NCBI GenBank assembly: GCA_902778255.1
Contig: CACYXD010000002.1
Coordinates: forward strand, 124,001 to 188,000
DNA length: 64,000 nucleotides
Source: an uncultured Prevotellaceae bacterium
Lineage (GTDB): Bacteria; Bacteroidota; Bacteroidia; Bacteroidales; Bacteroidaceae
Direction: 5' to 3'
In this document: positions 1 to 64,000 of the stretch, piece by piece
Position numbering within the stretch: position 1 is the first letter of the stretch
Layout: each line of letters starts with the position of its first letter
Made by a program: the position numbers and the translations under genes
The notes under the pieces: generated by a model
The model's database searches: none
What the model was told of the DNA's origin: nothing
Seen by the model: the letters and a program-made list of their open reading frames with translations, nothing else

Positions 1-1
1 A

Positions 2-3000
2 GATCCTACAAAGCGAGACGGTGGAACAACTGTCATCATCGCGAATGGTACAGTGGGTACTCTTGATGGTGGAAGCCTCGTATCGGGTACTGGTAATGTC
101 TATGGCGGTGGTAAGATTGGCCGTGTAGAGAAGAATACAGTTGTCACCATCGGTGTGGAAGGTGCTACTGGTGCAGGAACCAAGTTCAGACCTACTGTCT
201 TAGGTAGTGTATTCGGTGCAGGACAAGGTGTTGCAACTCACGGATACTCTGCTCTGGTTCGTGGTAACAGTACTGTCACCATTCAAGGTGTTGCCAAGGT
301 TGGACAAAGTGTATATGGCGGTGGTGAGAAGGCTTCTATCGGACGATATACCATTGCGCAAACTGATGAAGATGCTACGGCACATGGAGTAGAAAAGGGT
401 ATGCCTTATTCTCTGTTGTCAGACAATAGCGGCAGTTGTACAGTTATCGTCAGAGACAGTGCTGAAATAGGACCTAATGACATGATTATGACAAGGGCTG
501 GCGGTCCTGATAACTCGGGCCATGTCTTTGGCGCTGGTCAGGGCGTTTATCCTTATGAAGGCTTCTCAGGTGTAAATAAACCATGGCGTATGACGATAGG
601 TGGTACCAAGGAAATATATAATACTGCTACTGCTGCTGATACACTTTTATATCTGAAGTATGTTGAATCTCTTGGCTTGGCTACCCAGACAGATGTCACT
701 ATTGGTGGAAATGCCTTCGTGAAGGGTGATGTCTTTGGCGGTGCAGAGCAAGGATTTGTGCAGCACGATACAAAGGTAACCATAAAAGATAACTGCCAGA
801 TTGGTGGTGGTTATGTACAGATGAATGATGCTGGTGAGTACTTGTTATCACCGTACAGTCTTAACCGCCGTTATACAGACGCAGAGTGGGCTGATGGACG
901 TCTTTACAAATATGGTGAGAGCAATTATCAGCATTCTCTGCCTGAGTGTGCAAGCTGGAGGTATCAGTCTCCATATGCTGCGCATGATATATTTGCTGGC
1001 ACTGTTGGTTACGACTCTAAGGGGGGCGCACTTACAGCAACCAACGGCAGTACCTTCTATGGTAATGTCTTCGGTGGTGGATCGGGCTATTTCCCCTATG
1101 CCGCAGGTAAATGGCACTGGAAGGCTGGTGATGTTGGTGGCAATACCGTAGTGGAAATCAAGGGCGGTCATATTCTGACCAATGTGTATGGTGGTAACGA
1201 GCTGACAAATGTGGAAGGATCGTGTACTGTTACGATGTCAGGTGGTACCATCGGTGTGCCTCGTACCCTAGGTCAGATTACAAAGCACCCAGTAACCTGT
1301 TACCTCTTCGGTGCGGGTAAGGGTGACCCACGTGTATTGTTTAACAAGCAGACCAATGTACAGAACGTTAAGGTTAATGTTACTGGTGGCACCATCTACG
1401 GTTCAGTCTTCGGTGGCGGTGAGGATGGTCACGTGCTTGGCAATGACACGGTGAATATCAGCGGTGGTACCATTGGAACTTGGGGTACTTCCTATGTAGA
1501 TGGTAACGTCTTCGGTGGCGGTCGTGGTTTTGCAGGTGATGCCTATACCGCAGGTAACGTGGCTGGTAGCGTGACGATGAATATCACAGGCGGAACGATG
1601 TTAGGATCGGTCTATGGTGGCGGTCGTCTGGGGTCTGTGGGCTACGGTTTGTATGACGCAGGCGCAACAGGATACGGCGAGATGCGTGACGATAACAAGA
1701 TGGATGATGGTACAACTGCTCCTGCAGGAATGTTCCCGAATGGACGTGGTCACGTGGAAATCAACATCAGCGGCGGTACCATAGGTAATACCTATGAATA
1801 TAAAATACCTGATGCCACAAACATTGCAACTTTAAATACGGCTTTAAGTAAGTCTTTAAATACAGACTTCACACAATGGAGCGCTTCAGACTGGACGACC
1901 TGGCAGGATTATTACAATGTGCCAAGTACCACCTATGACACCTCTGACGGCAAACTGCACCACACAAGAGGTGGTAATGTTTATGCCGGAGGCATGGGAC
2001 GTCGTCTGAACCTGGCAGGTAATCCAATCTCAATGGCAAATGAGGGCATTAACTGGCTTAAGCTGGGTAATGTCAAGAGTACCAAGCTGACGATTACTGG
2101 CGGTACCATCAAGAGTAATGTCTATGGTGGTGGCGAGTATGGTGCCGTGCAAGGCAACCACAACGTGCTTGATGGTGAAGGCAATCCTATCAAGATAAAT
2201 AATAAGAATGTGGTCGCTGGTACGGAAATTATCATCACCGGTGGCACTATCGGTACCGAGATTCTTGGTGAGAGTGCTTCAGACGTAAAATACACCTACG
2301 GTAGTGTCTTTGGCGGCGGTACCGGTACTACAGACGATGTCGAGTTTACGTATCCTGTTGCTAAGGCTGATACGTTGGGAGCTTATGTTGCTGACAGTAC
2401 GAGGATAACGTTGACCAACGCTAAGGTGAAAGCCAGCGTCTATGGCGGTGGTGAGCTTGCTGCTGTGGGTGGTAACACCCATGTTACTATCAGCGGAACG
2501 ACTGAGATAGGACGCAACGAGGTCTATGGTATGGATGATGAGAATCCTGGCTATGTGAAGTATGGTAGCTGGCGTATGGGTAACGTCTATGGCGGTGGCC
2601 GTGGTAGTGAAAAGGCTGCTATTGCCGGATTGGTAGAGGGTAACACCAACGTCCTTATCAGCGGCGGTAATGTTTACCATAACGTCTATGGTGGCGGTGC
2701 CATAGGTTCTGTCGGTACCTTCTTCGTATCTGAAGGACCAGGACCAGGAAGGCGACCCATACCAGCAGGTGTTCCTTACTGGAACGTCGACGGAGAAGGT
2801 ACTAAAGGTCCAAATGGACTTGCTGATGGAAATACTGGTTTGGCAACTGTCACGATTACAGGTGGTACCATCGGTATCAGCGGACGTGACAACGGTATGG
2901 TATTCGGTTCATCACGCGGTGGTATCTCAGATCCTAATGAATATTATACGCAAACGGAAATAGATAATGCCACTGTAGGTGACGATGCCTACGGTAAGAC

Positions 3001-5371
3001 CACTAATGATGTCAAGAGTACTGGCATCGACCAGTACGATAGGGTTGCATGGGTGAGAGGTTCTGTCGTCAACATCGGTGCACCAAACAGCAGTGGCAGG
3101 GCAACTGTGCTTATCAAGGGCTCTGTCTATGGTGGCGGTGAGAATGGTCACAACTACCAGAATGCCGTGGTGAATATCAATAGCGGTACCATCGGTATTG
3201 CTGATAAGATTCCTGGCACCAGTGACGATGATCCTTGGTGGAACTTCAAGAAAGATGGAGTTGATAACGATTCCATCAATGAGTATGTCCGTGCATACCG
3301 TGGTAACGTCTATGGAGCCGGTAGTGGTTCGGATTACTATAAAGAAAGAAAGGGCAATAAGCATTACAACCCGAAGTCTGGCTTTGTAGGCGGTAGTACA
3401 ATAGTCAACATCAAGGGCGGTCATATAGGACGCGCTGTATATGGTGGCGGTGCTATGGCCTCTGTGGGTAATGTCACTAATGATACGACAATTACCAGGA
3501 GCAACTATGAGGCAAGAGGAAAGACTGTATCAGATATTTCAAAAAATGAAGAGAAGACCAATAGCTTTGCACTCAGTTGGCCGTATAGGTTTGAGTTCGC
3601 ACCAATGACCGGTAAGGCCACCGTCAATGTGACGGGCGGTCATATCGGCACGAAGGATGTTGATGGCGGTGACGTCTTTGGTGCTGCCCGTGGTGAGGCT
3701 GGTGACAGATACGCTACGGCTCACATGGCATACACCAATGAGACCGAGGTGACTATCAACTATCCGTCCACTGCAGACCTTCCAAATATGGCAGCAATAC
3801 AGAACAACTATGATACGCCGTGTGTCACAGGTGCAGTACATGGCAGCGGTGAGAACGGCTTCGTCTATGGCGATACCAAAGTGACGCTGATAAATGGTTT
3901 GGTAGGCCACTCTATCTATGGCGGTGGTAAGGGTAAGGGTACCTATACGAAGACACTGAATAAGGTAGTTGGTAGTGGTACTTATCCAGCTAAGATTTAC
4001 AGTCTTATTGCCGGTAAGGTATTCGGTAATACCTCCGTCACCATGCTGGGCGGCCGTGTAGGACGAAATATCTATGGCGGTGGTAACACGGGTTCTGTCG
4101 GTAAGGGTAACTTTGCTGGTGGTACGGATGACTACGTTAATGACTGTGAATTAGGAGCAGCACAAGGCTATGGTGAGAGGATAAATGAAGCGTTGTGGAC
4201 ACCAAGTGCAAACTTTAACCCCAACGCACCTATTAAATTGCCAACTACACCTGGTGCTTCTGCCCCCTATAATATTCCTGTGACCAATGCTGACTACTTC
4301 CTCAGCAGTGGTAAGACGACTGTGAATGTCATCAGCGGTACCGTAGGCTACATCGATTCAGATCCTACCGTTAGCATGAAGAACCAACTACCTTACGGTA
4401 ACGTCATCGGTGGTAGTGCCGGTGAGGCAGCGCCTAACATTACAGAGGATCCTCGCTATGAGTATAGTCCAGCCTTCTTCTCTGGCTATGTGAACGAAAC
4501 TGATGTCACCATTGGTGGATACAGGTGTAAGACGGCTTATACTGGCCATGCCGTGGGAGACCTGATGACTGCCAAAGATTTCGAGGATGTAGCTGTGGGT
4601 GATACTGCCAAGTGGGAAGTGGTTGGTCCGACCATCTATGCTTCGGTCTATGGCGGTGGTCAGGATGGTCATGTGCGCCGCGATACGAAGGTGACAGTCT
4701 TGGGCGGTGAAATTGGTAAGCCTTATAATGCAACCAATATCTCACTCTTAAAGACCGATAACCTTGACGACCCACAGTGGCTGCACCGTGGTAATGTCTA
4801 TGGTGGTGGTTCTGGTATCACAAAGTATAAGTATGACTTCGATGGCGACGGCAAGACCGACAAGAACGACGGTTCGCTGACCTATGATGAAAAACCTGTC
4901 AACGAGGAGGATTACAGTAACTCTTCTGGTTCTGTGACACGCTTCACAGAGGTCAACATTCTGGGCGGCACCATACATCGTAACGTGTATGGTGGTGGTT
5001 CAATGGGTTCTGTAGGTGCTCCGAATATGGGACAGAATTATGTTCCATATAAAAAGGATCTAACTAATCAGGCCACTCTTGGTAAGCAGTCACAGAATAC
5101 CATCAATATCGGTGGCGGCAAGAAGGTGGTCATTATAGGAACACCATACGATAGCGCAAAGGGCTGGACCTACAACAAACTCTATGGTGGTGAGGTGTAT
5201 GGTGCTAGCCGTGGTATGTCAACATTGAATCCTGAGGAGTTCTCTAATTCTGTATGGACCGAGGTAAATATCTTCGACAAGGCCACTATCATGGGCAACG
5301 TCTATGGCGGCGGTGACAATGGTGCCGTGAAGAAGAATGCCGAAGTTAATGTTGGAGGAATTAAGCATTAA
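2..5371 (+). CDS. Giant repeat-rich surface-type protein, 5'-partial
   Basis: The frame is open from base 2, so the true start lies upstream of the window and about 1,790 residues are visible. The protein is built from roughly 30 degenerate repeats: a strand such as TVTISGGTIG followed by NVYGGG or SVFGGG plus a loop. This pattern suggests a long beta-helix or solenoid at the cell surface. A calcium-binding-like loop, DFDGDGKTDKND, lies near 4834-4870. There is no membrane segment and no recognisable type IX sorting domain at the C-terminus. The last complete motif (NVYGGGDNG) is followed shortly by a stop that lies inside a 7-bp tandem repeat (5360-5387), so the original end may have been lost. 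Adhesin-like by composition only; function not known. Confidence 0.75.
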   Translation, partial: DPTKRDGGTTVIIANGTVGTLDGGSLVSGTGNVYGGGKIGRVEKNTVVTIGVEGATGAGTKFRPTVLGSVFGAGQGVATHGYSALVRGNSTVTIQGVAKVGQSVYGGGEKASIGRYTIAQTDEDATAHGVEKGMPYSLLSDNSGSCTVIVRDSAEIGPNDMIMTRAGGPDNSGHVFGAGQGVYPYEGFSGVNKPWRMTIGGTKEIYNTATAADTLLYLKYVESLGLATQTDVTIGGNAFVKGDVFGGAEQGFVQHDTKVTIKDNCQIGGGYVQMNDAGEYLLSPYSLNRRYTDAEWADGRLYKYGESNYQHSLPECASWRYQSPYAAHDIFAGTVGYDSKGGALTATNGSTFYGNVFGGGSGYFPYAAGKWHWKAGDVGGNTVVEIKGGHILTNVYGGNELTNVEGSCTVTMSGGTIGVPRTLGQITKHPVTCYLFGAGKGDPRVLFNKQTNVQNVKVNVTGGTIYGSVFGGGEDGHVLGNDTVNISGGTIGTWGTSYVDGNVFGGGRGFAGDAYTAGNVAGSVTMNITGGTMLGSVYGGGRLGSVGYGLYDAGATGYGEMRDDNKMDDGTTAPAGMFPNGRGHVEINISGGTIGNTYEYKIPDATNIATLNTALSKSLNTDFTQWSASDWTTWQDYYNVPSTTYDTSDGKLHHTRGGNVYAGGMGRRLNLAGNPISMANEGINWLKLGNVKSTKLTITGGTIKSNVYGGGEYGAVQGNHNVLDGEGNPIKINNKNVVAGTEIIITGGTIGTEILGESASDVKYTYGSVFGGGTGTTDDVEFTYPVAKADTLGAYVADSTRITLTNAKVKASVYGGGELAAVGGNTHVTISGTTEIGRNEVYGMDDENPGYVKYGSWRMGNVYGGGRGSEKAAIAGLVEGNTNVLISGGNVYHNVYGGGAIGSVGTFFVSEGPGPGRRPIPAGVPYWNVDGEGTKGPNGLADGNTGLATVTITGGTIGISGRDNGMVFGSSRGGISDPNEYYTQTEIDNATVGDDAYGKTTNDVKSTGIDQYDRVAWVRGSVVNIGAPNSSGRATVLIKGSVYGGGENGHNYQNAVVNINSGTIGIADKIPGTSDDDPWWNFKKDGVDNDSINEYVRAYRGNVYGAGSGSDYYKERKGNKHYNPKSGFVGGSTIVNIKGGHIGRAVYGGGAMASVGNVTNDTTITRSNYEARGKTVSDISKNEEKTNSFALSWPYRFEFAPMTGKATVNVTGGHIGTKDVDGGDVFGAARGEAGDRYATAHMAYTNETEVTINYPSTADLPNMAAIQNNYDTPCVTGAVHGSGENGFVYGDTKVTLINGLVGHSIYGGGKGKGTYTKTLNKVVGSGTYPAKIYSLIAGKVFGNTSVTMLGGRVGRNIYGGGNTGSVGKGNFAGGTDDYVNDCELGAAQGYGERINEALWTPSANFNPNAPIKLPTTPGASAPYNIPVTNADYFLSSGKTTVNVISGTVGYIDSDPTVSMKNQLPYGNVIGGSAGEAAPNITEDPRYEYSPAFFSGYVNETDVTIGGYRCKTAYTGHAVGDLMTAKDFEDVAVGDTAKWEVVGPTIYASVYGGGQDGHVRRDTKVTVLGGEIGKPYNATNISLLKTDNLDDPQWLHRGNVYGGGSGITKYKYDFDGDGKTDKNDGSLTYDEKPVNEEDYSNSSGSVTRFTEVNILGGTIHRNVYGGGSMGSVGAPNMGQNYVPYKKDLTNQATLGKQSQNTINIGGGKKVVIIGTPYDSAKGWTYNKLYGGEVYGASRGMSTLNPEEFSNSVWTEVNIFDKATIMGNVYGGGDNGAVKKNAEVNVGGIKH

Positions 5372-5390
5372 GAATTAAGCATTAAGCATT
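5360..5390 (+). repeat. 7-bp tandem repeat, 4 units (ATTAAGM)
   Basis: Four consecutive heptamers ATTAAGC/ATTAAGA run from 5360 to 5387 and end in ATTG. They supply the last codons and stop of the giant protein and the TTG start of cobU. Confidence 0.8.
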
Positions 5391-5937
5391 GAAAAAGATT
5401 ATCATGATAACTGGCGGGCAGCGCTCAGGGAAGAGTGAGGAAGCCGAAAGGCTGGCACTATCCTTGAGTGCTGCCCCCGTCTATATGGCCACGGCTCATA
5501 TATGGGATGAAGAGTTTCGTGAGCGGGTGCGCCGTCATCAGGAGCGACGCGGCCCGGAGTGGACCAACATCGAGGAGGAGATTCACCTCAGTCATCACGA
5601 TGTGACGGGGCGCGTGGTACTCATCGACTGCGTCACACTGTGGCTCACGAATCTATTCTTCGAGAATCAGGGGGATGGGGCGCGTGATTCAGCATTGAAT
5701 CATGGACCTGTCCCCTCTGTGATTCTCGAGAAAGCCAAGGCAGAGTTTGACCGCTTTACCTCTCAGGATGCCACCTTTATCTTCGTGACCAACGAGATAG
5801 GGCTGGGCGGGGTGAGCGAGAATACCCTGCAGCGGCAGTTCACCGACCTGCAGGGCTGGATGAACCAGTATATCGCACAAAAGGCCGACGAGGTGATACT
5901 CATGGTATCAGGGATACCAATGAGAGTTAAGAGTTAA
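5389..5937 (+). CDS. cobU: Adenosylcobinamide kinase / adenosylcobinamide-phosphate guanylyltransferase
   Basis: CobU phosphorylates adenosylcobinamide and then transfers GMP from GTP, making AdoCbi-GDP for CobS. The P-loop ITGGQRSGKS is at the N-terminus; DCVTLWLTN and FVTNEIGLGGV are further family motifs; the end GWMNQYIAQKADEVILMVSGIP is typical. TTG at 5389 is chosen because it gives the usual MKKII start; ATG at 5404 is the alternative. Residues about 92-113 (around RDSALNHGPVP) are an extra loop encoded by a palindromic element (5661-5728). The final residues RVKS come from a 7-bp repeat. The gene begins 17 bp after the giant repeat gene, and there is no room there for a cobalamin riboswitch. 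Confidence 0.9.
   Translation: MKKIIMITGGQRSGKSEEAERLALSLSAAPVYMATAHIWDEEFRERVRRHQERRGPEWTNIEEEIHLSHHDVTGRVVLIDCVTLWLTNLFFENQGDGARDSALNHGPVPSVILEKAKAEFDRFTSQDATFIFVTNEIGLGGVSENTLQRQFTDLQGWMNQYIAQKADEVILMVSGIPMRVKS
5661..5728. repeat. Palindromic element, copy 1, in frame inside cobU
   Basis: The ends CGAGAATCA and TGATTCTCG are inverted repeats, and the centre pairs TGATTCA with TTGAATCA. The right arm carries GGACCTGTCCCC; the left arm is more decayed. It is shared with the copy at 6595-6659 and read in the same frame, giving RDSxLNHGPVP in both proteins. Confidence 0.8.
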
Positions 5938-5986
5938 GAATTATCGCCTATGGCGAATATGAATTATGGATGATGAATTAAGCATT
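5924..5986 (+). repeat. 7-bp repeats at the cobU/cobT junction
   Basis: GAGTTAA, GAGTTAA, GAATTAT run from 5924 to 5944. A small CGCC-TAT-GGCG hairpin region of 14 nt follows, then ATGAATT, ATGGATG, ATGAATT, AAGCATT from 5959 to 5986. The repeat encodes the cobU C-terminus and stop and the first residues of cobT. Confidence 0.7.
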
Positions 5987-7018
5987 GAGAAAATACAAGC
6001 AAAGATTGACAATCTGAATAAGCCGAAAGGTTCTTTGGGACGACTGGAAGAACTGGCTTTGCAGATTTGTCTGATTCAGCAGACATTAGAACCACGCCTT
6101 AGCCACCCATGTCACCTGCTTTTAGGTGGCGACCACGGCATTGAGCGTGAGGGAGTCAGTGTGTCGCCCCGTGAGGTGACCTGGCAACAGATGATCAACT
6201 TTACGCGCGGCGGCGGCGGTGTGAATATGTTCTGCCGTCAGCATGGGTTTGACCTGAGCATCGTAGATGTAGGAGTAGATTATGACCTCTCGCAAGTGCC
6301 AGGCATCCTTGACCGCAAGATAGCTCGCGGTACAAAGAACTTTCTCTATGAGCCGGCCATGAGCGAGGCCGAATACCAGCAAGCCCTCACTGCGGGCGTC
6401 AATTTGGTTGATGCCTGCAAGGATAAAGGCTGCAACATCCTGAGCATCGGCGAGATGGGCATCGGCAACACCTCGCCCTCCAGCATCTGGATGCACCTCT
6501 TCTGCAACATCCCATTGGAGGAATGTATCGGTGCCGGCTCTGGCCTCAACAACGACGGCATCCGCCATAAGTACGAAGTGCTTTCAAAGGCGGTCGAGAA
6601 TCACAGGGACAGGTCACGTGATTCAAAATTGAATCATGGACCTGTCCCCGCGATTCTTGACGAAGTCATCCGCTACTTCGGTGGCTTCGAGATGGTGGCT
6701 GCTATCGGGGCTATGCTGCGTGCAGCCGAACTGCGTATGATCATCCTTGTCGATGGTTTTATCATGACAGCCTGTGCACTGGCTGCCTGCCAACTGCGCC
6801 CTGAAGTGAAGAACTTCATGATTTTCGCCCATTGCGGCGACGAGAGCGGACACAAGAAGATGCTCGATTCCCTTGGAGCTAAGCCCCTGCTCAACCTCGG
6901 TCTCCGACTGGGCGAAGGCACAGGCGCACTCTGCGCCTACCCTATCGTGGATTCCGCTGTACGAATGATTAACGAAATGAACAATTTTCAGAATGCCAAC
7001 ATCACAAAATACTTCTAA
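5966..7018 (+). CDS. cobT: Nicotinate-nucleotide--dimethylbenzimidazole phosphoribosyltransferase
   Basis: CobT makes alpha-ribazole 5'-phosphate from the lower-ligand base and nicotinate mononucleotide. Family motifs visible: NKPKGSLGRLEELA near residue 20, GDHGIEREGVS, MGIGNTSPSS, and the C-terminal GxGTGA-type loop (RLGEGTGALCAYP). Length (350) is normal for the family. Start at 5966 is tentative, since the first residues (MDDELSIEK) are encoded by 7-bp repeats and no Shine-Dalgarno is present. Residues about 211-231 (around RDSKLNHGPVP) are an extra loop from the second palindromic element. The 3' end overlaps cobS by 26 bp. Confidence 0.92.
   Translation: MDDELSIEKIQAKIDNLNKPKGSLGRLEELALQICLIQQTLEPRLSHPCHLLLGGDHGIEREGVSVSPREVTWQQMINFTRGGGGVNMFCRQHGFDLSIVDVGVDYDLSQVPGILDRKIARGTKNFLYEPAMSEAEYQQALTAGVNLVDACKDKGCNILSIGEMGIGNTSPSSIWMHLFCNIPLEECIGAGSGLNNDGIRHKYEVLSKAVENHRDRSRDSKLNHGPVPAILDEVIRYFGGFEMVAAIGAMLRAAELRMIILVDGFIMTACALAACQLRPEVKNFMIFAHCGDESGHKKMLDSLGAKPLLNLGLRLGEGTGALCAYPIVDSAVRMINEMNNFQNANITKYF
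6595..6659. repeat. Palindromic element, copy 2, in frame inside cobT
   Basis: This is the better-preserved copy. Two arms reading AGAATCaCaGGGACAGGTC and its complement flank a centre, TGATTCAAAATTGAATCA. It lies between conserved cobT blocks (GIRHKYEVL and IRYFGGFEMVAAIGAM) without breaking the frame. Confidence 0.85.
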
Positions 7019-7835
7019 AGACAGCTCCTCAAGGTTCTCCTTGGGGCCCAAATGGTACGACCGCCCCTGGTCAGCCTTCATTTTCTTCACCCGCCTACCC
7101 TTCTGGCGCCTGCACGAGCCTCCTCGTCAATGCTATAACTCCGTGGTAGAATGGTGGCCCCTCACCGGTTGGCTCACCAGCGGTGTGATGGCAGCCATTC
7201 TCTATTTCGGTTCCCAATTAAGCATGATGCATTATGAATTATGCATTCTTCTTGCCATCATCGCCCGCATCCTCATAACGGGTGCCCTCCACGAAGATGG
7301 ACTAGCCGATTTCTTTGACGGTTTTGGCGGTGGCGGCACCAATCGTGAGCGCATCCTCACCATCATGAAGGATTCGCATATTGGCACCTACGGCATGCTG
7401 AGCCTCATCCTCTACCTCGCCCTACTCTACCTCTGCCTCTACAATATGACACCGCTGATGGCCGCCCTCACCGTATTGGCTGCCGACCCCTACGCCAAGA
7501 TGCTAAGCGCACAGATGACCCAGATGATGCCCTATGCCCGAACGGAAGAGACCTCGAAGGCCCACACCGTCTATCGCCGCATGAGTATTCTATCAGGTAT
7601 TCTTTTAGCCATACAGGGACTGCTGCCCCTGGGCATCTTTACATTTCTAACTTCCAACCTCTCACCACTCACCTCTCAGCCATCCTGGCAGTGGCTGCTC
7701 TTTGTCCCTTGCCTCACGATGTATTGCCTCTATCGCTTCGTATGGCATCGTCTGCGCGGCTATACGGGCGACTGCTGTGGTGCCTTCTTCCTATTGATAG
7801 AACTCAGTATATATCTGACTGTAGTACTTTCCTGA
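6993..7835 (+). CDS. cobS: Adenosylcobinamide-GDP ribazoletransferase (cobalamin synthase)
   Basis: This integral membrane enzyme joins AdoCbi-GDP to alpha-ribazole (phosphate), the last assembly step. The motif FTRLPFW is near the N-terminus, followed by GALHEDGLADFFDGFGGG with the conserved acidic residues, and several hydrophobic helices. The start overlaps cobT by 26 bp, suggesting coupling; a TTG at 7039 is an alternative. Two stretches of 7-bp repeats lie inside the frame, at 7217-7251 (QLSMMHYELCIL) and 7649-7683 (around NLSPLTSQPS). A cobC-type phosphatase gene, which often follows in Bacteroides, is not present. Confidence 0.9.
   Translation: MPTSQNTSKDSSSRFSLGPKWYDRPWSAFIFFTRLPFWRLHEPPRQCYNSVVEWWPLTGWLTSGVMAAILYFGSQLSMMHYELCILLAIIARILITGALHEDGLADFFDGFGGGGTNRERILTIMKDSHIGTYGMLSLILYLALLYLCLYNMTPLMAALTVLAADPYAKMLSAQMTQMMPYARTEETSKAHTVYRRMSILSGILLAIQGLLPLGIFTFLTSNLSPLTSQPSWQWLLFVPCLTMYCLYRFVWHRLRGYTGDCCGAFFLLIELSIYLTVVLS
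7217..7251 (+). repeat. 7-bp repeat inside cobS (first)
   Basis: Five degenerate heptamers: ATTAAGC, ATGATGC, ATTATGA, ATTATGC, ATTCTTC. They are the same family as the repeats at the cobU and cobT ends. Confidence 0.7.
7649..7683 (+). repeat. 7-bp repeat inside cobS (second)
   Basis: Heptamers AACTTCC, AACCTCT, CACCACT, CACCTCT, CAGCCAT, read in frame between two membrane segments. Confidence 0.55.
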
Positions 7836-7868
7836 CGCTTTCCTATGCAGCCCCATTACCGGTCATAT

Positions 7869-7956
7869 CGTGATCAAGGCTTAAAGCCATCAGTACCAAG
7901 GCAGGAAACTGTCAGTTCCAAGGCCTGAAACTGTTAGTTTCAAGGCTGAAAACTAA
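7869..7956 (+). repeat. 22-bp period tandem array, 4 units
   Basis: Four 22-bp units start at 7869, 7891, 7913 and 7935. Units 2 and 3 both begin CAGT, share CCAAGGC and end GAAACTGT. The array fills most of the 142-bp gap between cobS and the aldo/keto reductase. No TAnnTTTG promoter is visible here. Confidence 0.75.
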
Positions 7957-7977
7957 AAACTAAACACAAACTATATT

Positions 7978-9332
7978 ATGACAAAGAAAGAACAAATGGA
8001 GATGAACAGACGACAGTTCCTGAAGCGACTGGGCTTAGGAGCAGGGTCGGCAATGGCATTGATGGCAATGGAGCCACTGAATGTACTTGCAAAGGAGAAA
8101 GGCAAGGCAGGAGTTGAGAACCGCATGACCTATCGCGTTCAGCACGGCTCAGGCAAACAGATCTCGTTGTTGGGCTTCGGTATGATGCGCCTGCCTAACA
8201 ACCAAGACGAGGTGAACCAACTGGTAGATTATGCCATAGAACATGGTGTGAACTATTTCGACACCGCCCCCATGTACATGGGAGGACAGTCGGAGGTGCT
8301 CACTGGCAATGCGCTCTCACGTCATCCAAGAGAGAAATATTTCGTGGCCACAAAGATGTCAAATCAAAATCGTAGGACATGGTCATTTGATGAGTCGAAA
8401 AGGATGTACGAGCGCTCCATGGAGCGTCTGAAGGTTGATTATATCGACTACTACCTGCTACATAGCATCGGTGGCGGTATGGACTCGCTGAAAGGGCGAT
8501 TCCTGGATAATGGTGTGTTGGAATTTCTATTGAAAGAGCGCGAGGCCGGCCGCATCAAGCACCTTGGTTTTTCATATCATGGCGACGTGCGCGACTTCGA
8601 CTGGCTGTTGGACCGCCAAGAGGAATACCACTGGGACTTCGTACAGATTCAGATGAACTTCCTCGACTGGCGTCACGCTTCGATGCGCGGTGGACGACGT
8701 ACTGATGCCGATGCGGAATACCTTTATGGGAAATGTGAGAAGCAGGGGGTGCAATGCGTGGTGATGGAGCCGCTGCGTGGCGGAGCCTTCGGACGCATGG
8801 CACAGGAGCTGACCGACCAGTTGAAGGCCGTTCATCCTGATGACAGCACAGCCCGCTGGGCTTTCCGCTGGGTGGGCTCATACAATAATATCCTGACCAT
8901 ACTGAGTGGTATGAATCGTATGGACCACCTGGAGGAAAATATCAAGACTTTTTCACCTTTAGACCCTTGCACAGAACAGGAGAATATACGTTGCTGGCCG
9001 AGATTGCCGACCAGATGTCGGGCATCCCCACCATTCCTTGCACCACCTGCGAATACTGTATGCCATGTCCCTATGGTGTCAACATCCCAGCCAACTTTAC
9101 TGCATATAATGAGGCTGTAAACAGTCATCTGCTCCCCCTACCCCATAAGGAGGCTGCCGACTATGCAGAGCGAAAGCAGAAATTTATTGATAGCTACAAG
9201 AAGGCGCTACCCGATGATAAGACATGGGCATCAAGGTGTCAGGACTGCGAGGTCTGCCTATCGAAATGTCCACAGCAGATTCGCATTCCCAACCAGATGG
9301 CCCGCATCGTAGAGACGCTGAGGAAACGCTAA
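7978..9332 (+). pseudogene. Aldo/keto reductase with C-terminal 4Fe-4S domain, frameshifted
   Basis: The N-terminus carries a twin-arginine signal (MNRRQFLKRLGLGAGSAM), so export by Tat is likely. An aldo/keto reductase barrel follows (GFGMMRLP, NYFDTAPMYMGG, DYIDYYLLH). The first frame runs on to 9120 as nonsense after FSPLDPCTEQEN; the matching C-terminus, LLAEIADQM then CTTCEYCMPCPYGVNIP and CQDCEVCLSKCPQQIRIP, is in another frame from about 8967 to 9332. One missing base (or two extra) near 8984-8992 explains the break. The two cysteine sets should bind iron-sulfur clusters. It could be a real pseudogene or a sequencing error. Confidence 0.8.
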
Positions 9333-9336
9333 TCGA

Positions 9337-9735
9337 TTATTTGGAGAACAACCCCTTGAAAAAGCCGCCGACAGCACTGCCTACCCTGCCGGTGGCTTTT
9401 GCTATGCTGTCGCCAGTGGCCTCAAGGCCCTCACCCAGTCGGTCACCACGATAAGCTAAGAGCTTTTTCGTATAGCGCCCTTTTAAATTGTTATACTCCT
9501 CTACCTGGGCATTGCTTAACTGTGGCTTCACCTTGCGATACAAGTGCATCAGTGTGTCCTGACGGGCAATGAGCGAATCGGCTACCGGTTTGGTCAACGA
9601 GGGTTGCTTCTCAACAAAAGCAGCAAACTGACGATAGGCAGTCATAAACTGCAGGGTATCGTTCTTCTGGGTGTTCTGAGCGTTGACAACCGTTAGGGTC
9701 ATCAAGGCTATAATGGTGATTGATATCTTCTTCAT
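9337..9735 (-). CDS. Small secreted protein of unknown function
   Basis: I do not recognise the family. A signal peptide (MKKISITIIALMTLTVVNAQ) is followed by a mostly helical, charged domain of about 110 residues and a glycine-rich amphipathic tail ending GGFFKGLFSK. The start at 9735 is preferred over 9783 because the TATATTTG promoter element (9773-9780) lies between them. Its 3' end converges to within 5 bp of the aldo/keto reductase stop, and the shared terminator hairpin lies in its last codons. Confidence 0.7.
   Translation of the reverse strand: MKKISITIIALMTLTVVNAQNTQKNDTLQFMTAYRQFAAFVEKQPSLTKPVADSLIARQDTLMHLYRKVKPQLSNAQVEEYNNLKGRYTKKLLAYRGDRLGEGLEATGDSIAKATGRVGSAVGGFFKGLFSK
9360..9400 (+). 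terminator. Rho-independent terminator after the aldo/keto reductase
   Basis: AAAAGCCGCCGACAG (9360-9374) pairs with CTGCCGGTGGCTTTT (9386-9400), 13 of 15 positions matching, and ends in TTTT. It lies inside the 3' coding end of the convergent gene. Confidence 0.6.
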
Positions 9736-9772
9736 AATCTTTTTACCTTTCGAATTATTCAATTTCTGCGTG

Positions 9773-9780
9773 CAAATATA
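9773..9780 (-). promoter_or_regulatory. Bacteroidetes -7 element (TATATTTG)
   Basis: Reverse-strand TATATTTG lies about 40 bp upstream of the start at 9735. No clear -33 TTTG is seen. Confidence 0.5.
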
Positions 9781-9800
9781 CAACTTTATCCCTTAAACAC

Positions 9801-9831
9801 TTTGTACATTGACATTTTTTTAGTAATTTTG
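9801..9831 (+). promoter_or_regulatory. Bacteroidetes promoter for the phosphatase genes
   Basis: TTTG (9801-9804) and TAATTTTG (9824-9831) are 19 bp apart, about 30 bp before the start at 9861. Confidence 0.7.
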
Positions 9832-9860
9832 CCATCATGAAACCTAATTCATTCTAAATA

Positions 9861-11144
9861 ATGAAAAAAATACTGACACTATTCTTGCTGAGTACAGTAC
9901 TGACACTTTCTGCTCAGAATGCACGTGAGGAAATAAAAGCCAATCCCTGGTTGGCTGGTTCTAATTATTTAGACTACGATCGTCAGTTGCCTGACTTCAA
10001 CTATACGAAGGCTCCAAAGGGCTACATACCTTTCTATTTTACCCACTATGGCCGTCACGGTTCACGCTGGCTCATCGGCAAGGATGACTACGAACGCGTA
10101 TTGCGCCCACTGCGTAAGGCCAACGAACAGGGCAAGTTGACTGCCGAGGGTAAGAAGACACTGCAACTGCTTGAGACATTCAACAAGACCACCTACAAGC
10201 GCCTGGGAGACCTGACCACCGTAGGTGAGCGCCAGCATCACGGCATCGGCAAGCGCATTGCCGAGCACTTCCCTGAGATATTCCTGAAAAAGAATGTGGC
10301 CATCGATGCCCGCAGTACGGTAGTGAACCGCTGTATCCTGTCGATGGTAGCAGAGTGCGAGGAACTGATGGCTGCCAACCCCACGGCCCGCATCCATAAT
10401 GACGTGAGTGAGAGCCTGCAATACTACCTGAACCAGGGACATGAGGGTAAGGTAAAAGGAGCCGACAAGCACGTGGACTGGCAAAAGCTGAACAAATACA
10501 CAGAAAGTAAGACACACCCCGAGCGACTGATGAAAGTGCTCTTCAACGATGAGAAATGGGCTGCCGACAGCGTGCGTCAAGGGTCGCTGATGCGCCACCT
10601 CTTCGAGATGGTCATCAACATGCAAAGTCATGAGGACGGTCCTGATATGCTGAATCTCTTTACGGAAGAGGAGCGCTATGACCAATGGTGCATCGCCAAT
10701 GTGAGCTGGTATGTACGCTATGCCAACTCGCCCATGACAGACAATGCCAAACCTTTCAGCCAGTATAACCTGTTGAAGAACTTTATTGAGACGGCTGACA
10801 CCTGCGTGGCATTAGGAAAGCCACAGGCCACCATGCGCTTCGGTCATGAGGTGTGCGTGATGCCATTGGCCTGTCTGATGGAACTGGGCAACAGCAATGC
10901 CAGCGTCGAAGACCTCAACGAGCTGGACAAGCACTGGCAGAACTACAAGATATTCCCCATGGGCTGTAATATCCAGCTGATTTTCTACAAGCCCAAGAAA
11001 GGCGATGGCGACATCCTGGTGAAGGCATTGCTCAACGAGCGTGAGGTAACACTGCCTGTTGCTGCTACCAGCACTCCCTATTACTATAAGTGGAATGACC
11101 TGCGGGAGTACTGGCTTAACAAACTCAACAAATTCAACGATTAA
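9861..11144 (+). CDS. Secreted histidine-type phosphatase (branch 2; MINPP/acid phosphatase-like)
   Basis: A signal peptide (MKKILTLFLLSTVLTLSAQ) leads into the histidine phosphatase fold. The catalytic motif GRHGSR is at residues 64-69, and the second motif FGHEVCV, supplying the proton donor, is near residue 330. Branch-2 enzymes of this group hydrolyse phosphomonoesters such as phytate or sugar phosphates in the periplasm or outside the cell; the actual substrate cannot be read from the sequence. It is the first gene of a three-gene run with PafA-like phosphatase 6 bp downstream, which points to phosphate scavenging. Confidence 0.85.
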   Translation: MKKILTLFLLSTVLTLSAQNAREEIKANPWLAGSNYLDYDRQLPDFNYTKAPKGYIPFYFTHYGRHGSRWLIGKDDYERVLRPLRKANEQGKLTAEGKKTLQLLETFNKTTYKRLGDLTTVGERQHHGIGKRIAEHFPEIFLKKNVAIDARSTVVNRCILSMVAECEELMAANPTARIHNDVSESLQYYLNQGHEGKVKGADKHVDWQKLNKYTESKTHPERLMKVLFNDEKWAADSVRQGSLMRHLFEMVINMQSHEDGPDMLNLFTEEERYDQWCIANVSWYVRYANSPMTDNAKPFSQYNLLKNFIETADTCVALGKPQATMRFGHEVCVMPLACLMELGNSNASVEDLNELDKHWQNYKIFPMGCNIQLIFYKPKKGDGDILVKALLNEREVTLPVAATSTPYYYKWNDLREYWLNKLNKFND

Positions 11145-11150
11145 GATAGT

Positions 11151-12656
11151 ATGAAAAGATTTTTCTTTCTAATCTGTTTCCTGCTGACCACATGTATTGA
11201 CGTTCTGGCAGAGTTTGGAGATAGACCCAAACTGGTAGTAGGCATCGTTGTTGACCAGATGCGTTGGGACTACCTGTCACGCTACTATGACCAGTTTCAG
11301 GACGGTGGATTCAAGCGGCTCATCAATGATGGCTATTCATGTAATAACTGTCTGATTAATTATGTGCCTACGGTCACGGCTATTGGCCATACATCTGTCT
11401 ATACAGGCACCACACCAGCCTTTCATGGCATCTGTGGCAACCAGTTTTATATTGATGGCAAGCGTGTGGGATGCGTTGCTGATGAGAGTGTAAAGAGCGT
11501 AGGCTCAAACACCCAGAAAGGGCAGTCATCCCCTCACAGACTGTTAGCCACAACCATTGGTGACCAGCTGCGCCTGCATACCGACTTCCGTTCCAAGGTT
11601 ATCGGCGTGAGCTATAAAGACCGTGCAGCCATCCTTCCGGCGGGGCGCAGTGCCAATGCTGCCTATTGGATAGACACCAAGGCGGGCTGTTTCGTCAGTA
11701 GCACCTACTATATGCAGGAACTACCGGATTACGCCAAGAAGATGAACGCTCAGATGGCCAAGAACGAGGAGCTGAAGAAGGTGGGCGAAGACGTATCACT
11801 CTATCCCCTCTGCGGACACCTTATCACCGATATGGCTATCGCAGCCTTAAAGGGCGAGAACCTAGGACGCAATGGTATTACAGATATGCTCTGCGTCAGC
11901 TACTCTCAGACAGATGCTATCGGCCATAAATGGGCCACACGAGGCGAACATACTGACGAGGCCTATATGGAACTGGACAAGGACATCAGGCGTTTGCTAC
12001 AGGCTCTTGACGCACAGGTTGGACAGGAGAACTATCTGCTCTTCCTGACGGCCGACCACGGAGGAGCCCATAACTGGAAGTTCATGCAGGACAACAAACT
12101 GAACGGCGGAAAGTGGCTGTATAAAGACACACAGGATCAGACTGAGGCATACGTCGCGCAAAAGTTGGGCAACCAGAAGGCTGTCATCAGCGAGATACTG
12201 GACTTCCGTATCTACTTGGATCATCAGTCGATAGCGGATCAAGGCTTAGACCTCAACACCGTCAAGAGTGCCATCATCGACTTCATGCGTACTGCGCCCA
12301 ACGTGATCTATGCCGTAGATTTTGAGAAGGTACGCACCACAAGTTTACCTGAGCGCCTGCAGAATATGGCACTGATGGGCTATCATCCCCGTCGTTCTGG
12401 CGACATCCTGATTATTGCCGAACCAGGCTATTACATGTATGGTGAATGGTCGTCGCCCATAGGCACCACCCACGGTTCGTGGAACCCCTACGATGCTCAC
12501 ATTCCCCTACTCTTCTATGGTTGGCATATAGAGCACGGGGCCACCAGTCGTGAGGTACATATCAACGACATCGCCCCCACCGTCTGTCAGATGCTCAGCA
12601 TCCAACAGCCCAATGCCTGCTCAGGCGAAGCCATTCTGGAAATTATTGAGAAGTAA
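11151..12656 (+). CDS. PafA-like alkaline phosphatase (alkaline phosphatase superfamily)
   Basis: A signal peptide (first about 20 residues, MKRFFFLICFLLTTCIDVLA) precedes the core. Metal and active-site motifs appear in family order: VVDQMRWDYL (metal Asp), NYVPTVTAIGHTSVYTGT (threonine nucleophile), SYKDRAAILPAG (the K-x-R pair typical of the monoesterase PafA), YSQTDAIGHKWA, LTADHGGAHN and GTTHGSWNPYD. The K-x-R pair favours phosphate monoester hydrolysis over diesterase activity. It lies 6 bp after the histidine phosphatase and 5 bp before the Sel1 gene, so the three are probably one transcript acting in the periplasm. Confidence 0.88.
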   Translation: MKRFFFLICFLLTTCIDVLAEFGDRPKLVVGIVVDQMRWDYLSRYYDQFQDGGFKRLINDGYSCNNCLINYVPTVTAIGHTSVYTGTTPAFHGICGNQFYIDGKRVGCVADESVKSVGSNTQKGQSSPHRLLATTIGDQLRLHTDFRSKVIGVSYKDRAAILPAGRSANAAYWIDTKAGCFVSSTYYMQELPDYAKKMNAQMAKNEELKKVGEDVSLYPLCGHLITDMAIAALKGENLGRNGITDMLCVSYSQTDAIGHKWATRGEHTDEAYMELDKDIRRLLQALDAQVGQENYLLFLTADHGGAHNWKFMQDNKLNGGKWLYKDTQDQTEAYVAQKLGNQKAVISEILDFRIYLDHQSIADQGLDLNTVKSAIIDFMRTAPNVIYAVDFEKVRTTSLPERLQNMALMGYHPRRSGDILIIAEPGYYMYGEWSSPIGTTHGSWNPYDAHIPLLFYGWHIEHGATSREVHINDIAPTVCQMLSIQQPNACSGEAILEIIEK

Positions 12657-12661
12657 AAACT

Positions 12662-13129
12662 ATGATTAGACTGCTTTTCTTTTGCCTGATGCTGATGAGT
12701 AGCATCACCATAAGCGCACAGAGTGCGGATAAGCTCTACGATGAGGGTAAGAAGCTTTATGACCAGGAACAGTATAAAGATGCTGTGCCCAAACTGCAGG
12801 CTGCTGCTGACAAAGGGCACAGAAAGGCACAATATCGTTTAGGCCGCTGCTATGACAAAGGCTACGGTGTGAAGGAGAACGACCAGAAAGCCTTTGAGCT
12901 ATATCAGAAATCGGCCAAGCAGGACTATGCTAAGGCTCAATATCAGTTAGGCCGTTGCTACCTAAAGGGAAAGGGTGTTGCTGCTAATCAAGAAGAGGCG
13001 AAGAAATGGCTGAAACGTGCCATCAGCGATGACAAGCACGGCGACGAAATTCTCAAAGACCTACGTAAAGCGAAAGCCGACGGTGAGGAGGCCACAAAGA
13101 TACTCACGCTTCTTGGCAAGAACAAATAA
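12662..13129 (+). CDS. Secreted Sel1-repeat protein
   Basis: A signal peptide (MIRLLFFCLMLMSSITISAQ) is followed by Sel1/TPR-type repeats. Two are clear: GHRKAQYRLGRCYDKGYGV and AKAQYQLGRCYLKGKGV, spaced about 36 residues apart, with a weaker one before. Such repeats form alpha-solenoids that bind other proteins; the partner is unknown. It is the last gene of the phosphatase run and is followed at once by a strong terminator. Confidence 0.82.
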   Translation: MIRLLFFCLMLMSSITISAQSADKLYDEGKKLYDQEQYKDAVPKLQAAADKGHRKAQYRLGRCYDKGYGVKENDQKAFELYQKSAKQDYAKAQYQLGRCYLKGKGVAANQEEAKKWLKRAISDDKHGDEILKDLRKAKADGEEATKILTLLGKNK

Positions 13130-13160
13130 AGAAAGGGAACCGCATGGCTCCCTTTCTTTA
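13127..13160. terminator. Bidirectional terminator
   Basis: TAAAGAAAGGGAACC and GGCTCCCTTTCTTTA form a 15-bp stem with one mismatch and a GCAT loop. T-rich ends on both strands serve the convergent Sel1 and oxidoreductase genes. Confidence 0.85.
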
Positions 13161-13179
13161 TTATTCACTTTTCTATTTC

Positions 13180-13725
13180 TTATTTCACTTCCTCAATAAT
13201 CTTAGCTCCTTCCTTCAGAGCCTCCATATTCAGAGGAATCAGGCTGTGATGACGCTCAGGCAGGGTCTTGAAAAGTGCCTTCTCTACGCCCTTGTCACTC
13301 ACCACTGGAGCCACCTTTAGAAGACCGCCAAGGATAATCATATTAAACACCTTGCTGTTCTTCATCTCGGCAGCCTTGTCCATCGCGTTGATCTCATAGA
13401 TGGTGATGTCCTTACGCGTAGGCTTATTGATAATGCCGAAGCCATCGTAGATAAGGATACCACCAGGCTTGATCTTAGGTTCAAACTTCTCGAGTGAGGG
13501 CTGGTTGAGCACCACGGCGATATCGTACTTGCTGAGGATTGGCGAAGAGATGCGCTCGTCGCTGACGATGACGGTGACATTGGCCGTACCACCACGCTGC
13601 TCAGGACCGTAAGCAGGCATCCAAGTCACCTCCTTATCCTCCATCAGTCCACTATAGGCCAAGATCTTACCCATCGAGAGCACGCCCTGACCTCCGAAAC
13701 CTGAAATAATTATTTCTTTCTTCAT
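13180..13725 (-). CDS. korC: 2-oxoacid:ferredoxin oxidoreductase gamma subunit
   Basis: This is the gamma-type subunit of a CoA-acylating 2-oxoacid:ferredoxin oxidoreductase. The N-terminal GFGGQGVLSMGKILA and then PAYGPEQRGGTANVTV are the family signature. Length (181) is standard. It is the last gene of the four-gene operon (ferredoxin, alpha, beta, gamma) and is separated from the beta gene by a 115-bp AT-rich hairpin region. The complex makes acyl-CoA, CO2 and reduced ferredoxin in the cytoplasm. Whether the substrate is branched-chain (Vor) or 2-oxoglutarate (Kor) cannot be decided here. Confidence 0.88.
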   Translation of the reverse strand: MKKEIIISGFGGQGVLSMGKILAYSGLMEDKEVTWMPAYGPEQRGGTANVTVIVSDERISSPILSKYDIAVVLNQPSLEKFEPKIKPGGILIYDGFGIINKPTRKDITIYEINAMDKAAEMKNSKVFNMIILGGLLKVAPVVSDKGVEKALFKTLPERHHSLIPLNMEALKEGAKIIEEVK

Positions 13726-13845
13726 ACAAATTATCTTTTAAAGACAGATTAACTTTTTAAGACAGAATAACATATTAACATATATTCTATTAGTGCGACT
13801 TTTTGTTATTTTGTTACTATGTCTTTTAAGTTACTATGTCTTATA
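13726..13845 (-). repeat. Long imperfect inverted repeat between beta and gamma subunit genes
   Basis: Read on the reverse strand, the gap starts with TAAGACATAGTAACTTAAAA and later holds its near complement, ending with GTCTTTAAAAG just before the gamma start. The arms are about 30 bp each. The motif AAGACATAGTAA is shared with the gap at 14606-14745. Confidence 0.65.
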
Positions 13846-14605
13846 TTGTATCTTTTAAGTCACCTTTGGGATAGAAGGGGAACATGTTCTCCTTCATCCA
13901 TTCGTTAGCCTTAGCGGGCGTGAGTTTCCAACCGCTGTTACAGGTAGAGACAAACTCTACGAGTGAAGAGCCTTTACCAGCCATCGAAGCCTCGAATGCC
14001 TTGCGCAAGGCCTTCTTGGCCTTGAGGATAGAGGCTACGCTCTCAACACTCTGACGAGTCACGTAGCAGGTGCCCTCGAGCTGGGCTGCAATATCAGCAA
14101 TCTTTAGGGGATAACCATGAATCTCTGGGTCACGGCCATAAGGACAGGTAGAGGTCTTCTGACCTATCAACGTCGTAGGCGCCATCTGACCACCCGTCAT
14201 ACCATAGATGGCATTGTTGACGAAGATAATCACGATGTTCTCGCCACGGTTCAGTGCATGGATGGTTTCACATGTACCGATACAAGCCAAGTCACCATCA
14301 CCCTGATAGGTGAACACGAGGCGATCGGGCCAGCAGCGCTTGATACCCGTAGCCAGTGCGGGGGCACGACCATGGGCAGCCTCCTGCCAGTCGATATCAA
14401 TATAATTATAGGCAAAGACGGCACAGCCTACAGGCGACACACCTACGGCCTTGTCTGCCATTCCCATCTCCTCGATGACTTCAGCCACAAGCTTATGTAC
14501 CACGCCGTGGCTACAGCCTGGGCAATAGTGCATATTATTGTCGTTCATCAGCGTCGGCTTCTTGCAGACGATGTTCTCTGGTTGAACTATTTGATTTCTA
14601 TCCAT
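13841..14605 (-). CDS. korB: 2-oxoacid:ferredoxin oxidoreductase beta subunit (thiamine diphosphate-binding)
   Basis: The beta subunit binds thiamine diphosphate. It has the motif GDGDLACIGTCETIHALNR, matching the GDG...N cofactor/Mg site, and VNNAIYGMTGGQMAPTT, which is typical of the family. CPGCSHG near residue 28 is the conserved N-terminal cysteine motif. Length is 254 residues. It lies between the alpha (upstream) and gamma (downstream) genes, with hairpin-forming gaps on both sides. Confidence 0.9.
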   Translation of the reverse strand: MDRNQIVQPENIVCKKPTLMNDNNMHYCPGCSHGVVHKLVAEVIEEMGMADKAVGVSPVGCAVFAYNYIDIDWQEAAHGRAPALATGIKRCWPDRLVFTYQGDGDLACIGTCETIHALNRGENIVIIFVNNAIYGMTGGQMAPTTLIGQKTSTCPYGRDPEIHGYPLKIADIAAQLEGTCYVTRQSVESVASILKAKKALRKAFEASMAGKGSSLVEFVSTCNSGWKLTPAKANEWMKENMFPFYPKGDLKDTI

Positions 14606-14745
14606 AACCTTATTATCTTTTTAAGACAAAGTAATTGTATTAAAAGACATAATAACATAAGAACATATTTTTAATAACATATCATTTTTGTTTTTCATTA
14701 TCTGTTAATATGTTAATGTGTCTTTTAATTACTATGTCTTATTTC
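14606..14745 (-). repeat. Long imperfect inverted repeat between alpha and beta subunit genes
   Basis: On the reverse strand TAAGACATAGTAATTAAAAG follows the alpha stop, and a near-complement, with GTTATTATGTCTTTTAA and CTTTGTCTTA, precedes the beta start. It is related to the gap at 13726-13845. Confidence 0.65.
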
Positions 14746-15827
14746 ATTATTTTGTCTTTAAGCGCATTCACGATTTCCTCGGGATCGGGAACGATACCTC
14801 CCAGACGTCCGAACTGATCTACAGGCACAGCACCGTTCACAGCCAGACGTACATCCTGCACCATCTGGCCAGCATTGATTTCAGCTACGAGGATACCCTT
14901 TACTTTCTTAGAGAGTTCAGCAATCTGCTTCTCGGGGAATGGGAACAGTGTGATAGGACGGAACAGACCTACCTTGATACCCTGCTCGCGGGCAATCTCA
15001 ACGCTCTTCTCAGCAATACGGGCGGCACTACCGAAAGCTACGATAGCATACTCGGCATCGTCCATCTGCTGCTGCTCAAAGCGCACCTCATTCTCCTGTA
15101 TCTTACGATACTTCTCCTGTAGAGCCAGGTTGCGCTTCTCCATAGCCTCGGGCTTCAACTCCAAAGAGGTAATCACCACACGCTCACGGTTCTTGGGTTT
15201 ACCTGTAGAAGCCCAGGGGCACTCCTTGATAACCTCCTCGTCGGTACGACGGGGCTTGAAAGGAGGCAGCACCACCTTCTCCATCATCTGACCGATGACA
15301 CCATCGCTCAGAATCATGGCGGGGTTGCGATATTTGAATGCCAACTCAAAGGCGAGGTCAACGAAATCGGCCATCTCCTGTACAGAAGAGGGAGCCAGCA
15401 CAATAACCTTATAGTCACCATTACCACCACCACGGGTAGCCTGGTTATAGTCACCCTGTGAGGGCTGGATAGTACCCAAGCCAGGACCGCCACGCTGTAC
15501 ATTGACAAATACACCAGGCACCTCGGCACCAGCCATATAGGTGATACCTTCCTGCATCAAGGCGATACCAGGAGATGACGATGAGGTCATAGCGCGCTTA
15601 CCAGCACCGGCAGCACCATAGACCATATAAATAGAAGCCAGCTCACTCTCAGCCTGAACCACCTGCATACCAGTGGTCTCCCAAGGCTTCAACTCAGCCA
15701 GCGTCTCAATCACCTCACTCTGCGGAGTAATAGGATAGCCGAAATAGCCGTCGCATCCGCAACGAATAGCAGCGTGGGCAATAGCCTCGTTGCCTTTCAT
15801 CAACACAACTTCTCTTTCCTCTGCCAT
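14739..15827 (-). CDS. vorB: 2-oxoacid:ferredoxin oxidoreductase alpha subunit (VorB/KorA type)
   Basis: The alpha subunit carries the pyrimidine-binding and transketolase-like domains. The N-terminus MKGNEAIAHAAIRCGCDG followed by YFGYPITPQSE is characteristic, as is FVNVQRGGPGLGT. Length (362) fits the type often annotated as 3-methyl-2-oxobutanoate dehydrogenase VorB. It starts 3 bp after the ferredoxin-subunit stop, so the two are surely co-transcribed. These enzymes let anaerobic Bacteroidales ferment amino acids or run the reductive direction to make 2-oxoacids; direction and substrate are inferred. Confidence 0.88.
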   Translation of the reverse strand: MAEEREVVLMKGNEAIAHAAIRCGCDGYFGYPITPQSEVIETLAELKPWETTGMQVVQAESELASIYMVYGAAGAGKRAMTSSSSPGIALMQEGITYMAGAEVPGVFVNVQRGGPGLGTIQPSQGDYNQATRGGGNGDYKVIVLAPSSVQEMADFVDLAFELAFKYRNPAMILSDGVIGQMMEKVVLPPFKPRRTDEEVIKECPWASTGKPKNRERVVITSLELKPEAMEKRNLALQEKYRKIQENEVRFEQQQMDDAEYAIVAFGSAARIAEKSVEIAREQGIKVGLFRPITLFPFPEKQIAELSKKVKGILVAEINAGQMVQDVRLAVNGAVPVDQFGRLGGIVPDPEEIVNALKDKIMK

Positions 15828-15830
15828 AGT

Positions 15831-16061
15831 TTATTCCTCCACTTTTTTACGATACACGGTGATACAACCATCAGGACAGACAATGCCACACGAAGCACAG
15901 CCTACACAGGCCTCCTCGTTGACAGCCTCCACGTATGGATAACCGTGCAGATTAACTTTGTTGGCCAGGGCGATAACCTTCTGAGGACAAGCGACGATGC
16001 AGAGGCTGCATCCCTTACACCTCTCGGTATCTACCACAATAGCACCTTTCAATTTTGCCAT
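15831..16061 (-). CDS. korD: 4Fe-4S ferredoxin subunit of the 2-oxoacid oxidoreductase
   Basis: This is a 76-residue protein with two classic 4Fe-4S motifs, CKGCSLCIVACP near residue 16 and CVGCASCGIVCP near residue 52. It is the delta-type electron-transfer subunit and the first gene of the operon, following a good promoter. It passes electrons from the alpha/beta active site to soluble ferredoxin. Confidence 0.9.
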   Translation of the reverse strand: MAKLKGAIVVDTERCKGCSLCIVACPQKVIALANKVNLHGYPYVEAVNEEACVGCASCGIVCPDGCITVYRKKVEE

Positions 16062-16103
16062 ATTGTATTTGTTTAACGCATTAACCTCTTACGAAATTGG
16101 CTG

Positions 16104-16134
16104 CAAAGGTACTAATTTGTAAGCAGAATGCAAA
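16104..16134 (-). promoter_or_regulatory. Promoter of the Vor/Kor operon
   Basis: Reverse-strand TACCTTTG (16104-16111) and TTTG (16131-16134) with exactly 19 bp between, 43 bp upstream of the ferredoxin start. Confidence 0.75.
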
Positions 16135-16186
16135 AGAAAATGACCTTTTTCTTCACATAATTCCGTTTTCAATGACAAAAAGCAAA

Positions 16187-16215
16187 AATCCGTAGGATTG
16201 CGATTCCTACGGATT
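16187..16215 (-). terminator. Rho-independent terminator overlapping the end of the small TPR gene
   Basis: AATCCGTAGGA (16187-16197) pairs perfectly with TCCTACGGATT (16205-16215) and is followed on the reverse strand by TTTTT. The stop codon of the TPR gene (16207-16209) is inside the stem. Confidence 0.8.
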
Positions 16216-16386
16216 ATACATATCTTTGCAATAAAATGCCATAATATCGTCAAGCATACGCTTGGCTTCAACAGCCGGACTGTCGGGGTCAAGCTCTATA
16301 GCCTGGATATAGCAGTTGATGGCTTCATGCCATTTCGATTCTTTACGAAAGGCATTGCCTTGTTCGTACCACTCCTGCGCCGTCAT
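16207..16386 (-). CDS. Small TPR-like protein (59 residues)
   Basis: The ATG shares its A with the folD stop (TAATG), a strong sign of translational coupling. The product, beginning [20 protein letters not shown], is one tetratricopeptide-like hairpin (GNAFRKESKWHEAINCYIQA) plus a second short helix. It has no signal peptide. The gene sits at the end of the ffh-folD operon and its stop is inside the terminator stem. Role unknown; probably protein binding. Confidence 0.72.
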   Translation of the reverse strand: MTAQEWYEQGNAFRKESKWHEAINCYIQAIELDPDSPAVEAKRMLDDIMAFYCKDMYNP

Positions 16387-17264
16387 TATTTATAGTATTC
16401 GCGCTTTCCTGCGGCTAAAGTGTTTTTCATTAGCGAACAGATGGTCATGGGACCTACGCCACCAGGAACGGGGGTGATGAACGAACACTTGGGTGCTACC
16501 TCGTCAAACTTCACATCGCCAGTCAAACGGAAGCCACTCTTACGTGTAGCATCAGGCACACGGGTTGTACCTACGTCAACAATGACAGCACCCTCCTTCA
16601 CCATATCAGCTGTCACGAACTCAGGACTGCCAATAGCAGCGATGATAATATCTGCAGCACGGCACTCCTCTTTCAGAGTCTTTGAGCGAGAGTGACACAC
16701 GGTTACGGTAGAGTCGCCATACTGCTTCTGCATCATGAGCTGAGCCATAGGCTTACCCACGATATTTGAGCGACCGAGGATGACACACTTCTTACCAGAG
16801 GTCTCGATGCCATAGCGTTTCAGCAGCGTTATGATACCAAGAGGAGTGGCAGAGATAAAGCAAGGCAGACCAATGGCCATACGGCCCACGTTGATAGGAT
16901 GAAAGCCATCTACGTCCTTACGATAATCTATGGCTTCAATAATTTTCTGCTCATCAATGTGCTTGGGCAATGGGAGCTGCACGATGAAGCCATCCACATC
17001 ATCATCGTGATTCAATCGCGACACACAGGCCAGGAGTTCTTCCTCCGTGATATCGTCCTCATAGCGAATAAGGGTCGATTTAAAACCGCAAGCCTCACAC
17101 GCGAGTACCTTATTCTTTACATAAGTCTCAGAACCACCATCGTGGCCTACCAGCACAGCTGCCAGATGGGGTTGTTTTCCACCCTTGGCCATAATGGCCT
17201 TCACTTCCTCGGCAATCTCAGCCTTAATAGCAGTTGCCGTTGCTTTTCCGTCAATTATCGTCAT
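16386..17264 (-). CDS. folD: Bifunctional methylenetetrahydrofolate dehydrogenase/cyclohydrolase
   Basis: FolD interconverts methylene-, methenyl- and 10-formyl-tetrahydrofolate with NADP. Visible motifs are SETYVKNK with the catalytic lysine region, [10 protein letters not shown], the nucleotide-binding [11 protein letters not shown] and [18 protein letters not shown]. Length (292) is normal. It overlaps the ffh stop by 4 bp (ATGA) and overlaps the next gene by 1 bp, so the three genes form one tight operon. Confidence 0.95.
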
Positions 17265-18601
17265 TTCTTCATATTTTTCATAGCCGCAGCCATCTGGGCC
17301 ATTTTACCTTTATCCATACCGCTCACCATCTTCATCATCTTCTTGGTCTGGTCAAACTGCTTTAGCAGGCGGTTCACCTCTTCGAGCTTAGTACCAGAAC
17401 CCTTGGCGATGCGAAGCTTTCTGCTTTGGTTGATGATATCTGGATTCGTGCGCTCCTTTGGAGTCATCGAGTTAATGATAGCCTCAATACCCTTGAAAGC
17501 GTTGTCATCGATATCAACATCCTTCAGAGCCTTGCCTACACCAGGTATCATACCAGCCAACTCCTTGATATTACCCATCTTCTTGATCTGCTGAATCTGA
17601 GCCATGAAGTCGTTGAAGTCGAACTTATTCTTGCGGATCTTCTTCTCCAATTCGCGAGCCTGCTTCTCGTCGAACTGCTGCTGGGCGCGCTCTACCAGTG
17701 AGACCACGTCACCCATACCCAGGATACGGTCGGCCATTCGATCGGGATGGAACACGTCAATGGCTTCCATTTTCTCGCCAGTACCCACGAACTTAATCGG
17801 CTTGGTCACCACGGTACGAATACTCAGTGCAGCACCACCGCGGGTGTCACCATCAAGTTTGGTCAGCACAACACCATCGAAATCCAAACGGTCGTTGAAC
17901 TCCTTGGCGGTATTCACAGCATCCTGACCTGTCATCGAGTCGACCACAAACAGGGTCTCGTCGGGGTTGATGGCCTGCTTCAGGTTAGAGATCTCATTCA
18001 TCATCTCCTCGTCGACAGCCAGACGACCAGCGGTATCAACAATGACCACGGTATAACTCTCTTGCTTAGCCTTACGGATAGCGTTCTGAGCGATCTCTAC
18101 CACATTCTTGTTGCCTTCCTCAGTATAAACATCAACACCTACTGTCTCAGCCACAACTTTCAACTGCTCAATGGCAGCAGGACGATACACGTCACAGGCT
18201 ACCAACAGGGGCTTCTTGTGCTGACGATCCTTCAGCATTTTTGCCAACTTACCCGTAAAGGTGGTCTTACCAGAACCCTGAAGGCCGGACATCAGAATGA
18301 TGGCAGGACGATTCTCAAGGTTCAGTTCGACAGCCTTGCCACCCATGAGTTCTGTCAACTCATCATGTACAATCTTCACCATCAACTGACTGGGCTTGAT
18401 GGCTGTGAGTACATTCATACCCATAGCCTTCTGCTTCACAGTATCGGTGAATTGCTTGGCTACTTTATAGTTCACGTCGGCATCCAACAGAGCGCGACGC
18501 ACGTCCTTCAAAGTCTCGGCAACATTAATCTCGGTGATTTTTCCTTCACCCTTCAATATCTTGAACGACCGTTCCAGTCGCTCACTCAAATTCTCAAACA
18601 T
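17261..18601 (-). CDS. ffh: Signal recognition particle GTPase Ffh
   Basis: Ffh binds signal peptides and SRP RNA and targets membrane proteins to FtsY and SecYEG. The N domain is followed by the G domain with [20 protein letters not shown] and TKLDGD, then a methionine-rich M domain (from about residue 300) ending [14 protein letters not shown]. The start MFENLSERL at 18601 is the usual one; a longer frame to 18616 adds five residues without family support. A promoter lies about 30 bp upstream. Confidence 0.95.
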
Positions 18602-18627
18602 ATTATATAATTGCAATTATTGGGGTG

Positions 18628-18635
18628 CAAAGGTA
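18628..18635 (-). promoter_or_regulatory. Promoter -7 element of ffh
   Basis: Reverse-strand TACCTTTG. The position where a -33 TTTG would lie (about 18655) is occupied by 7-bp repeats with no TTTG. Confidence 0.65.
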
Positions 18636-18643
18636 ATACAAAA

Positions 18644-18678
18644 AAATGAGAAATGAGAAATGAGAAATGAGAAATTAA
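18644..18678 (+). repeat. 7-bp tandem repeat AAATGAG, 4 exact units plus one variant
   Basis: AAATGAG is repeated exactly at 18644, 18651, 18658 and 18665, then AAATTAA. It lies in the short gap between the ffh promoter and the queH/fthC stop. Confidence 0.85.
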
Positions 18679-18698
18679 CTCATTTTTCGCATTTCTTA

Positions 18699-19838
18699 TC
18701 AAATTACCTCATCCACAAGGACGTCGTGTTTCTCCGACGGCACCTCAGCCACACGTTGGAAGGGGAAGCAAATGCCTAATAGATATGGGTGGTGGGTGGT
18801 GAAAAAATGTGCATTTAGGAATCGGTCGTAATAGCCTTTGCCACGACCCAGACGATGACCAGCAGCATCAAAAGCCATACCAGGAACTAAGATCATATCT
18901 ATCTGGTCGTAATCTACGAAAGGCTCGCCAACGGGTTCCATGATATGGAAAGCCCCTTCTTCAAGGTCGGCACGTGAAGCATAGTGACGCAGTTCCATCG
19001 TCTCATCACCTGTAACTTTAGGAAGGATTATCACTATACCTTGAGCGACCAACAGATCTACCAACGGACGGATATCCACCTCATCAGGCAAAGGCCAATA
19101 AGCCATTACTGTCTGCGGATTACGCGATGCGACAATTCCTTGTAGTTTCTCCGCCACCTCTTCCGACATCTTCGGCAACTGGGCTTGATGTTGCTTTTTC
19201 GCCTCACGCATCTGGGCACGAAGCAGGGGCTTCGTGTTCGCACCATTTCTAGCCGAAAACTCACATCCGCAGTACTGTTGGTTATAGAACTGATTCTCTT
19301 TGAGCAACTGATTGCGACGCTCCTGCAATCCCCCCTTACGCCAGTTCTGGGCCCAAAAGACAACGTCATTGACCATTGAGCGTTGACCATTGACCATTTG
19401 TTCAGCGATATGACCTGCCCGTTCTATCTGTTCCAGACTTTTCCATCGACTGGAGGCCAGCGTAGTGGTAAAATAGCGGAAGCCCAGCTCCTGAGCCCTA
19501 CGGGCAGTCTCTGTCAATCGGAGTGTAAAGCACTGTTCGCAACGGAGGCCCCGTTCGGGTTGGTTCTCCAACCCGCAAACGCCCATACGCCATACTTGAT
19601 GGTCATAATCACCATCAATCCATTCTATTCCCAAACTCTCTGCATGACGTTTACTCTCGTTCTTACGAATCTCGTACTCCTCGCGAGGCCAGATATTAGG
19701 GTTGTAATAAAAAATGGTGGGACGCACACCATTCGCCATCAGCCATTCTACAATAGCCGATGAACAAGGTGCACAACAAGCATGCAACAACACCTTGTCA
19801 CAGTCCTCTGGCTTTCCAAATACGTTCTTTCGCGGCAT
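18699..19838 (-). CDS. Fusion of epoxyqueuosine reductase QueH and 5-formyltetrahydrofolate cyclo-ligase
   Basis: Residues 1-195 are QueH: HACCAPCSS (19-27), YNPNIWP, RCEQCFTLR (99-107) and YCGCEFS (189-195), the cysteines that bind the iron-sulfur cluster and reduce epoxyqueuosine in tRNA. From about residue 203 a 5-FCL domain follows, converting 5-formyl-THF to methenyl-THF: LRAQMREAK, LPKVTGDETMELRHY and the ATP/folate-site loop GRGKGYYDRF. No stop separates the two. Residues 149-158 (VNGQRSMVND) are encoded by a 7-bp repeat. The start at 19838 overlaps the DnaJ gene by 41 bp; longer starts would overlap it more. Confidence 0.88.
   Translation of the reverse strand: MPRKNVFGKPEDCDKVLLHACCAPCSSAIVEWLMANGVRPTIFYYNPNIWPREEYEIRKNESKRHAESLGIEWIDGDYDHQVWRMGVCGLENQPERGLRCEQCFTLRLTETARRAQELGFRYFTTTLASSRWKSLEQIERAGHIAEQMVNGQRSMVNDVVFWAQNWRKGGLQERRNQLLKENQFYNQQYCGCEFSARNGANTKPLLRAQMREAKKQHQAQLPKMSEEVAEKLQGIVASRNPQTVMAYWPLPDEVDIRPLVDLLVAQGIVIILPKVTGDETMELRHYASRADLEEGAFHIMEPVGEPFVDYDQIDMILVPGMAFDAAGHRLGRGKGYYDRFLNAHFFTTHHPYLLGICFPFQRVAEVPSEKHDVLVDEVI
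19367..19401 (+). repeat. 7-bp repeat inside the queH part (CATTGAC)
   Basis: CATTGAC, CATTGAG, CGTTGAC, CATTGAC, CATTTGT. In the gene it reads as tandem TCAATGG units, in frame, between two conserved QueH blocks. Confidence 0.75.
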
Positions 19839-20568
19839 TAATCTCTTGGAATTTCTTTTCAGCAGCCTTACGCACATCATCACCAAGTGACGCTACACGA
19901 TCCGGATGATGTTTTAGCGCCAAACGGCGATATGTTCTGCGCAACTCTTCATCAGAAGCAGAAGGTCTGACACCCAGCACCTTATAGGCATCCTCCAGTG
20001 AATCACCCTCAAGATGGAGCATGGCATCAACCTCTTCAGCAGATAGTTGCATCCATTGAGCCACCTCTTTCAGTGCAACAATCTCTACCTGATCAACGCG
20101 ACCATCGGCCTGCGCTATCATCACGAGGAAATTAAGCAACTGCAAACGACCGGAATAGTCAACATGGAAAGAAACTTGCTGACAGGCCTGATGAATATTC
20201 TGCTTGAAGGCTTCAGTACCAATACGATCCTGCTCCTCAAAGAGTTTACGCATAATGTCATCGCCCTCTTGCGCGGCAGCTTCGCCAAAGTTCTGACGCA
20301 ACATACCACGTACCAATTCCATCTCCGAGTGCATCACCTTGCCATCGGCCTTAACGATATAAGCCGACAGCACCAACATTGATATAAAGAAACTGTTTCG
20401 GTCGCCTTCACCTGTCAACTGGTCATTCACTCTTGATGCCTGATTATAACCATCTTCTGCATCAACAGCCATATCAAAAGCCGATCCGATTAAGAACCCT
20501 ATGAGTCCTCCCATAGGGCCAAAGGCACTCCATCCTAAAGCGCCTACAATCCATTTACCTAAAGCCAC
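19798..20568 (-). CDS. TerB/DjlA-like protein with C-terminal J domain
   Basis: The N-terminus has a glycine-rich hydrophobic segment (GALGWSAFGPMGGLIGFLIGS) that may insert in the membrane. A helical TerB-like region follows (about residues 60-180, with ADGKVMHSE and ADGRVDQVE acidic repeats). A J domain closes the protein (about 190-256) with the HPD motif in LALKHHPDRV. The layout matches DjlA-type co-chaperones that stimulate DnaK. It lies 21 bp downstream of the cytidylate-kinase-like gene. Confidence 0.85.
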   Translation of the reverse strand: MALGKWIVGALGWSAFGPMGGLIGFLIGSAFDMAVDAEDGYNQASRVNDQLTGEGDRNSFFISMLVLSAYIVKADGKVMHSEMELVRGMLRQNFGEAAAQEGDDIMRKLFEEQDRIGTEAFKQNIHQACQQVSFHVDYSGRLQLLNFLVMIAQADGRVDQVEIVALKEVAQWMQLSAEEVDAMLHLEGDSLEDAYKVLGVRPSASDEELRRTYRRLALKHHPDRVASLGDDVRKAAEKKFQEINAAKERIWKARGL

Positions 20569-20574
20569 TTACTA

Positions 20575-20595
20575 ATTGAGAATTGATAATTATCC
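20575..20595 (+). repeat. Short 7-bp repeat (AATTGAG type)
   Basis: AATTGAG, AATTGAT, AATTATC in the 21-bp gap between the kinase-like and DnaJ genes. Confidence 0.45.
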
Positions 20596-21216
20596 AATAA
20601 CATTCATCAGAAAGTCAACGGCTCCATTCACCCCAAACTGTTTCACGTTCAGCGAGATGTCATAGTTGCGGGCATCCTGCCATTCACTGCCTGTAAACGT
20701 CTTTGTGTAGAGTTCACGACTGTAGTCGTTATCAACGATCATAGCAGCCGCATCACTCTCTGAAATATCATATTTCCGCCCGATACGCTTCTTCCTGCAA
20801 TCCACATCCGCATGGATAAAGATTTTCAGGGCGTTGGGATGATCACGAAACACATGGAAACCGCAACGGCCAATAATCACACACGACTCCTGAGCAGCAA
20901 TTTTCTTAATAACCTCAGCTTGGGCATCAAATAACTGACGCGAAGTCTGATCATGCTCTTGTCCATTATACTCGGCTCCAGCCATATAAGAGCGATAGAA
21001 CTGCGTAAAGTCATCGCGCCATAATGGGTTGCGAGACTCTATTTTCTCTACCGCATCCTCTACTATATTATATTTGCGAGCCATCTCGTTGAGGATCTGC
21101 TTATCCAACAACTTCACATTGAGTCTACGAGCCAACTCTGCTCCAATCTCATGTCCACCAGTACCAAACTGTCGGCTGATAGTGATGACAAATTTCTCCT
21201 CCTTATTCATAAGCAT
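20590..21216 (-). CDS. Cytidylate kinase-like protein
   Basis: The sequence begins with the P-loop-like ISRQFGTGGHEIGAELARRL, typical of the cytidylate kinase-like family rather than true Cmk. CVIIGRCGFHVFRDHPN and RIGRKYDISESDA follow, giving a nucleotide-kinase fold of 208 residues. Substrate not known. ATG at 21210 is an alternative start. It is the first gene of an operon with the DnaJ-like and queH/fthC genes. Confidence 0.8.
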   Translation of the reverse strand: MLMNKEEKFVITISRQFGTGGHEIGAELARRLNVKLLDKQILNEMARKYNIVEDAVEKIESRNPLWRDDFTQFYRSYMAGAEYNGQEHDQTSRQLFDAQAEVIKKIAAQESCVIIGRCGFHVFRDHPNALKIFIHADVDCRKKRIGRKYDISESDAAAMIVDNDYSRELYTKTFTGSEWQDARNYDISLNVKQFGVNGAVDFLMNVIG

Positions 21217-21247
21217 ATAGATTTAGTTGGTTTTTACTTCTTTGTGG

Positions 21248-21279
21248 CAAAGATACAGAAAAAAAATGAATTACACAAA
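21248..21279 (-). promoter_or_regulatory. Promoter of the kinase-like/DnaJ/queH operon
   Basis: Reverse-strand TATCTTTG (21248-21255) and TTTG (21276-21279), 20 bp apart. Confidence 0.7.
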
Positions 21280-21282
21280 CAT

Positions 21283-22866
21283 TCAACCATTTTTTTCTAT
21301 ATACAATGCACACATTTCTGCACAACGTTCTCCATCGACACCCGCCGAGACTATTCCCCCTGCATAACCAGCTCCTTCACCGCAAGGGAAAAGGCCCTCT
21401 ATCTGTACATGCATCAAGGTTTCATTGTCACGCACGATACGAACAGGGGAAGACGTTCTGGTCTCTACTGCAATCATCACAGCCTCGTTGGTCAGGAAGC
21501 CATGAGCCTGCTTACCAAACTGACGGAAGCCCTGCTGCAGACGTGAGACGATCGGTTTCGGCATCCAGAAATGCAGAGGCGACGATACCAGGCCTGGGGC
21601 ATAAGAACTCCGAGGCAGATCGTAACTCAATTTCCCATTAACGAAGTCTGCCATACGCTGCGCAGGAGCCGTTTGCTTCATATTACCCTGTTGCCAGCAC
21701 ATCCGTTCCAACTCCTCCTGAAAACGCATCATGGCAAGTGCGGGAGCAGATTCTTCACTCTTCACTCTTAACTTTTCACTTTCTATATCTTCCGGCCTCA
21801 CTTCAACCACCATGCCCGAGTTACTCCATTGTGTGCCACGACTGGCAGGACTCATACCATTGACCACAATCTGCTCAGGACCGGTGGCTGCTGGAATCAC
21901 GAAGCCACCCGGACACATACAGAATGAATACACACCACGACCATCCGCCTGAGTCACAAAAGCATACTCAGCTGCAGGCAACCATTGTCCTCTACCCTCT
22001 TTACGATGATACTGTATCTGGTCTATCAACAGCGAGGGATGCTCCAAGCGTACGCCAACAGCAATGCCCTTAGCCTCTAGATGAATTTTTTCCTCATTCA
22101 AATAGCGATACACATCACGAGCAGAATGACCTGTAGCCAGAATCACGGGACCAACGTATTCTTTGTCGGCTGCAAAACAGCCGACCACACGTTGTCCAAC
22201 AATAAGCAAGCGCTCCACCTTGGTTTGGAAGTGCACCTCGCCACCACATTTTATAATAGTGTTACGCATGGCCTCAATAACTTGCGGCAGTCGGTCGGTG
22301 CCTATATGGGGATGAGCATCAGCTAAGATATTGGTCGAAGCACCATGCTGACAGAACACGCGGAGAATCTTCTCTATGTTACCACGTTTCTTTGACCGCG
22401 TATACAGTTTCCCATCTGAATAGGCGCCTGCCCCACCCTCGCCAAAACAGTAGTTGCTCTCACCATCCACTTGTTGGGTACGTGAGATGTTCGCCAGATC
22501 CTTTTTACGCTCATGCACGTCCTTACCTCGTTCCAATACAACTGGTCTGAATCCCAACTCAATGAGTCGGAGAGCCGCAAAGAGACCACCAGGACCAGCC
22601 CCCACCACGATGACCTGTGGTCTGTTGCTCACATTCTGATAGTCTACATGCTCAAACTCATCCTCAGTAGGAAGTTCGTTCACATAAACCCTCACCTTCA
22701 GGTTCACAAAGATGGTACGCTGCCTTGCATCTATCGAGCGCTTCAGTATGCGCACAGCTTTCAGAGCGCCCAGGGCCAGTCCCTGTTCCTCGGCAATATA
22801 TTTCCTTAATTGTTCCGTGTTGGCCGCCACCTGCGGCAAAACACGAAGTTGATATTCGTTTGTCAT
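21283..22866 (-). CDS. FAD-dependent oxidoreductase-like protein
   Basis: An N-terminal domain of about 90 residues precedes a dinucleotide-binding fold: VVGAGPGGLFAALRLIELG, then VVLERGKDVHERKKD and GEGGAGAYSDGKLYTRSKK. ATGHSARDVYRYL and CMCPGGFVIPAATG are typical of this conserved but uncharacterised flavoprotein family; the end reads FPCGEGAGYAGGIVSAGVDG. The start at 22866 is chosen because the promoter element (22873-22880) lies just upstream; the frame is open to 22902. A 7-bp repeat (21751-21785) is read in frame as SEKLRVKSEES. No partner gene is adjacent. Confidence 0.85.
   Translation of the reverse strand: MTNEYQLRVLPQVAANTEQLRKYIAEEQGLALGALKAVRILKRSIDARQRTIFVNLKVRVYVNELPTEDEFEHVDYQNVSNRPQVIVVGAGPGGLFAALRLIELGFRPVVLERGKDVHERKKDLANISRTQQVDGESNYCFGEGGAGAYSDGKLYTRSKKRGNIEKILRVFCQHGASTNILADAHPHIGTDRLPQVIEAMRNTIIKCGGEVHFQTKVERLLIVGQRVVGCFAADKEYVGPVILATGHSARDVYRYLNEEKIHLEAKGIAVGVRLEHPSLLIDQIQYHRKEGRGQWLPAAEYAFVTQADGRGVYSFCMCPGGFVIPAATGPEQIVVNGMSPASRGTQWSNSGMVVEVRPEDIESEKLRVKSEESAPALAMMRFQEELERMCWQQGNMKQTAPAQRMADFVNGKLSYDLPRSSYAPGLVSSPLHFWMPKPIVSRLQQGFRQFGKQAHGFLTNEAVMIAVETRTSSPVRIVRDNETLMHVQIEGLFPCGEGAGYAGGIVSAGVDGERCAEMCALYIEKNG
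21751..21785 (+). repeat. 7-bp repeat inside the FAD protein gene
   Basis: TTCTTCA, CTCTTCA, CTCTTAA, CTTTTCA, CTTTCTA. In gene orientation this is the GTGAAGA/GTTAAGA type, translated without breaking the frame. Confidence 0.75.
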
Positions 22867-22872
22867 TGGATG

Positions 22873-22880
22873 CAAAATTA
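22873..22880 (-). promoter_or_regulatory. Promoter -7 element of the FAD protein
   Basis: Reverse-strand TAATTTTG only 6 bp upstream of the chosen ATG, giving a very short leader. Confidence 0.55.
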
Positions 22881-22918
22881 CAAATAAAATATGGAAAAAC
22901 AATATGCAGTAGTAATTT

Positions 22919-22948
22919 TTTCACACTTCACATTTCTCTTTTCACTTT
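22919..22948 (+). repeat. 7-bp repeat in the divergent gap
   Basis: Degenerate heptamers such as ACTTCAC, ATTTCTC, TTTTCAC lie in the -33 region of the next promoter. Confidence 0.4.
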
Positions 22949-22956
22949 TAAATATG

Positions 22957-22964
22957 TACCTTTG
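22957..22964 (+). promoter_or_regulatory. Promoter -7 element (TACCTTTG)
   Basis: It lies 27 bp before the ATG of the zinc-ribbon membrane protein. Confidence 0.6.
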
Positions 22965-22991
22965 CATCATATATTAAAAAAACAATCAATT

Positions 22992-23360
22992 ATGAAATGT
23001 CCTAATTGTTCACACGAGAACGACGAGAATGCGTTGTACTGCAATAAATGTGGTATGAAGTTTGACAAGAAGCAGGACTGGAACAGCATCCTGATTATGG
23101 CATACTGCTTCTCTATTCTTTTTTGGGCTATTACCTATCTTGTTCTACCAAAAATCTTTGCTTGGTTTGAGATGCCGTGGTATACGACAGAAACTATCTA
23201 TTCTTTTTGCGGCATCATCTCGTCATTACTTACATTTGTACTTCCTTTCGGCATTCGTACAACATGGATGAAGATTGTGGCATTCGTTATTATTTTCATA
23301 GCTGCTATAATCAATATCTTTGGCAATATTACTGCAATTATTGAGATAATTAACACTTAA
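22992..23360 (+). CDS. Zinc-ribbon membrane protein
   Basis: The product has 122 residues. An N-terminal zinc ribbon has two Cys pairs (CPNCSHENDENALYCNKCG). Three hydrophobic segments follow (about residues 36-55, 66-86 and 92-118). This layout is common among small bacterial membrane proteins of unknown role. The start at 22992 is placed after the TACCTTTG promoter; the longer frame would begin upstream in the opposite gene. Confidence 0.75.
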   Translation: MKCPNCSHENDENALYCNKCGMKFDKKQDWNSILIMAYCFSILFWAITYLVLPKIFAWFEMPWYTTETIYSFCGIISSLLTFVLPFGIRTTWMKIVAFVIIFIAAIINIFGNITAIIEIINT

Positions 23361-23382
23361 TTCTAAAACAATACGAGTTTTT

Positions 23383-23414
23383 TTTGGTGTTTTACAAGCT
23401 AATTCGTACCTTTG
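23383..23414 (+). promoter_or_regulatory. Promoter of thrA
   Basis: TTTG (23383-23386) and TACCTTTG (23407-23414), 20 bp apart. The transcript should start near 23417-23420. Confidence 0.75.
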
Positions 23415-23419
23415 CAGCG

Positions 23420-23458
23420 CCAATGGAGTAAGCCCCGCTTGTTGAGGGGTACCGTTGG
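23420..23458 (+). promoter_or_regulatory. Structured 5' leader of thrA
   Basis: CCAATGG (23420-23426) pairs with CCGTTGG (23452-23458) with one G-U pair. Inside, CCCC (23433-23436) pairs with GGGG (23446-23449) around GCTTGTTGA. The nested stem begins almost at the predicted transcription start. There is no T run, so it does not look like a simple terminator. Confidence 0.5.
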
Positions 23459-23479
23459 AAAGATAAATTGCATAGGAAT

Positions 23480-25942
23480 ATGAAAGTAATGAAATTCGGC
23501 GGAACGTCCGTAGGTTCCGTAAAAAGCATTTTGAGCTTAAAAGAAATTGTGGAGGCAGAGGCTCGGACGCAACCTGTCATAGTAGTAGTAAGCGCACTCA
23601 ACGGCATCACTGACAAACTGATTGCGATGTCGCAGATGGCAAAACAGGGAGACGAGCGCTATCGTGAGGAATTCGACGCGATGGTCAGACGCCACCACTC
23701 GATGATAGACACTATCATCCAAGACATCAACAAGCGCGTAGACCTTATTAATAATGTAGATCAACTCTTCGATCAGTTGAAGAGCATCTACTATGGTGTT
23801 TACCTCATTCACGACCTCTCGGAAAAGACCGAAGACACTATCGTATCGTATGGTGAGCGTCTGAGTTCACACATTGTCGCTGCGATGGTGAAAAACGGCG
23901 TTCGTATGAACAGTCGCGACTTTATTCGTACTGAGAAGAAGCAGGGCAAGCACGTAATTGATGCTGACCTGACCACAGAACTGGTGAAAGAGGCTTTCAA
24001 GGATCTGAACGAAAAAACAATCTACGTAGTTCCCGGCTTCATTGCCCGTGATCGTGATAGTCACGAGACGACCAACCTTGGTCGTGGCGGTTCTGACTAC
24101 ACCGCTTCCATTCTTGCTGCCGTACTGAACGCTGAGGTTCTGGAGATTTGGACCGATGTTGATGGTTTCATGACAGCAGATCCAAAGGTCATCAAGAGCG
24201 CATATACCATTAACGAACTTTCTTATGTAGAGGCGATGGAGTTGTGTAACTTCGGCGCCAAGGTGATTTACCCGCCGACCATCTATCCCGTCTGTGTAAA
24301 AAATATTCCCATCAAGGTTAAGAACACTTTCAACCCAGAACACCCAGGTACACTTATCAAAGCCAAGATAGAGGATGACAACAAGCCCATCAAAGGTATC
24401 TCAAGTATCAAGGGAACTTCCCTGATTACCGTCACCGGTCTGTCTATGGTAGGTGTCATTGGTGTCAACCGTCGTATCTTCACCACACTGGCAAACAAGG
24501 GTATCAGCGTCTTTATGGTGTCACAGGCTTCTTCAGAGAACTCCACCTCTATTGGTGTGCGCGATGAGGATGCCGAGGCAGCTGTAGAGGTATTGAATGC
24601 CGAGTTTGCCAAGGAGATTGAAACGGGTGCCATGTTCCCGATGCAGGTAGAGAGTGGCTTAGCCACCATCGCTATTGTGGGTGAGAATATGAAGCAGACG
24701 CCAGGTATCGCTGGTAAACTGTTTGGCACGCTCGGTCGTTCGGGTATCTCTGTGATTGCTTGTGCTCAGGGTGCTTCAGAGACGAATATCTCATTCGTGG
24801 TCGATGGAAAGTTCCTGCGTAAGTCGCTGAACGTGCTCCACGACTCGTTCTTCTTGTCGGAATATAAGGTGCTCAACATCTTCATTTGCGGTATCGGTAC
24901 TGTGGGTGGTATGCTGCTGGAACAGATTCGCACCCAACAGCAATTCCTGATGCAGTCACGTCGTCTAAAACTAAACGTGGTTGGAATCTCTGACGTTGCC
25001 AACTTTGTACTCGACCGCGATGGTATAGACCTTGACAACTACGAGCAGATCCTGCGTGCAGGCTTCCCTGCTGATACAGATCACATGCGTGAAGAAATCA
25101 TCAAGATGAACATCTTCAACTCTGTCTTTGTTGATTGTACTGCCAGCAAACAGATTGCTCAGCTCTATCAGACATTTCTGGAGCACAACATCTCAGTTGT
25201 TGCTGCCAATAAGATTGCTGCATCAAGCGATTATGACAGCTACCTGAAGTTGAAGCAGACGGCTCGTGACCGTGGAGTCTGGTTCCGCTATGAGACTAAC
25301 GTAGGTGCTGGTCTGCCAATTATCGGTACCATCAATGACCTATGCAACTCTGGTGATAAGATTCTGAAAATTGAGGCTATCCTCAGTGGTACGCTGAACT
25401 TCATCTTCAACGAGATTGCTGCCGATGTGCCCTTCTCTGAGACCGTTCGCCGTGCCAAAGAGCAGCGCTACTCAGAGCCTGACCCACGTATCGACCTCAG
25501 CGGTACGGACGTAATTCGCAAACTGGTTATCCTGACACGTGAGGCTGGTTATAAGGTAGAACAGGATGATGTGGAGAAGCACTTGTTTGTACCCGACAGC
25601 TATTTCGAAGGCAGTATCGACGACTTCTGGGCAAAGTTGCCTGAACTCGACGCTGATTTTGAGGCGCGTCGCAAGGTGCTGGAAAGCGAGAATAAGCGTT
25701 GGCGCTTCGTAGCTACAATGGAAGCCGACGAGCAGAACCCATCATCTTTCAAGACCAGCGTGGCCTTGAAGGAGGTGCCTTACGGACATCCGTTCTATGG
25801 TTTGGAAGGTTCTAACAACATCGTACTCCTCACCACTGAGCGCTATAAAGAATATCCGATGCTCATTCAGGGCTACGGTGCCGGTGCAGCCGTTACTGCA
25901 GCTGGCGTCTTTGCGAATATCATGTCAATCGCTAATATCTAA
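23480..25942 (+). CDS. thrA: Bifunctional aspartate kinase / homoserine dehydrogenase
   Basis: The first and third steps of the threonine/methionine branch in one protein. The aspartate kinase domain starts MKVMKFGGTSVGS and contains GRGGSDYTAS; ACT regulatory domains cover about residues 310-460 (SSENSTSIGV); the NAD(P)-binding homoserine dehydrogenase follows from about 470 with FICGIGTVGGMLLEQI and GLPIIGTINDL. The ATG at 23480 is preceded by AGGA and gives the family start; the frame extends to 23468 with no support. Feedback control by threonine through the ACT domains is expected. Confidence 0.95.
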   Translation: MKVMKFGGTSVGSVKSILSLKEIVEAEARTQPVIVVVSALNGITDKLIAMSQMAKQGDERYREEFDAMVRRHHSMIDTIIQDINKRVDLINNVDQLFDQLKSIYYGVYLIHDLSEKTEDTIVSYGERLSSHIVAAMVKNGVRMNSRDFIRTEKKQGKHVIDADLTTELVKEAFKDLNEKTIYVVPGFIARDRDSHETTNLGRGGSDYTASILAAVLNAEVLEIWTDVDGFMTADPKVIKSAYTINELSYVEAMELCNFGAKVIYPPTIYPVCVKNIPIKVKNTFNPEHPGTLIKAKIEDDNKPIKGISSIKGTSLITVTGLSMVGVIGVNRRIFTTLANKGISVFMVSQASSENSTSIGVRDEDAEAAVEVLNAEFAKEIETGAMFPMQVESGLATIAIVGENMKQTPGIAGKLFGTLGRSGISVIACAQGASETNISFVVDGKFLRKSLNVLHDSFFLSEYKVLNIFICGIGTVGGMLLEQIRTQQQFLMQSRRLKLNVVGISDVANFVLDRDGIDLDNYEQILRAGFPADTDHMREEIIKMNIFNSVFVDCTASKQIAQLYQTFLEHNISVVAANKIAASSDYDSYLKLKQTARDRGVWFRYETNVGAGLPIIGTINDLCNSGDKILKIEAILSGTLNFIFNEIAADVPFSETVRRAKEQRYSEPDPRIDLSGTDVIRKLVILTREAGYKVEQDDVEKHLFVPDSYFEGSIDDFWAKLPELDADFEARRKVLESENKRWRFVATMEADEQNPSSFKTSVALKEVPYGHPFYGLEGSNNIVLLTTERYKEYPMLIQGYGAGAAVTAAGVFANIMSIANI

Positions 25943-25950
25943 AATAGTGT

Positions 25951-25976
25951 ACCGGGCGGTTTTGCCGCCCGGTTTC
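25951..25976 (+). terminator. Hairpin between thrA and the phosphoglycerate mutase-like gene
   Basis: ACCGGGCGG (25951-25959) pairs perfectly with CCGCCCGGT (25965-25973) around TTTTG, followed by TTCTGTT. It ends only about 11 bp before the next ATG. It could be a partial terminator or an mRNA-stabilising hairpin between co-transcribed genes. Confidence 0.6.
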
Positions 25977-25984
25977 TGTTCATT

Positions 25985-27241
25985 ATGAAGCACATTATCA
26001 TCTTGGGCGACGGCATGGCCGACCATAAGGTTGACCGTCTTGGCGGGAAGACCCTTCTGCAGTATGCTCGTCCTGAATACATGAATCGATTGGCAAAGGC
26101 AGGCCGTACGGGCCGTCTGGTTACCGTTCCTGAAGGTTTCCCTCCGGGCAGTGAGGTCGCCAATACCGCCATCCTGGGCTATGATCTGAACAAGGTATAC
26201 GAAGGGCGCGGTCCTTTGGAGGCAGCTTCTATTGGTTACGAGATGCACCCCAATGACTTCGCTATCCGCTGTAATATCATCACATTGGAGGATGGAAAGA
26301 TCATCACTCATAATGGCGGCAACCTCCAGACGGAGGATGCCCGCATACTCATCGACTATCTCAACGAGAAACTCGCTAAGCCCATCAACGAGAAAGAGGG
26401 TTGCGAACGCGTCAAATTCATCTGTGGTATCCAATACCGTCACTTACTTGTCATCAAAGGCGGCAACAAGCACATCGTCTGTGCCCCACCCCATGATCAC
26501 CCCAACGAGGAATGGCGTCCCCTGTTGGTAAAACCAGAAGACGGTCTCGTAGGCAGCGACATCGTCGCTGCTCAGTCCACAGCCTCTCTCATCAACGACT
26601 TGATTCTGCGTTCTCAAGAATTGCTAGCCAAGCATCCCTATAATATCGAGAAAGCAAAGCGCGGTGAGCGTCAGGCTAACAGCATCTGGCCTTGGAGCGG
26701 TGGCTACCGTCCCTCTATGCAGACGCTGATGCAACAGTACCCGCAGGTAAAGACGGGTGCAGTTATCTCAGCTGTTGATTTGATTCAAGGCATTGGCAAA
26801 TACGCAGGTCTGCGTATCATCAAAGTGGCTGGAGCCACCGGTTTGGCTGACACCAACTACGAGGGCAAGGCGCAGGCTGCTATCGATGCTCTGCAGAAGG
26901 ACGACTTCGTGTTTGTGCATGTAGAGGCTACCGACGAGGCTGGTCATGATGGAGACCTGAATTTGAAGCTCAAGGCCATCGACTATTTGGACCAGCGTCT
27001 GATAAAGCCTATCGTCGAGGCTACTGAACTGATGGATGAGCCCGTATGTATCGCCATCCTGCCTGATCACCCCACCCCCGTTGAACAGCGCATTCACGTC
27101 AACGAGCCTGTACCCTTCCTCATATATTATAAAGGTATCGAGCCTGACGAAACGCAGTTCTATGATGAAGAGTCATGCGTGACAGGAAGTTTCGGTTTAC
27201 TTCGTCTCAATGAATTTATGCAAACATTCATGAGTTTTTAA
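25985..27241 (+). CDS. Cofactor-independent phosphoglycerate mutase-like protein, probable homoserine kinase
   Basis: Alkaline-phosphatase-superfamily fold of the archaeal-type phosphoglycerate mutase: ILGDGMADH (metal Asp), PPGSEVANTAILGYD (catalytic Ser region), VEATDEAGHDGD and LPDHPTPVEQR (metal ligands). Length is 418. In Bacteroidetes lacking ThrB, this group beside thrA is proposed to act as homoserine kinase (the TIGR02535 type), and the neighbour here is thrA. The threonine synthase gene thrC that often follows is absent. Confidence 0.85.
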   Translation: MKHIIILGDGMADHKVDRLGGKTLLQYARPEYMNRLAKAGRTGRLVTVPEGFPPGSEVANTAILGYDLNKVYEGRGPLEAASIGYEMHPNDFAIRCNIITLEDGKIITHNGGNLQTEDARILIDYLNEKLAKPINEKEGCERVKFICGIQYRHLLVIKGGNKHIVCAPPHDHPNEEWRPLLVKPEDGLVGSDIVAAQSTASLINDLILRSQELLAKHPYNIEKAKRGERQANSIWPWSGGYRPSMQTLMQQYPQVKTGAVISAVDLIQGIGKYAGLRIIKVAGATGLADTNYEGKAQAAIDALQKDDFVFVHVEATDEAGHDGDLNLKLKAIDYLDQRLIKPIVEATELMDEPVCIAILPDHPTPVEQRIHVNEPVPFLIYYKGIEPDETQFYDEESCVTGSFGLLRLNEFMQTFMSF

Positions 27242-27265
27242 GAACCTCTTTTTCTGAGCATATTA

Positions 27266-27297
27266 TTTGGTGGAATCAGAAATAATACGTACCTTTG
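27266..27297 (+). promoter_or_regulatory. Promoter of uxaB
   Basis: TTTG (27266-27269) and TACCTTTG (27290-27297), 20 bp apart. The leader to the ATG is about 63 nt. Confidence 0.75.
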
Positions 27298-27363
27298 CAA
27301 AATCAGTCAAGAAATAAACAAAACTAATATTGCTAAAATACAAACAACAAAAAAAGGATTACT

Positions 27364-28806
27364 ATGTTAAAACCATTAAACAAACATTTCGCTCCTAAGA
27401 GCGTAATGCCTGAAAAGGTGATTCAGTTTGGTGAAGGAAACTTCCTTCGTGCTTTCGTTGATTGGATTATCTGGAATATGAACCAGAAGACCAACTTCAA
27501 TGGCAGTGTTGTCGTTGTTCAGCCTTTGAATGGCGGTATGATCGACTGGCTGAATGGTCAGGACTGTCTGTATCACGTGAATCTACAGGGCCGTGAGAAT
27601 GGTAAGCCTGTCAACACACTTGAGCGCATTGACGTTATCAGCCGCTGTCTGAATCCCTACTCTCAGAACGATGCCTTTATGGCTCTGGCCGACCAACCTG
27701 AGATGCGTTTTGTCATCTCTAATACCACAGAGGCTGGTATCGCTTTTGATCCCGCTTGTAAGTTGGACGACAAACCCGCCAGCAGCTATCCCGGTAAACT
27801 GGTGCAACTGTTGTATCGTCGTTATCAGACCTTCAATGGTGATCCTACCAAGGGGCTTATTATCTTCCCATGTGAGTTGATTTTCCTGAATGGCCACGTG
27901 CTGAAGGATTGCATCTACAAATACATTGAGCTATGGCAGTTGCCCGAAGGCTTCAAGAAATGGTTTGAGGAGTCTTGTGGCGTTTACGCTACCCTTGTTG
28001 ACCGTATCGTCCCAGGCTTCCCCCGCAAAGAGATTGCAGAAATCCAAGAAAAGATTGGCTATCGCGACAACCTCGTAGTACAAGCAGAAAACTTCCACCT
28101 TTGGGTTATTGAGGCTCCAAAGGCAGTTGCAGAGGAGTTCCCTGCAGACAAAGCCGGATTGCACGTATTGTTCGTACCTTCAGAAGAGCCATATCATAAG
28201 CGCAAGGTAACACTGTTGAATGGTCCTCACACCGTACTAAGCCCTGTAGCATATCTGAGTGGTGTCAACATTGTGCGTGATGCTTGCAACCACGAGGTTA
28301 TCGGAAAATACATCCACAAGGTACAGTTTGAAGAGCTCATGCAGACCCTCGACCTGCCTATGGAGGAGTTGGAGAAGTTTGCTGCCGACGTACTGGAGCG
28401 CTTCGACAACCCATTCGTTGATCATCAGGTGACCAGCATCATGCTGAACTCATTCCCCAAGTTCCAGGCTCGCGACCTGCCAGGTGTGAAGACCTATCTC
28501 GAGCGCAAAGGCGAACTGCCTAAGGGCCTTGTATTCGGTCTGGCAGCTATCATCACCTACTACAAAGGTGGCAAGCGTTTCGATGGTGCCGAGATTACTC
28601 CCAACGATGATCCGAAGATTATCGAACTGCTGCAACAGCTTTGGGCAACAGGTGACACCCAGAAGGTGGCTGACGGCGTGCTCGCTGCAGAGTTTATCTG
28701 GCAGGAAGACCTGAACAAGGTTGCAGGTCTGAACCAGATGGTGAAGCAGTTCCTCGACCTGATTGAGGCTAAGGGAATGCTGGAGGCAGTTAAGACAATA
28801 TTGTAA
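27364..28806 (+). CDS. uxaB: Tagaturonate reductase (altronate oxidoreductase)
   Basis: UxaB reduces D-tagaturonate to D-altronate with NADH in galacturonate breakdown. VIQFGEGNFLRAFVDW is the N-terminal nucleotide-binding region, and KRKVTLLNGPHT is the polyol/long-chain dehydrogenase active-site signature (K...N..H). Length (480) is standard. It stands alone with its own promoter and terminator; the next enzyme, altronate dehydratase, is encoded about 22 kb away beside a LacI regulator. Confidence 0.9.
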   Translation: MLKPLNKHFAPKSVMPEKVIQFGEGNFLRAFVDWIIWNMNQKTNFNGSVVVVQPLNGGMIDWLNGQDCLYHVNLQGRENGKPVNTLERIDVISRCLNPYSQNDAFMALADQPEMRFVISNTTEAGIAFDPACKLDDKPASSYPGKLVQLLYRRYQTFNGDPTKGLIIFPCELIFLNGHVLKDCIYKYIELWQLPEGFKKWFEESCGVYATLVDRIVPGFPRKEIAEIQEKIGYRDNLVVQAENFHLWVIEAPKAVAEEFPADKAGLHVLFVPSEEPYHKRKVTLLNGPHTVLSPVAYLSGVNIVRDACNHEVIGKYIHKVQFEELMQTLDLPMEELEKFAADVLERFDNPFVDHQVTSIMLNSFPKFQARDLPGVKTYLERKGELPKGLVFGLAAIITYYKGGKRFDGAEITPNDDPKIIELLQQLWATGDTQKVADGVLAAEFIWQEDLNKVAGLNQMVKQFLDLIEAKGMLEAVKTIL

Positions 28807-28823
28807 TATTTCTCCGAAGTTTA

Positions 28824-28877
28824 GGAGTTGCAAGAGTGTCTGGAATAACAGACGATAACTCCTTGCAACTCCGTTTT
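28824..28877 (+). terminator. Terminator after uxaB
   Basis: GGAGTTGCAAG pairs with CTTGCAACTCC, with inner GTCTG/CAGAC pairs, followed by GTTTT. Confidence 0.8.
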
Positions 28878-28903
28878 CATACTCTTATAGAGACATCGCT
28901 CTT

Positions 28904-29707
28904 TTATTCCAATTCAAAGATTCCTGTTGGTGTAGTACGCTTTAGTACTTCCAGTTGCAAGTCTTTGCCGGCCACGATACCATAAGAACGCAATACCGTC
29001 TCTACCGTTTTTCGAGCCAATTCAGGATGGTTATTCTCCTCTGACAAATGGCAGAGCCACACATAACGCAAATGCTCACCCATATTGCGAGCTATGGCTT
29101 CACCACAAGCTTCATTATTGAGATGACCATTTCCATTACTGATACGCACCTTAAGATGATCAGGATAAGGTCCTTGTTGCAACATCTCCCTATCGTGATT
29201 GGCCTCTAAAACCAGATACTGTGCTCTCCCGATATACTGAGCCATCTCGTCAGTGACGCGTCCAGCATCTGTTATCAGACAGAAGTTGATTCCTTCAGCC
29301 TGAATAAAATAGCCAACATTATCACTACTATCGTGTGGTACTGTAAATGGCGTAATGGTGAAGTCACCCTCCTGCATCGTAACACCAACCTCAACATATC
29401 TGCGAAGCCCTTGGCCAACCTTACGAGTCACGCAATAGTTTCGGTCAATGCCATCATGCACAAGACGGGTAGCAAAAACAGGAAGCTGAAAGTCATAACT
29501 CATACTTCCCACACATTTGATATGGTCAGCATGATCGTGAGTTATCAGGATGCGGTGAACCTTTGAGAGGCTCAAGCCATAGTCACGGAAATACTTCTTC
29601 AGTGAACGTATGCCTACGCCTGTATCTATCATCAGGCTGTCGGTCTCTGTCCACAGATAATAACAGTTGCCACTGCTTCCGCTTCCAAAAGAAATAAATC
29701 TCAGCAT
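28904..29707 (-). CDS. MBL-fold metallo-hydrolase, WalJ/YycJ-like
   Basis: The metal motif THDHADHI is near residue 56, preceded by the FGSGSSGNCYYL start typical of YycJ/WalJ proteins. Further ligands are likely at PHDSSDNVG, TDAG and the C-terminal CHLSEENNH. Related proteins are 5'-exonucleases or phosphodiesterases. There is no signal peptide, so it is cytoplasmic. It begins about 30 bp after the BamA/TamA-like gene and may be co-transcribed with it. Confidence 0.85.
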   Translation of the reverse strand: MLRFISFGSGSSGNCYYLWTETDSLMIDTGVGIRSLKKYFRDYGLSLSKVHRILITHDHADHIKCVGSMSYDFQLPVFATRLVHDGIDRNYCVTRKVGQGLRRYVEVGVTMQEGDFTITPFTVPHDSSDNVGYFIQAEGINFCLITDAGRVTDEMAQYIGRAQYLVLEANHDREMLQQGPYPDHLKVRISNGNGHLNNEACGEAIARNMGEHLRYVWLCHLSEENNHPELARKTVETVLRSYGIVAGKDLQLEVLKRTTPTGIFELE

Positions 29708-29739
29708 CTATGTAATTCTTTTATTTTTTACTCTTAACT

Positions 29740-31962
29740 TTAGAACGGCAATCCCACTGCGAAATGGAAAGCGTTGTCGCGACTGAACCTGGGATGGAGG
29801 ATGGGATAATGGGGATCGTCTTCCGCTTCATAAGAGGGATTAACAGCCTTCATGCCAAGGTCAAAGCGCAAGATAAAATAGTCGAAGTTCAGGCGAAGAC
29901 CTAAGCCGTAACTCACAGCCATCTGATTGAGGAATTCGTTGAAACGGAATAATCCCCCGGGCTGTACCTCATATTCTCGCAACGTCCAAATATTACCTGC
30001 ATCAACAAAAAGAGCACCACTGAACTTCCAGAACAGTCGCGTGCGATATTCTGCATTCAGATCGAGTTTCATATCGCCCGTCTGGTTGATGAAGTTAATT
30101 CTTCCATCCTTCTCTTTGAACTTTCCTGGTCCTAGAGATCGTACGCTCCAACCACGAATACTATTGGCGCCACCAGAGAAATAACGCTTCTCAAAAGGCA
30201 ATACAGTAGAGTTTCCGTATGGATAGGCTATTCCCAGTCCTGCGTGGAGTACCAACTGGTTGTTCTCATCAATCTGGAAGGCATGACTCAAATCCAAATC
30301 ACACTTCACGTATTGTGCGAAAGCAATGTTAAACAGCCGGTAATGCCCATTATCATCTTTCTCGGCATCCATCGTATGCGAAGCGAACGAGAGTACATTA
30401 CCCGAGGTCTCAACATTTGACTTAAAGGCCGTATTCCCTTTTGTGTATGTATAGCCAAAACCCAATTTGGTAATAAACAGATCCTCGTAATTATACCTCA
30501 AGATCGCATTACGCGCATTATCATTGCCCAGGTAAAGATCGTGGAATGTTTTCGATATCCAAGGCATGAAGACATAATTAAGATCAAGCAGATCTAACTG
30601 AAAGCGTTCATGACGATGAGGAAAGTTCCACCTGTAGCGCCATGCTGCCGAAAGGAGACGGCGATGGAACTCAGGACGGTCTTGCATATCATAGAGCAAT
30701 GACACCTCGCTCGTAGCATTAACCCTCTGATGCAAGCGCATATTGAGGAATGGCGATATAAATCGTGGGAACTGCAGCTTTGCCTCTGTGCTGTACTCTA
30801 CGAAATCTTGATTGGAATAACCTTCCAACCCACGTATGGCCTCATAGGCACCTCGTAATTGTATTGTAAGAACCTCACTACCCCTGAACAGATTCCTATT
30901 CTGGTACGTTAACGAGGCCGCTGCACCGAGATCGCCAGCAGTATTAGTTCCTTCTGGCTGGAAACTGATTGTAGAAGGTTTGTTATTCTGTAATTGTATA
31001 TGACAGTCAAGCGAATCATCTGCAGGTGTCTGAACAAAAGTGATATTTGTATATTTTACAGCTTGCATACGCCCGAAATGATTGTATGTATTCTGCAATC
31101 CCGTTGCAGAATAAGGCTTTCCTTCATGAAGATGGGTACACTCATGTAACACATGACGCCGGAGATGAATCAGCGTATCAGCAGGGTCACCACTGCTATA
31201 GTTGATATGACGCAGCCAATAGCGTGTATGAGCAACCGGCTCTTGGGCACTTTGATGATACAATGAAAGGCGAAGCGTGAGATTAATCAAATGAGAATCT
31301 GCAATGGAATCTGCCTGATAAGTGATAAAATCCTTATGAAAGCGATAATAGCCGCTGTCAGCCAACAATGTAGTAATGCGTTTTCGCTCTGCATCCAATC
31401 GGGCTACATCAAACCTCATTCCACTTCTCAACAGACTCTTAGTAGAATCCTGTTGATTCAGAATGCGCGCTATAGCCGTATCCTGAATATCATAATCAAT
31501 CTGATGAATGAAATAAGGCTCTCCGGGCATGAGCGTATATGTAACATCCACCTTTCGTTTGTGTCTTTCGACAACCGGTCGGACGCAGGCATTAAGAAAC
31601 CCCTCGTTCTTCAGTTGCTGAGTCAGGTCGTTGCAGGTAAGCACGGTACGTATGCTGTCGTAGATGACAGGCGGTTCGCCAATGGCCTTCAGAGTGCGGT
31701 TTACCCATTTCGAGGAATCACGTCCAGAAAGGGAATATGTTGCCAATGGCAGTTTAAAAAGCGAGAACCACCGGCGATTGGGCATCTGGCGTACATAACT
31801 GCGTAGCGCAATAGTATTCAAATCGCGATAGTCACCCTCTGTTTCCAGCTTTACGCTATTTAAAAGGAATTCATTTTCAGGCACATATTTTGTTGATGAA
31901 CACGATGATAGCAATGCTGTCGCGCCCAACATAAAGAGACCAAACTTGAATACCTTTCGCAT
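29740..31962 (-). CDS. BamA/TamA-family outer membrane protein (lipoprotein-type signal)
   Basis: The start at 31962 (MRKVFKFGLFMLGATALLSSC) gives a lipobox LLSSC; the longer TTG start lies in the promoter. The first half is POTRA-like (YVRQMPNRRWF, LMPGEPYFIHQIDY), the second half a 16-strand-type barrel ending in an aromatic residue (FHFAVGLPF). The family inserts or exports proteins at the outer membrane; this version resembles the TamA-like surface-antigen group rather than the essential BamA. Its short promoter gap is shared with divergent trmH. Confidence 0.85.
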   Translation of the reverse strand: MRKVFKFGLFMLGATALLSSCSSTKYVPENEFLLNSVKLETEGDYRDLNTIALRSYVRQMPNRRWFSLFKLPLATYSLSGRDSSKWVNRTLKAIGEPPVIYDSIRTVLTCNDLTQQLKNEGFLNACVRPVVERHKRKVDVTYTLMPGEPYFIHQIDYDIQDTAIARILNQQDSTKSLLRSGMRFDVARLDAERKRITTLLADSGYYRFHKDFITYQADSIADSHLINLTLRLSLYHQSAQEPVAHTRYWLRHINYSSGDPADTLIHLRRHVLHECTHLHEGKPYSATGLQNTYNHFGRMQAVKYTNITFVQTPADDSLDCHIQLQNNKPSTISFQPEGTNTAGDLGAAASLTYQNRNLFRGSEVLTIQLRGAYEAIRGLEGYSNQDFVEYSTEAKLQFPRFISPFLNMRLHQRVNATSEVSLLYDMQDRPEFHRRLLSAAWRYRWNFPHRHERFQLDLLDLNYVFMPWISKTFHDLYLGNDNARNAILRYNYEDLFITKLGFGYTYTKGNTAFKSNVETSGNVLSFASHTMDAEKDDNGHYRLFNIAFAQYVKCDLDLSHAFQIDENNQLVLHAGLGIAYPYGNSTVLPFEKRYFSGGANSIRGWSVRSLGPGKFKEKDGRINFINQTGDMKLDLNAEYRTRLFWKFSGALFVDAGNIWTLREYEVQPGGLFRFNEFLNQMAVSYGLGLRLNFDYFILRFDLGMKAVNPSYEAEDDPHYPILHPRFSRDNAFHFAVGLPF

Positions 31963-31971
31963 AATCAAGCG

Positions 31972-31979
31972 CAAAAGTA
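31972..31979 (-). promoter_or_regulatory. Promoter -7 element of the BamA/TamA-like gene
   Basis: Reverse-strand TACTTTTG, 9 bp before the ATG at 31962. Confidence 0.6.
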
Positions 31980-32020
31980 CACAAAAAACTTGAGATAAAA
32001 TAAAGAAAGCGAGTTTTTCT

Positions 32021-32052
32021 TTTGGTGCTTTACTCGCTTATTCGTACTTTTG
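32021..32052 (+). promoter_or_regulatory. Promoter of trmH-type gene
   Basis: TTTG (32021-32024) and TACTTTTG (32045-32052), 20 bp apart. The ATG (32057) is only 4 bp after the -7 element, so the mRNA should be nearly leaderless. Confidence 0.7.
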
Positions 32053-32056
32053 CACA

Positions 32057-32773
32057 ATGATTAGTAAAAACCAGATTAAGTTTGTTCGGCAACTCGAACA
32101 AAAGAAATTCAGGAAGAAAGAGCATCTCTTTGTTGCCGAAGGTCCCAAAGTGGTAGGAGATCTGTTGCGCGCAGGTTTTAAAGCACACAGCATCTTTGCC
32201 ACCAACGAATGGAGTCATAACGGCCATGCGTATCAGGAAGTTAGCGAAGAAGAGCTGCGTAAGGTCAGTTTTTTACAGCACCCACAAGCGGTGTTAGCCG
32301 TCTTTGAGATACCGAACAAGGAAATCGAGTCTGTCTCTACGCTATCCCTTGCACTTGATGATGTACAGGATCCTGGCAATCTGGGGACCATCATACGCAT
32401 TGCCGATTGGTTTGGCATTACTACCATCTATTGTTCCGAGGGTACTGCAGATGCATGGAACCCGAAGGTCGTACAGGCGACGATGGGTAGCATTGCACGA
32501 GTAAACATCGTTTATACAGACCTGGCAGATGTAATCCTTCAAGCCCAAGTTCCAGTCTATGGCACCTTGCTTGACGGACAGAACATCTACACTCACAAGC
32601 TGACCAGCGAGGGTATCATTGTTATGGGAAATGAAGGAAATGGTATTTCACCCAACATCCGACAACTGATTACCCATAAACTGCTGATACCTCAGTTCCA
32701 TGAAGGCCCAGAGAGCTTAAATGTTGCCATCGCCACCGCTATCACCTGCTCTGAATTCCGCAGGAGGGGATAA
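32057..32773 (+). CDS. TrmH/SpoU-family RNA 2'-O-methyltransferase
   Basis: A SPOUT methyltransferase of 238 residues. The N-terminal substrate-binding domain contains FVAEGPKVVGDLL; the three SAM-knot motifs follow: DDVQDPGNLGTIIRIADWFG, IVMGNEGNGIS and ESLNVAIATAI. Such enzymes methylate ribose in rRNA or tRNA (RlmB or TrmH types); the exact target is not clear. It is a single gene, converging 2 bp from the acetyltransferase gene. Confidence 0.88.
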   Translation: MISKNQIKFVRQLEQKKFRKKEHLFVAEGPKVVGDLLRAGFKAHSIFATNEWSHNGHAYQEVSEEELRKVSFLQHPQAVLAVFEIPNKEIESVSTLSLALDDVQDPGNLGTIIRIADWFGITTIYCSEGTADAWNPKVVQATMGSIARVNIVYTDLADVILQAQVPVYGTLLDGQNIYTHKLTSEGIIVMGNEGNGISPNIRQLITHKLLIPQFHEGPESLNVAIATAITCSEFRRRG

Positions 32774-32775
32774 TC

Positions 32776-33288
32776 TTACAGCAGCCGTTGCAGGATAATG
32801 GCATCATAATAGGCGCTGCCGTCAAAGAGCCAGTCATGCAGACTACCCGACTGCTGATAACCGTATTTACGGAATAGGTCCAAAGAAGCCGTATTACTAG
32901 CAGCAATCACCACATAGAGCTGATGGAGATGAAGCGTAGAGAGTGCATATTCGTGTATCTGCGATATGGTTGCTTTCGCATAGCCTTTTCCACGATAGCC
33001 ACTACTGATTAAGATACCGAGTTCAGCCTTTTGGTTCTTCGGGTCAAATTTAAGAAGATCAACCATTCCGACCATCTCTCTAGCCTCGTTCTCTATGATG
33101 AGTCTCACCTGCTTATCCGTGTAGATATCGCCAGTATTATTCGCCATGAAATCATGCAGTACAAAACGCGAATAAGGCACATTGGTGAGTCCGAGTTTCC
33201 ATATCGACGTATCGTTCTCTATGGTATAGAGCACGTCCAAATCCTCAGGTTCCATTGCCCTGAGCCTGACTATTGGCAACTGTATCAT
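32776..33288 (-). CDS. GNAT-family N-acetyltransferase
   Basis: The product has 170 residues with a RimL/SpeG-like GNAT fold: VRLRAMEPEDLDVLY at the N-terminus and the acetyl-CoA loop GYRGKGYAKATI near residue 100, then SNTASLDLFRKYGY. Substrate (a polyamine, amino sugar or protein N-terminus) is not decided. It overlaps the glycosyltransferase stop by 4 bp and is the last gene of the long reverse operon. Confidence 0.82.
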   Translation of the reverse strand: MIQLPIVRLRAMEPEDLDVLYTIENDTSIWKLGLTNVPYSRFVLHDFMANNTGDIYTDKQVRLIIENEAREMVGMVDLLKFDPKNQKAELGILISSGYRGKGYAKATISQIHEYALSTLHLHQLYVVIAASNTASLDLFRKYGYQQSGSLHDWLFDGSAYYDAIILQRLL

Positions 33289-34391
33289 TTGATAATCTCT
33301 TTTGAGGTGATGATAACGCGGGTCTTCCTGCTATAAGTGCCTATCTGCTTTCCTAGCTGCTTGACAGCATCGGCAATCATCTGTTCAAATGACAGCGTAT
33401 CAGCATCATAGACAACACAGTCAGAGTCGGATTTCTCTTCAGCTATTGCAAGTCCTTTACGACGGGCTATGTCCATACAACAGTCAATCATCGGCTGCTG
33501 CCCCTGAAAATAATAGGTCGTGTCGGCAGTACGCTCGCCATAATCACCCAGATACCTACGTAATAGCATATACTGCATCTGTACAAGCGCCAGGAAAGCC
33601 CTACAATAAATGGCTATTTTTACTGGCAATGTCAGCAAGAAACCAAGATGGCCATAATGTTTTCGGAAGAATATCAGCATTGCCTGATAGAACACATGGA
33701 CATAGCGGAATGACGTTTTCTGGGTTGATTCCCCTTTATAATGAACGATATGGGCTGGTATATACCAGTTCTCATACCCACCTTTCTTGATACGATATGA
33801 AAGGTCGATATCCTCGCCATACATAAAGAAATCCTCATCGAGCAATCCCACCTTTTCTAAGGCTGAGCGTCGAAGCATCATAAACGCTCCACTTACCACA
33901 TCTATTTGTCCTGGCTCCGTCCACGACAGATGACTCATATAATATCGACTTGACAAACCGAGCATCTTGAGTAATGAGACATAGGGAGTGGGAAGCCCGC
34001 GACGCGACTCTCGAGCAATGCTTCCATCAGCATTATGCATCATCACGCCTGCCCCACCCGCATGGGGATGAGCATCCATAAAATCCAATACCTGACGAAT
34101 ACTGTTTTCGCCTACGAACGTATCTGGATTGAGCAAGAGGACATATTCGCCGCTTGACTGTGAGATGGCGATATTATTGGCTTTTGCGAAACCGAGATTA
34201 TGGTTACACTCTATCAGAGTAATGGTATCGGCAAAACGGCGCTTCAAATAGTCAACAGAGTCATCAGAGGAATGATTGTCAACCACAAAAATCTCTACCT
34301 CAAGCCCCTTTGTGGCTCGTTGTACGCTGTCAACACATTGTTCAAGATAATAACAGACGTTATAGCTGACTATGATAACCGTTAGTTTCAT
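33285..34391 (-). CDS. Glycosyltransferase family 2 (rhamnosyltransferase-like)
   Basis: A GT-A fold: VIIVSYNVCYYLEQCVDSV, VVDNHSSDDSVD, then the metal-binding LLLNPDTFV and the acceptor-side EDIDLSYRIKKGG. A C-terminal region has a hydrophobic stretch (about 235-285) that may contact the membrane. The best fit is the group that transfers rhamnose to cell-surface glycans; rfbD, which makes dTDP-rhamnose, is encoded about 10 kb away. It overlaps both neighbours by 4 bp. Confidence 0.82.
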   Translation of the reverse strand: MKLTVIIVSYNVCYYLEQCVDSVQRATKGLEVEIFVVDNHSSDDSVDYLKRRFADTITLIECNHNLGFAKANNIAISQSSGEYVLLLNPDTFVGENSIRQVLDFMDAHPHAGGAGVMMHNADGSIARESRRGLPTPYVSLLKMLGLSSRYYMSHLSWTEPGQIDVVSGAFMMLRRSALEKVGLLDEDFFMYGEDIDLSYRIKKGGYENWYIPAHIVHYKGESTQKTSFRYVHVFYQAMLIFFRKHYGHLGFLLTLPVKIAIYCRAFLALVQMQYMLLRRYLGDYGERTADTTYYFQGQQPMIDCCMDIARRKGLAIAEEKSDSDCVVYDADTLSFEQMIADAVKQLGKQIGTYSRKTRVIITSKEIIK

Positions 34392-34864
34392 ACTTCTGTC
34401 TCCTGGTCTTCAGTATTATCTGCTTCTACTTTCGTTTCTTCTGTCTCCGCTTTACACCGGTTCATCGTTGGCAGTACAAACGGCATCGTGAGCATCACCA
34501 TCACAGCCAGATAGCCAAAAGCGGCTTCAAAGCCATAGAGATAATATAGCAAGGTGTTACTCACCAGCAAGAAACCTAATATCAACATGCGCACACTACC
34601 CCACTTCAGCAGAGCGTCTTGCGAGTTTGCTATGAGCGCATGATGAATGCGCTGGAACTTAAACAAGCGCAAGGCCAATGGTACCAAGCCTAATGTCAAC
34701 AGTATCTCCACCATCTGTACAACGACCCCCAGTTGGCGGTCTTCGTCAGACGAGAGCAAGGCCATATCTACCTCCAAGAACTCCCCACAGCAATACAAGC
34801 CTGCAGCAGCGAATAATATCAGCCAATAGATGGCCATCAATATGTTACGTGTTCGTTTCATCAT
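34388..34864 (-). CDS. Membrane protein of unknown function
   Basis: The product has 158 residues with four predicted membrane helices (about 10-28, 48-66, 89-108, 113-130) and an acidic, charged C-terminal tail (ETEETKVEADNTEDQETEV). No enzyme motif is seen. It sits 10 bp after recR and overlaps the glycosyltransferase by 4 bp. I do not recognise a family. Confidence 0.7.
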   Translation of the reverse strand: MMKRTRNILMAIYWLILFAAAGLYCCGEFLEVDMALLSSDEDRQLGVVVQMVEILLTLGLVPLALRLFKFQRIHHALIANSQDALLKWGSVRMLILGFLLVSNTLLYYLYGFEAAFGYLAVMVMLTMPFVLPTMNRCKAETEETKVEADNTEDQETEV

Positions 34865-34874
34865 TCATTGAGTT

Positions 34875-35485
34875 TTATTTCCCGTCAAAAGGTGTTCGGT
34901 TCAGGATTGATCGTCCCAGCGTCACCTCATCGGTATATTCCAGTTCGTTGCCGACAGCAATACCTCTGGCAATGATGGATATCTTTACATCAAAGGAAGC
35001 CAATTTGCGGAAGATATAGAAATTGGTCGTGTCGCCCTCCATCGTTGAGCTTAGAGCTAGAATGACCTCCTTCACATCCCCTTCTTCCACACGGTTCACC
35101 AGCGACTCTATTTCCAGGTCGCCAGGCCCGATTCCATCCATTGGCGAGATGAGTCCGCCTAGGACATGATAAAGGCCTGAAAACTGCTGGGTGTTTTCCA
35201 CTGCCATCACATCCTGAATGTTTTCCACAACACAGATGGTTGACGCATCCCGACGCTCATCCGAGCAGATAGGACAGACCTCCTGATCGCTGATATTATG
35301 ACACACTCGACAGAATTTCACCTCTTGCTTCATCTGACTGACGGCATCGGTAAACTGCATGACATCCTCCGCATCCTGACGCAACAGGTGAAGCACTAGC
35401 CGTAAGGCCGTTTTGCGACCTATGCCAGGCAGCTGAGAGAACTCATGAACAGCCCGTTCTAATAGTCGTGATGGATATTGCTGTA

Positions 35486-35489
<4 letters not shown>
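34875..35489 (-). CDS. recR: Recombination mediator RecR
   Basis: RecR works with RecF/RecO to load RecA at gaps. A helix-hairpin-helix ([17 protein letters not shown]), a C4 zinc finger ([18 protein letters not shown]), a Toprim domain ([13 protein letters not shown]) and a C-terminal Walker-B-like helix appear in the expected order. Length (204) is normal. It overlaps the upstream ABC-F gene by 4 bp. Confidence 0.95.
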
Positions 35490-37273
<1,784 letters not shown>

Positions 37274-37276
37274 CTA

Positions 37277-37876
37277 CTATTTCAGCGACTTATTGACCTG
37301 ATCAATATAATTGAGCACCTCTTCGCGCCCGCGCGCATTATTAGAAGAGGTGATAAAATATGGCGGCATCTCCTCCCAGGTCTCCAGCATCGTCTTCACA
37401 TAAGCATCAACGTTTGCCTTCACCTTTGATTCCGACAGTTTATCGGCCTTTGTAAAGATGATGGCAAAGGGGATGCTCGATACCCCCAGCCAATTGATAA
37501 ACTCCAAGTCTATCTTCTGTGGCTCCAAGCGGATATCAACCAGCACAAACACATTCACCAACTGTTCGCGCTCCAATATATAGCCACGGATCATCTGGTC
37601 AAGCTTGGCCACCTCGGTCTTGGAACGCTTGGCGAAGCCATAGCCTGGCAGATCGACAAGATACCACTCTCGGTTCATCAGGAAATGGTTGATGAGCAAG
37701 GTCTTGCCTGGCGTTGAAGATGTCTTAGCCAGTTTCTTGTTGCGCGAGAGCATATTGATCAAACTCGACTTGCCCACATTAGACCTTCCGATAAACGCAT
37801 ATTCGGGTTTGGTGTCCTTAGGGCACATCGACTCGCGTGGCGACGACAGTGTGAATTCTGCTGTTTTGATATCCAT
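37277..37876 (-). CDS. engB: Ribosome biogenesis GTPase YsxC/EngB
   Basis: A small GTPase needed for large-subunit assembly. G1 [13 protein letters not shown]3 DLPGYG and G4 TKADK are all present in 199 residues. It begins 67 bp after DUF4293, with a hairpin in the gap. Confidence 0.93.
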
Positions 37877-37891
37877 ATTTTTTGAGATAAT

Positions 37892-37928
37892 AAAGGGGCG
37901 ACGCGCTTTCTATGCCCGACACCCCTTT
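37892..37928 (-). terminator. Possible terminator between DUF4293 and engB
   Basis: AAAGGGG pairs with CCCCTTT across a 23-nt loop; the reverse transcript would end CCCCTTTATT. The weak loop suggests only partial termination. Confidence 0.4.
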
Positions 37929-37943
37929 GATGTTTTCTTCGAT

Positions 37944-38285
37944 TTACCTGATTCTATCGAGCGACCTCACTAACTTCTCATCCTTCACTATTCTGTTTCG
38001 AGCCAGGAAGAGAAAGATGACAGCCACCATCGGCAATGCCATCGGCCACACCAGCATAGGTTGCTGCACGGCTAAGATGATATAATAGACTATTGCCAAC
38101 GCCATAGCTGCCGTACATAATGTAGCCTGCGTGGGACGTTTGCGGAAGAGGAATATATTACCCAGCGACAAGAGCGCCAAACAACCTAACAACACCTCTG
38201 TCCACAGCATATCGCTCATTACCGCACTCACGGCAAATGCGATACCCGCCAGTAGAAGGAAAATGGTCTGAATACGCTGAATCAT
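37944..38285 (-). CDS. DUF4293 family membrane protein
   Basis: The product has 113 residues with four hydrophobic helices and the family start MIQRIQTIFLLLAG and end LVRSLDRIR. The family is restricted to Bacteroidetes and has no known function. It overlaps the omega-like gene by 4 bp. Confidence 0.8.
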   Translation of the reverse strand: MIQRIQTIFLLLAGIAFAVSAVMSDMLWTEVLLGCLALLSLGNIFLFRKRPTQATLCTAAMALAIVYYIILAVQQPMLVWPMALPMVAVIFLFLARNRIVKDEKLVRSLDRIR

Positions 38286-38620
38286 GCCTCTGCGTTCTGA
38301 GCATCCTTAGCAGGATCGCGCCAATAGACCTTGCCCTCTACGAATTCCTGAGTAGCCAGCAGCGATGGTTTGGGCAACTTCTCGTAGTAGCGTGAAATCT
38401 CTATCTGCTCGCGATTTTCGAACACTTCCTCCAATGACTCATTGTAAGAAGCGAACTCAGCCAGTTTCTTTGACAGGTCTTCCTTGATTTGAACTGAAAT
38501 TTGATTAGCACGCTTCGCAATGATTGAAACGCTCTCGTAGATGTTTCCAGTCTCATCACAGAGATCCATGATGTTGCGAGTAACGGTATTTACCGGTGCT
38601 TTTGATTTCTTGTAATCCAT
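38282..38620 (-). CDS. rpoZ: RNA polymerase omega-subunit family protein
   Basis: The product has 112 residues. The segment GNIYESVSIIAKRANQISVQIKEDL matches the omega motif (xxSRYxLVxxAxKRARQ type) in a diverged Bacteroidales form. Omega helps assemble and stabilise RNA polymerase. It lies 19 bp after bamD and 4 bp overlapping with DUF4293, the usual order in this group. Confidence 0.8.
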   Translation of the reverse strand: MDYKKSKAPVNTVTRNIMDLCDETGNIYESVSIIAKRANQISVQIKEDLSKKLAEFASYNESLEEVFENREQIEISRYYEKLPKPSLLATQEFVEGKVYWRDPAKDAQNAEA

Positions 38621-38639
38621 TGTTGTATTTGAAATTATA

Positions 38640-39467
38640 TTAATCCTTTGTTACTTTCTTGCATTTAGCGATATATTTCTCGGCCAGCGACTTGCTTGTT
38701 GACTCCGGATACTCGTTCAGGAATCCGTAGCATTCGTCCTCAGCATCCTGATAGCGCTCCATACGCTTATCTGCACTTGAGTTCTCGGCCAGTTCAAACT
38801 TGCTCTTCATAATCAGCAGCGAGAAGTCCTCACGGTGATTTGAATAGGGATAGGTCTTCAGCGCATTCTGAGCCACGATGATGCTCGATGAATAATTACT
38901 CTCGCTGTTGGAGTTGATGTTGCCGAAATAGCCTCCCAAATTATAATAGAGCTGTGCTGAGAGCAGTTCCTTCATCACCAGTTTTTCCTGCAGGTCAAAC
39001 AGGCGGTCTTGCGCTTTACTTCGCAGTGGAGACTCCGGATAGAAATCCAGGAATTGCTGGTAGGCATTGATAGCACCTATCGTAGGCGTCTGATCCAGAC
39101 GGGGCTCTGGCGCACCCTCATAAAGCGACTGTCCGACATAGAACAAAGCCTGCTCGGCATACAGACCACGCGGATAAGACGAGAAATACTTCTTGAAGGT
39201 AGTTGCTGCCGTCTCGTAGTCGCCGTTCATATATTGCGACATCGCCAACATATAAAGGGCCTCTTCTGCTTCGTCGGTACCCTTCTTCAGCGTGATCAGG
39301 TCTTGCAGCAACAACTCAGCGCGTCCGAACTTGCCGTCTGCGAAACATTGCTTGGCAAATTCGTACTTGTAGTCGTAATCAGTACTCTTGAAAACCCTGT
39401 TAAACTCAGTTGCGCATCCCGTCAGCAGGAGTACAACTGAGCACAATATAATGGTTTTGATTTTCAT
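38640..39467 (-). CDS. bamD: Outer membrane protein assembly factor BamD
   Basis: Lipoprotein signal with lipobox LLLTGC (residues about 13-18). The mature part is a TPR superhelix (LYMLAMSQYMNGDYETAATTF, QALFYVGQSLY, ALKTYPYSN). BamD is the lipoprotein partner of BamA in outer-membrane protein insertion. Length (275) is normal. It is the first gene of the long reverse operon. Confidence 0.92.
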   Translation of the reverse strand: MKIKTIILCSVVLLLTGCATEFNRVFKSTDYDYKYEFAKQCFADGKFGRAELLLQDLITLKKGTDEAEEALYMLAMSQYMNGDYETAATTFKKYFSSYPRGLYAEQALFYVGQSLYEGAPEPRLDQTPTIGAINAYQQFLDFYPESPLRSKAQDRLFDLQEKLVMKELLSAQLYYNLGGYFGNINSNSESNYSSSIIVAQNALKTYPYSNHREDFSLLIMKSKFELAENSSADKRMERYQDAEDECYGFLNEYPESTSKSLAEKYIAKCKKVTKD

Positions 39468-39487
39468 CTACATCGAGTTTTGAGCTG

Positions 39488-39518
39488 CAAAATTACACAT
39501 TTTTGCGCAAAGCACAAA
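39488..39518 (-). promoter_or_regulatory. Promoter of the bamD operon
   Basis: Reverse-strand TAATTTTG (39488-39495) and TTTG (39515-39518), 19 bp apart. Confidence 0.7.
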
Positions 39519-39569
39519 GCGTTTATTAATTTTTTAAACACAGATTATACAGATTTCACAGATTATTTG

Positions 39570-39577
39570 TAATTTTG
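39570..39577 (+). promoter_or_regulatory. Promoter -7 element of uvrB
   Basis: TAATTTTG ends 9 bp before the ATG at 39587; the leader is about 7 nt. Confidence 0.6.
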
Positions 39578-39586
39578 CAGTTTGAA

Positions 39587-41614
39587 ATGGACTTTAAACT
39601 GACTTCCAAATACCAACCTACTGGCGATCAGCCAGAAGCTATCCGCGAGTTGACCGATGGTGTAAGACGTGGAGACCGCGCCCAGGTTCTACTTGGTGTG
39701 ACGGGCTCCGGAAAGACGTTTACGATGGCCAATGTGATAGCCAACATCAACCGCCCAACCCTTATTCTTAGCCACAACAAGACGCTGGCCGCTCAGCTCT
39801 ACGATGAGATGCGCGGCTTCTTCCCCGACAACGCCGTAGAGTATTACGTCAGTTATTACGACTATTATCAGCCTGAGGCCTATCTGCCTGCCAGCGACAC
39901 GTATATCGAGAAAGACCTGGCTATCAACGAGGAGATCGACCGCTTGCGTCTGTCGGCCGTGAGCAGCCTGCTTTCTGGCAGGAAGGATGTCGTTGTCATT
40001 TCGTCTATCTCCTGTATCTACGGTATGGGCAGTCCCAATGCGCTGTCAGAAAATGTTGTCGAGATCCGCCAGGGTCAGAATATCGAGCGCAACGCATTGC
40101 TCAGAAAGCTGGTGCAGTCGCTCTACGTGCGCAACGATATTGCCTTGGAGCGCGGCACCTTTCGCGTAAAAGGCGACACCGTCGATGTTTATATGGCCTA
40201 TAGCGAAAAGATTCTGCGCATCACGTTCTGGGACGATGAGATTGATACCATTGAGGAGCTCGACCCCGTCACCCTGCTGCGCTTAGGACGCTATGCTGAC
40301 TACAAGCTCTATCCTGCCAATCTGTTTATGACCACACAGGAACAGACCAACAAGGCCATTCACGATATCCAGGACGATCTAACCAAGCAAGTGGCGTTCT
40401 TCGAGGAATTGGGCGACCCCATCAAGGCCCAGCGCATCAAGGAGCGCGTGGAGTACGATATGGAGATGATCAAGGAACTGGGCCATTGTTCGGGCATTGA
40501 GAACTATTCCCGCTATTTCGACGGCAGGAAGGCCGGCGAGCGTCCCTATTGTCTGCTCGACTTCTTCCCCGACGACTTCCTGATGTTCATCGACGAGAGT
40601 CACGTCTCCGTGCCTCAGATAGGCGCTATGTACGGTGGCGACAGGGCTCGCAAGACCAATCTCGTGGAATATGGTTTCCGTCTGCCCGCTGCCTTCGACA
40701 ACCGTCCGCTGACCTTCGATGAGTTCCAGCAGGAGGTCAACCAGATTATCTATGTCTCGGCCACGCCTGCCGATTACGAGCTGGCACAGTCGGAAGGCGT
40801 TGTCGTAGAGCAGATTATCCGTCCTACGGGCCTTCTTGACCCTGAGATAGAAGTGCGCCCCAGCGAGAATCAGATTGACGATCTGCTGGAAGAAATCCGC
40901 TTGAGGACAGAGCGTCATGAAAGGGTGTTGATTACCACCCTGACCAAGCGAATGGCAGAAGAGCTAACAGAATTTCTGTTGAATCACGGTGTACGCACCG
41001 CCTATATCCACAGCGATGTGGCAACCCTCGACCGTGTGCAGATACTGGAGAAGCTGCGCAATGGTGAGTTCGATGTACTGGTGGGTGTCAACCTGCTGCG
41101 CGAAGGTCTTGACCTGCCCGAGGTTTCGCTGGTGGCCATCCTTGATGCTGACAAGGAGGGCTTCTTGAGGAATCGCCGTTCGTTGGTTCAGACAGCAGGC
41201 CGCGCTGCTCGAAACGTCAATGGGCGCGTCATCATGTATGCCGACACCATCACCCGCTCGATGCAGGAGACCATTGACGAGACTAATCGTCGACGCACCA
41301 AGCAGTTACAGTATAACGAGCAGCACGGCATCACGCCCACACAGATTCAGAAAGCCCTGAAGAGTGCGCTGAGTCGCAGCGACGACCGTCCAGACATCAA
41401 GGAACTCAAGAACGCCCAGTTCTCAGGGCACGATTCTCATTATGACAAGGCCGCCGATCCTATCGAGGAGCGTATGACGCGTCCGCAGCTGGAAAAGCTC
41501 ATTGCCGAGACCACACGCCGCATGAAAGAGGCGGCCAAGCAGTTGGATTTCCTGCAGGCCGCCCAATATCGCGACGAAATCATTCGTATGCAAAAGGAAT
41601 TGGAGTTGAAATAA
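39587..41614 (+). CDS. uvrB: Excinuclease ABC subunit B
   Basis: UvrB verifies DNA damage and recruits UvrC. Walker A GVTGSGKTFT, the beta-hairpin YYVSYYDYYQPEAYLP, the DEAD-type FIDESHVS, helicase motifs V/VI (GVNLLREGLDLPEV, QTAGRAARN) and a C-terminal UVR domain are all present. The start ATG (MDFKLTSKYQP) at 39587 is preferred over the TTG at 39575, which falls on the promoter. Confidence 0.96.
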   Translation: MDFKLTSKYQPTGDQPEAIRELTDGVRRGDRAQVLLGVTGSGKTFTMANVIANINRPTLILSHNKTLAAQLYDEMRGFFPDNAVEYYVSYYDYYQPEAYLPASDTYIEKDLAINEEIDRLRLSAVSSLLSGRKDVVVISSISCIYGMGSPNALSENVVEIRQGQNIERNALLRKLVQSLYVRNDIALERGTFRVKGDTVDVYMAYSEKILRITFWDDEIDTIEELDPVTLLRLGRYADYKLYPANLFMTTQEQTNKAIHDIQDDLTKQVAFFEELGDPIKAQRIKERVEYDMEMIKELGHCSGIENYSRYFDGRKAGERPYCLLDFFPDDFLMFIDESHVSVPQIGAMYGGDRARKTNLVEYGFRLPAAFDNRPLTFDEFQQEVNQIIYVSATPADYELAQSEGVVVEQIIRPTGLLDPEIEVRPSENQIDDLLEEIRLRTERHERVLITTLTKRMAEELTEFLLNHGVRTAYIHSDVATLDRVQILEKLRNGEFDVLVGVNLLREGLDLPEVSLVAILDADKEGFLRNRRSLVQTAGRAARNVNGRVIMYADTITRSMQETIDETNRRRTKQLQYNEQHGITPTQIQKALKSALSRSDDRPDIKELKNAQFSGHDSHYDKAADPIEERMTRPQLEKLIAETTRRMKEAAKQLDFLQAAQYRDEIIRMQKELELK

Positions 41615-41645
41615 TGCTCAACCCTCAATTCTCATTTTTCATTCT
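41615..41645. repeat. Short 7-bp repeats in the uvrB/prfC gap
   Basis: CTCAACC, CTCAATT, CTCATTT, TTCATTC fill the 31-bp convergent gap. No hairpin terminator is seen. Confidence 0.45.
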
Positions 41646-43235
41646 CTAAAACTCGCTGGTGAAGTGGAACTGGATATGCTCGAAGTCCTGCTGAGCCATC
41701 TGTAGCACGTAGCCTGAGTCGGCCAGGAACACATCCCTACCCTCTTTATCCTTCGCCATATACTGGTACTTGCGCTTCTTGAAGATCTCCAGCTCTTTTT
41801 CGTCATCACTCGAAATCCAGCAGGCTTTATACAGGTGTACGGGCTCCCAGCGGCACTTGGCGTTGTACTCGTTCTCCAAGCGGTACTGGATAACCTCGAA
41901 CTGCAGCTGTCCTACGGTTCCGATAATCTTGCGGTTGTTAAACTGGTTGACAAACAGCTGTGCCACACCTTCGTCCATCAACTGGTCGATACCTTTCTGC
42001 AACTGCTTGGCCTTCATAGGATCATCGTTCTCGATATACTTGAACAGCTCGGGTGAGAACGAAGGCAGACCGCGGAAATGCAGCTGCTCGCCCTCAGTAA
42101 TCGTATCACCAATCTTGAAGATGCCTCCCGTATCGGGCAGACCTACAATATCGCCTGGCCAAGCCTCGTCGATAGTACTCTTACGCTGCGCCATAAACTG
42201 CGTGGGCGAGGTAAAGCGCATCGTCTTGCCCTGACGCACATGCAGATAGGGCTGGTTGCGCTGGAATTTTCCGCTGCACACCTTACAGAAGGCGATACAC
42301 GAACGGTGATTGGGGTCGATATTGGCAGTAATCTTGAAGATGAAGCCAGTGAATTTCTGCTCCTCGGGCTGCACCTCGCGCTCCTCAGCCTTGGTAGGAC
42401 GGGGACTGGGCGCAATCTCTACGAAGCAGTTCAGAAGTTCCTGCACGCCGAAGTTATTCAATGCAGAACCAAAGAACACGGGAGCCACCTCTGCCGAGCG
42501 GTAGGTCTCTACGTCAAACTCGGGATAGACGCCATCTACCAGTTCCAGGTCTTCACGGAGCTTGGCAGCATCGGTTTCTCCTACGCGCTGATCGAGCTCA
42601 GCGGAACTGACCTCCACACTAACTTTCTCCGTAACGCGCTGCTTATCAGGCGTAAAGAGGTCGAGTTTCTGCTCGTAAATATTATACACGCCCTTGAACT
42701 TTGCACCCTGATTGATAGGCCAAGACAGGGGGCGCACCTTGATTTCCAGCTCCTTCTCCAACTCATCAAGCAGGTCGAAGGGGTCACGACCCTCACGGTC
42801 CATCTTGTTCACAAAGATGATGACAGGGGTCTTGCGCATACGACACACCGTCATCAGCTTGCGCGTCTGCGTCTCCACACCCTTGGCACCATCCACCACG
42901 ATGATAGCCGAGTCAACGGCAGTCAGCGTGCGGAAGGTATCCTCCGCGAAGTCCTGGTGACCAGGGGTATCCAGGATGTTTACCTTGTACTCTATATCCT
43001 TGCCATCGGGGGTGTAGTCAAACTCCATCACAGAGGTTGACACCGAGATACCACGTTGCTTCTCGATCTCCATCCAGTCGCTCGTGGCTGTCTTCTTGAT
43101 TTTGTTACTCTTCACGGCACCGGCCACCTGAATCTGTCCGCCAAAGAGCAGGAATTTTTCTGTCAGCGTGGTCTTACCGGCATCCGGGTGCGAAATAATC
43201 GCAAACGTTCTTCTACGTTCTATCTCCTGATTCAC
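41646..43235 (-). CDS. prfC: Peptide chain release factor 3
   Basis: RF3 is a translational GTPase that removes RF1/RF2 after peptide release. [19 protein letters not shown] (G1), the switch [20 protein letters not shown] (G3) and [10 protein letters not shown] (G4) are present, followed by domains II and III to 529 residues. The start lies 31 bp after rfbD; the gap holds TTTACTA-type 7-bp repeats. It is the last gene of the lysE-DUF4924-rfbD-prfC run. Confidence 0.95.
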
Positions 43236-43266
43236 AACTATAATTTACTATTTGACTATTTACTAT
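43236..43266. repeat. Short 7-8-bp repeats in the rfbD/prfC gap
   Basis: TTTACTA, TTTGACTA, TTTACTA, TTTACAA in tandem. Confidence 0.5.
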
Positions 43267-44115
43267 TTACAATTTTGCAATGCACTCGGCCAACGAGTCT
43301 TCCCAGTAAGGAATCTCTATACCATAGGTCTTCTTGATCTTTGTCTTGTCAAGCACGCTGTAGTGCGGACGGGCTGCCGGCGTAGGATATTCCGAGGTGT
43401 GGAGCGGACGTACCTTACAGGTGTTGATACCAGCCAACCGGTGGATGGCTTTCGTAAAGTCATACCACGATATAACACCCTCATTACTAAAGTGATACAC
43501 GCCAGGATTAACGCCTTGGTTTATGGCAGCAAAGATGGCCACAGCAAGGTCCCGTGCATAGGTTGGCGTGCCTATCTGATCGAAGATGACACCCAGTTCT
43601 TGACGCTCGCGTCCCAGGCGTATCATCGTCTTCACAAAGTTATTGCCAAACGTAGAGTAGAGCCAGGCCGTGCGGATAATCATCGACAGCGGACACAGTT
43701 TCTGCACATTCAACTCGCCCACCAGTTTCGTACGTCCATAGACGCTGTTCGGACAGGTGTCCTCATCCTCCTTATAAGGGGTGTGATTGGTGCCGTCAAA
43801 CACATAGTCGGTAGAAATCTGGATCATCCATCCACCCCTGTTTCCCACGGCGTGAGCCAGGTAGGCGGGAGCCTCGGCATTGAGTCGCTGACAGAGCTCC
43901 TCGTTCTCCTCGGCCTTATCCACAGCGGTATAGGCAGCGCAGTTCACAATTCCGTCAATCTTGTGCTCCTCAACAAACGCCTCAATAGCCTCCTGATTGG
44001 TGATATCCAGTTCCTGCACATCGGTATTGAAATAGGTATGCTGTGGGTTCTCACGCTCCAGCAATTGCATCTCGTTGCCCAGCTGTCCGTTACAGCCAGT
44101 TATCAATATATTCAT
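43267..44115 (-). CDS. rfbD: dTDP-4-dehydrorhamnose reductase
   Basis: Last step of dTDP-L-rhamnose synthesis. The NAD(P) fold starts ITGCNGQLGNEM; STDYVFDG and YGRTKLVGE carry the SDR active-site Tyr/Lys; length is 282. rfbA, rfbB and rfbC are not in the window, so the pathway is split. It lies 3 bp after DUF4924. Confidence 0.92.
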   Translation of the reverse strand: MNILITGCNGQLGNEMQLLERENPQHTYFNTDVQELDITNQEAIEAFVEEHKIDGIVNCAAYTAVDKAEENEELCQRLNAEAPAYLAHAVGNRGGWMIQISTDYVFDGTNHTPYKEDEDTCPNSVYGRTKLVGELNVQKLCPLSMIIRTAWLYSTFGNNFVKTMIRLGRERQELGVIFDQIGTPTYARDLAVAIFAAINQGVNPGVYHFSNEGVISWYDFTKAIHRLAGINTCKVRPLHTSEYPTPAARPHYSVLDKTKIKKTYGIEIPYWEDSLAECIAKL

Positions 44116-44118
44116 ACG

Positions 44119-44661
44119 CTAAAACTCCAGCGGTTCTTCTTTGTCTTTCTTGTAATAATCGCTCAGCATCCCTATGAAGGTAGAAACCTCCTTGAGGGCG
44201 TGCTCCGTATTCGTGGTGATCTCCTTTTTCTGCAGACGCAACATCATCACGCCGTAGAGCAGGTTCAGACAGGTCTCTATCTCGCCCTCTTCCTTGTTGG
44301 CACCACGGTTGCGCAATTCCACGATAAAGGGCAACACCTTGTAATATTCGGCATTATAAAAGGGAAATTTCGACGATGAGAGTAGCTGCTGGTGCAGTTC
44401 TGAGAGCATCTGCAGCGTCACCTTATTGATTTGCAGATGACCTTGCTCGCGACAGCCCTCCTGGTTCATCATCCTGATCAGGTTGCCAAACCAGTCGGCC
44501 TCCTCTTCCTTCCGCTCGTCGTCATAGTCGAAACGGTCGATATATTCTCGGCGGATACGGGGCAGTGAACAGCCGAATGCACGTATCGTATCCTCTACCT
44601 GCCACATATAAAGCAGGTATTCCGCAATGTTGTTCTTACGTAATTCCTGTGCAACAAACAT
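44119..44661 (-). CDS. DUF4924 family protein
   Basis: The start at 44661 (MFVAQELRKNNIAEYLLYMWQVED) is the family start; the longer frame overlaps the LysE gene. The product is an all-helical 180-residue protein with conserved CREQGHLQ and AEYYKVLPFIVELRN. No function is known. It is usually found beside rfbD in this group. Confidence 0.8.
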   Translation of the reverse strand: MFVAQELRKNNIAEYLLYMWQVEDTIRAFGCSLPRIRREYIDRFDYDDERKEEEADWFGNLIRMMNQEGCREQGHLQINKVTLQMLSELHQQLLSSSKFPFYNAEYYKVLPFIVELRNRGANKEEGEIETCLNLLYGVMMLRLQKKEITTNTEHALKEVSTFIGMLSDYYKKDKEEPLEF

Positions 44662-44668
44662 AAATAAT

Positions 44669-45349
44669 TCAGAAAATATTATAGAGATGCAGGCTGAAGA
44701 GCGTGGTGAGCAGCACAATCAAACTGCCCAGAATCACCAGCGTGCCAATTATCCTGTTGATAATACGAATGCCGTTATTGTCGAATTTCAGTCTTATCAC
44801 GTCCACCAGCCAGGTCAGTCCCCACCACCACAGCAGCGCGCCGCCCACGATACTGGTGAAGCCCACCACCATCTCAAGGGGTTTATCGGGCTGCAGACCA
44901 AATGAGAACTGCGCATACAGGGCCATAAAGAGGAAGACAATCAGCGGATTGCTCAGCGTCACAAGGAAGGCCGTAATGCCGTTGTGAGTCAGCGTGCCCT
45001 TGTTCTTTCCTGGCGTGCGCAACTTCTTCGTAGGATCTGTGCGATAGGTGAAGATGCCGAATGCCAGCAGCATCAGGCTACCCGCTATCTGCAGATAGAA
45101 CCGGTTGGTATCGTTGCTCACCAGCTCTACCACCATACCCATGCCCAAGCCCGTGATACCGGCATAGATAATGTCGCTCAGCGCAGCGCCACAACCCGTG
45201 ACGAAACCATACCAGCGTCCCTTGTTGAGCGTACGCTGCACACAGAGCACGCCTACAGGTCCCATAGGAGCTGATGCAATGATGCCAATGAGCAGCCCCT
45301 TGAATACTATATCCAACAAATTCGGTATCGTGTTTACGTCGAATGTCAT
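44669..45349 (-). CDS. LysE-type exporter family protein
   Basis: The start at 45349 (MTFDVNTIPN) lies just after a promoter; the frame itself is open to 45469. Six membrane segments with the family motif GLLIGIIASAPMGPVGVLCVQRTL and a conserved NP in LVTLSNPLIVF. The family exports amino acids or small molecules; substrate unknown. Length is 226. Confidence 0.82.
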   Translation of the reverse strand: MTFDVNTIPNLLDIVFKGLLIGIIASAPMGPVGVLCVQRTLNKGRWYGFVTGCGAALSDIIYAGITGLGMGMVVELVSNDTNRFYLQIAGSLMLLAFGIFTYRTDPTKKLRTPGKNKGTLTHNGITAFLVTLSNPLIVFLFMALYAQFSFGLQPDKPLEMVVGFTSIVGGALLWWWGLTWLVDVIRLKFDNNGIRIINRIIGTLVILGSLIVLLTTLFSLHLYNIF

Positions 45350-45357
45350 AGCGTTTG

Positions 45358-45365
45358 CAAAGGTA
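45358..45365 (-). promoter_or_regulatory. Promoter -7 element of the lysE operon
   Basis: Reverse-strand TACCTTTG, 8 bp before the ATG at 45349, giving a leader of only a few nucleotides. Confidence 0.6.
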
Positions 45366-45409
45366 CAAAAAAAAAGTGAATTATGAATAGGGAATCGCAA
45401 AAAAATTAC

Positions 45410-45417
45410 TATCTTTG
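45410..45417 (+). promoter_or_regulatory. Promoter -7 element of the ROK kinase
   Basis: TATCTTTG, 40 bp before the ATG. No clear -33 TTTG. Confidence 0.55.
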
Positions 45418-45457
45418 CAGTCGGAACAACATTATTTAAACTTAAAGCACCAAAACA

Positions 45458-46441
45458 ATGGAACAACAAGCTATCAAGCCCTACGTCATCGGATTAGATC
45501 TGGGAGGCACCAATTCAGTCTTCGGCATCGTTGACGCACGCGGCGATATCAAGGCTACCACCGCCATCAAGACTGGTGGTCACGCCACAGCAGAATCATA
45601 CGTCAACGCCTGCATTGAGGCTCTTCAGCCCATCATAGAACAGGTCGGAGGCCTTGATAAAATCAAGGCAATGGGCATCGGTGCCCCCAACGGCAACTAC
45701 TATAAGGGCACCATCGAGTTTGCGCCCAACCTGCCTTGGGCCCACGACTGCATCGTGCCTCTGGCTCAGATGTTCAGCGAGCGCTTAGGAGGCATCCCCG
45801 TAGGCCTGACCAACGATGCCAACGCCGCTGCTGTAGGCGAGATGGTCTATGGTGCCGCCCGTGGCATGAAGGACTTTATCGTCATCACCCTGGGAACAGG
45901 CGTAGGATCGGGCATCGTGGCCAACGGACAGCTGCTCTACGGACATGATGGCTTTGCTGGCGAACTGGGACACGTCACAATGGTACGCGGTGCTGAGGGG
46001 CGTCCCTGCGGATGCGGCAGAACGGGCTGTCTGGAAGCCTACTGCTCTGCTACTGGCGTGGCACGCACGGCTCGTGAGTTGCTTGAGAAGACCACCCGTC
46101 CTTCCCTGCTTCGCGATATGAAGCCAGAGGACATCACCTCGCTCGACGTGAGTATTGCTGCCGAGAAGGGCGATGAACTGGCTCTTGAAATTTATAATTT
46201 CACAGGCAAGATGCTGGGCGAGGCCTGTGCCGACTTTGCAGCCTTCTCTTCGCCTGAGGCCTTTATCTTCTTCGGAGGCATGACCAAAGCCGGCGAACTC
46301 ATCATGAAACCCATTCGCGAGGCCTACGATGCCCACGTCATGAAGCCCTTCCGAGGCAAGGCGCAGTTCCTCGTCAGCGGACTCGACGGGGCCTCGGCCG
46401 CCGTTTTAGGTGCTTCAGCCATCGGTTGGGAGATAAAATAA
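45458..46441 (+). CDS. ROK-family sugar kinase (probable glucokinase)
   Basis: N-terminal phosphate-binding LDLGGTNSVFGIVD, then the sugar-site TNDANAAAVGEMVYG, GTGVGSGIVANGQ and the ROK zinc motif GRPCGCGRTGCLEAYCS. Length (327) fits glucokinases that feed glucose into glycolysis. It is a single gene with its own promoter and terminator. Confidence 0.88.
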   Translation: MEQQAIKPYVIGLDLGGTNSVFGIVDARGDIKATTAIKTGGHATAESYVNACIEALQPIIEQVGGLDKIKAMGIGAPNGNYYKGTIEFAPNLPWAHDCIVPLAQMFSERLGGIPVGLTNDANAAAVGEMVYGAARGMKDFIVITLGTGVGSGIVANGQLLYGHDGFAGELGHVTMVRGAEGRPCGCGRTGCLEAYCSATGVARTARELLEKTTRPSLLRDMKPEDITSLDVSIAAEKGDELALEIYNFTGKMLGEACADFAAFSSPEAFIFFGGMTKAGELIMKPIREAYDAHVMKPFRGKAQFLVSGLDGASAAVLGASAIGWEIK

Positions 46442-46466
46442 GGGGGTCGAAAGATCCCCTTTTTTA
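46441..46466 (+). terminator. Terminator after the ROK kinase
   Basis: AGGGGGTC pairs with GATCCCCT around a GAAA tetraloop, followed by a T run. The stem begins on the stop codon. Confidence 0.88.
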
Positions 46467-46548
46467 TATATTATTATGGTGGAAACAGGAAAACGATTGA
46501 GAAAAATCAAGTTTTTTAACAAAAAAATAAAAAAAATTAGCAAAAATA

Positions 46549-46579
46549 TTTGGTGATAATAAAGTTTTTTGTACTTTTG
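46549..46579 (+). promoter_or_regulatory. Promoter of the outer-membrane protein
   Basis: TTTG (46549-46552) and TACTTTTG (46572-46579), 19 bp apart, with an AT-rich upstream tract. Leader about 63 nt. Confidence 0.75.
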
Positions 46580-46644
46580 CACCCGAATCAAAGTTAATGC
46601 TGCCCGTAAAAAGGTGGTTAAGTTTAACAAAACAAATTGAAAAA

Positions 46645-47313
46645 ATGAAAAAGATTTTGATGACTTTGGCTACAGCTTTTGTAGCAGTTTCAATGAACGC
46701 TCAGTATTATGTTGGTGGTACCGCTGGTTTCACTAGCATCAAAAACAACTCTACAACGCCAAACATCGAGAGAACAACAAACGATCTTACAATCGCTCCT
46801 GAATTTGGTATGGCTCTCGATGATAAGATGAGTGTAGGTATTGCTTTATCTTACGAGTCTCAGTCACAAGAGGACAAATGGACTGGTGTTGGTGCTGATC
46901 CCGTTGCAAAGCGTCTGAAGCCTACAACAACTACCATCGCTCTCCGTCCCTATGTTCGTTATCAGCTCCTGACTGTTGGTAAGTTCAATGTTTTTGCTGA
47001 TGGTGGTATCAATTTCTCTATTGATAAGACTTCAGAAGCAGGTTTCAAGCCTGGCACCACTGACACATACGACAACAAGGCAGGTATGAATCTTGGTCTG
47101 TTTGTAGCTCCTGGTGTTTCTTTCAAGATTAACGACCAGTGGACTCTTGTTACTAAGTTCGACGACGATATGTTTAATTTGGGTTACACCAAGTCTCAGG
47201 TTGCTGATCTTACCGGCGCCCCCGATCCTGACACAAATTTCAACTTTGGCGCAAAGACCAACACTCTGTTCCGTCTTGACAACCTCCGCTTCGGTGTATT
47301 CTACAACTTCTAA
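46645..47313 (+). CDS. Outer membrane beta-barrel protein
   Basis: The start at 46645 gives a clean signal peptide (MKKILMTLATAFVAVSMNAQ); the longer frame has none. The mature part (about 200 residues) alternates polar and hydrophobic residues as barrel strands and ends with an aromatic residue (LRFGVFYNF), the usual outer-membrane signature. The strong promoter and codon choice suggest high expression. No ligand is indicated. Confidence 0.85.
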   Translation: MKKILMTLATAFVAVSMNAQYYVGGTAGFTSIKNNSTTPNIERTTNDLTIAPEFGMALDDKMSVGIALSYESQSQEDKWTGVGADPVAKRLKPTTTTIALRPYVRYQLLTVGKFNVFADGGINFSIDKTSEAGFKPGTTDTYDNKAGMNLGLFVAPGVSFKINDQWTLVTKFDDDMFNLGYTKSQVADLTGAPDPDTNFNFGAKTNTLFRLDNLRFGVFYNF

Positions 47314-47338
47314 GAAACATTACAGAAGAATCAATTAT

Positions 47339-47367
47339 AAAGGTGTGCTTAGGCACACCTTTTTTTG
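47339..47367 (+). terminator. Terminator after the outer-membrane protein
   Basis: AAAGGTGTGC pairs with GCACACCTTT around TTAG, followed by a T run. Confidence 0.9.
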
Positions 47368-47425
47368 TGCGCGGTCATTTGGTCATTTGGCCAAATCAAA
47401 AACGATTACACGGTGCGTGACTTAG

Positions 47426-47491
47426 GATGTGCCGGTTCACGGGTCGAGATGTGCCAGTTCGCGGCCCGTGATCACGGCGTTCGCGGGTCGC
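47426..47491. repeat. 22-bp period array, 3 units (GC-rich)
   Basis: Units start at 47426, 47448 and 47470. The first two share GATGTGCC and the third starts GATCACGG; all contain GTTCnCGG. The sequence after it (to about 47540) drifts but keeps GA at 22-bp steps. The 387-bp gap 47314-47700 holds no gene. Confidence 0.6.
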
Positions 47492-47566
47492 GAACGGCGT
47501 GATCGTCATTTACGATGTTATTTGCCTCAATATTCGAGAACCGCAATGGAAATATTATACCTTTTT

Positions 47567-47698
47567 GCGAAGCAGCCTCAAACGCAATGCGAAACAGGCT
47601 GAAACGCGATGCGAAACAGCCTCAAACGCAAGGTGAAATAGCCTCAAACGCAAGCTAAAACAGCCTGAAACGCAAGGCGAAACAGGCTAAAACGCAAA
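47567..47698. repeat. 22-bp tandem array, 6 units, next to feoB
   Basis: Six units of exactly 22 bp start at 47567, 47589, 47611, 47633, 47655 and 47677. The consensus starts GCGAAACAGCCT and ends AAACGCAAG. There are no spacers. It ends 2 bp before the feoB stop codon (47701-47703) and so forms its 3' untranslated region. Confidence 0.9.
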
Positions 47699-47700
47699 AA

Positions 47701-50013
47701 CTAAGAGAAGAGCAAGCCCACCTGATAGACCACAGCCGATACAATCCAAGCCAGGCAGGTAGTGTAAACAGCAGAGACGAAAGCCCAACGCCACGAGCCC
47801 GTCTCGTTCTTGATAGCAATAATGGTGGCTATACAGGGGAAATAGATGAGCACGAAGAGCAGGTAGCAGTAGGCCTGAAGAACGGTGAGCGACTCCAGGC
47901 CGCCCAGCACACCGATGGTAGAGGCCACTATCTCCTTGGCACCCACACCGGCCATCAGCGACACATCAAGCTGCCAGTTGAAGCCCTGAACGGAGAATAC
48001 AGGAGCCACAGCCTGTCCCAGTCGCCCGATGATACTGCTCTCCATCGAATCGGCCACACCCGTGAAGCTGAAATAGCCCAAAGCCCACACCAGGATGCTG
48101 GCCACCAGGATGACACCGCCCATCTTCTTCAGGTATTCCTTACCTTTCTCCCAGGTATGGCGCATCACGGCCCTGAGCGTTGGGAAACGATAAGGCGGCA
48201 GTTCCATCACAAACGGAGTGTCCTCGCCCTTGATGATAAAGGTAGAGAAGACCTTGCTCACTACCACCGATAGGATGATGCCAATGAGATAGAGGGATAT
48301 CATGACCCATGACTGGTACTCTACTGCGAAGAATGTGCCGATAATCATGATATAAATAGGCAAGCGTGCCGAGCACGACATCAGCGGGAGAATCATCATC
48401 GTGATCAGGCGCGAGCGACGGCTCTCGATGGTACGGGTAGCCATCACGGCTGGCACATTACAACCAAAGCCCATGACCAGCGGGATAAACGACTTGCCAT
48501 GAAGCCCCATCTTGTGCATCAGTCGGTCCATGATAAAGGCAGCACGAGCCATATAGCCTGAGTCCTCCATGATGGAGATGAAGCAGTAGAGAATGAGTAT
48601 CTGAGGCAGGAACACGATGACGCTGCCCACGCCGCCAATGACACCATCGACGAGCATAGAACGCATCGGTCCCTCGCTCATCGTAGCGCCTATCCACTCG
48701 CCCAGCCACTCTACGCCTGCCTCAATCCAGTCCATAGGATACTGGCCAAGGATAAACGTGGTATGGAACATCACGAAGAGGATGGCGAAGAACACGGGGA
48801 AGCCCCAAATCTTATGCGACAGCACGGCATCGATACGATGGGTGGTGCGATAGGTATCTTCCTGCTTTCCCGTTACATAGCCCGCCTCCTTCAGGGCGCC
48901 GTTGATGAAGCCGTACTTGGCATCCATGATAGCTGTCTCAGAGTCAGTGCCTGTCTCATCCTGCACACGCGAAGCTGCCTTGTCGCGAGCCGATAGCAGC
49001 TGGCGGCGGTCTTCCGGACGATGTTCCTCGGAGAGGTGCTGTCCGATATAGCGCAGGGCCTCGCTGTCGTGCTCCAGCAGTTTGATGGCCAGATAGCGGG
49101 TGGAATAGTGCTGGGTGATATGCTCGTCTTTCTTCAGGAAGTGCTGAATATGACTGATGCCCTGCTCTATCTCGTGGCCGTAGTTGATATGCAGATGACG
49201 CGCGGAGCCCTGCTTGCCCTCATAGACCTGGATGACGGCACGGAAGAGTTCCTTCAATCCCCTACCCGACTTGAACGAAGTGGGAATCATGGGCATACCG
49301 AAGAGCGACGACAGCGTAGGAATGTCAAGTTTATCGCCACGACGCTCAAACTCGTCGTACATATTCAGGGCGCACACCATACGCACGTTCATATCAACCA
49401 ACTGGGTGGTAAGATAGAGGTTGCGCTCAAGGTTAGAGGCATCCACCACGTTGATCACCACATCGGGCATCTGCTCAGACAGGTGCTTTCTAACGTAAAG
49501 CTCTTCAGGGCTATAGCACGAGAGGGAATAGGTGCCTGGCAGGTCGGTGAGCATAAACTCATAGCCGAACATCGAGGCATGAGCCTCTGTAGCATCAACG
49601 GTAACACCACTATAGTTGCCCACATGGGCATGAGCGCCCGAGGCATAGTTAAACAGTGAAGTCTTGCCGCAGTTGGGATTACCCACAAGGGCCACATGGA
49701 TCACACGACGCTCGCGCAGGGCTTCATGATGCAGATAGTCTTCTTCATGACCTTTCAGAATAGCGGGCGGCAGTTGCTCACTATAGGCAATGTCGGCAAC
49801 CACCTCGACCTGGTCGGCTTCATGATGGCGCAACGACACCTCGTAGCCCATGATGCGATACTTCACAGGGTCTTGCAAGGGGGCATTCTGCAGCACCTCG
49901 ATAACCTGGCCCTTGATAAAGCCCATCTCGATGATGCGTTTGCGGAAGCCGCCGTGACCCAGCACCTTGACTATTACGCCCTTTTCACCCGTTTTCAGCT
50001 CTGAAAGTTTCAT
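47701..50013 (-). CDS. feoB: Ferrous iron transporter, FeoA-FeoB fusion
   Basis: Residues 1-75 are FeoA (SH3-like: MKLSELKTGEKGVIVKVLGH). The G domain follows from about 105 (VGNPNCGKTSLFNYASG, YSGVTVDA, DLPGTYSLS, ALNMYDE), then the membrane domain with GKSFIPLVMGFGCNVPAVMATRTI and about ten helices. It imports Fe2+ across the inner membrane. FeoA fusion is usual in Bacteroidetes. Length is 770. Confidence 0.95.
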   Translation of the reverse strand: MKLSELKTGEKGVIVKVLGHGGFRKRIIEMGFIKGQVIEVLQNAPLQDPVKYRIMGYEVSLRHHEADQVEVVADIAYSEQLPPAILKGHEEDYLHHEALRERRVIHVALVGNPNCGKTSLFNYASGAHAHVGNYSGVTVDATEAHASMFGYEFMLTDLPGTYSLSCYSPEELYVRKHLSEQMPDVVINVVDASNLERNLYLTTQLVDMNVRMVCALNMYDEFERRGDKLDIPTLSSLFGMPMIPTSFKSGRGLKELFRAVIQVYEGKQGSARHLHINYGHEIEQGISHIQHFLKKDEHITQHYSTRYLAIKLLEHDSEALRYIGQHLSEEHRPEDRRQLLSARDKAASRVQDETGTDSETAIMDAKYGFINGALKEAGYVTGKQEDTYRTTHRIDAVLSHKIWGFPVFFAILFVMFHTTFILGQYPMDWIEAGVEWLGEWIGATMSEGPMRSMLVDGVIGGVGSVIVFLPQILILYCFISIMEDSGYMARAAFIMDRLMHKMGLHGKSFIPLVMGFGCNVPAVMATRTIESRRSRLITMMILPLMSCSARLPIYIMIIGTFFAVEYQSWVMISLYLIGIILSVVVSKVFSTFIIKGEDTPFVMELPPYRFPTLRAVMRHTWEKGKEYLKKMGGVILVASILVWALGYFSFTGVADSMESSIIGRLGQAVAPVFSVQGFNWQLDVSLMAGVGAKEIVASTIGVLGGLESLTVLQAYCYLLFVLIYFPCIATIIAIKNETGSWRWAFVSAVYTTCLAWIVSAVVYQVGLLFS

Positions 50014-50032
50014 GATTATTCTAATTTTGATG

Positions 50033-50040
50033 CAAAGGTA
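50033..50040 (-). promoter_or_regulatory. Promoter -7 element of feoB
   Basis: Reverse-strand TACCTTTG, about 20 bp before the ATG. No clear Fur site was made out. Confidence 0.6.
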
Positions 50041-50118
50041 CTATCTTTTTCCGAAAAACGGAATACATCAGCAACAAATACCTAAAAATGAGGATGCGGC
50101 GAGGAGTGCCGAAGATGA

Positions 50119-50907
50119 CTATTCCTCAATGTTGGTTAGCGAACTAGAGAATGACGAGAAGAGGTTGGCTACGCTCTCAGTAGGATAATAACGCATGAAA
50201 CGAGCCGAACGGCGCACGTTCCACATAAAGGCCGACTTGTTGCTGGTGTGTACGAAGATGTCCTTTCCCTGCGAGAAGCGCAACTGCTCCTGACTATAGG
50301 GAATGGACGAGGCAAAGCGCTCAATATGATAGTTAGAGGGCTTCACGTCAAAGGGAAGTTCATCAGTTTGAAGTCCCAACAGTTCTACCAGCAAGGCGCC
50401 CTCAAGTTGTATCATATTCTGCAGGCGGAGCTTTGCTATCCACTTCTTGAGCTGCTCACGGTCGACCTTAGCGCCTCGCTCACGAATCAGCTCGCCTACA
50501 ACCAGCATCTGGCGCACCCAATGGTCGTCGCGCAACAAGCCATAGGCCAAGCGCAGCAGTTCTTCCAGCAACTGGTATTCTACGGATTGGGTATCGGTTT
50601 TCGCGGCTATGGATGCCAGACTACGCTCCAGGCGAGGCGACAACGATGAGGGCTTAGGCACGGTGCGGTAGGAATAGGCTGAAGCCAACGACGCCCATTC
50701 CGAGGTTACCGCCTCAGGGATTACCTGAATAAAGAATTGTTCGTTAAGCACCTCCAGGCCTGCGTAGGTCTCGGCCTCAACACCGTGGGCTTTGGCAAAC
50801 AACATCGTCTTCCGCCATTTGCAGGCTGACATAGGCTCAACCATTTCCTGTTGGCCAAACACGCCAGCTCGCAAAAGGCGGAAGAAATTTCGTGTTGTTA
50901 TATCCAT
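50119..50907 (-). CDS. Unknown protein, NTP_transf_5-like N-terminus
   Basis: The product has 262 residues and no signal or membrane segment. The opening (FFRLLRAGVFG ... WRKTMLFAKAHGVEAETYAGLE) resembles the start of uncharacterised nucleotidyltransferase-family proteins, but the GS-x-D catalytic motif is not seen. It ends in a region rich in Arg and Tyr (NVRRSARFMRYYP). It lies 42 bp downstream of uxaA and could be co-transcribed. Function not known. Confidence 0.6.
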   Translation of the reverse strand: MDITTRNFFRLLRAGVFGQQEMVEPMSACKWRKTMLFAKAHGVEAETYAGLEVLNEQFFIQVIPEAVTSEWASLASAYSYRTVPKPSSLSPRLERSLASIAAKTDTQSVEYQLLEELLRLAYGLLRDDHWVRQMLVVGELIRERGAKVDREQLKKWIAKLRLQNMIQLEGALLVELLGLQTDELPFDVKPSNYHIERFASSIPYSQEQLRFSQGKDIFVHTSNKSAFMWNVRRSARFMRYYPTESVANLFSSFSSSLTNIEE

Positions 50908-50949
50908 ATTTTTGAGTGTGTAACGCTGTTTTGCAGCGTTAAAAAAGAA

Positions 50950-52446
50950 TCAAAGCGTGACGCCGTTCTTGAAGATGGAAATCTCGCGATAGTCGTTTTC
51001 CTCGTTGCGGGCCAACTCGCCACTGGCTACTGCCAGCACCTTGTCGATAAACTCTGGCACGAGTTCTTCCATCGTACGGCCCTGAACCAGTTGACCTGCA
51101 GAGAAGTCCACCCACTGGGGCTTGCGCTCAGCCAGCGTAGGATTGGTGGCTATCTTCATCGTAGGAACAAAGGTGCCAAAGGGCGTACCGCGACCTGTGG
51201 TGAAGAGCACCAGATGACAGCCGCAGGATGCCAGCGCTGTAGCAGCAACAAGGTCGTTGCCAGGAGCCGACAGCAGATTGAGGCCCGTAGCTGAGAGACG
51301 GTCGCCATACTCCATCACGCCGCTCACAGGGGCGCGTCCGCACTTCTGCGTACAGCCCAAGGCCTTGTCCTCAAGGGTAGAGATACCACCAGCCTTATTG
51401 CCTGGACTGGGGTTCTCGCCTACGGGCTCGCCGTGACTGAGGAAATACTCCTTGAAGTTATTGATCATCGAGACGGTCTTATTGAAGAGTTCAGGTGTCT
51501 CGCAACGGTTCATCAGAATAGTCTCGGCACCAAACATCTCAGGCACCTCGGTCAGCACGCTGGTACCACCCTGAGCCACGAGCCAGTCGCTAAACTCGCC
51601 CACCAGGGGATTGGCGGTGATGCCGCTAAAGCCATCGGAGCCGCCACACTTCAGACCAACGCGCAATTTTGAGACAGACACGTCCTCTCGCTTGTCCTGA
51701 GCGGCTATAGCGTAGAGCTCACGCAGAATCTGCATACCAGCCTCCACCTCATCGCCATCTACTTTCTGGGTCACAAGCAGGCGGATACGGCTCTTGTCGT
51801 AGTCGCCTAAAAGCTTCATGAAATCATCGGGCTGATTGTTCTCACAGCCTAAGCCCAGCACCAGCACAGCACCTGCATTGGGATGGAGCACAATGTCACG
51901 CAGCACCTTACGGGTGTTCTCGTGGTCGCCGCTGAGCTGCGAACAGCCATAGTTATGATGCCAGGTATAGATAGCGTCAACATCCTTGCAGCCAGTTTCC
52001 TGACGCAGTTGCTTGGCCAGACGCTCGGCAATGCCGTTGACACAGCCCACAGTGGGCACAATCCATATCTCGTTGCGTACGCCAACATCGCCATTCTTGC
52101 GCACATAGCCTTTGAACGTACGGTTCTCTTTCTTGATATTCAGCGTCTCGTTGACAGGTGAATAGGTATATTCGAGCGTACCAGAGAGATTGGTCTTCAG
52201 ATTGTTCTCGTTGATCCACTCGCCAGCCTTCAGGTCCTTACGGGCGTGGCCGATGGGATAGCCGTACTTGATGATATTCTCACCTTCCTTCACGTCGCGC
52301 AACAGCACCTTGTGACCAGCGGGCACATCTTCGGCCAACACCACACGCTCGCCTCCGGCCTCAATGACGTCGCCTTTCTTCTTTTCTACTAAGCAGACCA
52401 CCACAGAGTCTGCAGGATTGATTTTGAGATAAGTTTTAAGTTCCAT
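50950..52446 (-). CDS. uxaA: Altronate dehydratase
   Basis: UxaA converts D-altronate to 2-keto-3-deoxygluconate. An N-terminal SAF domain (about 1-100; INPADSVVVCLVEKKKGD) precedes the galactarate/altronate dehydratase domain with IVPTVGCVNGIAERLAKQL, HNYGCSQLSGDHENT and LKCGGSDGFSGITANP. Length (498) is normal. It follows lacI by 16 bp, suggesting control by that regulator. uxaB, the preceding step, is encoded about 22 kb away. Confidence 0.9.
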   Translation of the reverse strand: MELKTYLKINPADSVVVCLVEKKKGDVIEAGGERVVLAEDVPAGHKVLLRDVKEGENIIKYGYPIGHARKDLKAGEWINENNLKTNLSGTLEYTYSPVNETLNIKKENRTFKGYVRKNGDVGVRNEIWIVPTVGCVNGIAERLAKQLRQETGCKDVDAIYTWHHNYGCSQLSGDHENTRKVLRDIVLHPNAGAVLVLGLGCENNQPDDFMKLLGDYDKSRIRLLVTQKVDGDEVEAGMQILRELYAIAAQDKREDVSVSKLRVGLKCGGSDGFSGITANPLVGEFSDWLVAQGGTSVLTEVPEMFGAETILMNRCETPELFNKTVSMINNFKEYFLSHGEPVGENPSPGNKAGGISTLEDKALGCTQKCGRAPVSGVMEYGDRLSATGLNLLSAPGNDLVAATALASCGCHLVLFTTGRGTPFGTFVPTMKIATNPTLAERKPQWVDFSAGQLVQGRTMEELVPEFIDKVLAVASGELARNEENDYREISIFKNGVTL

Positions 52447-52462
52447 AAAGTATTGTTTGTTT

Positions 52463-53533
52463 TTATCCGATATTTATTCGGCGATAGAATCCAATATTCT
52501 CCTTGACCAACAGTTCGATAGGCATATAGTTCACTGGCGTCACCTCTTTCTTGAGCACAACAGCCTGGAAAAGCGTCTCTACGCAGGCATAGCCTTGCAT
52601 ATAAGCGTGCTGGGCTATGAGGAACGAGATACTGCCCTGACGCACGCACTCCGCATTCTTGGGCACCATATCGTAGCCCATAATCTGGACGTTACGCCTA
52701 TTGGTACGCAAGAGGAACTCGCCCACAAGATGGGCCTTAGAGTTGAAAGTGATGCAATGATGCACGTGAGGGTGACTGGTGAAGAATTCCTCCAAGATGC
52801 GGTTGTATTGCGACTTGGGCCCATCCAACGGCAGATTGACCTCGGTGATGGCAATCTCAGGGAAATGGTCGCGCATATAATGACGGAAGCCCGTTTCACG
52901 GTTAGACTGCTGCTTAGAACCGACATGTCCGTCCTTGAGCTGTTTCATCATCATGATCTCAGTCTCCTTCGAGGCAATGAGCATCATCATGCGGGCAGCA
53001 AAATAGCCACTCTGGAAAGAGTCCTGACCATAGAAGGCAAGGGGCTTCAGGTCTGGCAGATAGGAGTCGAGCAGGATGAAGGGGATATTATGGTCGTTCA
53101 GGGCATTGGTGAACTCACGGGTGAGTTCCAGTTTGGCGGGCACCACAATGACGCCATCGGGATTCTCGGCCAGACACTCCTCGGCAATCTTCGAGAACGA
53201 AGGACCGTTGAAACGCTCATAGTACATCATTTTCAGGGACACGCGGAAGTCGCGGCGGTGCTCGGTAGATGCTTTTACGCCTTCTTCCACCTCGTCCCAA
53301 TAAGCCTCACTCTCGTGCATCGGAATGACGCAGCAAAACTTATAATCTTTATTGTATGCCAATGCCGAAGCATATACATTGGGCTGATAATCCATTTCAG
53401 CCAACACTTTCTCGACCTTCGCACGTGCCCTAGATGACACATTGGGTCTTTCATGCAGAACGCGGTCGACAGTGCCCACTGACACTCCCGCCCGCTCAGC
53501 GATATCCTTAATCCTAATCTTTTCTGAAGCCAT
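52463..53533 (-). CDS. LacI-family transcriptional regulator
   Basis: The N-terminal helix-turn-helix (IRIKDIAERAGVSVGTVDRVL) and hinge (SSRARAKVEKVLAEMDYQPN) are followed by a periplasmic-binding-protein-like sensor domain, 356 residues in all. The position directly upstream of uxaA implies control of galacturonate/altronate use, with an intermediate such as altronate or KDG as possible inducer; this is inferred. No operator palindrome could be assigned. Confidence 0.85.
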   Translation of the reverse strand: MASEKIRIKDIAERAGVSVGTVDRVLHERPNVSSRARAKVEKVLAEMDYQPNVYASALAYNKDYKFCCVIPMHESEAYWDEVEEGVKASTEHRRDFRVSLKMMYYERFNGPSFSKIAEECLAENPDGVIVVPAKLELTREFTNALNDHNIPFILLDSYLPDLKPLAFYGQDSFQSGYFAARMMMLIASKETEIMMMKQLKDGHVGSKQQSNRETGFRHYMRDHFPEIAITEVNLPLDGPKSQYNRILEEFFTSHPHVHHCITFNSKAHLVGEFLLRTNRRNVQIMGYDMVPKNAECVRQGSISFLIAQHAYMQGYACVETLFQAVVLKKEVTPVNYMPIELLVKENIGFYRRINIG

Positions 53534-53555
53534 AGCTTTTTGTTAATCCAGTGTG

Positions 53556-53586
53556 CAAAGGTAAGAAAACTTTGCGGAATAACAAA
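53556..53586 (-). promoter_or_regulatory. Promoter of lacI-uxaA
   Basis: Reverse-strand TACCTTTG (53556-53563) and TTTG (53583-53586), 19 bp apart. Confidence 0.7.
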
Positions 53587-53600
53587 AAGATATGGCGTTT

Positions 53601-54764
53601 TTATTCATATTTGATAATAACCTTGCGCTTTTCGAAGGATGTATAGGAAGGGGTTCCTATAATCGTCACCCAGTCTGTGTAGACCTCAGAATCGCTGCCA
53701 TTATCCAAAGCTTTACTCTTATTACAGGTAGCCGTAAACGAGCCTCCGCTGACGATGATACCCTTGTCGCCCTTCACAGCCTTGGGCTTGCCTTCATCGT
53801 TGTCGCCCGTGGTATTGGCCACCAGCGTACCGCCTGCAAACTTCACGGTATCGGCGCAGTTGATACCCTTGCCGCCATCACCGGATGAGTTGATGGTGAG
53901 CTTTCCTGCCGTCATCAGGAACAGGCTGTCGCATTTGATGCCAGCAGCCGAAGCGGTGTCCTTCACACCGTCAACGGTTTCTATCAGACAGTCGCCTTTG
54001 GTGGTAATGACAGTCTCGCCTCCAAGGATATTCACCTTAGCATCACACTTGATGCCGCGAGCACCATCGGCCTTCACTACAACAGTCAGTTTGCCGTCCT
54101 CAATAGTGAAACCGTCATTAACCTTAATACCATTAGACCCCGTATCGTCCACATTGACATTGATAGTACCGCCACTGATGATAATATAGTCGTCGCTGGC
54201 AAGTCCGTTCTTCGCATTGGCGTTGATGGTCAGCGAGCCAATACCCTCGAAATAGATCTGACCTTCGCTGAAGAAAGTTCCCTTCTGAGAGAAAGTCTGT
54301 TCGCTATACGAAACGCCATCGGTCAAGGTATTCTCCGTACCATCAGCCAACGTCACATAGAGACTCTTTCCACACTGGTTGTTGATAGCAGGCCCGTCGG
54401 GATTGGTAATGCTGACACCATTGAGGATGATGCCGTATTTCTTCAGGCTATAAACAAGCAAAGAACCATCGGTCGTCGTTCCGCTTAGGGTGAACCGCAG
54501 GAAACGGCTGCTGGTAGAACGGACGGTCACATCAGCACCCTGAACGCTGCATACAGAGGCAGAATCGCCTGCAAGCACCACCTCGCTCCCACTCCACGTA
54601 ATGGAGATATCGAGCGTATCGGGAATTGAGGTCTGCGAATCATCGTCGTCTGAGGGGGATACGGGCGTATAATTGTCGTACGCTGTGGTATCATCATCGC
54701 CACAGGATATCATCGTCCCTGCAGCAAGGCCTATCAACAAGAGGCCGAAAAGGGTCTTTTTCAT
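53601..54764 (-). CDS. Beta-helix lipoprotein, Cthe_2159-like (carbohydrate-binding domain family)
   Basis: The lipoprotein signal ends at MISC (residue 21), followed by an acidic linker. The rest is a right-handed beta-helix of GI/GL-rich repeats (GIKCDAKVNILGG, GIKCDSLFLMTAGKL, GINCADTVKFAGGTL), as in Cthe_2159-like proteins that bind acidic polysaccharides. The start at 54764 is chosen for its signal peptide. It is encoded with VTC, DUF4956 and DUF2490 genes, a set often seen together. Confidence 0.8.
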   Translation of the reverse strand: MKKTLFGLLLIGLAAGTMISCGDDDTTAYDNYTPVSPSDDDDSQTSIPDTLDISITWSGSEVVLAGDSASVCSVQGADVTVRSTSSRFLRFTLSGTTTDGSLLVYSLKKYGIILNGVSITNPDGPAINNQCGKSLYVTLADGTENTLTDGVSYSEQTFSQKGTFFSEGQIYFEGIGSLTINANAKNGLASDDYIIISGGTINVNVDDTGSNGIKVNDGFTIEDGKLTVVVKADGARGIKCDAKVNILGGETVITTKGDCLIETVDGVKDTASAAGIKCDSLFLMTAGKLTINSSGDGGKGINCADTVKFAGGTLVANTTGDNDEGKPKAVKGDKGIIVSGGSFTATCNKSKALDNGSDSEVYTDWVTIIGTPSYTSFEKRKVIIKYE

Positions 54765-54783
54765 TTTGTGTCGGATTTTAGAA

Positions 54784-55542
54784 TTAGAACTTAAACTTAT
54801 AGCCCACGCCCAGATAGTGCATATCGGGCGCATAGTCGTCGTCATCGACATTGCGCATATCCTGGAAACGATAGAACAGGCCCATAGAGTGTTGCTTGTT
54901 GATACGCACATCGGTGCCTACGGTGTAGCGAACCTTCTCGATGGCCATACTATGATAGAACTCCACACTGGCATAGGGGGTCAGCAGGGCACGTTTCTGA
55001 TCCCACTCCACCTGAAGACGTGAACGTAGCTGATGCTTGCCCTTCGAGTCTCTCACATAGTCGCTGTCGAGCGACTTGGTCTGCAGATTCTCGTCAATCT
55101 TCCATCGGTCAACGCTCTTCTCAGGACGGTAGGTGTACTGCCAGCGCTCGCGCAAAGACACACGCAGATTACGCCACACCTTATAATCGCCACTTACTGA
55201 AACATGAAAACGATGACGAGGGCCCCAGTAGCTGGGACGCCATTTGGTCTTCGAGGAGCCCTCAGTAATCTTCTCACGGAAGTTGGTATTCAGGAAGTTA
55301 TAGCCTGCATCCACCTTCAATCGCTTCGACAGTTTGTAATCGGCATTCACCCCAACGGTCCAACGGTCAAAGGTCTTGAAATCATTGCGGGTACGGAAGT
55401 CTGCCTCAACACCTAAGCCAAACTGACTATTAATCTTTTTCTCAGCTTCAAGACCAACCAACAGTCCACCCTCGCTCTGAGCGCAAATCGGAGCAAAGGT
55501 CATAAGCGCCAAAAAGGCAGAAAGGATTAGATGTTTCTCCAT
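54784..55542 (-). CDS. DUF2490 family outer-membrane protein
   Basis: Signal peptide (MEKHLILSAFLALMTFAPICAQ) then a barrel of about 12 strands ending in an aromatic residue (HYLGVGYKFKF). The family is widespread in Bacteroidetes and of unknown function. It overlaps the DUF4956 stop by 16 bp and lies 19 bp before the beta-helix lipoprotein. Confidence 0.82.
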   Translation of the reverse strand: MEKHLILSAFLALMTFAPICAQSEGGLLVGLEAEKKINSQFGLGVEADFRTRNDFKTFDRWTVGVNADYKLSKRLKVDAGYNFLNTNFREKITEGSSKTKWRPSYWGPRHRFHVSVSGDYKVWRNLRVSLRERWQYTYRPEKSVDRWKIDENLQTKSLDSDYVRDSKGKHQLRSRLQVEWDQKRALLTPYASVEFYHSMAIEKVRYTVGTDVRINKQHSMGLFYRFQDMRNVDDDDYAPDMHYLGVGYKFKF

Positions 55543-56210
55543 TGCGATTTCCTTACCGTAAACTGTCCGTCAACCTCATTTGCTTTCACCTTACCTTCAT
55601 AGGTAACACGCAACACCACAGAGTCCTTCAGGAAATCAATGCCACCGACTTCCACCTTCTTGATCTTCAAGCCTGTTCGCTGTTCCAAGTCGGCAATCAG
55701 CGCCTCCTTGTTCTCAGGCTTTGTAAGCTCCGGCCGATCATACTGTATCAGCTTAGTGTTCATAATCTTCAAGCTACGCTCGCACATGAGGATAGCTCCA
55801 AGCACAATAATATCGATAACCAGTAGCTTCAACAGATCGATCAACACATTGATGGTTAATTCACTCTCAGCATCAAACATGGCATGAACCACAGAGAGAC
55901 AGATGATGATGAAGAGGTAGGTCATCTCGCGTACAGGCATAGTGTCTGTACGATAGCGCATGATACTGAATATACCAAACAAACCAAGACCAACGCCCAT
56001 TGTAGCCTTTCCGCGATCCATTCCCATCATGAAATAGACCAGGAAGAAAATGGCTACCGACATCAGCATGAAGGTGAAATAGAAGTCACGACGACGCGAT
56101 TTCTTGAAGTACAAGCGATCGATAATCACCCAGTTTACCAACATACACAAAGCAAACCTGAGCAAAGCATACCCAAAATCGCTGATAAAAAAGCTTTGAA
56201 TAAAGTCCAT
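55527..56210 (-). CDS. DUF4956 family membrane protein
   Basis: The product has 227 residues: four or five membrane helices in the first 150, with the conserved GMDRGKATMGVGLGLFGIFSIMRYRTDTMPVREMTYLF stretch visible around residues 63-100, then a soluble C-terminal domain. In many bacteria it is encoded next to a VTC-domain protein, as here, suggesting a shared membrane-associated polyphosphate or surface-polymer function. Confidence 0.85.
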   Translation of the reverse strand: MDFIQSFFISDFGYALLRFALCMLVNWVIIDRLYFKKSRRRDFYFTFMLMSVAIFFLVYFMMGMDRGKATMGVGLGLFGIFSIMRYRTDTMPVREMTYLFIIICLSVVHAMFDAESELTINVLIDLLKLLVIDIIVLGAILMCERSLKIMNTKLIQYDRPELTKPENKEALIADLEQRTGLKIKKVEVGGIDFLKDSVVLRVTYEGKVKANEVDGQFTVRKSQWRNI

Positions 56211-56235
56211 CTTATTTTTAGTTTTTATGATTAAA

Positions 56236-56976
56236 TCAGAGCAAAATTCTCTCTACATCACGCAACTTCGCCTTAAAGCGATTGACTGGCAGATGCTGAT
56301 TGGTCAAAGCTGCCCCCATACAGTATTTGCTGAAACCGTGGGGATGGATATGAAGCTGGCGCAACATCTCGAGCACAGGCGAGAACACCAGACCGTCGCG
56401 CTTCAACTCGATAATGACAAGAGGGCCCATATCACGATCAGTATCGGTCTGCAGGTTATGAAACTCAAGCGAGGTATCGATAGTCAGACGCTCGGTCTTC
56501 CCCTTGTTGACCAGCGTAATACGGCGGAAGAAATTATGCATGTGGGGAATCAGCGTATCGACATCATACCTCAACGTACGAGACAGAAACTCACGCTTCT
56601 CGGTATCAGCCAAATCCATATCGCCCACCTCAATACGCTTCTTCTTTGTGCGACCGTGATTATTCTTGGTCTTTACCTCCATGAACTGCAGGTTGCTGCT
56701 GACGTAGGTACGGAAACGGATTTTCTGTCGGTTGGTGTGACCGTGCTGGTGCTCCTTATACATCTCATAGTCGCGCGTATCAAAATATGTGGTGTCATAG
56801 AGCACATTACGCTCACCGTCAATCTCCTGCGCATAGTAATCATCGTGAGCCATCTCAAGCAAACGATAGAGCTGAGGCAGACTGGTCACGAACTTGGTGT
56901 CCGTGCGGTTCATCAGCTTCACACTACTCATCTCGTCAAGAGTGATTGGCGCAAAAGATTGTAATATTTCGTCCAT
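56236..56976 (-). CDS. VTC-domain polyphosphate polymerase-like protein
   Basis: The soluble VTC domain: MNRTDTKFV near residue 20, DTRDYEMYKEHQHG, IRFRTYVSS, then FMEVKTKNNHGRTKKKR and a late VIIELKRDG. Basic and acidic residues of this type line the polyphosphate/ATP tunnel in yeast Vtc4. The start at 56976 leaves the promoter (57006) upstream; the frame is open to 57036. It is the first gene of the four-gene cluster. Confidence 0.85.
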   Translation of the reverse strand: MDEILQSFAPITLDEMSSVKLMNRTDTKFVTSLPQLYRLLEMAHDDYYAQEIDGERNVLYDTTYFDTRDYEMYKEHQHGHTNRQKIRFRTYVSSNLQFMEVKTKNNHGRTKKKRIEVGDMDLADTEKREFLSRTLRYDVDTLIPHMHNFFRRITLVNKGKTERLTIDTSLEFHNLQTDTDRDMGPLVIIELKRDGLVFSPVLEMLRQLHIHPHGFSKYCMGAALTNQHLPVNRFKAKLRDVERILL

Positions 56977-57005
56977 AGAAAGGGTTTCGGTTATTGATTT
57001 GGCGG

Positions 57006-57037
57006 CAAAATTACACATTTCCCATAAACTGAACAAA
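57006..57037 (-). promoter_or_regulatory. Promoter of the VTC cluster
   Basis: Reverse-strand TAATTTTG (57006-57013) and TTTG (57034-57037), 20 bp apart. Confidence 0.7.
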
Positions 57038-57127
57038 TTTTTTCAGTGAAATCATTTATTTATTCAGCAAAGCCATTTAGCAAATTATTAAAGGATGTTA
57101 ACAGTAAAAACTTTCCAAAGAAATATT

Positions 57128-57157
57128 TTTGTAATTCAGGAAAAAGTAATACCTTTG
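57128..57157 (+). promoter_or_regulatory. Promoter of the tRNA-Asp pair
   Basis: TTTG (57128-57131) and TACCTTTG (57150-57157), 18 bp apart, 29 bp before the first tRNA. Confidence 0.7.
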
Positions 57158-57186
57158 CACCCGCTAAACAGCTAAGAGACCTGAAT

Positions 57187-57260
57187 GGTGCGTTAGTTCA
57201 GTAGGTTAGAATGCCTGCCTGTCACGCAGGAGGTCACGAGTTCGAATCTCGTACGCACCG
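57187..57260 (+). tRNA. tRNA-Asp (GTC)
   Basis: The acceptor GGTGCGT pairs with ACGCACC, discriminator G, no encoded CCA. The anticodon loop CTGTCAC gives GTC (Asp). The T arm is CGAGTTCGAATCTCG. 74 nt. Confidence 0.95.
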
Positions 57261-57296
57261 CTTCTCTTTTCTGAAACAAAGCAAACATAACGGTTT

Positions 57297-57370
57297 GGTG
57301 CGTTAGTTCAGTAGGTTAGAATGCCTGCCTGTCACGCAGGAGGTCACGAGTTCGAATCTCGTACGCACCG
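57297..57370 (+). tRNA. tRNA-Asp (GTC), second identical copy
   Basis: Identical over all 74 nt to the first copy, 36 bp downstream. CCA is again not encoded. Confidence 0.95.
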
Positions 57371-57380
57371 CAAGAAACAC

Positions 57381-57417
57381 AAAGGCTCATTGATTTTCAG
57401 GAATCGATGGGCTTTTT
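57381..57417 (+). terminator. Terminator after the tRNA pair
   Basis: AAAGGCTCATTGATT pairs with AATCGATGGGCTTTT using G-U pairs, ending in a T run. It lies 31 bp before the next gene, which shows no promoter of its own. Confidence 0.65.
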
Positions 57418-57447
57418 AAATATCAACCAGAAAAGAAACGTAAGACT

Positions 57448-58095
57448 ATGATTAAGAAAAAAATTCTTTTGACAGCATTTGCATTACTTGGACTCACTGC
57501 TACAGCCCAAGTAAAGACCACTAGAGCCACACTCTACAACCAGTTCAAGCCATCGGTTATCACCTTGAAAACAGGCAAGAACATCCGCCAGTCACTCACC
57601 AACGTGTTTCTGAAAAACAGTACGCTGGTATATTTGCAGGGGGAATACACAATGGAGGCCAACATGGAAACCATCGCAACTGTAGAGTTTGACGACCGTA
57701 AATATGTCAATATCAATAACCAGTTGGCTTATCTGGTCGATTCCGTCGGCTCTAACCTGCTCTATCGTATTGACCTGCTGGATATGAATGCCTACAACCA
57801 GCAACTGCGTAACAACATCAACATCTCGAACATGGGATTTGAGAATGGTGGAATCACAACTTCAACGGTGGATCTGAATAATGAGGAAGACTATAAGTTC
57901 CCCATTTTCTCACATTTCTATTATTATTATAACGGCGAGATCATCAAAGTGCATGAGCGTGAGATCTCGCGTCACCTGCCCAAAGACAAGGAGATGAAAC
58001 GTAAATACCGTACCATCATTGGGCTCGACAGCTTCAGTTGGTCAGACGAGAAAAGCCTGATCCAACTGCTCAAGGCTATTAGCAATAATCAATAA
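57448..58095 (+). CDS. Secreted protein of unknown function
   Basis: Signal peptide (MIKKKILLTAFALLGLTATAQ); mature part of about 195 residues with beta-strand-like pattern, NVFLKNSTLVYLQGEYTME and an acidic middle, then basic KEMKRKYRTI near the end. No motif is recognised. It is the first of five closely spaced genes to 62705. Gap to the next gene is 21 bp. Confidence 0.7.
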   Translation: MIKKKILLTAFALLGLTATAQVKTTRATLYNQFKPSVITLKTGKNIRQSLTNVFLKNSTLVYLQGEYTMEANMETIATVEFDDRKYVNINNQLAYLVDSVGSNLLYRIDLLDMNAYNQQLRNNINISNMGFENGGITTSTVDLNNEEDYKFPIFSHFYYYYNGEIIKVHEREISRHLPKDKEMKRKYRTIIGLDSFSWSDEKSLIQLLKAISNNQ

Positions 58096-58116
58096 TTACT
58101 TCAAACCTTATTTCTA

Positions 58117-58518
58117 ATGAAAGCTACGAACGTCAAAGAATATTATACAACGGCTGTTAAGGTGGCCGACCAAGTACTGAAAGACCCTCGCAACAGCGTC
58201 AATGAAGTACTGAAAAACCAGCTGGGCTACGAAAATGGCATCAGGGGATTCCTCACCGACCCCTGGAATCTGGTATTCACCATAAATCCCCTTGCCCTTG
58301 GTGCGCGCGTTCTATATAAATATATGAGAACAAAAGAGCGCCAACGTCAAGAGATGGAGATGATGAAGCGTACCATCATTGCCAAACAGCAAGCTATCAT
58401 CAAGAAGTTGGAAGAAGAAAACTTCCAAAACGAAGAGCAGCGCAAGAACATGCAGGAGACCATCGATTTTCTGGAGCAGGCACTGAAACGTATTGAAGAT
58501 ACTCAGAAGAAGAAATAA
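58117..58518 (+). CDS. Small coiled-coil protein of unknown function
   Basis: The product has 133 residues. The first 45 are helical and polar. A hydrophobic stretch (FLTDPWNLVFTINPLALGARVLY) may sit in or on the membrane. The rest is a charged coiled coil (KLEEENFQNEEQRKNMQETI). No signal peptide. It is directly followed by the next start, TAA then ATG with no gap, so the two are probably translated together and may form a complex. Confidence 0.68.
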   Translation: MKATNVKEYYTTAVKVADQVLKDPRNSVNEVLKNQLGYENGIRGFLTDPWNLVFTINPLALGARVLYKYMRTKERQRQEMEMMKRTIIAKQQAIIKKLEEENFQNEEQRKNMQETIDFLEQALKRIEDTQKKK

Positions 58519-59904
58519 ATGCAAGCTATGGCTGACAAGACATATACCGACGATGAGAAGCGTACGCTACAGGTGCTCAAGATGCAGGAAGGCGACATAG
58601 CCAGACTGAAAGAGCAAACTGAAGGCGAGACTCAGCATCTCAACGAGATGGACAAGCGATTGGCTGCATTGAAAGAACGCGCCAAGTCAATGGCACAGGC
58701 AACGGACACAGAACTGCCTGAGGAGCGTCATACCCCTACTCTTGCAGAAACAAGCCCCAAGGAGCGTATGGACAGGAGCCAGATTCCATCATGGGAGTCG
58801 CTAGAACAGAGAGCCAGCCAACAGCATATTGACAAAGACATCACTATTGAGGACCTGTTGAGCGGACAAGAAATCAGCTATGCCATAGATGAGGTCAAGC
58901 GCATCAATGACGAGTTTGCTGCCCGCACAGGACTCACGCAAAGCGACCTGGCATTCCTCACAGTTGCTACCGGCATTCAGACGGCACGCTGGGCCATGAT
59001 GCCCAAGATAGTAGGACAGCTGGGACGTTCAGGAAGACTCCTTGCCACACTCTCGCCATCGGCAATGGCTATGCTGGAACAGAAACCCGACACGAAAGAA
59101 CTGACGCTCATAGACGAGACCAACGAGGAATTTATCGCTGAAGCGGAGAAAATACATGAAGGGCCGAAGAGTTGGGAAGAAATACTGGAACAGAAGGACG
59201 ACCTGCCTGACAATGCTTTCAACAACGACTCGATGAACTGGCTCTTTGGTATTGTCAACAAAATTACAGGCACTCACACGAGCAGTAACTTCGCATCGAC
59301 AAACGCTGTCACTGGCGAAAACATCAGTACGCCAGGTATATTGGCAGAGGCTTTGCGAAGCATCAAGGACGACCCACGAAGACTTACTGCTGCTATCTAT
59401 TCACAATACGCGCAACAGAAAGCCGCACAGGGAGAGACCGTTGATGTGCTGTCGCCTGTCACAGAGGCCCTACAGCCAGGAATGGAAAGCGAGATCTTTC
59501 AGATGCAGGCCCAGCAACTGGCATCGATGAGCGACCTGACGCTGATTGGCAAGCAAGCCGCCTTACCTTTGGTAATCAATATGGTGGTGGGACTGCTGCA
59601 TGGGATGAGATACAACCCTGAGACGGATGGGCCACGTGAGTTCTACGATGCCCGCACGCGCAAAATCATCCTTCTGTCAAACATGATGGCATCTGGTTCC
59701 AATCTGGCTTTTGCAGCAGCCAGCGAACATTGGGAGAAACTTGATATCGGTGGACTGCTGGTCAGTGGAGCACGCGCCATCCAAGACTGTGCCTACCTCG
59801 TCAATCTCGAGGATCATTTCATACGCGAACAGATGGACAAGGTCTATGAGAAAGAACTCCAGGATATTGACCGTCACTTCAAAAACGAAATAACAAAGAT
59901 ATAA
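58519..59904 (+). CDS. Helical protein of unknown function (461 residues)
   Basis: The ATG immediately follows the previous stop; ATG at 58528 is an alternative. Residues 1-60 are coiled coil, 60-100 a polar linker, and from about 105 a helical domain (TIEDLLSGQEISYAIDEVKRI, RTGLTQSDLAFLTVATGIQ). The best-preserved-looking block is near the C-terminus: NPETDGPREFYDARTRKII and NMMASGSNLAFAAAS, then a charged final helix. No known enzyme motif or signal peptide. Function unknown. Confidence 0.7.
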   Translation: MQAMADKTYTDDEKRTLQVLKMQEGDIARLKEQTEGETQHLNEMDKRLAALKERAKSMAQATDTELPEERHTPTLAETSPKERMDRSQIPSWESLEQRASQQHIDKDITIEDLLSGQEISYAIDEVKRINDEFAARTGLTQSDLAFLTVATGIQTARWAMMPKIVGQLGRSGRLLATLSPSAMAMLEQKPDTKELTLIDETNEEFIAEAEKIHEGPKSWEEILEQKDDLPDNAFNNDSMNWLFGIVNKITGTHTSSNFASTNAVTGENISTPGILAEALRSIKDDPRRLTAAIYSQYAQQKAAQGETVDVLSPVTEALQPGMESEIFQMQAQQLASMSDLTLIGKQAALPLVINMVVGLLHGMRYNPETDGPREFYDARTRKIILLSNMMASGSNLAFAAASEHWEKLDIGGLLVSGARAIQDCAYLVNLEDHFIREQMDKVYEKELQDIDRHFKNEITKI

Positions 59905-59918
59905 TAAAAGCATCATTA

Positions 59919-61547
59919 ATGACACAAGCAATTCAAAAAACTCTACGCGACTCTGCCGCCATGCGGTGGACCGCTTTGCTGCTTTTGGCTCTGGCCATGT
60001 TCTGCAGCTACATCTTCATGGACATTCTCTCACCCATCAAGGACCTGATGCAAGAAACACGACAATGGGATTCTACCTCCTTTGGACGTATGCAGGGTGC
60101 GGAGGTCTTTCTCAATGTCTGGGTTTTCTTCCTGATTTTTGCCGGTATTATCCTCGATAAGATGGGCGTACGCTTCACGGCAGTACTGTCTGCCGCAGTG
60201 ATGCTTATCGGAGCCTGTATCAAGTGGTACGCCATCAGCGAGTCGTTTATGGGAAGTGGATTAGAAGCGTGGTTTAATAGTCATCTGAACTGGGGACCGC
60301 TCTTCGGACTAGAATGGCTCGACATTCTGCCTTTCGCAGAGGGAATGCCAGCATCAGCCAAACTGGCTGCTTGCGGTTTTATGATCTTCGGTTGTGGCTG
60401 TGAAATGGCTGGTATCACCGTAAGTCGCGGTATCGTGAAATGGTTCAAGGGGCGCGAAATGGCTCTGGCTATGGGGTCGGAAATGGCATTGGCACGTCTG
60501 GGAGTCACCACTTGCATGATCTTCTCACCATTCTTTGCCCGTCTTGGTGGTTCTGTCAGCGTAAGCCGAAGCGTTGCTTTTGGCGTTGTGTTGATGTGCA
60601 TCGCGCTGATAATGACCATCGTTTATTTCTTCATGGATAAAAAACTCGATGCTCAGACAGGCGAGGCGGAAGAGAAAGATGATCCCTTCAAAATTAGTGA
60701 TCTTGGCAAAATTTTGACCGATAGCGGATTCTGGATTGTTGCCTTGCTCTGCGTACTTTACTACAGCGCCATTTTCCCCTTCCAGAAGTATGCCGTTAAC
60801 ATGCTTCAATGCAACCTTACGCTCGAGGAGCCTGCCAACGGGTCTTTCTGGGCAAGCCCTGCAGTGACGCTTATTCAGTATGGCATCACATTGGTAGTGG
60901 CAGCTACGGGTTTTGCAAGCAATTTCATGAAACAGAAAGTATGGAAATTCGCGCTGTTAGGAGTGTCCGTAATTGCTCTCATCACCTACTGTTATATGGG
61001 GTATATGCGTCAGTCGGCCGAAGCAATATTCGCTGTATTCCCTTTATTGGCAGTTCTTATCACACCTATTCTTGGCAGTTATCTTGACCATCACGGTAAA
61101 GCAGCTTCAATGCTGGTACTGGGTTCACTACTATTGATTGGCTGTCACCTGACATTTGCCTTCATACTGCCTATGTTCAACGACAGCACTCTTGGAGGCG
61201 TAATTGTTGCATACGCCACCATTCTTGTGCTCGGAGCCTCATTCTCCTTGGTACCAGCCTCACTCTGGCCAAGTGTTCCAAAACTGGTAGAGCCAAAGAT
61301 TATCGGTTCGGCATACGCTCTGATATTCTGGATTCAGAACATTGGTTTGTGGCTGTTCCCAATGCTTATTGGTCAAGTACTCGACAATACAAATCCAGGT
61401 GTCACCGACCCAACAAAATTCGACTATACCTGGCCACTGGTAATGTTGGCAGGTTTGGGTGTTGCCGCTTTAATTCTAGGATTAGTTCTCAAGGTGGTTG
61501 ACAAGAAGAAAGGACTCGGACTGGAGTTGCCTAATATCAAAGAATAA
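59919..61547 (+). CDS. Major facilitator superfamily transporter
   Basis: The product has 542 residues and 12 or more membrane helices. The loop-2 motif appears as GIILDKMGVRFT, and loop 4/5 as GREMALAMGSEMALARLGV, which resembles the MFSD1-like branch more than sugar carriers. A charged loop (DAQTGEAEEKDDPFKISD) separates the two halves. It lies 14 bp after the unknown 461-residue gene. Substrate unknown; a peptide or organic anion is possible. Confidence 0.85.
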   Translation: MTQAIQKTLRDSAAMRWTALLLLALAMFCSYIFMDILSPIKDLMQETRQWDSTSFGRMQGAEVFLNVWVFFLIFAGIILDKMGVRFTAVLSAAVMLIGACIKWYAISESFMGSGLEAWFNSHLNWGPLFGLEWLDILPFAEGMPASAKLAACGFMIFGCGCEMAGITVSRGIVKWFKGREMALAMGSEMALARLGVTTCMIFSPFFARLGGSVSVSRSVAFGVVLMCIALIMTIVYFFMDKKLDAQTGEAEEKDDPFKISDLGKILTDSGFWIVALLCVLYYSAIFPFQKYAVNMLQCNLTLEEPANGSFWASPAVTLIQYGITLVVAATGFASNFMKQKVWKFALLGVSVIALITYCYMGYMRQSAEAIFAVFPLLAVLITPILGSYLDHHGKAASMLVLGSLLLIGCHLTFAFILPMFNDSTLGGVIVAYATILVLGASFSLVPASLWPSVPKLVEPKIIGSAYALIFWIQNIGLWLFPMLIGQVLDNTNPGVTDPTKFDYTWPLVMLAGLGVAALILGLVLKVVDKKKGLGLELPNIKE

Positions 61548-61568
61548 TTACAAAATCATACAATAAAA

Positions 61569-62705
61569 ATGACTCAACATATAGCGTTTAAAGATGCCAA
61601 TGCCAATATCTTTGCCTTTGAACAGGGTAAAGAGGTGAAAGAATACCACGTGATACTGCGAGCTGCAGACTGTAAGATGACATTTTCGCAACAGCTGGAA
61701 GCTGTGCTGAATGCCTATCAGCAACTCATGAGCGAACAGCTTCATGGGGCAGTGGCCGTCTTTAAGCGCTATTTCTTGAGTGATGCTGCCAATCAGGCCG
61801 ACGAGGTGATTGCCTCTGATGTCAGCGACTGTGCAAAGAGTATAGTAGAACAGGCTCCTCTCGATGGTACGAAGATTGCCCTATGGGTCTATTTGATGAC
61901 TGGCGTTAATACCAGACTATTGAAAAGCGAGTTGTTTGAAGCCAGTCATGGCAGCTACCGACACCTTTGGAACGGCAGTGCCCATAACCTGGCGGCTAAC
62001 TCTGAGTATCAGACACGCCTGCTCTTCAATGAGTATATCATGCAACTGGCCCAGGAGGAGTGTACCCTTGAAGCCAACTGCCTGCGCACCTGGCTCTTCG
62101 TCAACGACATCGATCTGAACTATGGTGGTGTGGTGAGAGCCCGAAACCAGGTTTTCTTCACCCAAGGACTGACCAACAATACGCATTTCATTGCTTCTAC
62201 AGGTATTGGCGGACGTATGCACGACCCCAACGTACTGATGATGATGGACAACTATGCGGTGGCAGGTCTGAAGAAAGAGCAGATCAAGTACTTGTATGCA
62301 CCTACTCACCTGAACCGCACCAGCGATTATGGTGTCAGTTTCGAGCGCGGCACAACGGTGGATTATGGTGATCGCCGTCACGTGCTTATCTCAGGTACTG
62401 CCAGTATCAACAACAAAGGTATGGTAGTACACCAGAAAGATGTGGTGAAACAGACACAACGGATGTGGGAAAACGTAGAGGCCCTTCTCAGCGAAGCCGA
62501 TTGTAGCTTTGATAACGTGGCCCATCTCATCGTCTATCTGCGTGACGGTAGTGACTATGCCGTAGTCAGCGACTTGTTCCACCAGCGCTTCCCCGACAAG
62601 CCAACGGTTATCGTACGTGCACCGGTTTGCCGACCGGAATGGCTTATTGAAATGGAGTGTATGGCAGTAAAGGCCATTGAGAACAAAGCGTTCGAGTGTC
62701 TGTAA
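61569..62705 (+). CDS. Chorismatase (FkbO/Hyg5)-like or RidA-like protein
   Basis: The product has 378 residues in two halves. The C-terminal half has a RidA/YjgF-type fold (RHVLISGTASINNKGMVVHQ, QTQRMWENVEALLSEADCS, VAHLIVYLRDGSDY, VCRPEWLIEMECMA). The N-terminal half continues into VRARNQVFFTQGLTNNTHFIASTGIG. This arrangement matches chorismatases of the FkbO/Hyg5 group, which turn chorismate into hydroxybenzoate-type products; the match is from memory of motifs only, and a plain Rid deaminase role is the alternative. Confidence 0.65.
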   Translation: MTQHIAFKDANANIFAFEQGKEVKEYHVILRAADCKMTFSQQLEAVLNAYQQLMSEQLHGAVAVFKRYFLSDAANQADEVIASDVSDCAKSIVEQAPLDGTKIALWVYLMTGVNTRLLKSELFEASHGSYRHLWNGSAHNLAANSEYQTRLLFNEYIMQLAQEECTLEANCLRTWLFVNDIDLNYGGVVRARNQVFFTQGLTNNTHFIASTGIGGRMHDPNVLMMMDNYAVAGLKKEQIKYLYAPTHLNRTSDYGVSFERGTTVDYGDRRHVLISGTASINNKGMVVHQKDVVKQTQRMWENVEALLSEADCSFDNVAHLIVYLRDGSDYAVVSDLFHQRFPDKPTVIVRAPVCRPEWLIEMECMAVKAIENKAFECL

Positions 62706-62720
62706 AAACAAAAGACGAAT

Positions 62721-62748
62721 AAAGGCTGTGAAATTCATCACAGCCTTT
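62721..62748. terminator. Bidirectional terminator
   Basis: AAAGGCTGTGA (62721-62731) pairs perfectly with TCACAGCCTTT (62738-62748) between convergent genes. Confidence 0.78.
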
Positions 62749-62750
62749 AA

Positions 62751-64000
62751 TTATTCTGCCTTCTGCTTTTTGTTTTTCTTTATCAGGCTATAGGCCGTAT
62801 AAAGACCCAACTCACCTGCCTTACCCAAGTCTCGAAGCCCATCATCCAAACGCTTCATGTAAATCAGACAAAGGCCGCGATTAAAATAAGCCTCAGCAAA
62901 CATTGGCTCATGTTTCAACGCTGCCGTATAATCGGCCATTGCACGTTCGTAGTCCTGATTCACAGCAGCCTGCGTAGCCCTGTTATACAACAGCCAGGGG
63001 GAATTAGGGCTCAGTTCCAATGCATGGGTCAAATCACCCTGTACACTGGCATTCTTCAACTCGATATTAGTACCTTGTGAAGCCAGGAAGCGATTGATAC
63101 GCATCTGACAGAACGCACGTTGCCACAATGCCAATACGGAAGTGGAATCAATCTGCAAATATGTAGAAAGGTCGTCAATGGCTGCATCATCATTCTGAAT
63201 CATCGTATAGGCTATGGCCCGTTGCAACAGCAGAGACGAGGCCGCTTTCTCTGTCTTACTCCTTTCTATGGTCTGCGACAGCGAGTCGATGAGTGCGAAA
63301 TAGGATGCCGTACGGTGGTCGTCCATCCCAGTATTCAAGGTAGAGATATAGATCTGACGTCCCTTCAACTCTCTGTTCATTTGATCAACACAGGCATCAT
63401 AGGCTGTGAATCCGCTCACATCGCTACGTCGAGGTTCATACGAAAGCATCAGCATCGGTTGGAATTCCATATCCACACGATGGTTCTGCACATGTCCACG
63501 ATAATCGTTGTCGTACTCCCGTTCAGTGGTCTGTTCATCCTCCATCACCAACTGATTATATTTCTCTACGTCAGCATCACTACGCTTGCGTATCTTGCTG
63601 GGATCCATTCGCGGTTGCGTGCCATACAGGTGCTTGAACAAGCGGGCTTTATACACCGTCAGTTCATCAGCCTCAGCCAGTTTGTTGTTTCCCATCTTAC
63701 GATAGCAAGCCGCACGCGACTCCAATCCCAACCAGAAATTGGGGAATTCGTCAATCACCTTCGTATAATCGCGGATGGCTCCTTTCAGGTCGCCTGTGTT
63801 TTCCAGCAGCACCGCCCTATTAAACAATGCCAGCATATTATCCGGCTCCAATCGCAATACGAAGTCAAAGTCAGTGATAGCCCTATTGTCATCGCCCACC
63901 TGAGCCCTCAACAGACCACGATTGTAATGTCCCAGGAAATTATTCGGTTCTAAGTCCAGCGCCATATCATAGTCGGCCATAGCTCCACGCAGGTTGTTGG
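62751..64000 (-). CDS. Tetratricopeptide repeat protein, 5'-partial
   Basis: The frame is open to the window edge, so the start is outside; an internal ATG at 63980 is not the true start because TPR sequence (NLRGA) continues upstream. TPR units are clear: AMADYDMALDLEPNN, AITDFDFVLRLEPDN, AIRDYTKVIDEFPN and, near the C-terminus, AMADYTAALKHEPMFAEAYF. A middle section of about 120 residues lacks repeats. Helical repeats imply protein binding; role not known. Confidence 0.82.
   Translation of the reverse strand, partial: NNLRGAMADYDMALDLEPNNFLGHYNRGLLRAQVGDDNRAITDFDFVLRLEPDNMLALFNRAVLLENTGDLKGAIRDYTKVIDEFPNFWLGLESRAACYRKMGNNKLAEADELTVYKARLFKHLYGTQPRMDPSKIRKRSDADVEKYNQLVMEDEQTTEREYDNDYRGHVQNHRVDMEFQPMLMLSYEPRRSDVSGFTAYDACVDQMNRELKGRQIYISTLNTGMDDHRTASYFALIDSLSQTIERSKTEKAASSLLLQRAIAYTMIQNDDAAIDDLSTYLQIDSTSVLALWQRAFCQMRINRFLASQGTNIELKNASVQGDLTHALELSPNSPWLLYNRATQAAVNQDYERAMADYTAALKHEPMFAEAYFNRGLCLIYMKRLDDGLRDLGKAGELGLYTAYSLIKKNKKQKAE

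Follow-up and report, generated by a model that had tools for sequence, protein, structure and literature searches.

Two neighbouring cobalamin genes in the window, the 64,000-nucleotide stretch of DNA from a gut Prevotella (Prevotellaceae) analyzed here, carry copies of one palindromic element in a common reading frame. Its most plausible reading is that of a REPIN, an inverted pair of REP units, with a cognate RAYT. We regard it as highly probable that these palindromes are REPINs retained in frame within protein linkers; judging from sequence, they are most likely non-autonomous and related to the REPs on either side of a RAYT-type Y1 transposase gene in the window genome. The host genes and the copies within them are as follows.

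5389..5937, + strand: cobU, host gene of 182 aa, adenosylcobinamide kinase / guanylyltransferase (PF02283, E 4.6e-54; NCBIfam NF004469 above cut-off)
5661..5728, + strand: palindrome in cobU, read as a REPIN copy, in frame, NQGDGARDSALNHGPVPSVI; of its arms only the right one, GGACCTGTCCCC, is still intact, the left having decayed
5966..7018, + strand: cobT, host gene of 350 aa, nicotinate-nucleotide-dimethylbenzimidazole phosphoribosyltransferase (PF02277, E 8.4e-128; TIGR03160 above cut-off)
6595..6659, + strand: palindrome in cobT, read as a REPIN copy, in frame, NHRDRSRDSKLNHGPVPAIL; both arms nearly intact

The two palindromes lie 934 nt apart and match at 86% over 56 nt. As single DNA hairpins they reach dinucleotide-shuffle z-scores of -6.8 (cobU) and -7.5 (cobT), with 0/200 shuffles equal to either, which confirms the claim of a first-pass annotation that both genes share one palindrome. 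Allowing up to two mismatches, the centre TGATTCANNATTGAATCA has four strand-matches in the window versus 0.09 expected, all of them from the two copies. The element codes for 20–21 residues, and the translations (ENQGDGARDSALNHGPVPSVIL in CobU, ENHRDRSRDSKLNHGPVPAIL in CobT) bear out that RDSxLNHGPVP is read in the same frame in both enzymes. The inverted-repeat arms described for both copies hold for cobT, where 23-nt arms are 87% complementary, but not for cobU: its left GGGACAGGTC arm is degenerate (GGGGGATGGGGCGC) and the right arm alone is intact, leaving this copy without its left GGGACAGG arm. Both enzymes look intact, as had been proposed, with the Pfam matches PF02283 and PF02277 each extending across the insert.

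A search of the whole genome, recommended in the first-pass annotation, revealed further copies, likewise in frame in unrelated enzymes. The genome is a 3.51-Mb draft in 69 contigs, and the closest named species identified is Prevotella communis (CobT 94% identical over 312 tree columns). Beyond cobT and cobU, a 76-base query detected full copies on contig C10 and elsewhere on C2; with the cobT copy as query, the match was 85% for the C10 copy and 81% for that in cobU. The ten-base motif GGGGACAGGT occurs at 16 places in the genome versus 0 for the reversed pattern, and two of these places, C9:7240 and C14:151505 (within a kinase-like ORF), resemble chance matches. Six full pairs were identified, one of them intergenic (C38) and five in frame within genes, namely those for CobU, CobT, an RluA-family pseudouridine synthase (C10), ClpA (C2) and a GT4-type glycosyltransferase (C13, by Pfam). 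In each of the five in-gene copies, both strands contain at least one open frame. Single units are found around a transposase gene on C15 and at a few further places.

The product of this gene (C15:9155-9946) is 264 aa long and has a Y1_Tnp match (PF01797, E 1.9e-12, 47.8 bits over a cut-off of 23), an NHVH motif (HuH) and a YIHQNP motif (Y); against the NCBIfam model for REP-associated tyrosine transposases (NF047646) it scores E 1.3e-17 and 64.1 bits at a cut-off of 80. Four such transposase genes are present in the window genome. The C15 gene is flanked by inverted single units, GAATCACGGGGACAGGTCTTTGATTCA upstream and TGAATCAAAGACCTGTCCCC downstream. A link to REP-type repeats mobilised by Y1 transposases had been the stronger of two earlier suggestions, and units of the same sequence indeed bracket the Y1 gene, here as well as in relatives. 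A related RAYT (E 1e-25) occurs in 60/299 genomes of the genus. At the 24 RAYT loci where our script could read the gene (30 were taken, six remained unread), the GGGAC[AG]G unit was located on both sides in 14, on one side in seven and on neither in three, versus a background of 0.13 per 590 nt at 30 helicase loci. The closest RAYTs carry units of the GGGACAGGT..TTGATTC type, the distant ones GGGACGGTTC or GGGACGGGTACC types; unit type thus differs with RAYT relatedness, and repeat and transposase change together.

The REP unit can be written as GAATCA-NN-GGGACAGGT-nnn-TGATTC, and two inverted units, together ~60–70 bp long, form one hairpin. Complementarity of the arms drops to background a few bases beyond the GAATCA ends. 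Across 27 in-gene copies, the seventh pair counted from GGGACAGG is A-T in 19, G-C in six, C-G in one and mismatched in one, and the eighth is G-C in 12, A-T in five, C-G in three and mismatched in seven; outer arms paired by differing bases would fit an enzyme that recognises the strand in folded form. Classical REPs have a GT[AG]G foot, which these copies lack, their outer bases being GAATCA/TGATTC and variants. Inverted palindromic units folding as one hairpin, dispersed copies and units adjoining a type-matched RAYT are all present, as expected of REPs.

Next, we examined the distribution of the inverted pair with the pattern GGGACAGGT-N6..36-ACCTGTCCC. It was detected in 44/299 genomes of the genus, and a reversed control pattern in one. 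Across the order, it was present in 4/295 genomes including the window's own versus two for the control, which places the other three pair-bearing genomes near background. Pair and RAYT occur together in 26/44 pair-bearing genomes versus ~9 expected (p 3.6e-10); at E 1e-25, 18/44 have no RAYT, many of the assemblies being incomplete.

Genomic location was recorded at 73 distinct sites, taken from the places listed first in each of 30 pair-bearing genomes out of 44. Copies were counted as intragenic when they lay in frame in a script-called ORF of at least 200 aa, with a flank of at least 30 aa at either end. The subfamily to which the window copies belong, defined by TGATTC..GAATCA arms, is in frame in long ORFs at 20/27 sites, with sites from the same genome being non-independent and three genomes (G266, G114, G147) giving 12 of the 20. 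Other subfamilies, which like the first were set post hoc by sequence patterns written after the sites were seen, are intragenic at only 4/46 sites from 22 genomes (p 1.3e-8). When a Pfam domain in the ORF was required, the counts were 18/27 and 2/46 (p 1.2e-8). The 27 sites stem from 14 genomes, 10 of them with at least one in-gene copy. In genome G032 the pattern count was 53, and the seven sites read there belong to another subfamily. In addition, three later sites outside these counts (genomes of L081, L046 and L084) lie in frame within ORFs 331, 889 and 393 aa long, and one in P. communis, also outside them, is not within a long ORF.

Based on our own reading of Pfam matches, the hosts at the 24 in-gene sites include DnaG primase, glutamate synthase, RsmF, a radical SAM iron-sulfur protein, a MurF-alanine racemase fusion, a sulfatase, TolC-type and barrel outer-membrane proteins, an amidohydrolase, an HI0933-like protein and two RecD-like helicases. 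In four of the 24 ORFs (L143, L155, L179, L204) there is no Pfam match, and at six sites (L178, L194, L200, L201, L203, L205) the element falls within the span of a single match.

This location stands opposite to the extragenic one for which REPs are named, but the latter belongs to the name and not to the structural definition. By our own ORF calling, ~92% of the window and of the loci from 80 relatives is ORF, and an intragenic fraction of 74% is therefore close to what blind insertion without purging would give. Survivors, however, would be expected to be mostly intergenic, as an insertion within a gene must keep the frame, avoid stops and be tolerated; this is an argument and not a measurement. 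Survival of open frames alone was rejected as the cause of the bias, the number of open frames out of six being 2.85 in the TGATTC subfamily and 2.16–2.29 in the others. We infer that this subfamily likely prefers, or is best preserved in, genes.

At the host sites, the comparison with orthologues showed that the element occupies variable linkers in all four proteins compared. The CobU loop has 43 residues versus 30–31 in 54/77 measured sequences, 37 in 13 others without the palindrome and 35 in P. communis. In CobT, the loop has 39 residues versus 26–31 in 51/80 measured; P. communis, with 44, holds a different repeat there. For the RluA-family enzyme, a fixed 28-residue spacing is found in 14/20 sequences and one of 41, with the element, in the window genome; the remaining five measure 30, 32, 36, 48 and 50, and by eye the DNA of the three longest looks repeat-like. 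ClpA of the window genome is longer at the element site than four relatives by ~17, 17, 14 and six residues. These comparisons used one genome per species, at which scale net gains alone are visible, and among the CobU, CobT, ClpA and RluA-family sequences compared no exact empty site was found. As 20–21 residues are encoded and the net gain is smaller, the element replaces part of a variable linker. The earlier wording, an insertion, therefore holds insofar as orthologues without the palindrome have no such peptide, but not as a pure addition. Neither of the two observations that the first-pass annotation had named as contrary to its reading, the same peptide in palindrome-free orthologues or a lack of further copies, was made.

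Predicted structures agree with such a position. The CobU model (mean pLDDT 84.2, pTM 0.83) drops to 61–62 over the insert stretch (residues 91-110), and its low-confidence stretch (~residues 92-111) coincides with the insert and is flanked by confident blocks. For CobT, the prediction is of moderate quality (mean pLDDT 74.8, with other models as low as 56.6; pTM 0.82); here the insert forms a helix end and a loop, with residues 221-230 averaging 56. Both models would fit a linker that is tolerated by the fold. Sequence searches against solved structures matched only known CobT/ArsAB and CobU relatives. As a side observation, the Salmonella-type CobU in the structure alignment also has a long stretch at the insert position.

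Some linkers of this kind are hotspots for repeats of several types. Compared with ~48 other stretches per gene, the CobT loop ranks first for repetitiveness or for palindromic character in 52/81 orthologues, versus ~3 expected by our own estimate. Across species it contains period-7 arrays, 9-nt arrays, unrelated palindromes (L081, L044), a GGGACGGTTC pair (L082) and relatives of the window element (L046, and L084 in a much decayed form). In a CobT tree of 79/81 sequences built with the loop excluded, the window, L046 and L084 fall into three separate clades, a weak fork joining L046 to its neighbour (97/73); P. communis is the sister of the window sequence (99/93) and carries a 9-nt array instead. 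Both repeated insertion and an old insertion lost many times are possible, repeated insertion being the simpler. In other genera, the six of 21 CobT loci that were cleanly delimited have loops of 26–27 residues with no repeat visible by eye, while the pattern took in extra sequence at 10 loci and failed at five. A second hotspot is the NATRIR..LPxI loop of a RecD-like helicase (30 loci read, repeats judged by eye as in the RluA family). L237 and L252 (sites L159 and L148) hold pairs of a different subfamily in this loop, L239 and L245 hold repeat arrays, and L249 has just one palindrome, 26 nt around GGGGACAGGTCCC, which looks like a shortened copy.

The most likely mechanism behind these patterns is mobilization by the RAYT, which would recognise a folded single strand and spread its copies. 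Copies within genes would persist only where the frame is kept and a tolerant linker between structural blocks is hit, which is consistent with the sites. After insertion they may erode through single-base changes or in-frame deletions, with the host protein staying open, as the decayed cobU arm and the reduced L249 copy suggest. Alternatively, no transposition might be involved, and unconstrained linkers could be overwritten by copying of repeat DNA, through template switching or gene conversion between short repeats. Such overwriting would also account for the period-7 arrays in the same places, and it agrees with an element that stands in for linker residues instead of being cleanly added, with the other contents of the CobT loop and with the other repeats in the RluA-family and helicase loops. 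However, the element is common as a whole to sites in many unrelated genes, its presence tracks RAYTs, and its arm pairing is kept despite base changes, unlike what copying of fragments would leave. We therefore consider overwriting unlikely and retention of REPINs the better account.

A function at the DNA or RNA level, in which a hairpin would be kept because it controls transcription or the stability of mRNA in the cob operon, is suggested by the strength of the hairpins and by two copies in neighbouring genes, but appears very unlikely given that P. communis, the nearest relative, lacks the element at both sites, that one cobU arm has decayed and that the hosts of the remaining in-gene copies are unrelated genes. 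The same absence in P. communis and the copies in unrelated genes led us to reject a terminator or operon signal. Still less probable is spread on account of a useful peptide, RDSxLNHGPVP. NHGPVP is shared by CobU, CobT and ClpA, but the peptide is unconserved between orthologues and the 24 intragenic sites use different frames (GPVP-type 14, ATCP-type nine, other one). The use of several frames indicates that the peptide itself is not what is kept, and a conserved useful peptide was rejected as well. The core is of length 3n+1 at 20/24 intragenic sites, and copies with different spacers thereby keep register; as the same length is found at 18/28 non-ORF sites, several of which hold nearly identical copies, it supports frame selection less strongly than a first look suggests. 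Chance similarity or an assembly artefact, conceivable in a draft of 69 contigs, is practically negligible in view of the excess of the central motif and of the element's presence in independent relatives, in two cases at the same position in the CobT loop.

REPINs and their link to RAYTs were reported in 2011 by Bertels and Rainey (PMC3116915). The element shares with that system a dispersed inverted palindromic pair, a hairpin, units beside a Y1-type gene and a REP type that changes with the RAYT type; the analysis described in the available part of that report concerned extragenic space, whereas the subfamily studied here is mostly in genes and has no GT[AG]G foot. REP-like structures without GT[AG]G have been described for TnpA-REP subclass 2.6 and class 3, with subclass 2.6 of Bacteroidetes showing atypical flanking hairpins and copies elsewhere in the genome (PMC6006769). 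The YIHQNP motif fits the YIH[QN]NP motif given there for subclass 2.6, but the middle motif FQDR is nearer to subclass 2.1, and the HuH-Y distance, counted by eye, is shorter than the 2.6 median of 82.

REPs within proteins are of a known kind, since in-frame intragenic REPs and the Rickettsia palindromic elements (RPEs) are already published. In the 2013 report on intragenic REPs (PMC3733652) most REPs were intergenic, over half of the in-protein inserts were dimers or groups coding 20–30 residues, and recB of two Xanthomonas had different REPs at about the same site. These GTAG/CGTC REPs likewise lie in frame in known proteins but belong to other sequence families, and the word Prevotella is absent from the main text of the report. 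RPEs, with 44 in-frame insertions of ~150 bp in R. conorii (PMC10969869), are also in-frame palindromes in unrelated metabolic genes (PMC10969869, PMC3733652), and in-frame insertion in unrelated proteins is found here too. The Rickettsia comparison made in the first-pass annotation thus stands as an analogy, but the evidence ties the element to REP/RAYT systems. Filing it among the RPEs, as described a group of ten families of ~150 bp in Rickettsia, was rejected because the RAYT association points elsewhere; the two were compared by description. Among the titles and abstract openings listed from the open-licence literature, we found no description of a gene-dwelling subfamily, of shared linker hotspots or of these Prevotella elements.

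More tentatively, it is quite possible, if somewhat doubtful, that a transposase-linked repeat lineage moved from intergenic space into proteins and became reading-frame-proof, with open frames on both strands and a core length mostly of 3n+1, and that linkers act as shared, fast-turning landing sites where one species after another holds a different sort of short repeat, mobile and repeat DNA thereby feeding new linker sequence genus-wide. A mainly in-gene lineage next to sister lineages that stay outside, all in one genus, offers a natural comparison for mobile elements in coding DNA, and unrelated repeats reusing the same linkers provide a testable case of repeat DNA supplying bacterial protein sequence.

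Period-7 tandem arrays also occur around the two cobalamin genes of the window, where Tandem Repeats Finder detected the following.

5360..5390: period-7 array ATTAAGC, end of the preceding ORF and start of cobU
5923..5943: period-7 array AGAGTTA, cobU-cobT junction
7217..7247: period-7 array ATTATGC, in ORF 6993-7835; under the threshold of our own count
7657..7678: period-7 array ACCTCTC, in ORF 6993-7835; under the threshold of our own count
6993-7835: ORF, putative cobS from reading its translation

They resemble the heptanucleotide TAACTGA repeats, some of which are found in Bacteroidetes (PMC4679880), in being tandem DNA of period 7; the TAACTGA repeats, as characterised in the available part of that report, have one fixed unit and are intergenic, whereas the arrays observed here have many units and are mostly inside ORFs.

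Tandem DNA arrays with a period of seven predominate in the 606 kb made up of the window and the relatives' loci, where 94 such arrays were found, compared with 0-11 arrays for the other periods from 4 to 13; counts for period 14 partly represent the same arrays as period 7, owing to overlap. The period is constant, while the repeat unit differs between arrays, and 61 of the 94 lie wholly within ORFs. Their density reached 16.8 per 100 kb in the CobT loci of the genus, 12.2 per 100 kb in its helicase loci and 3.6 per 100 kb in CobT loci from other genera. The tandem repeats of the window are given below, together with the ORF preceding cobU.

Repeat features of the window
53-5371: ORF of 1772 aa with many GG(G/N)-rich repeats, immediately upstream of cobU
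5360-5390: period-7 tandem array
5923-5943: period-7 tandem array
7217-7247: period-7 tandem array
7657-7678: period-7 tandem array
18644-18675: period-7 tandem array
19367-19398: period-7 tandem array
21752-21782: period-7 tandem array
7875-7954 and 47566-47697: 22-bp tandem repeats (units TCAGTTCCAAGGCAGGAAACTG; TGCGAAACAGCCTCAAACGCAA)

In-frame period-7 arrays also occur in genes adjoining cobT (loci L026, L028, L029 and others), including the ORF that follows it. A second protein loop carrying REPINs or repeat arrays that differ between species was observed in the RecD-like helicase (loci L237-L266).

Within a single genome of the genus, G032, the inverted-pair pattern was counted 53 times; all seven sites read belong to a subfamily other than that of the window, and none of these seven lies within a long ORF.

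On contig C15 of the window's own genome, which carries a RAYT-type transposase gene, the REP unit at 21300 is adjoined by a GAAACTGTCAGTTCCAAGGC stretch resembling the 22-bp tandem repeats of the window. Contig C31 of the same genome (loci L007, L008, L010) contains a half-unit three times, each time followed by a longer common stretch, GCTCAAAGA[AT]TCACCAATCCAAAAGGAGTG; one of these three copies is read in frame, close to an ORF's end.
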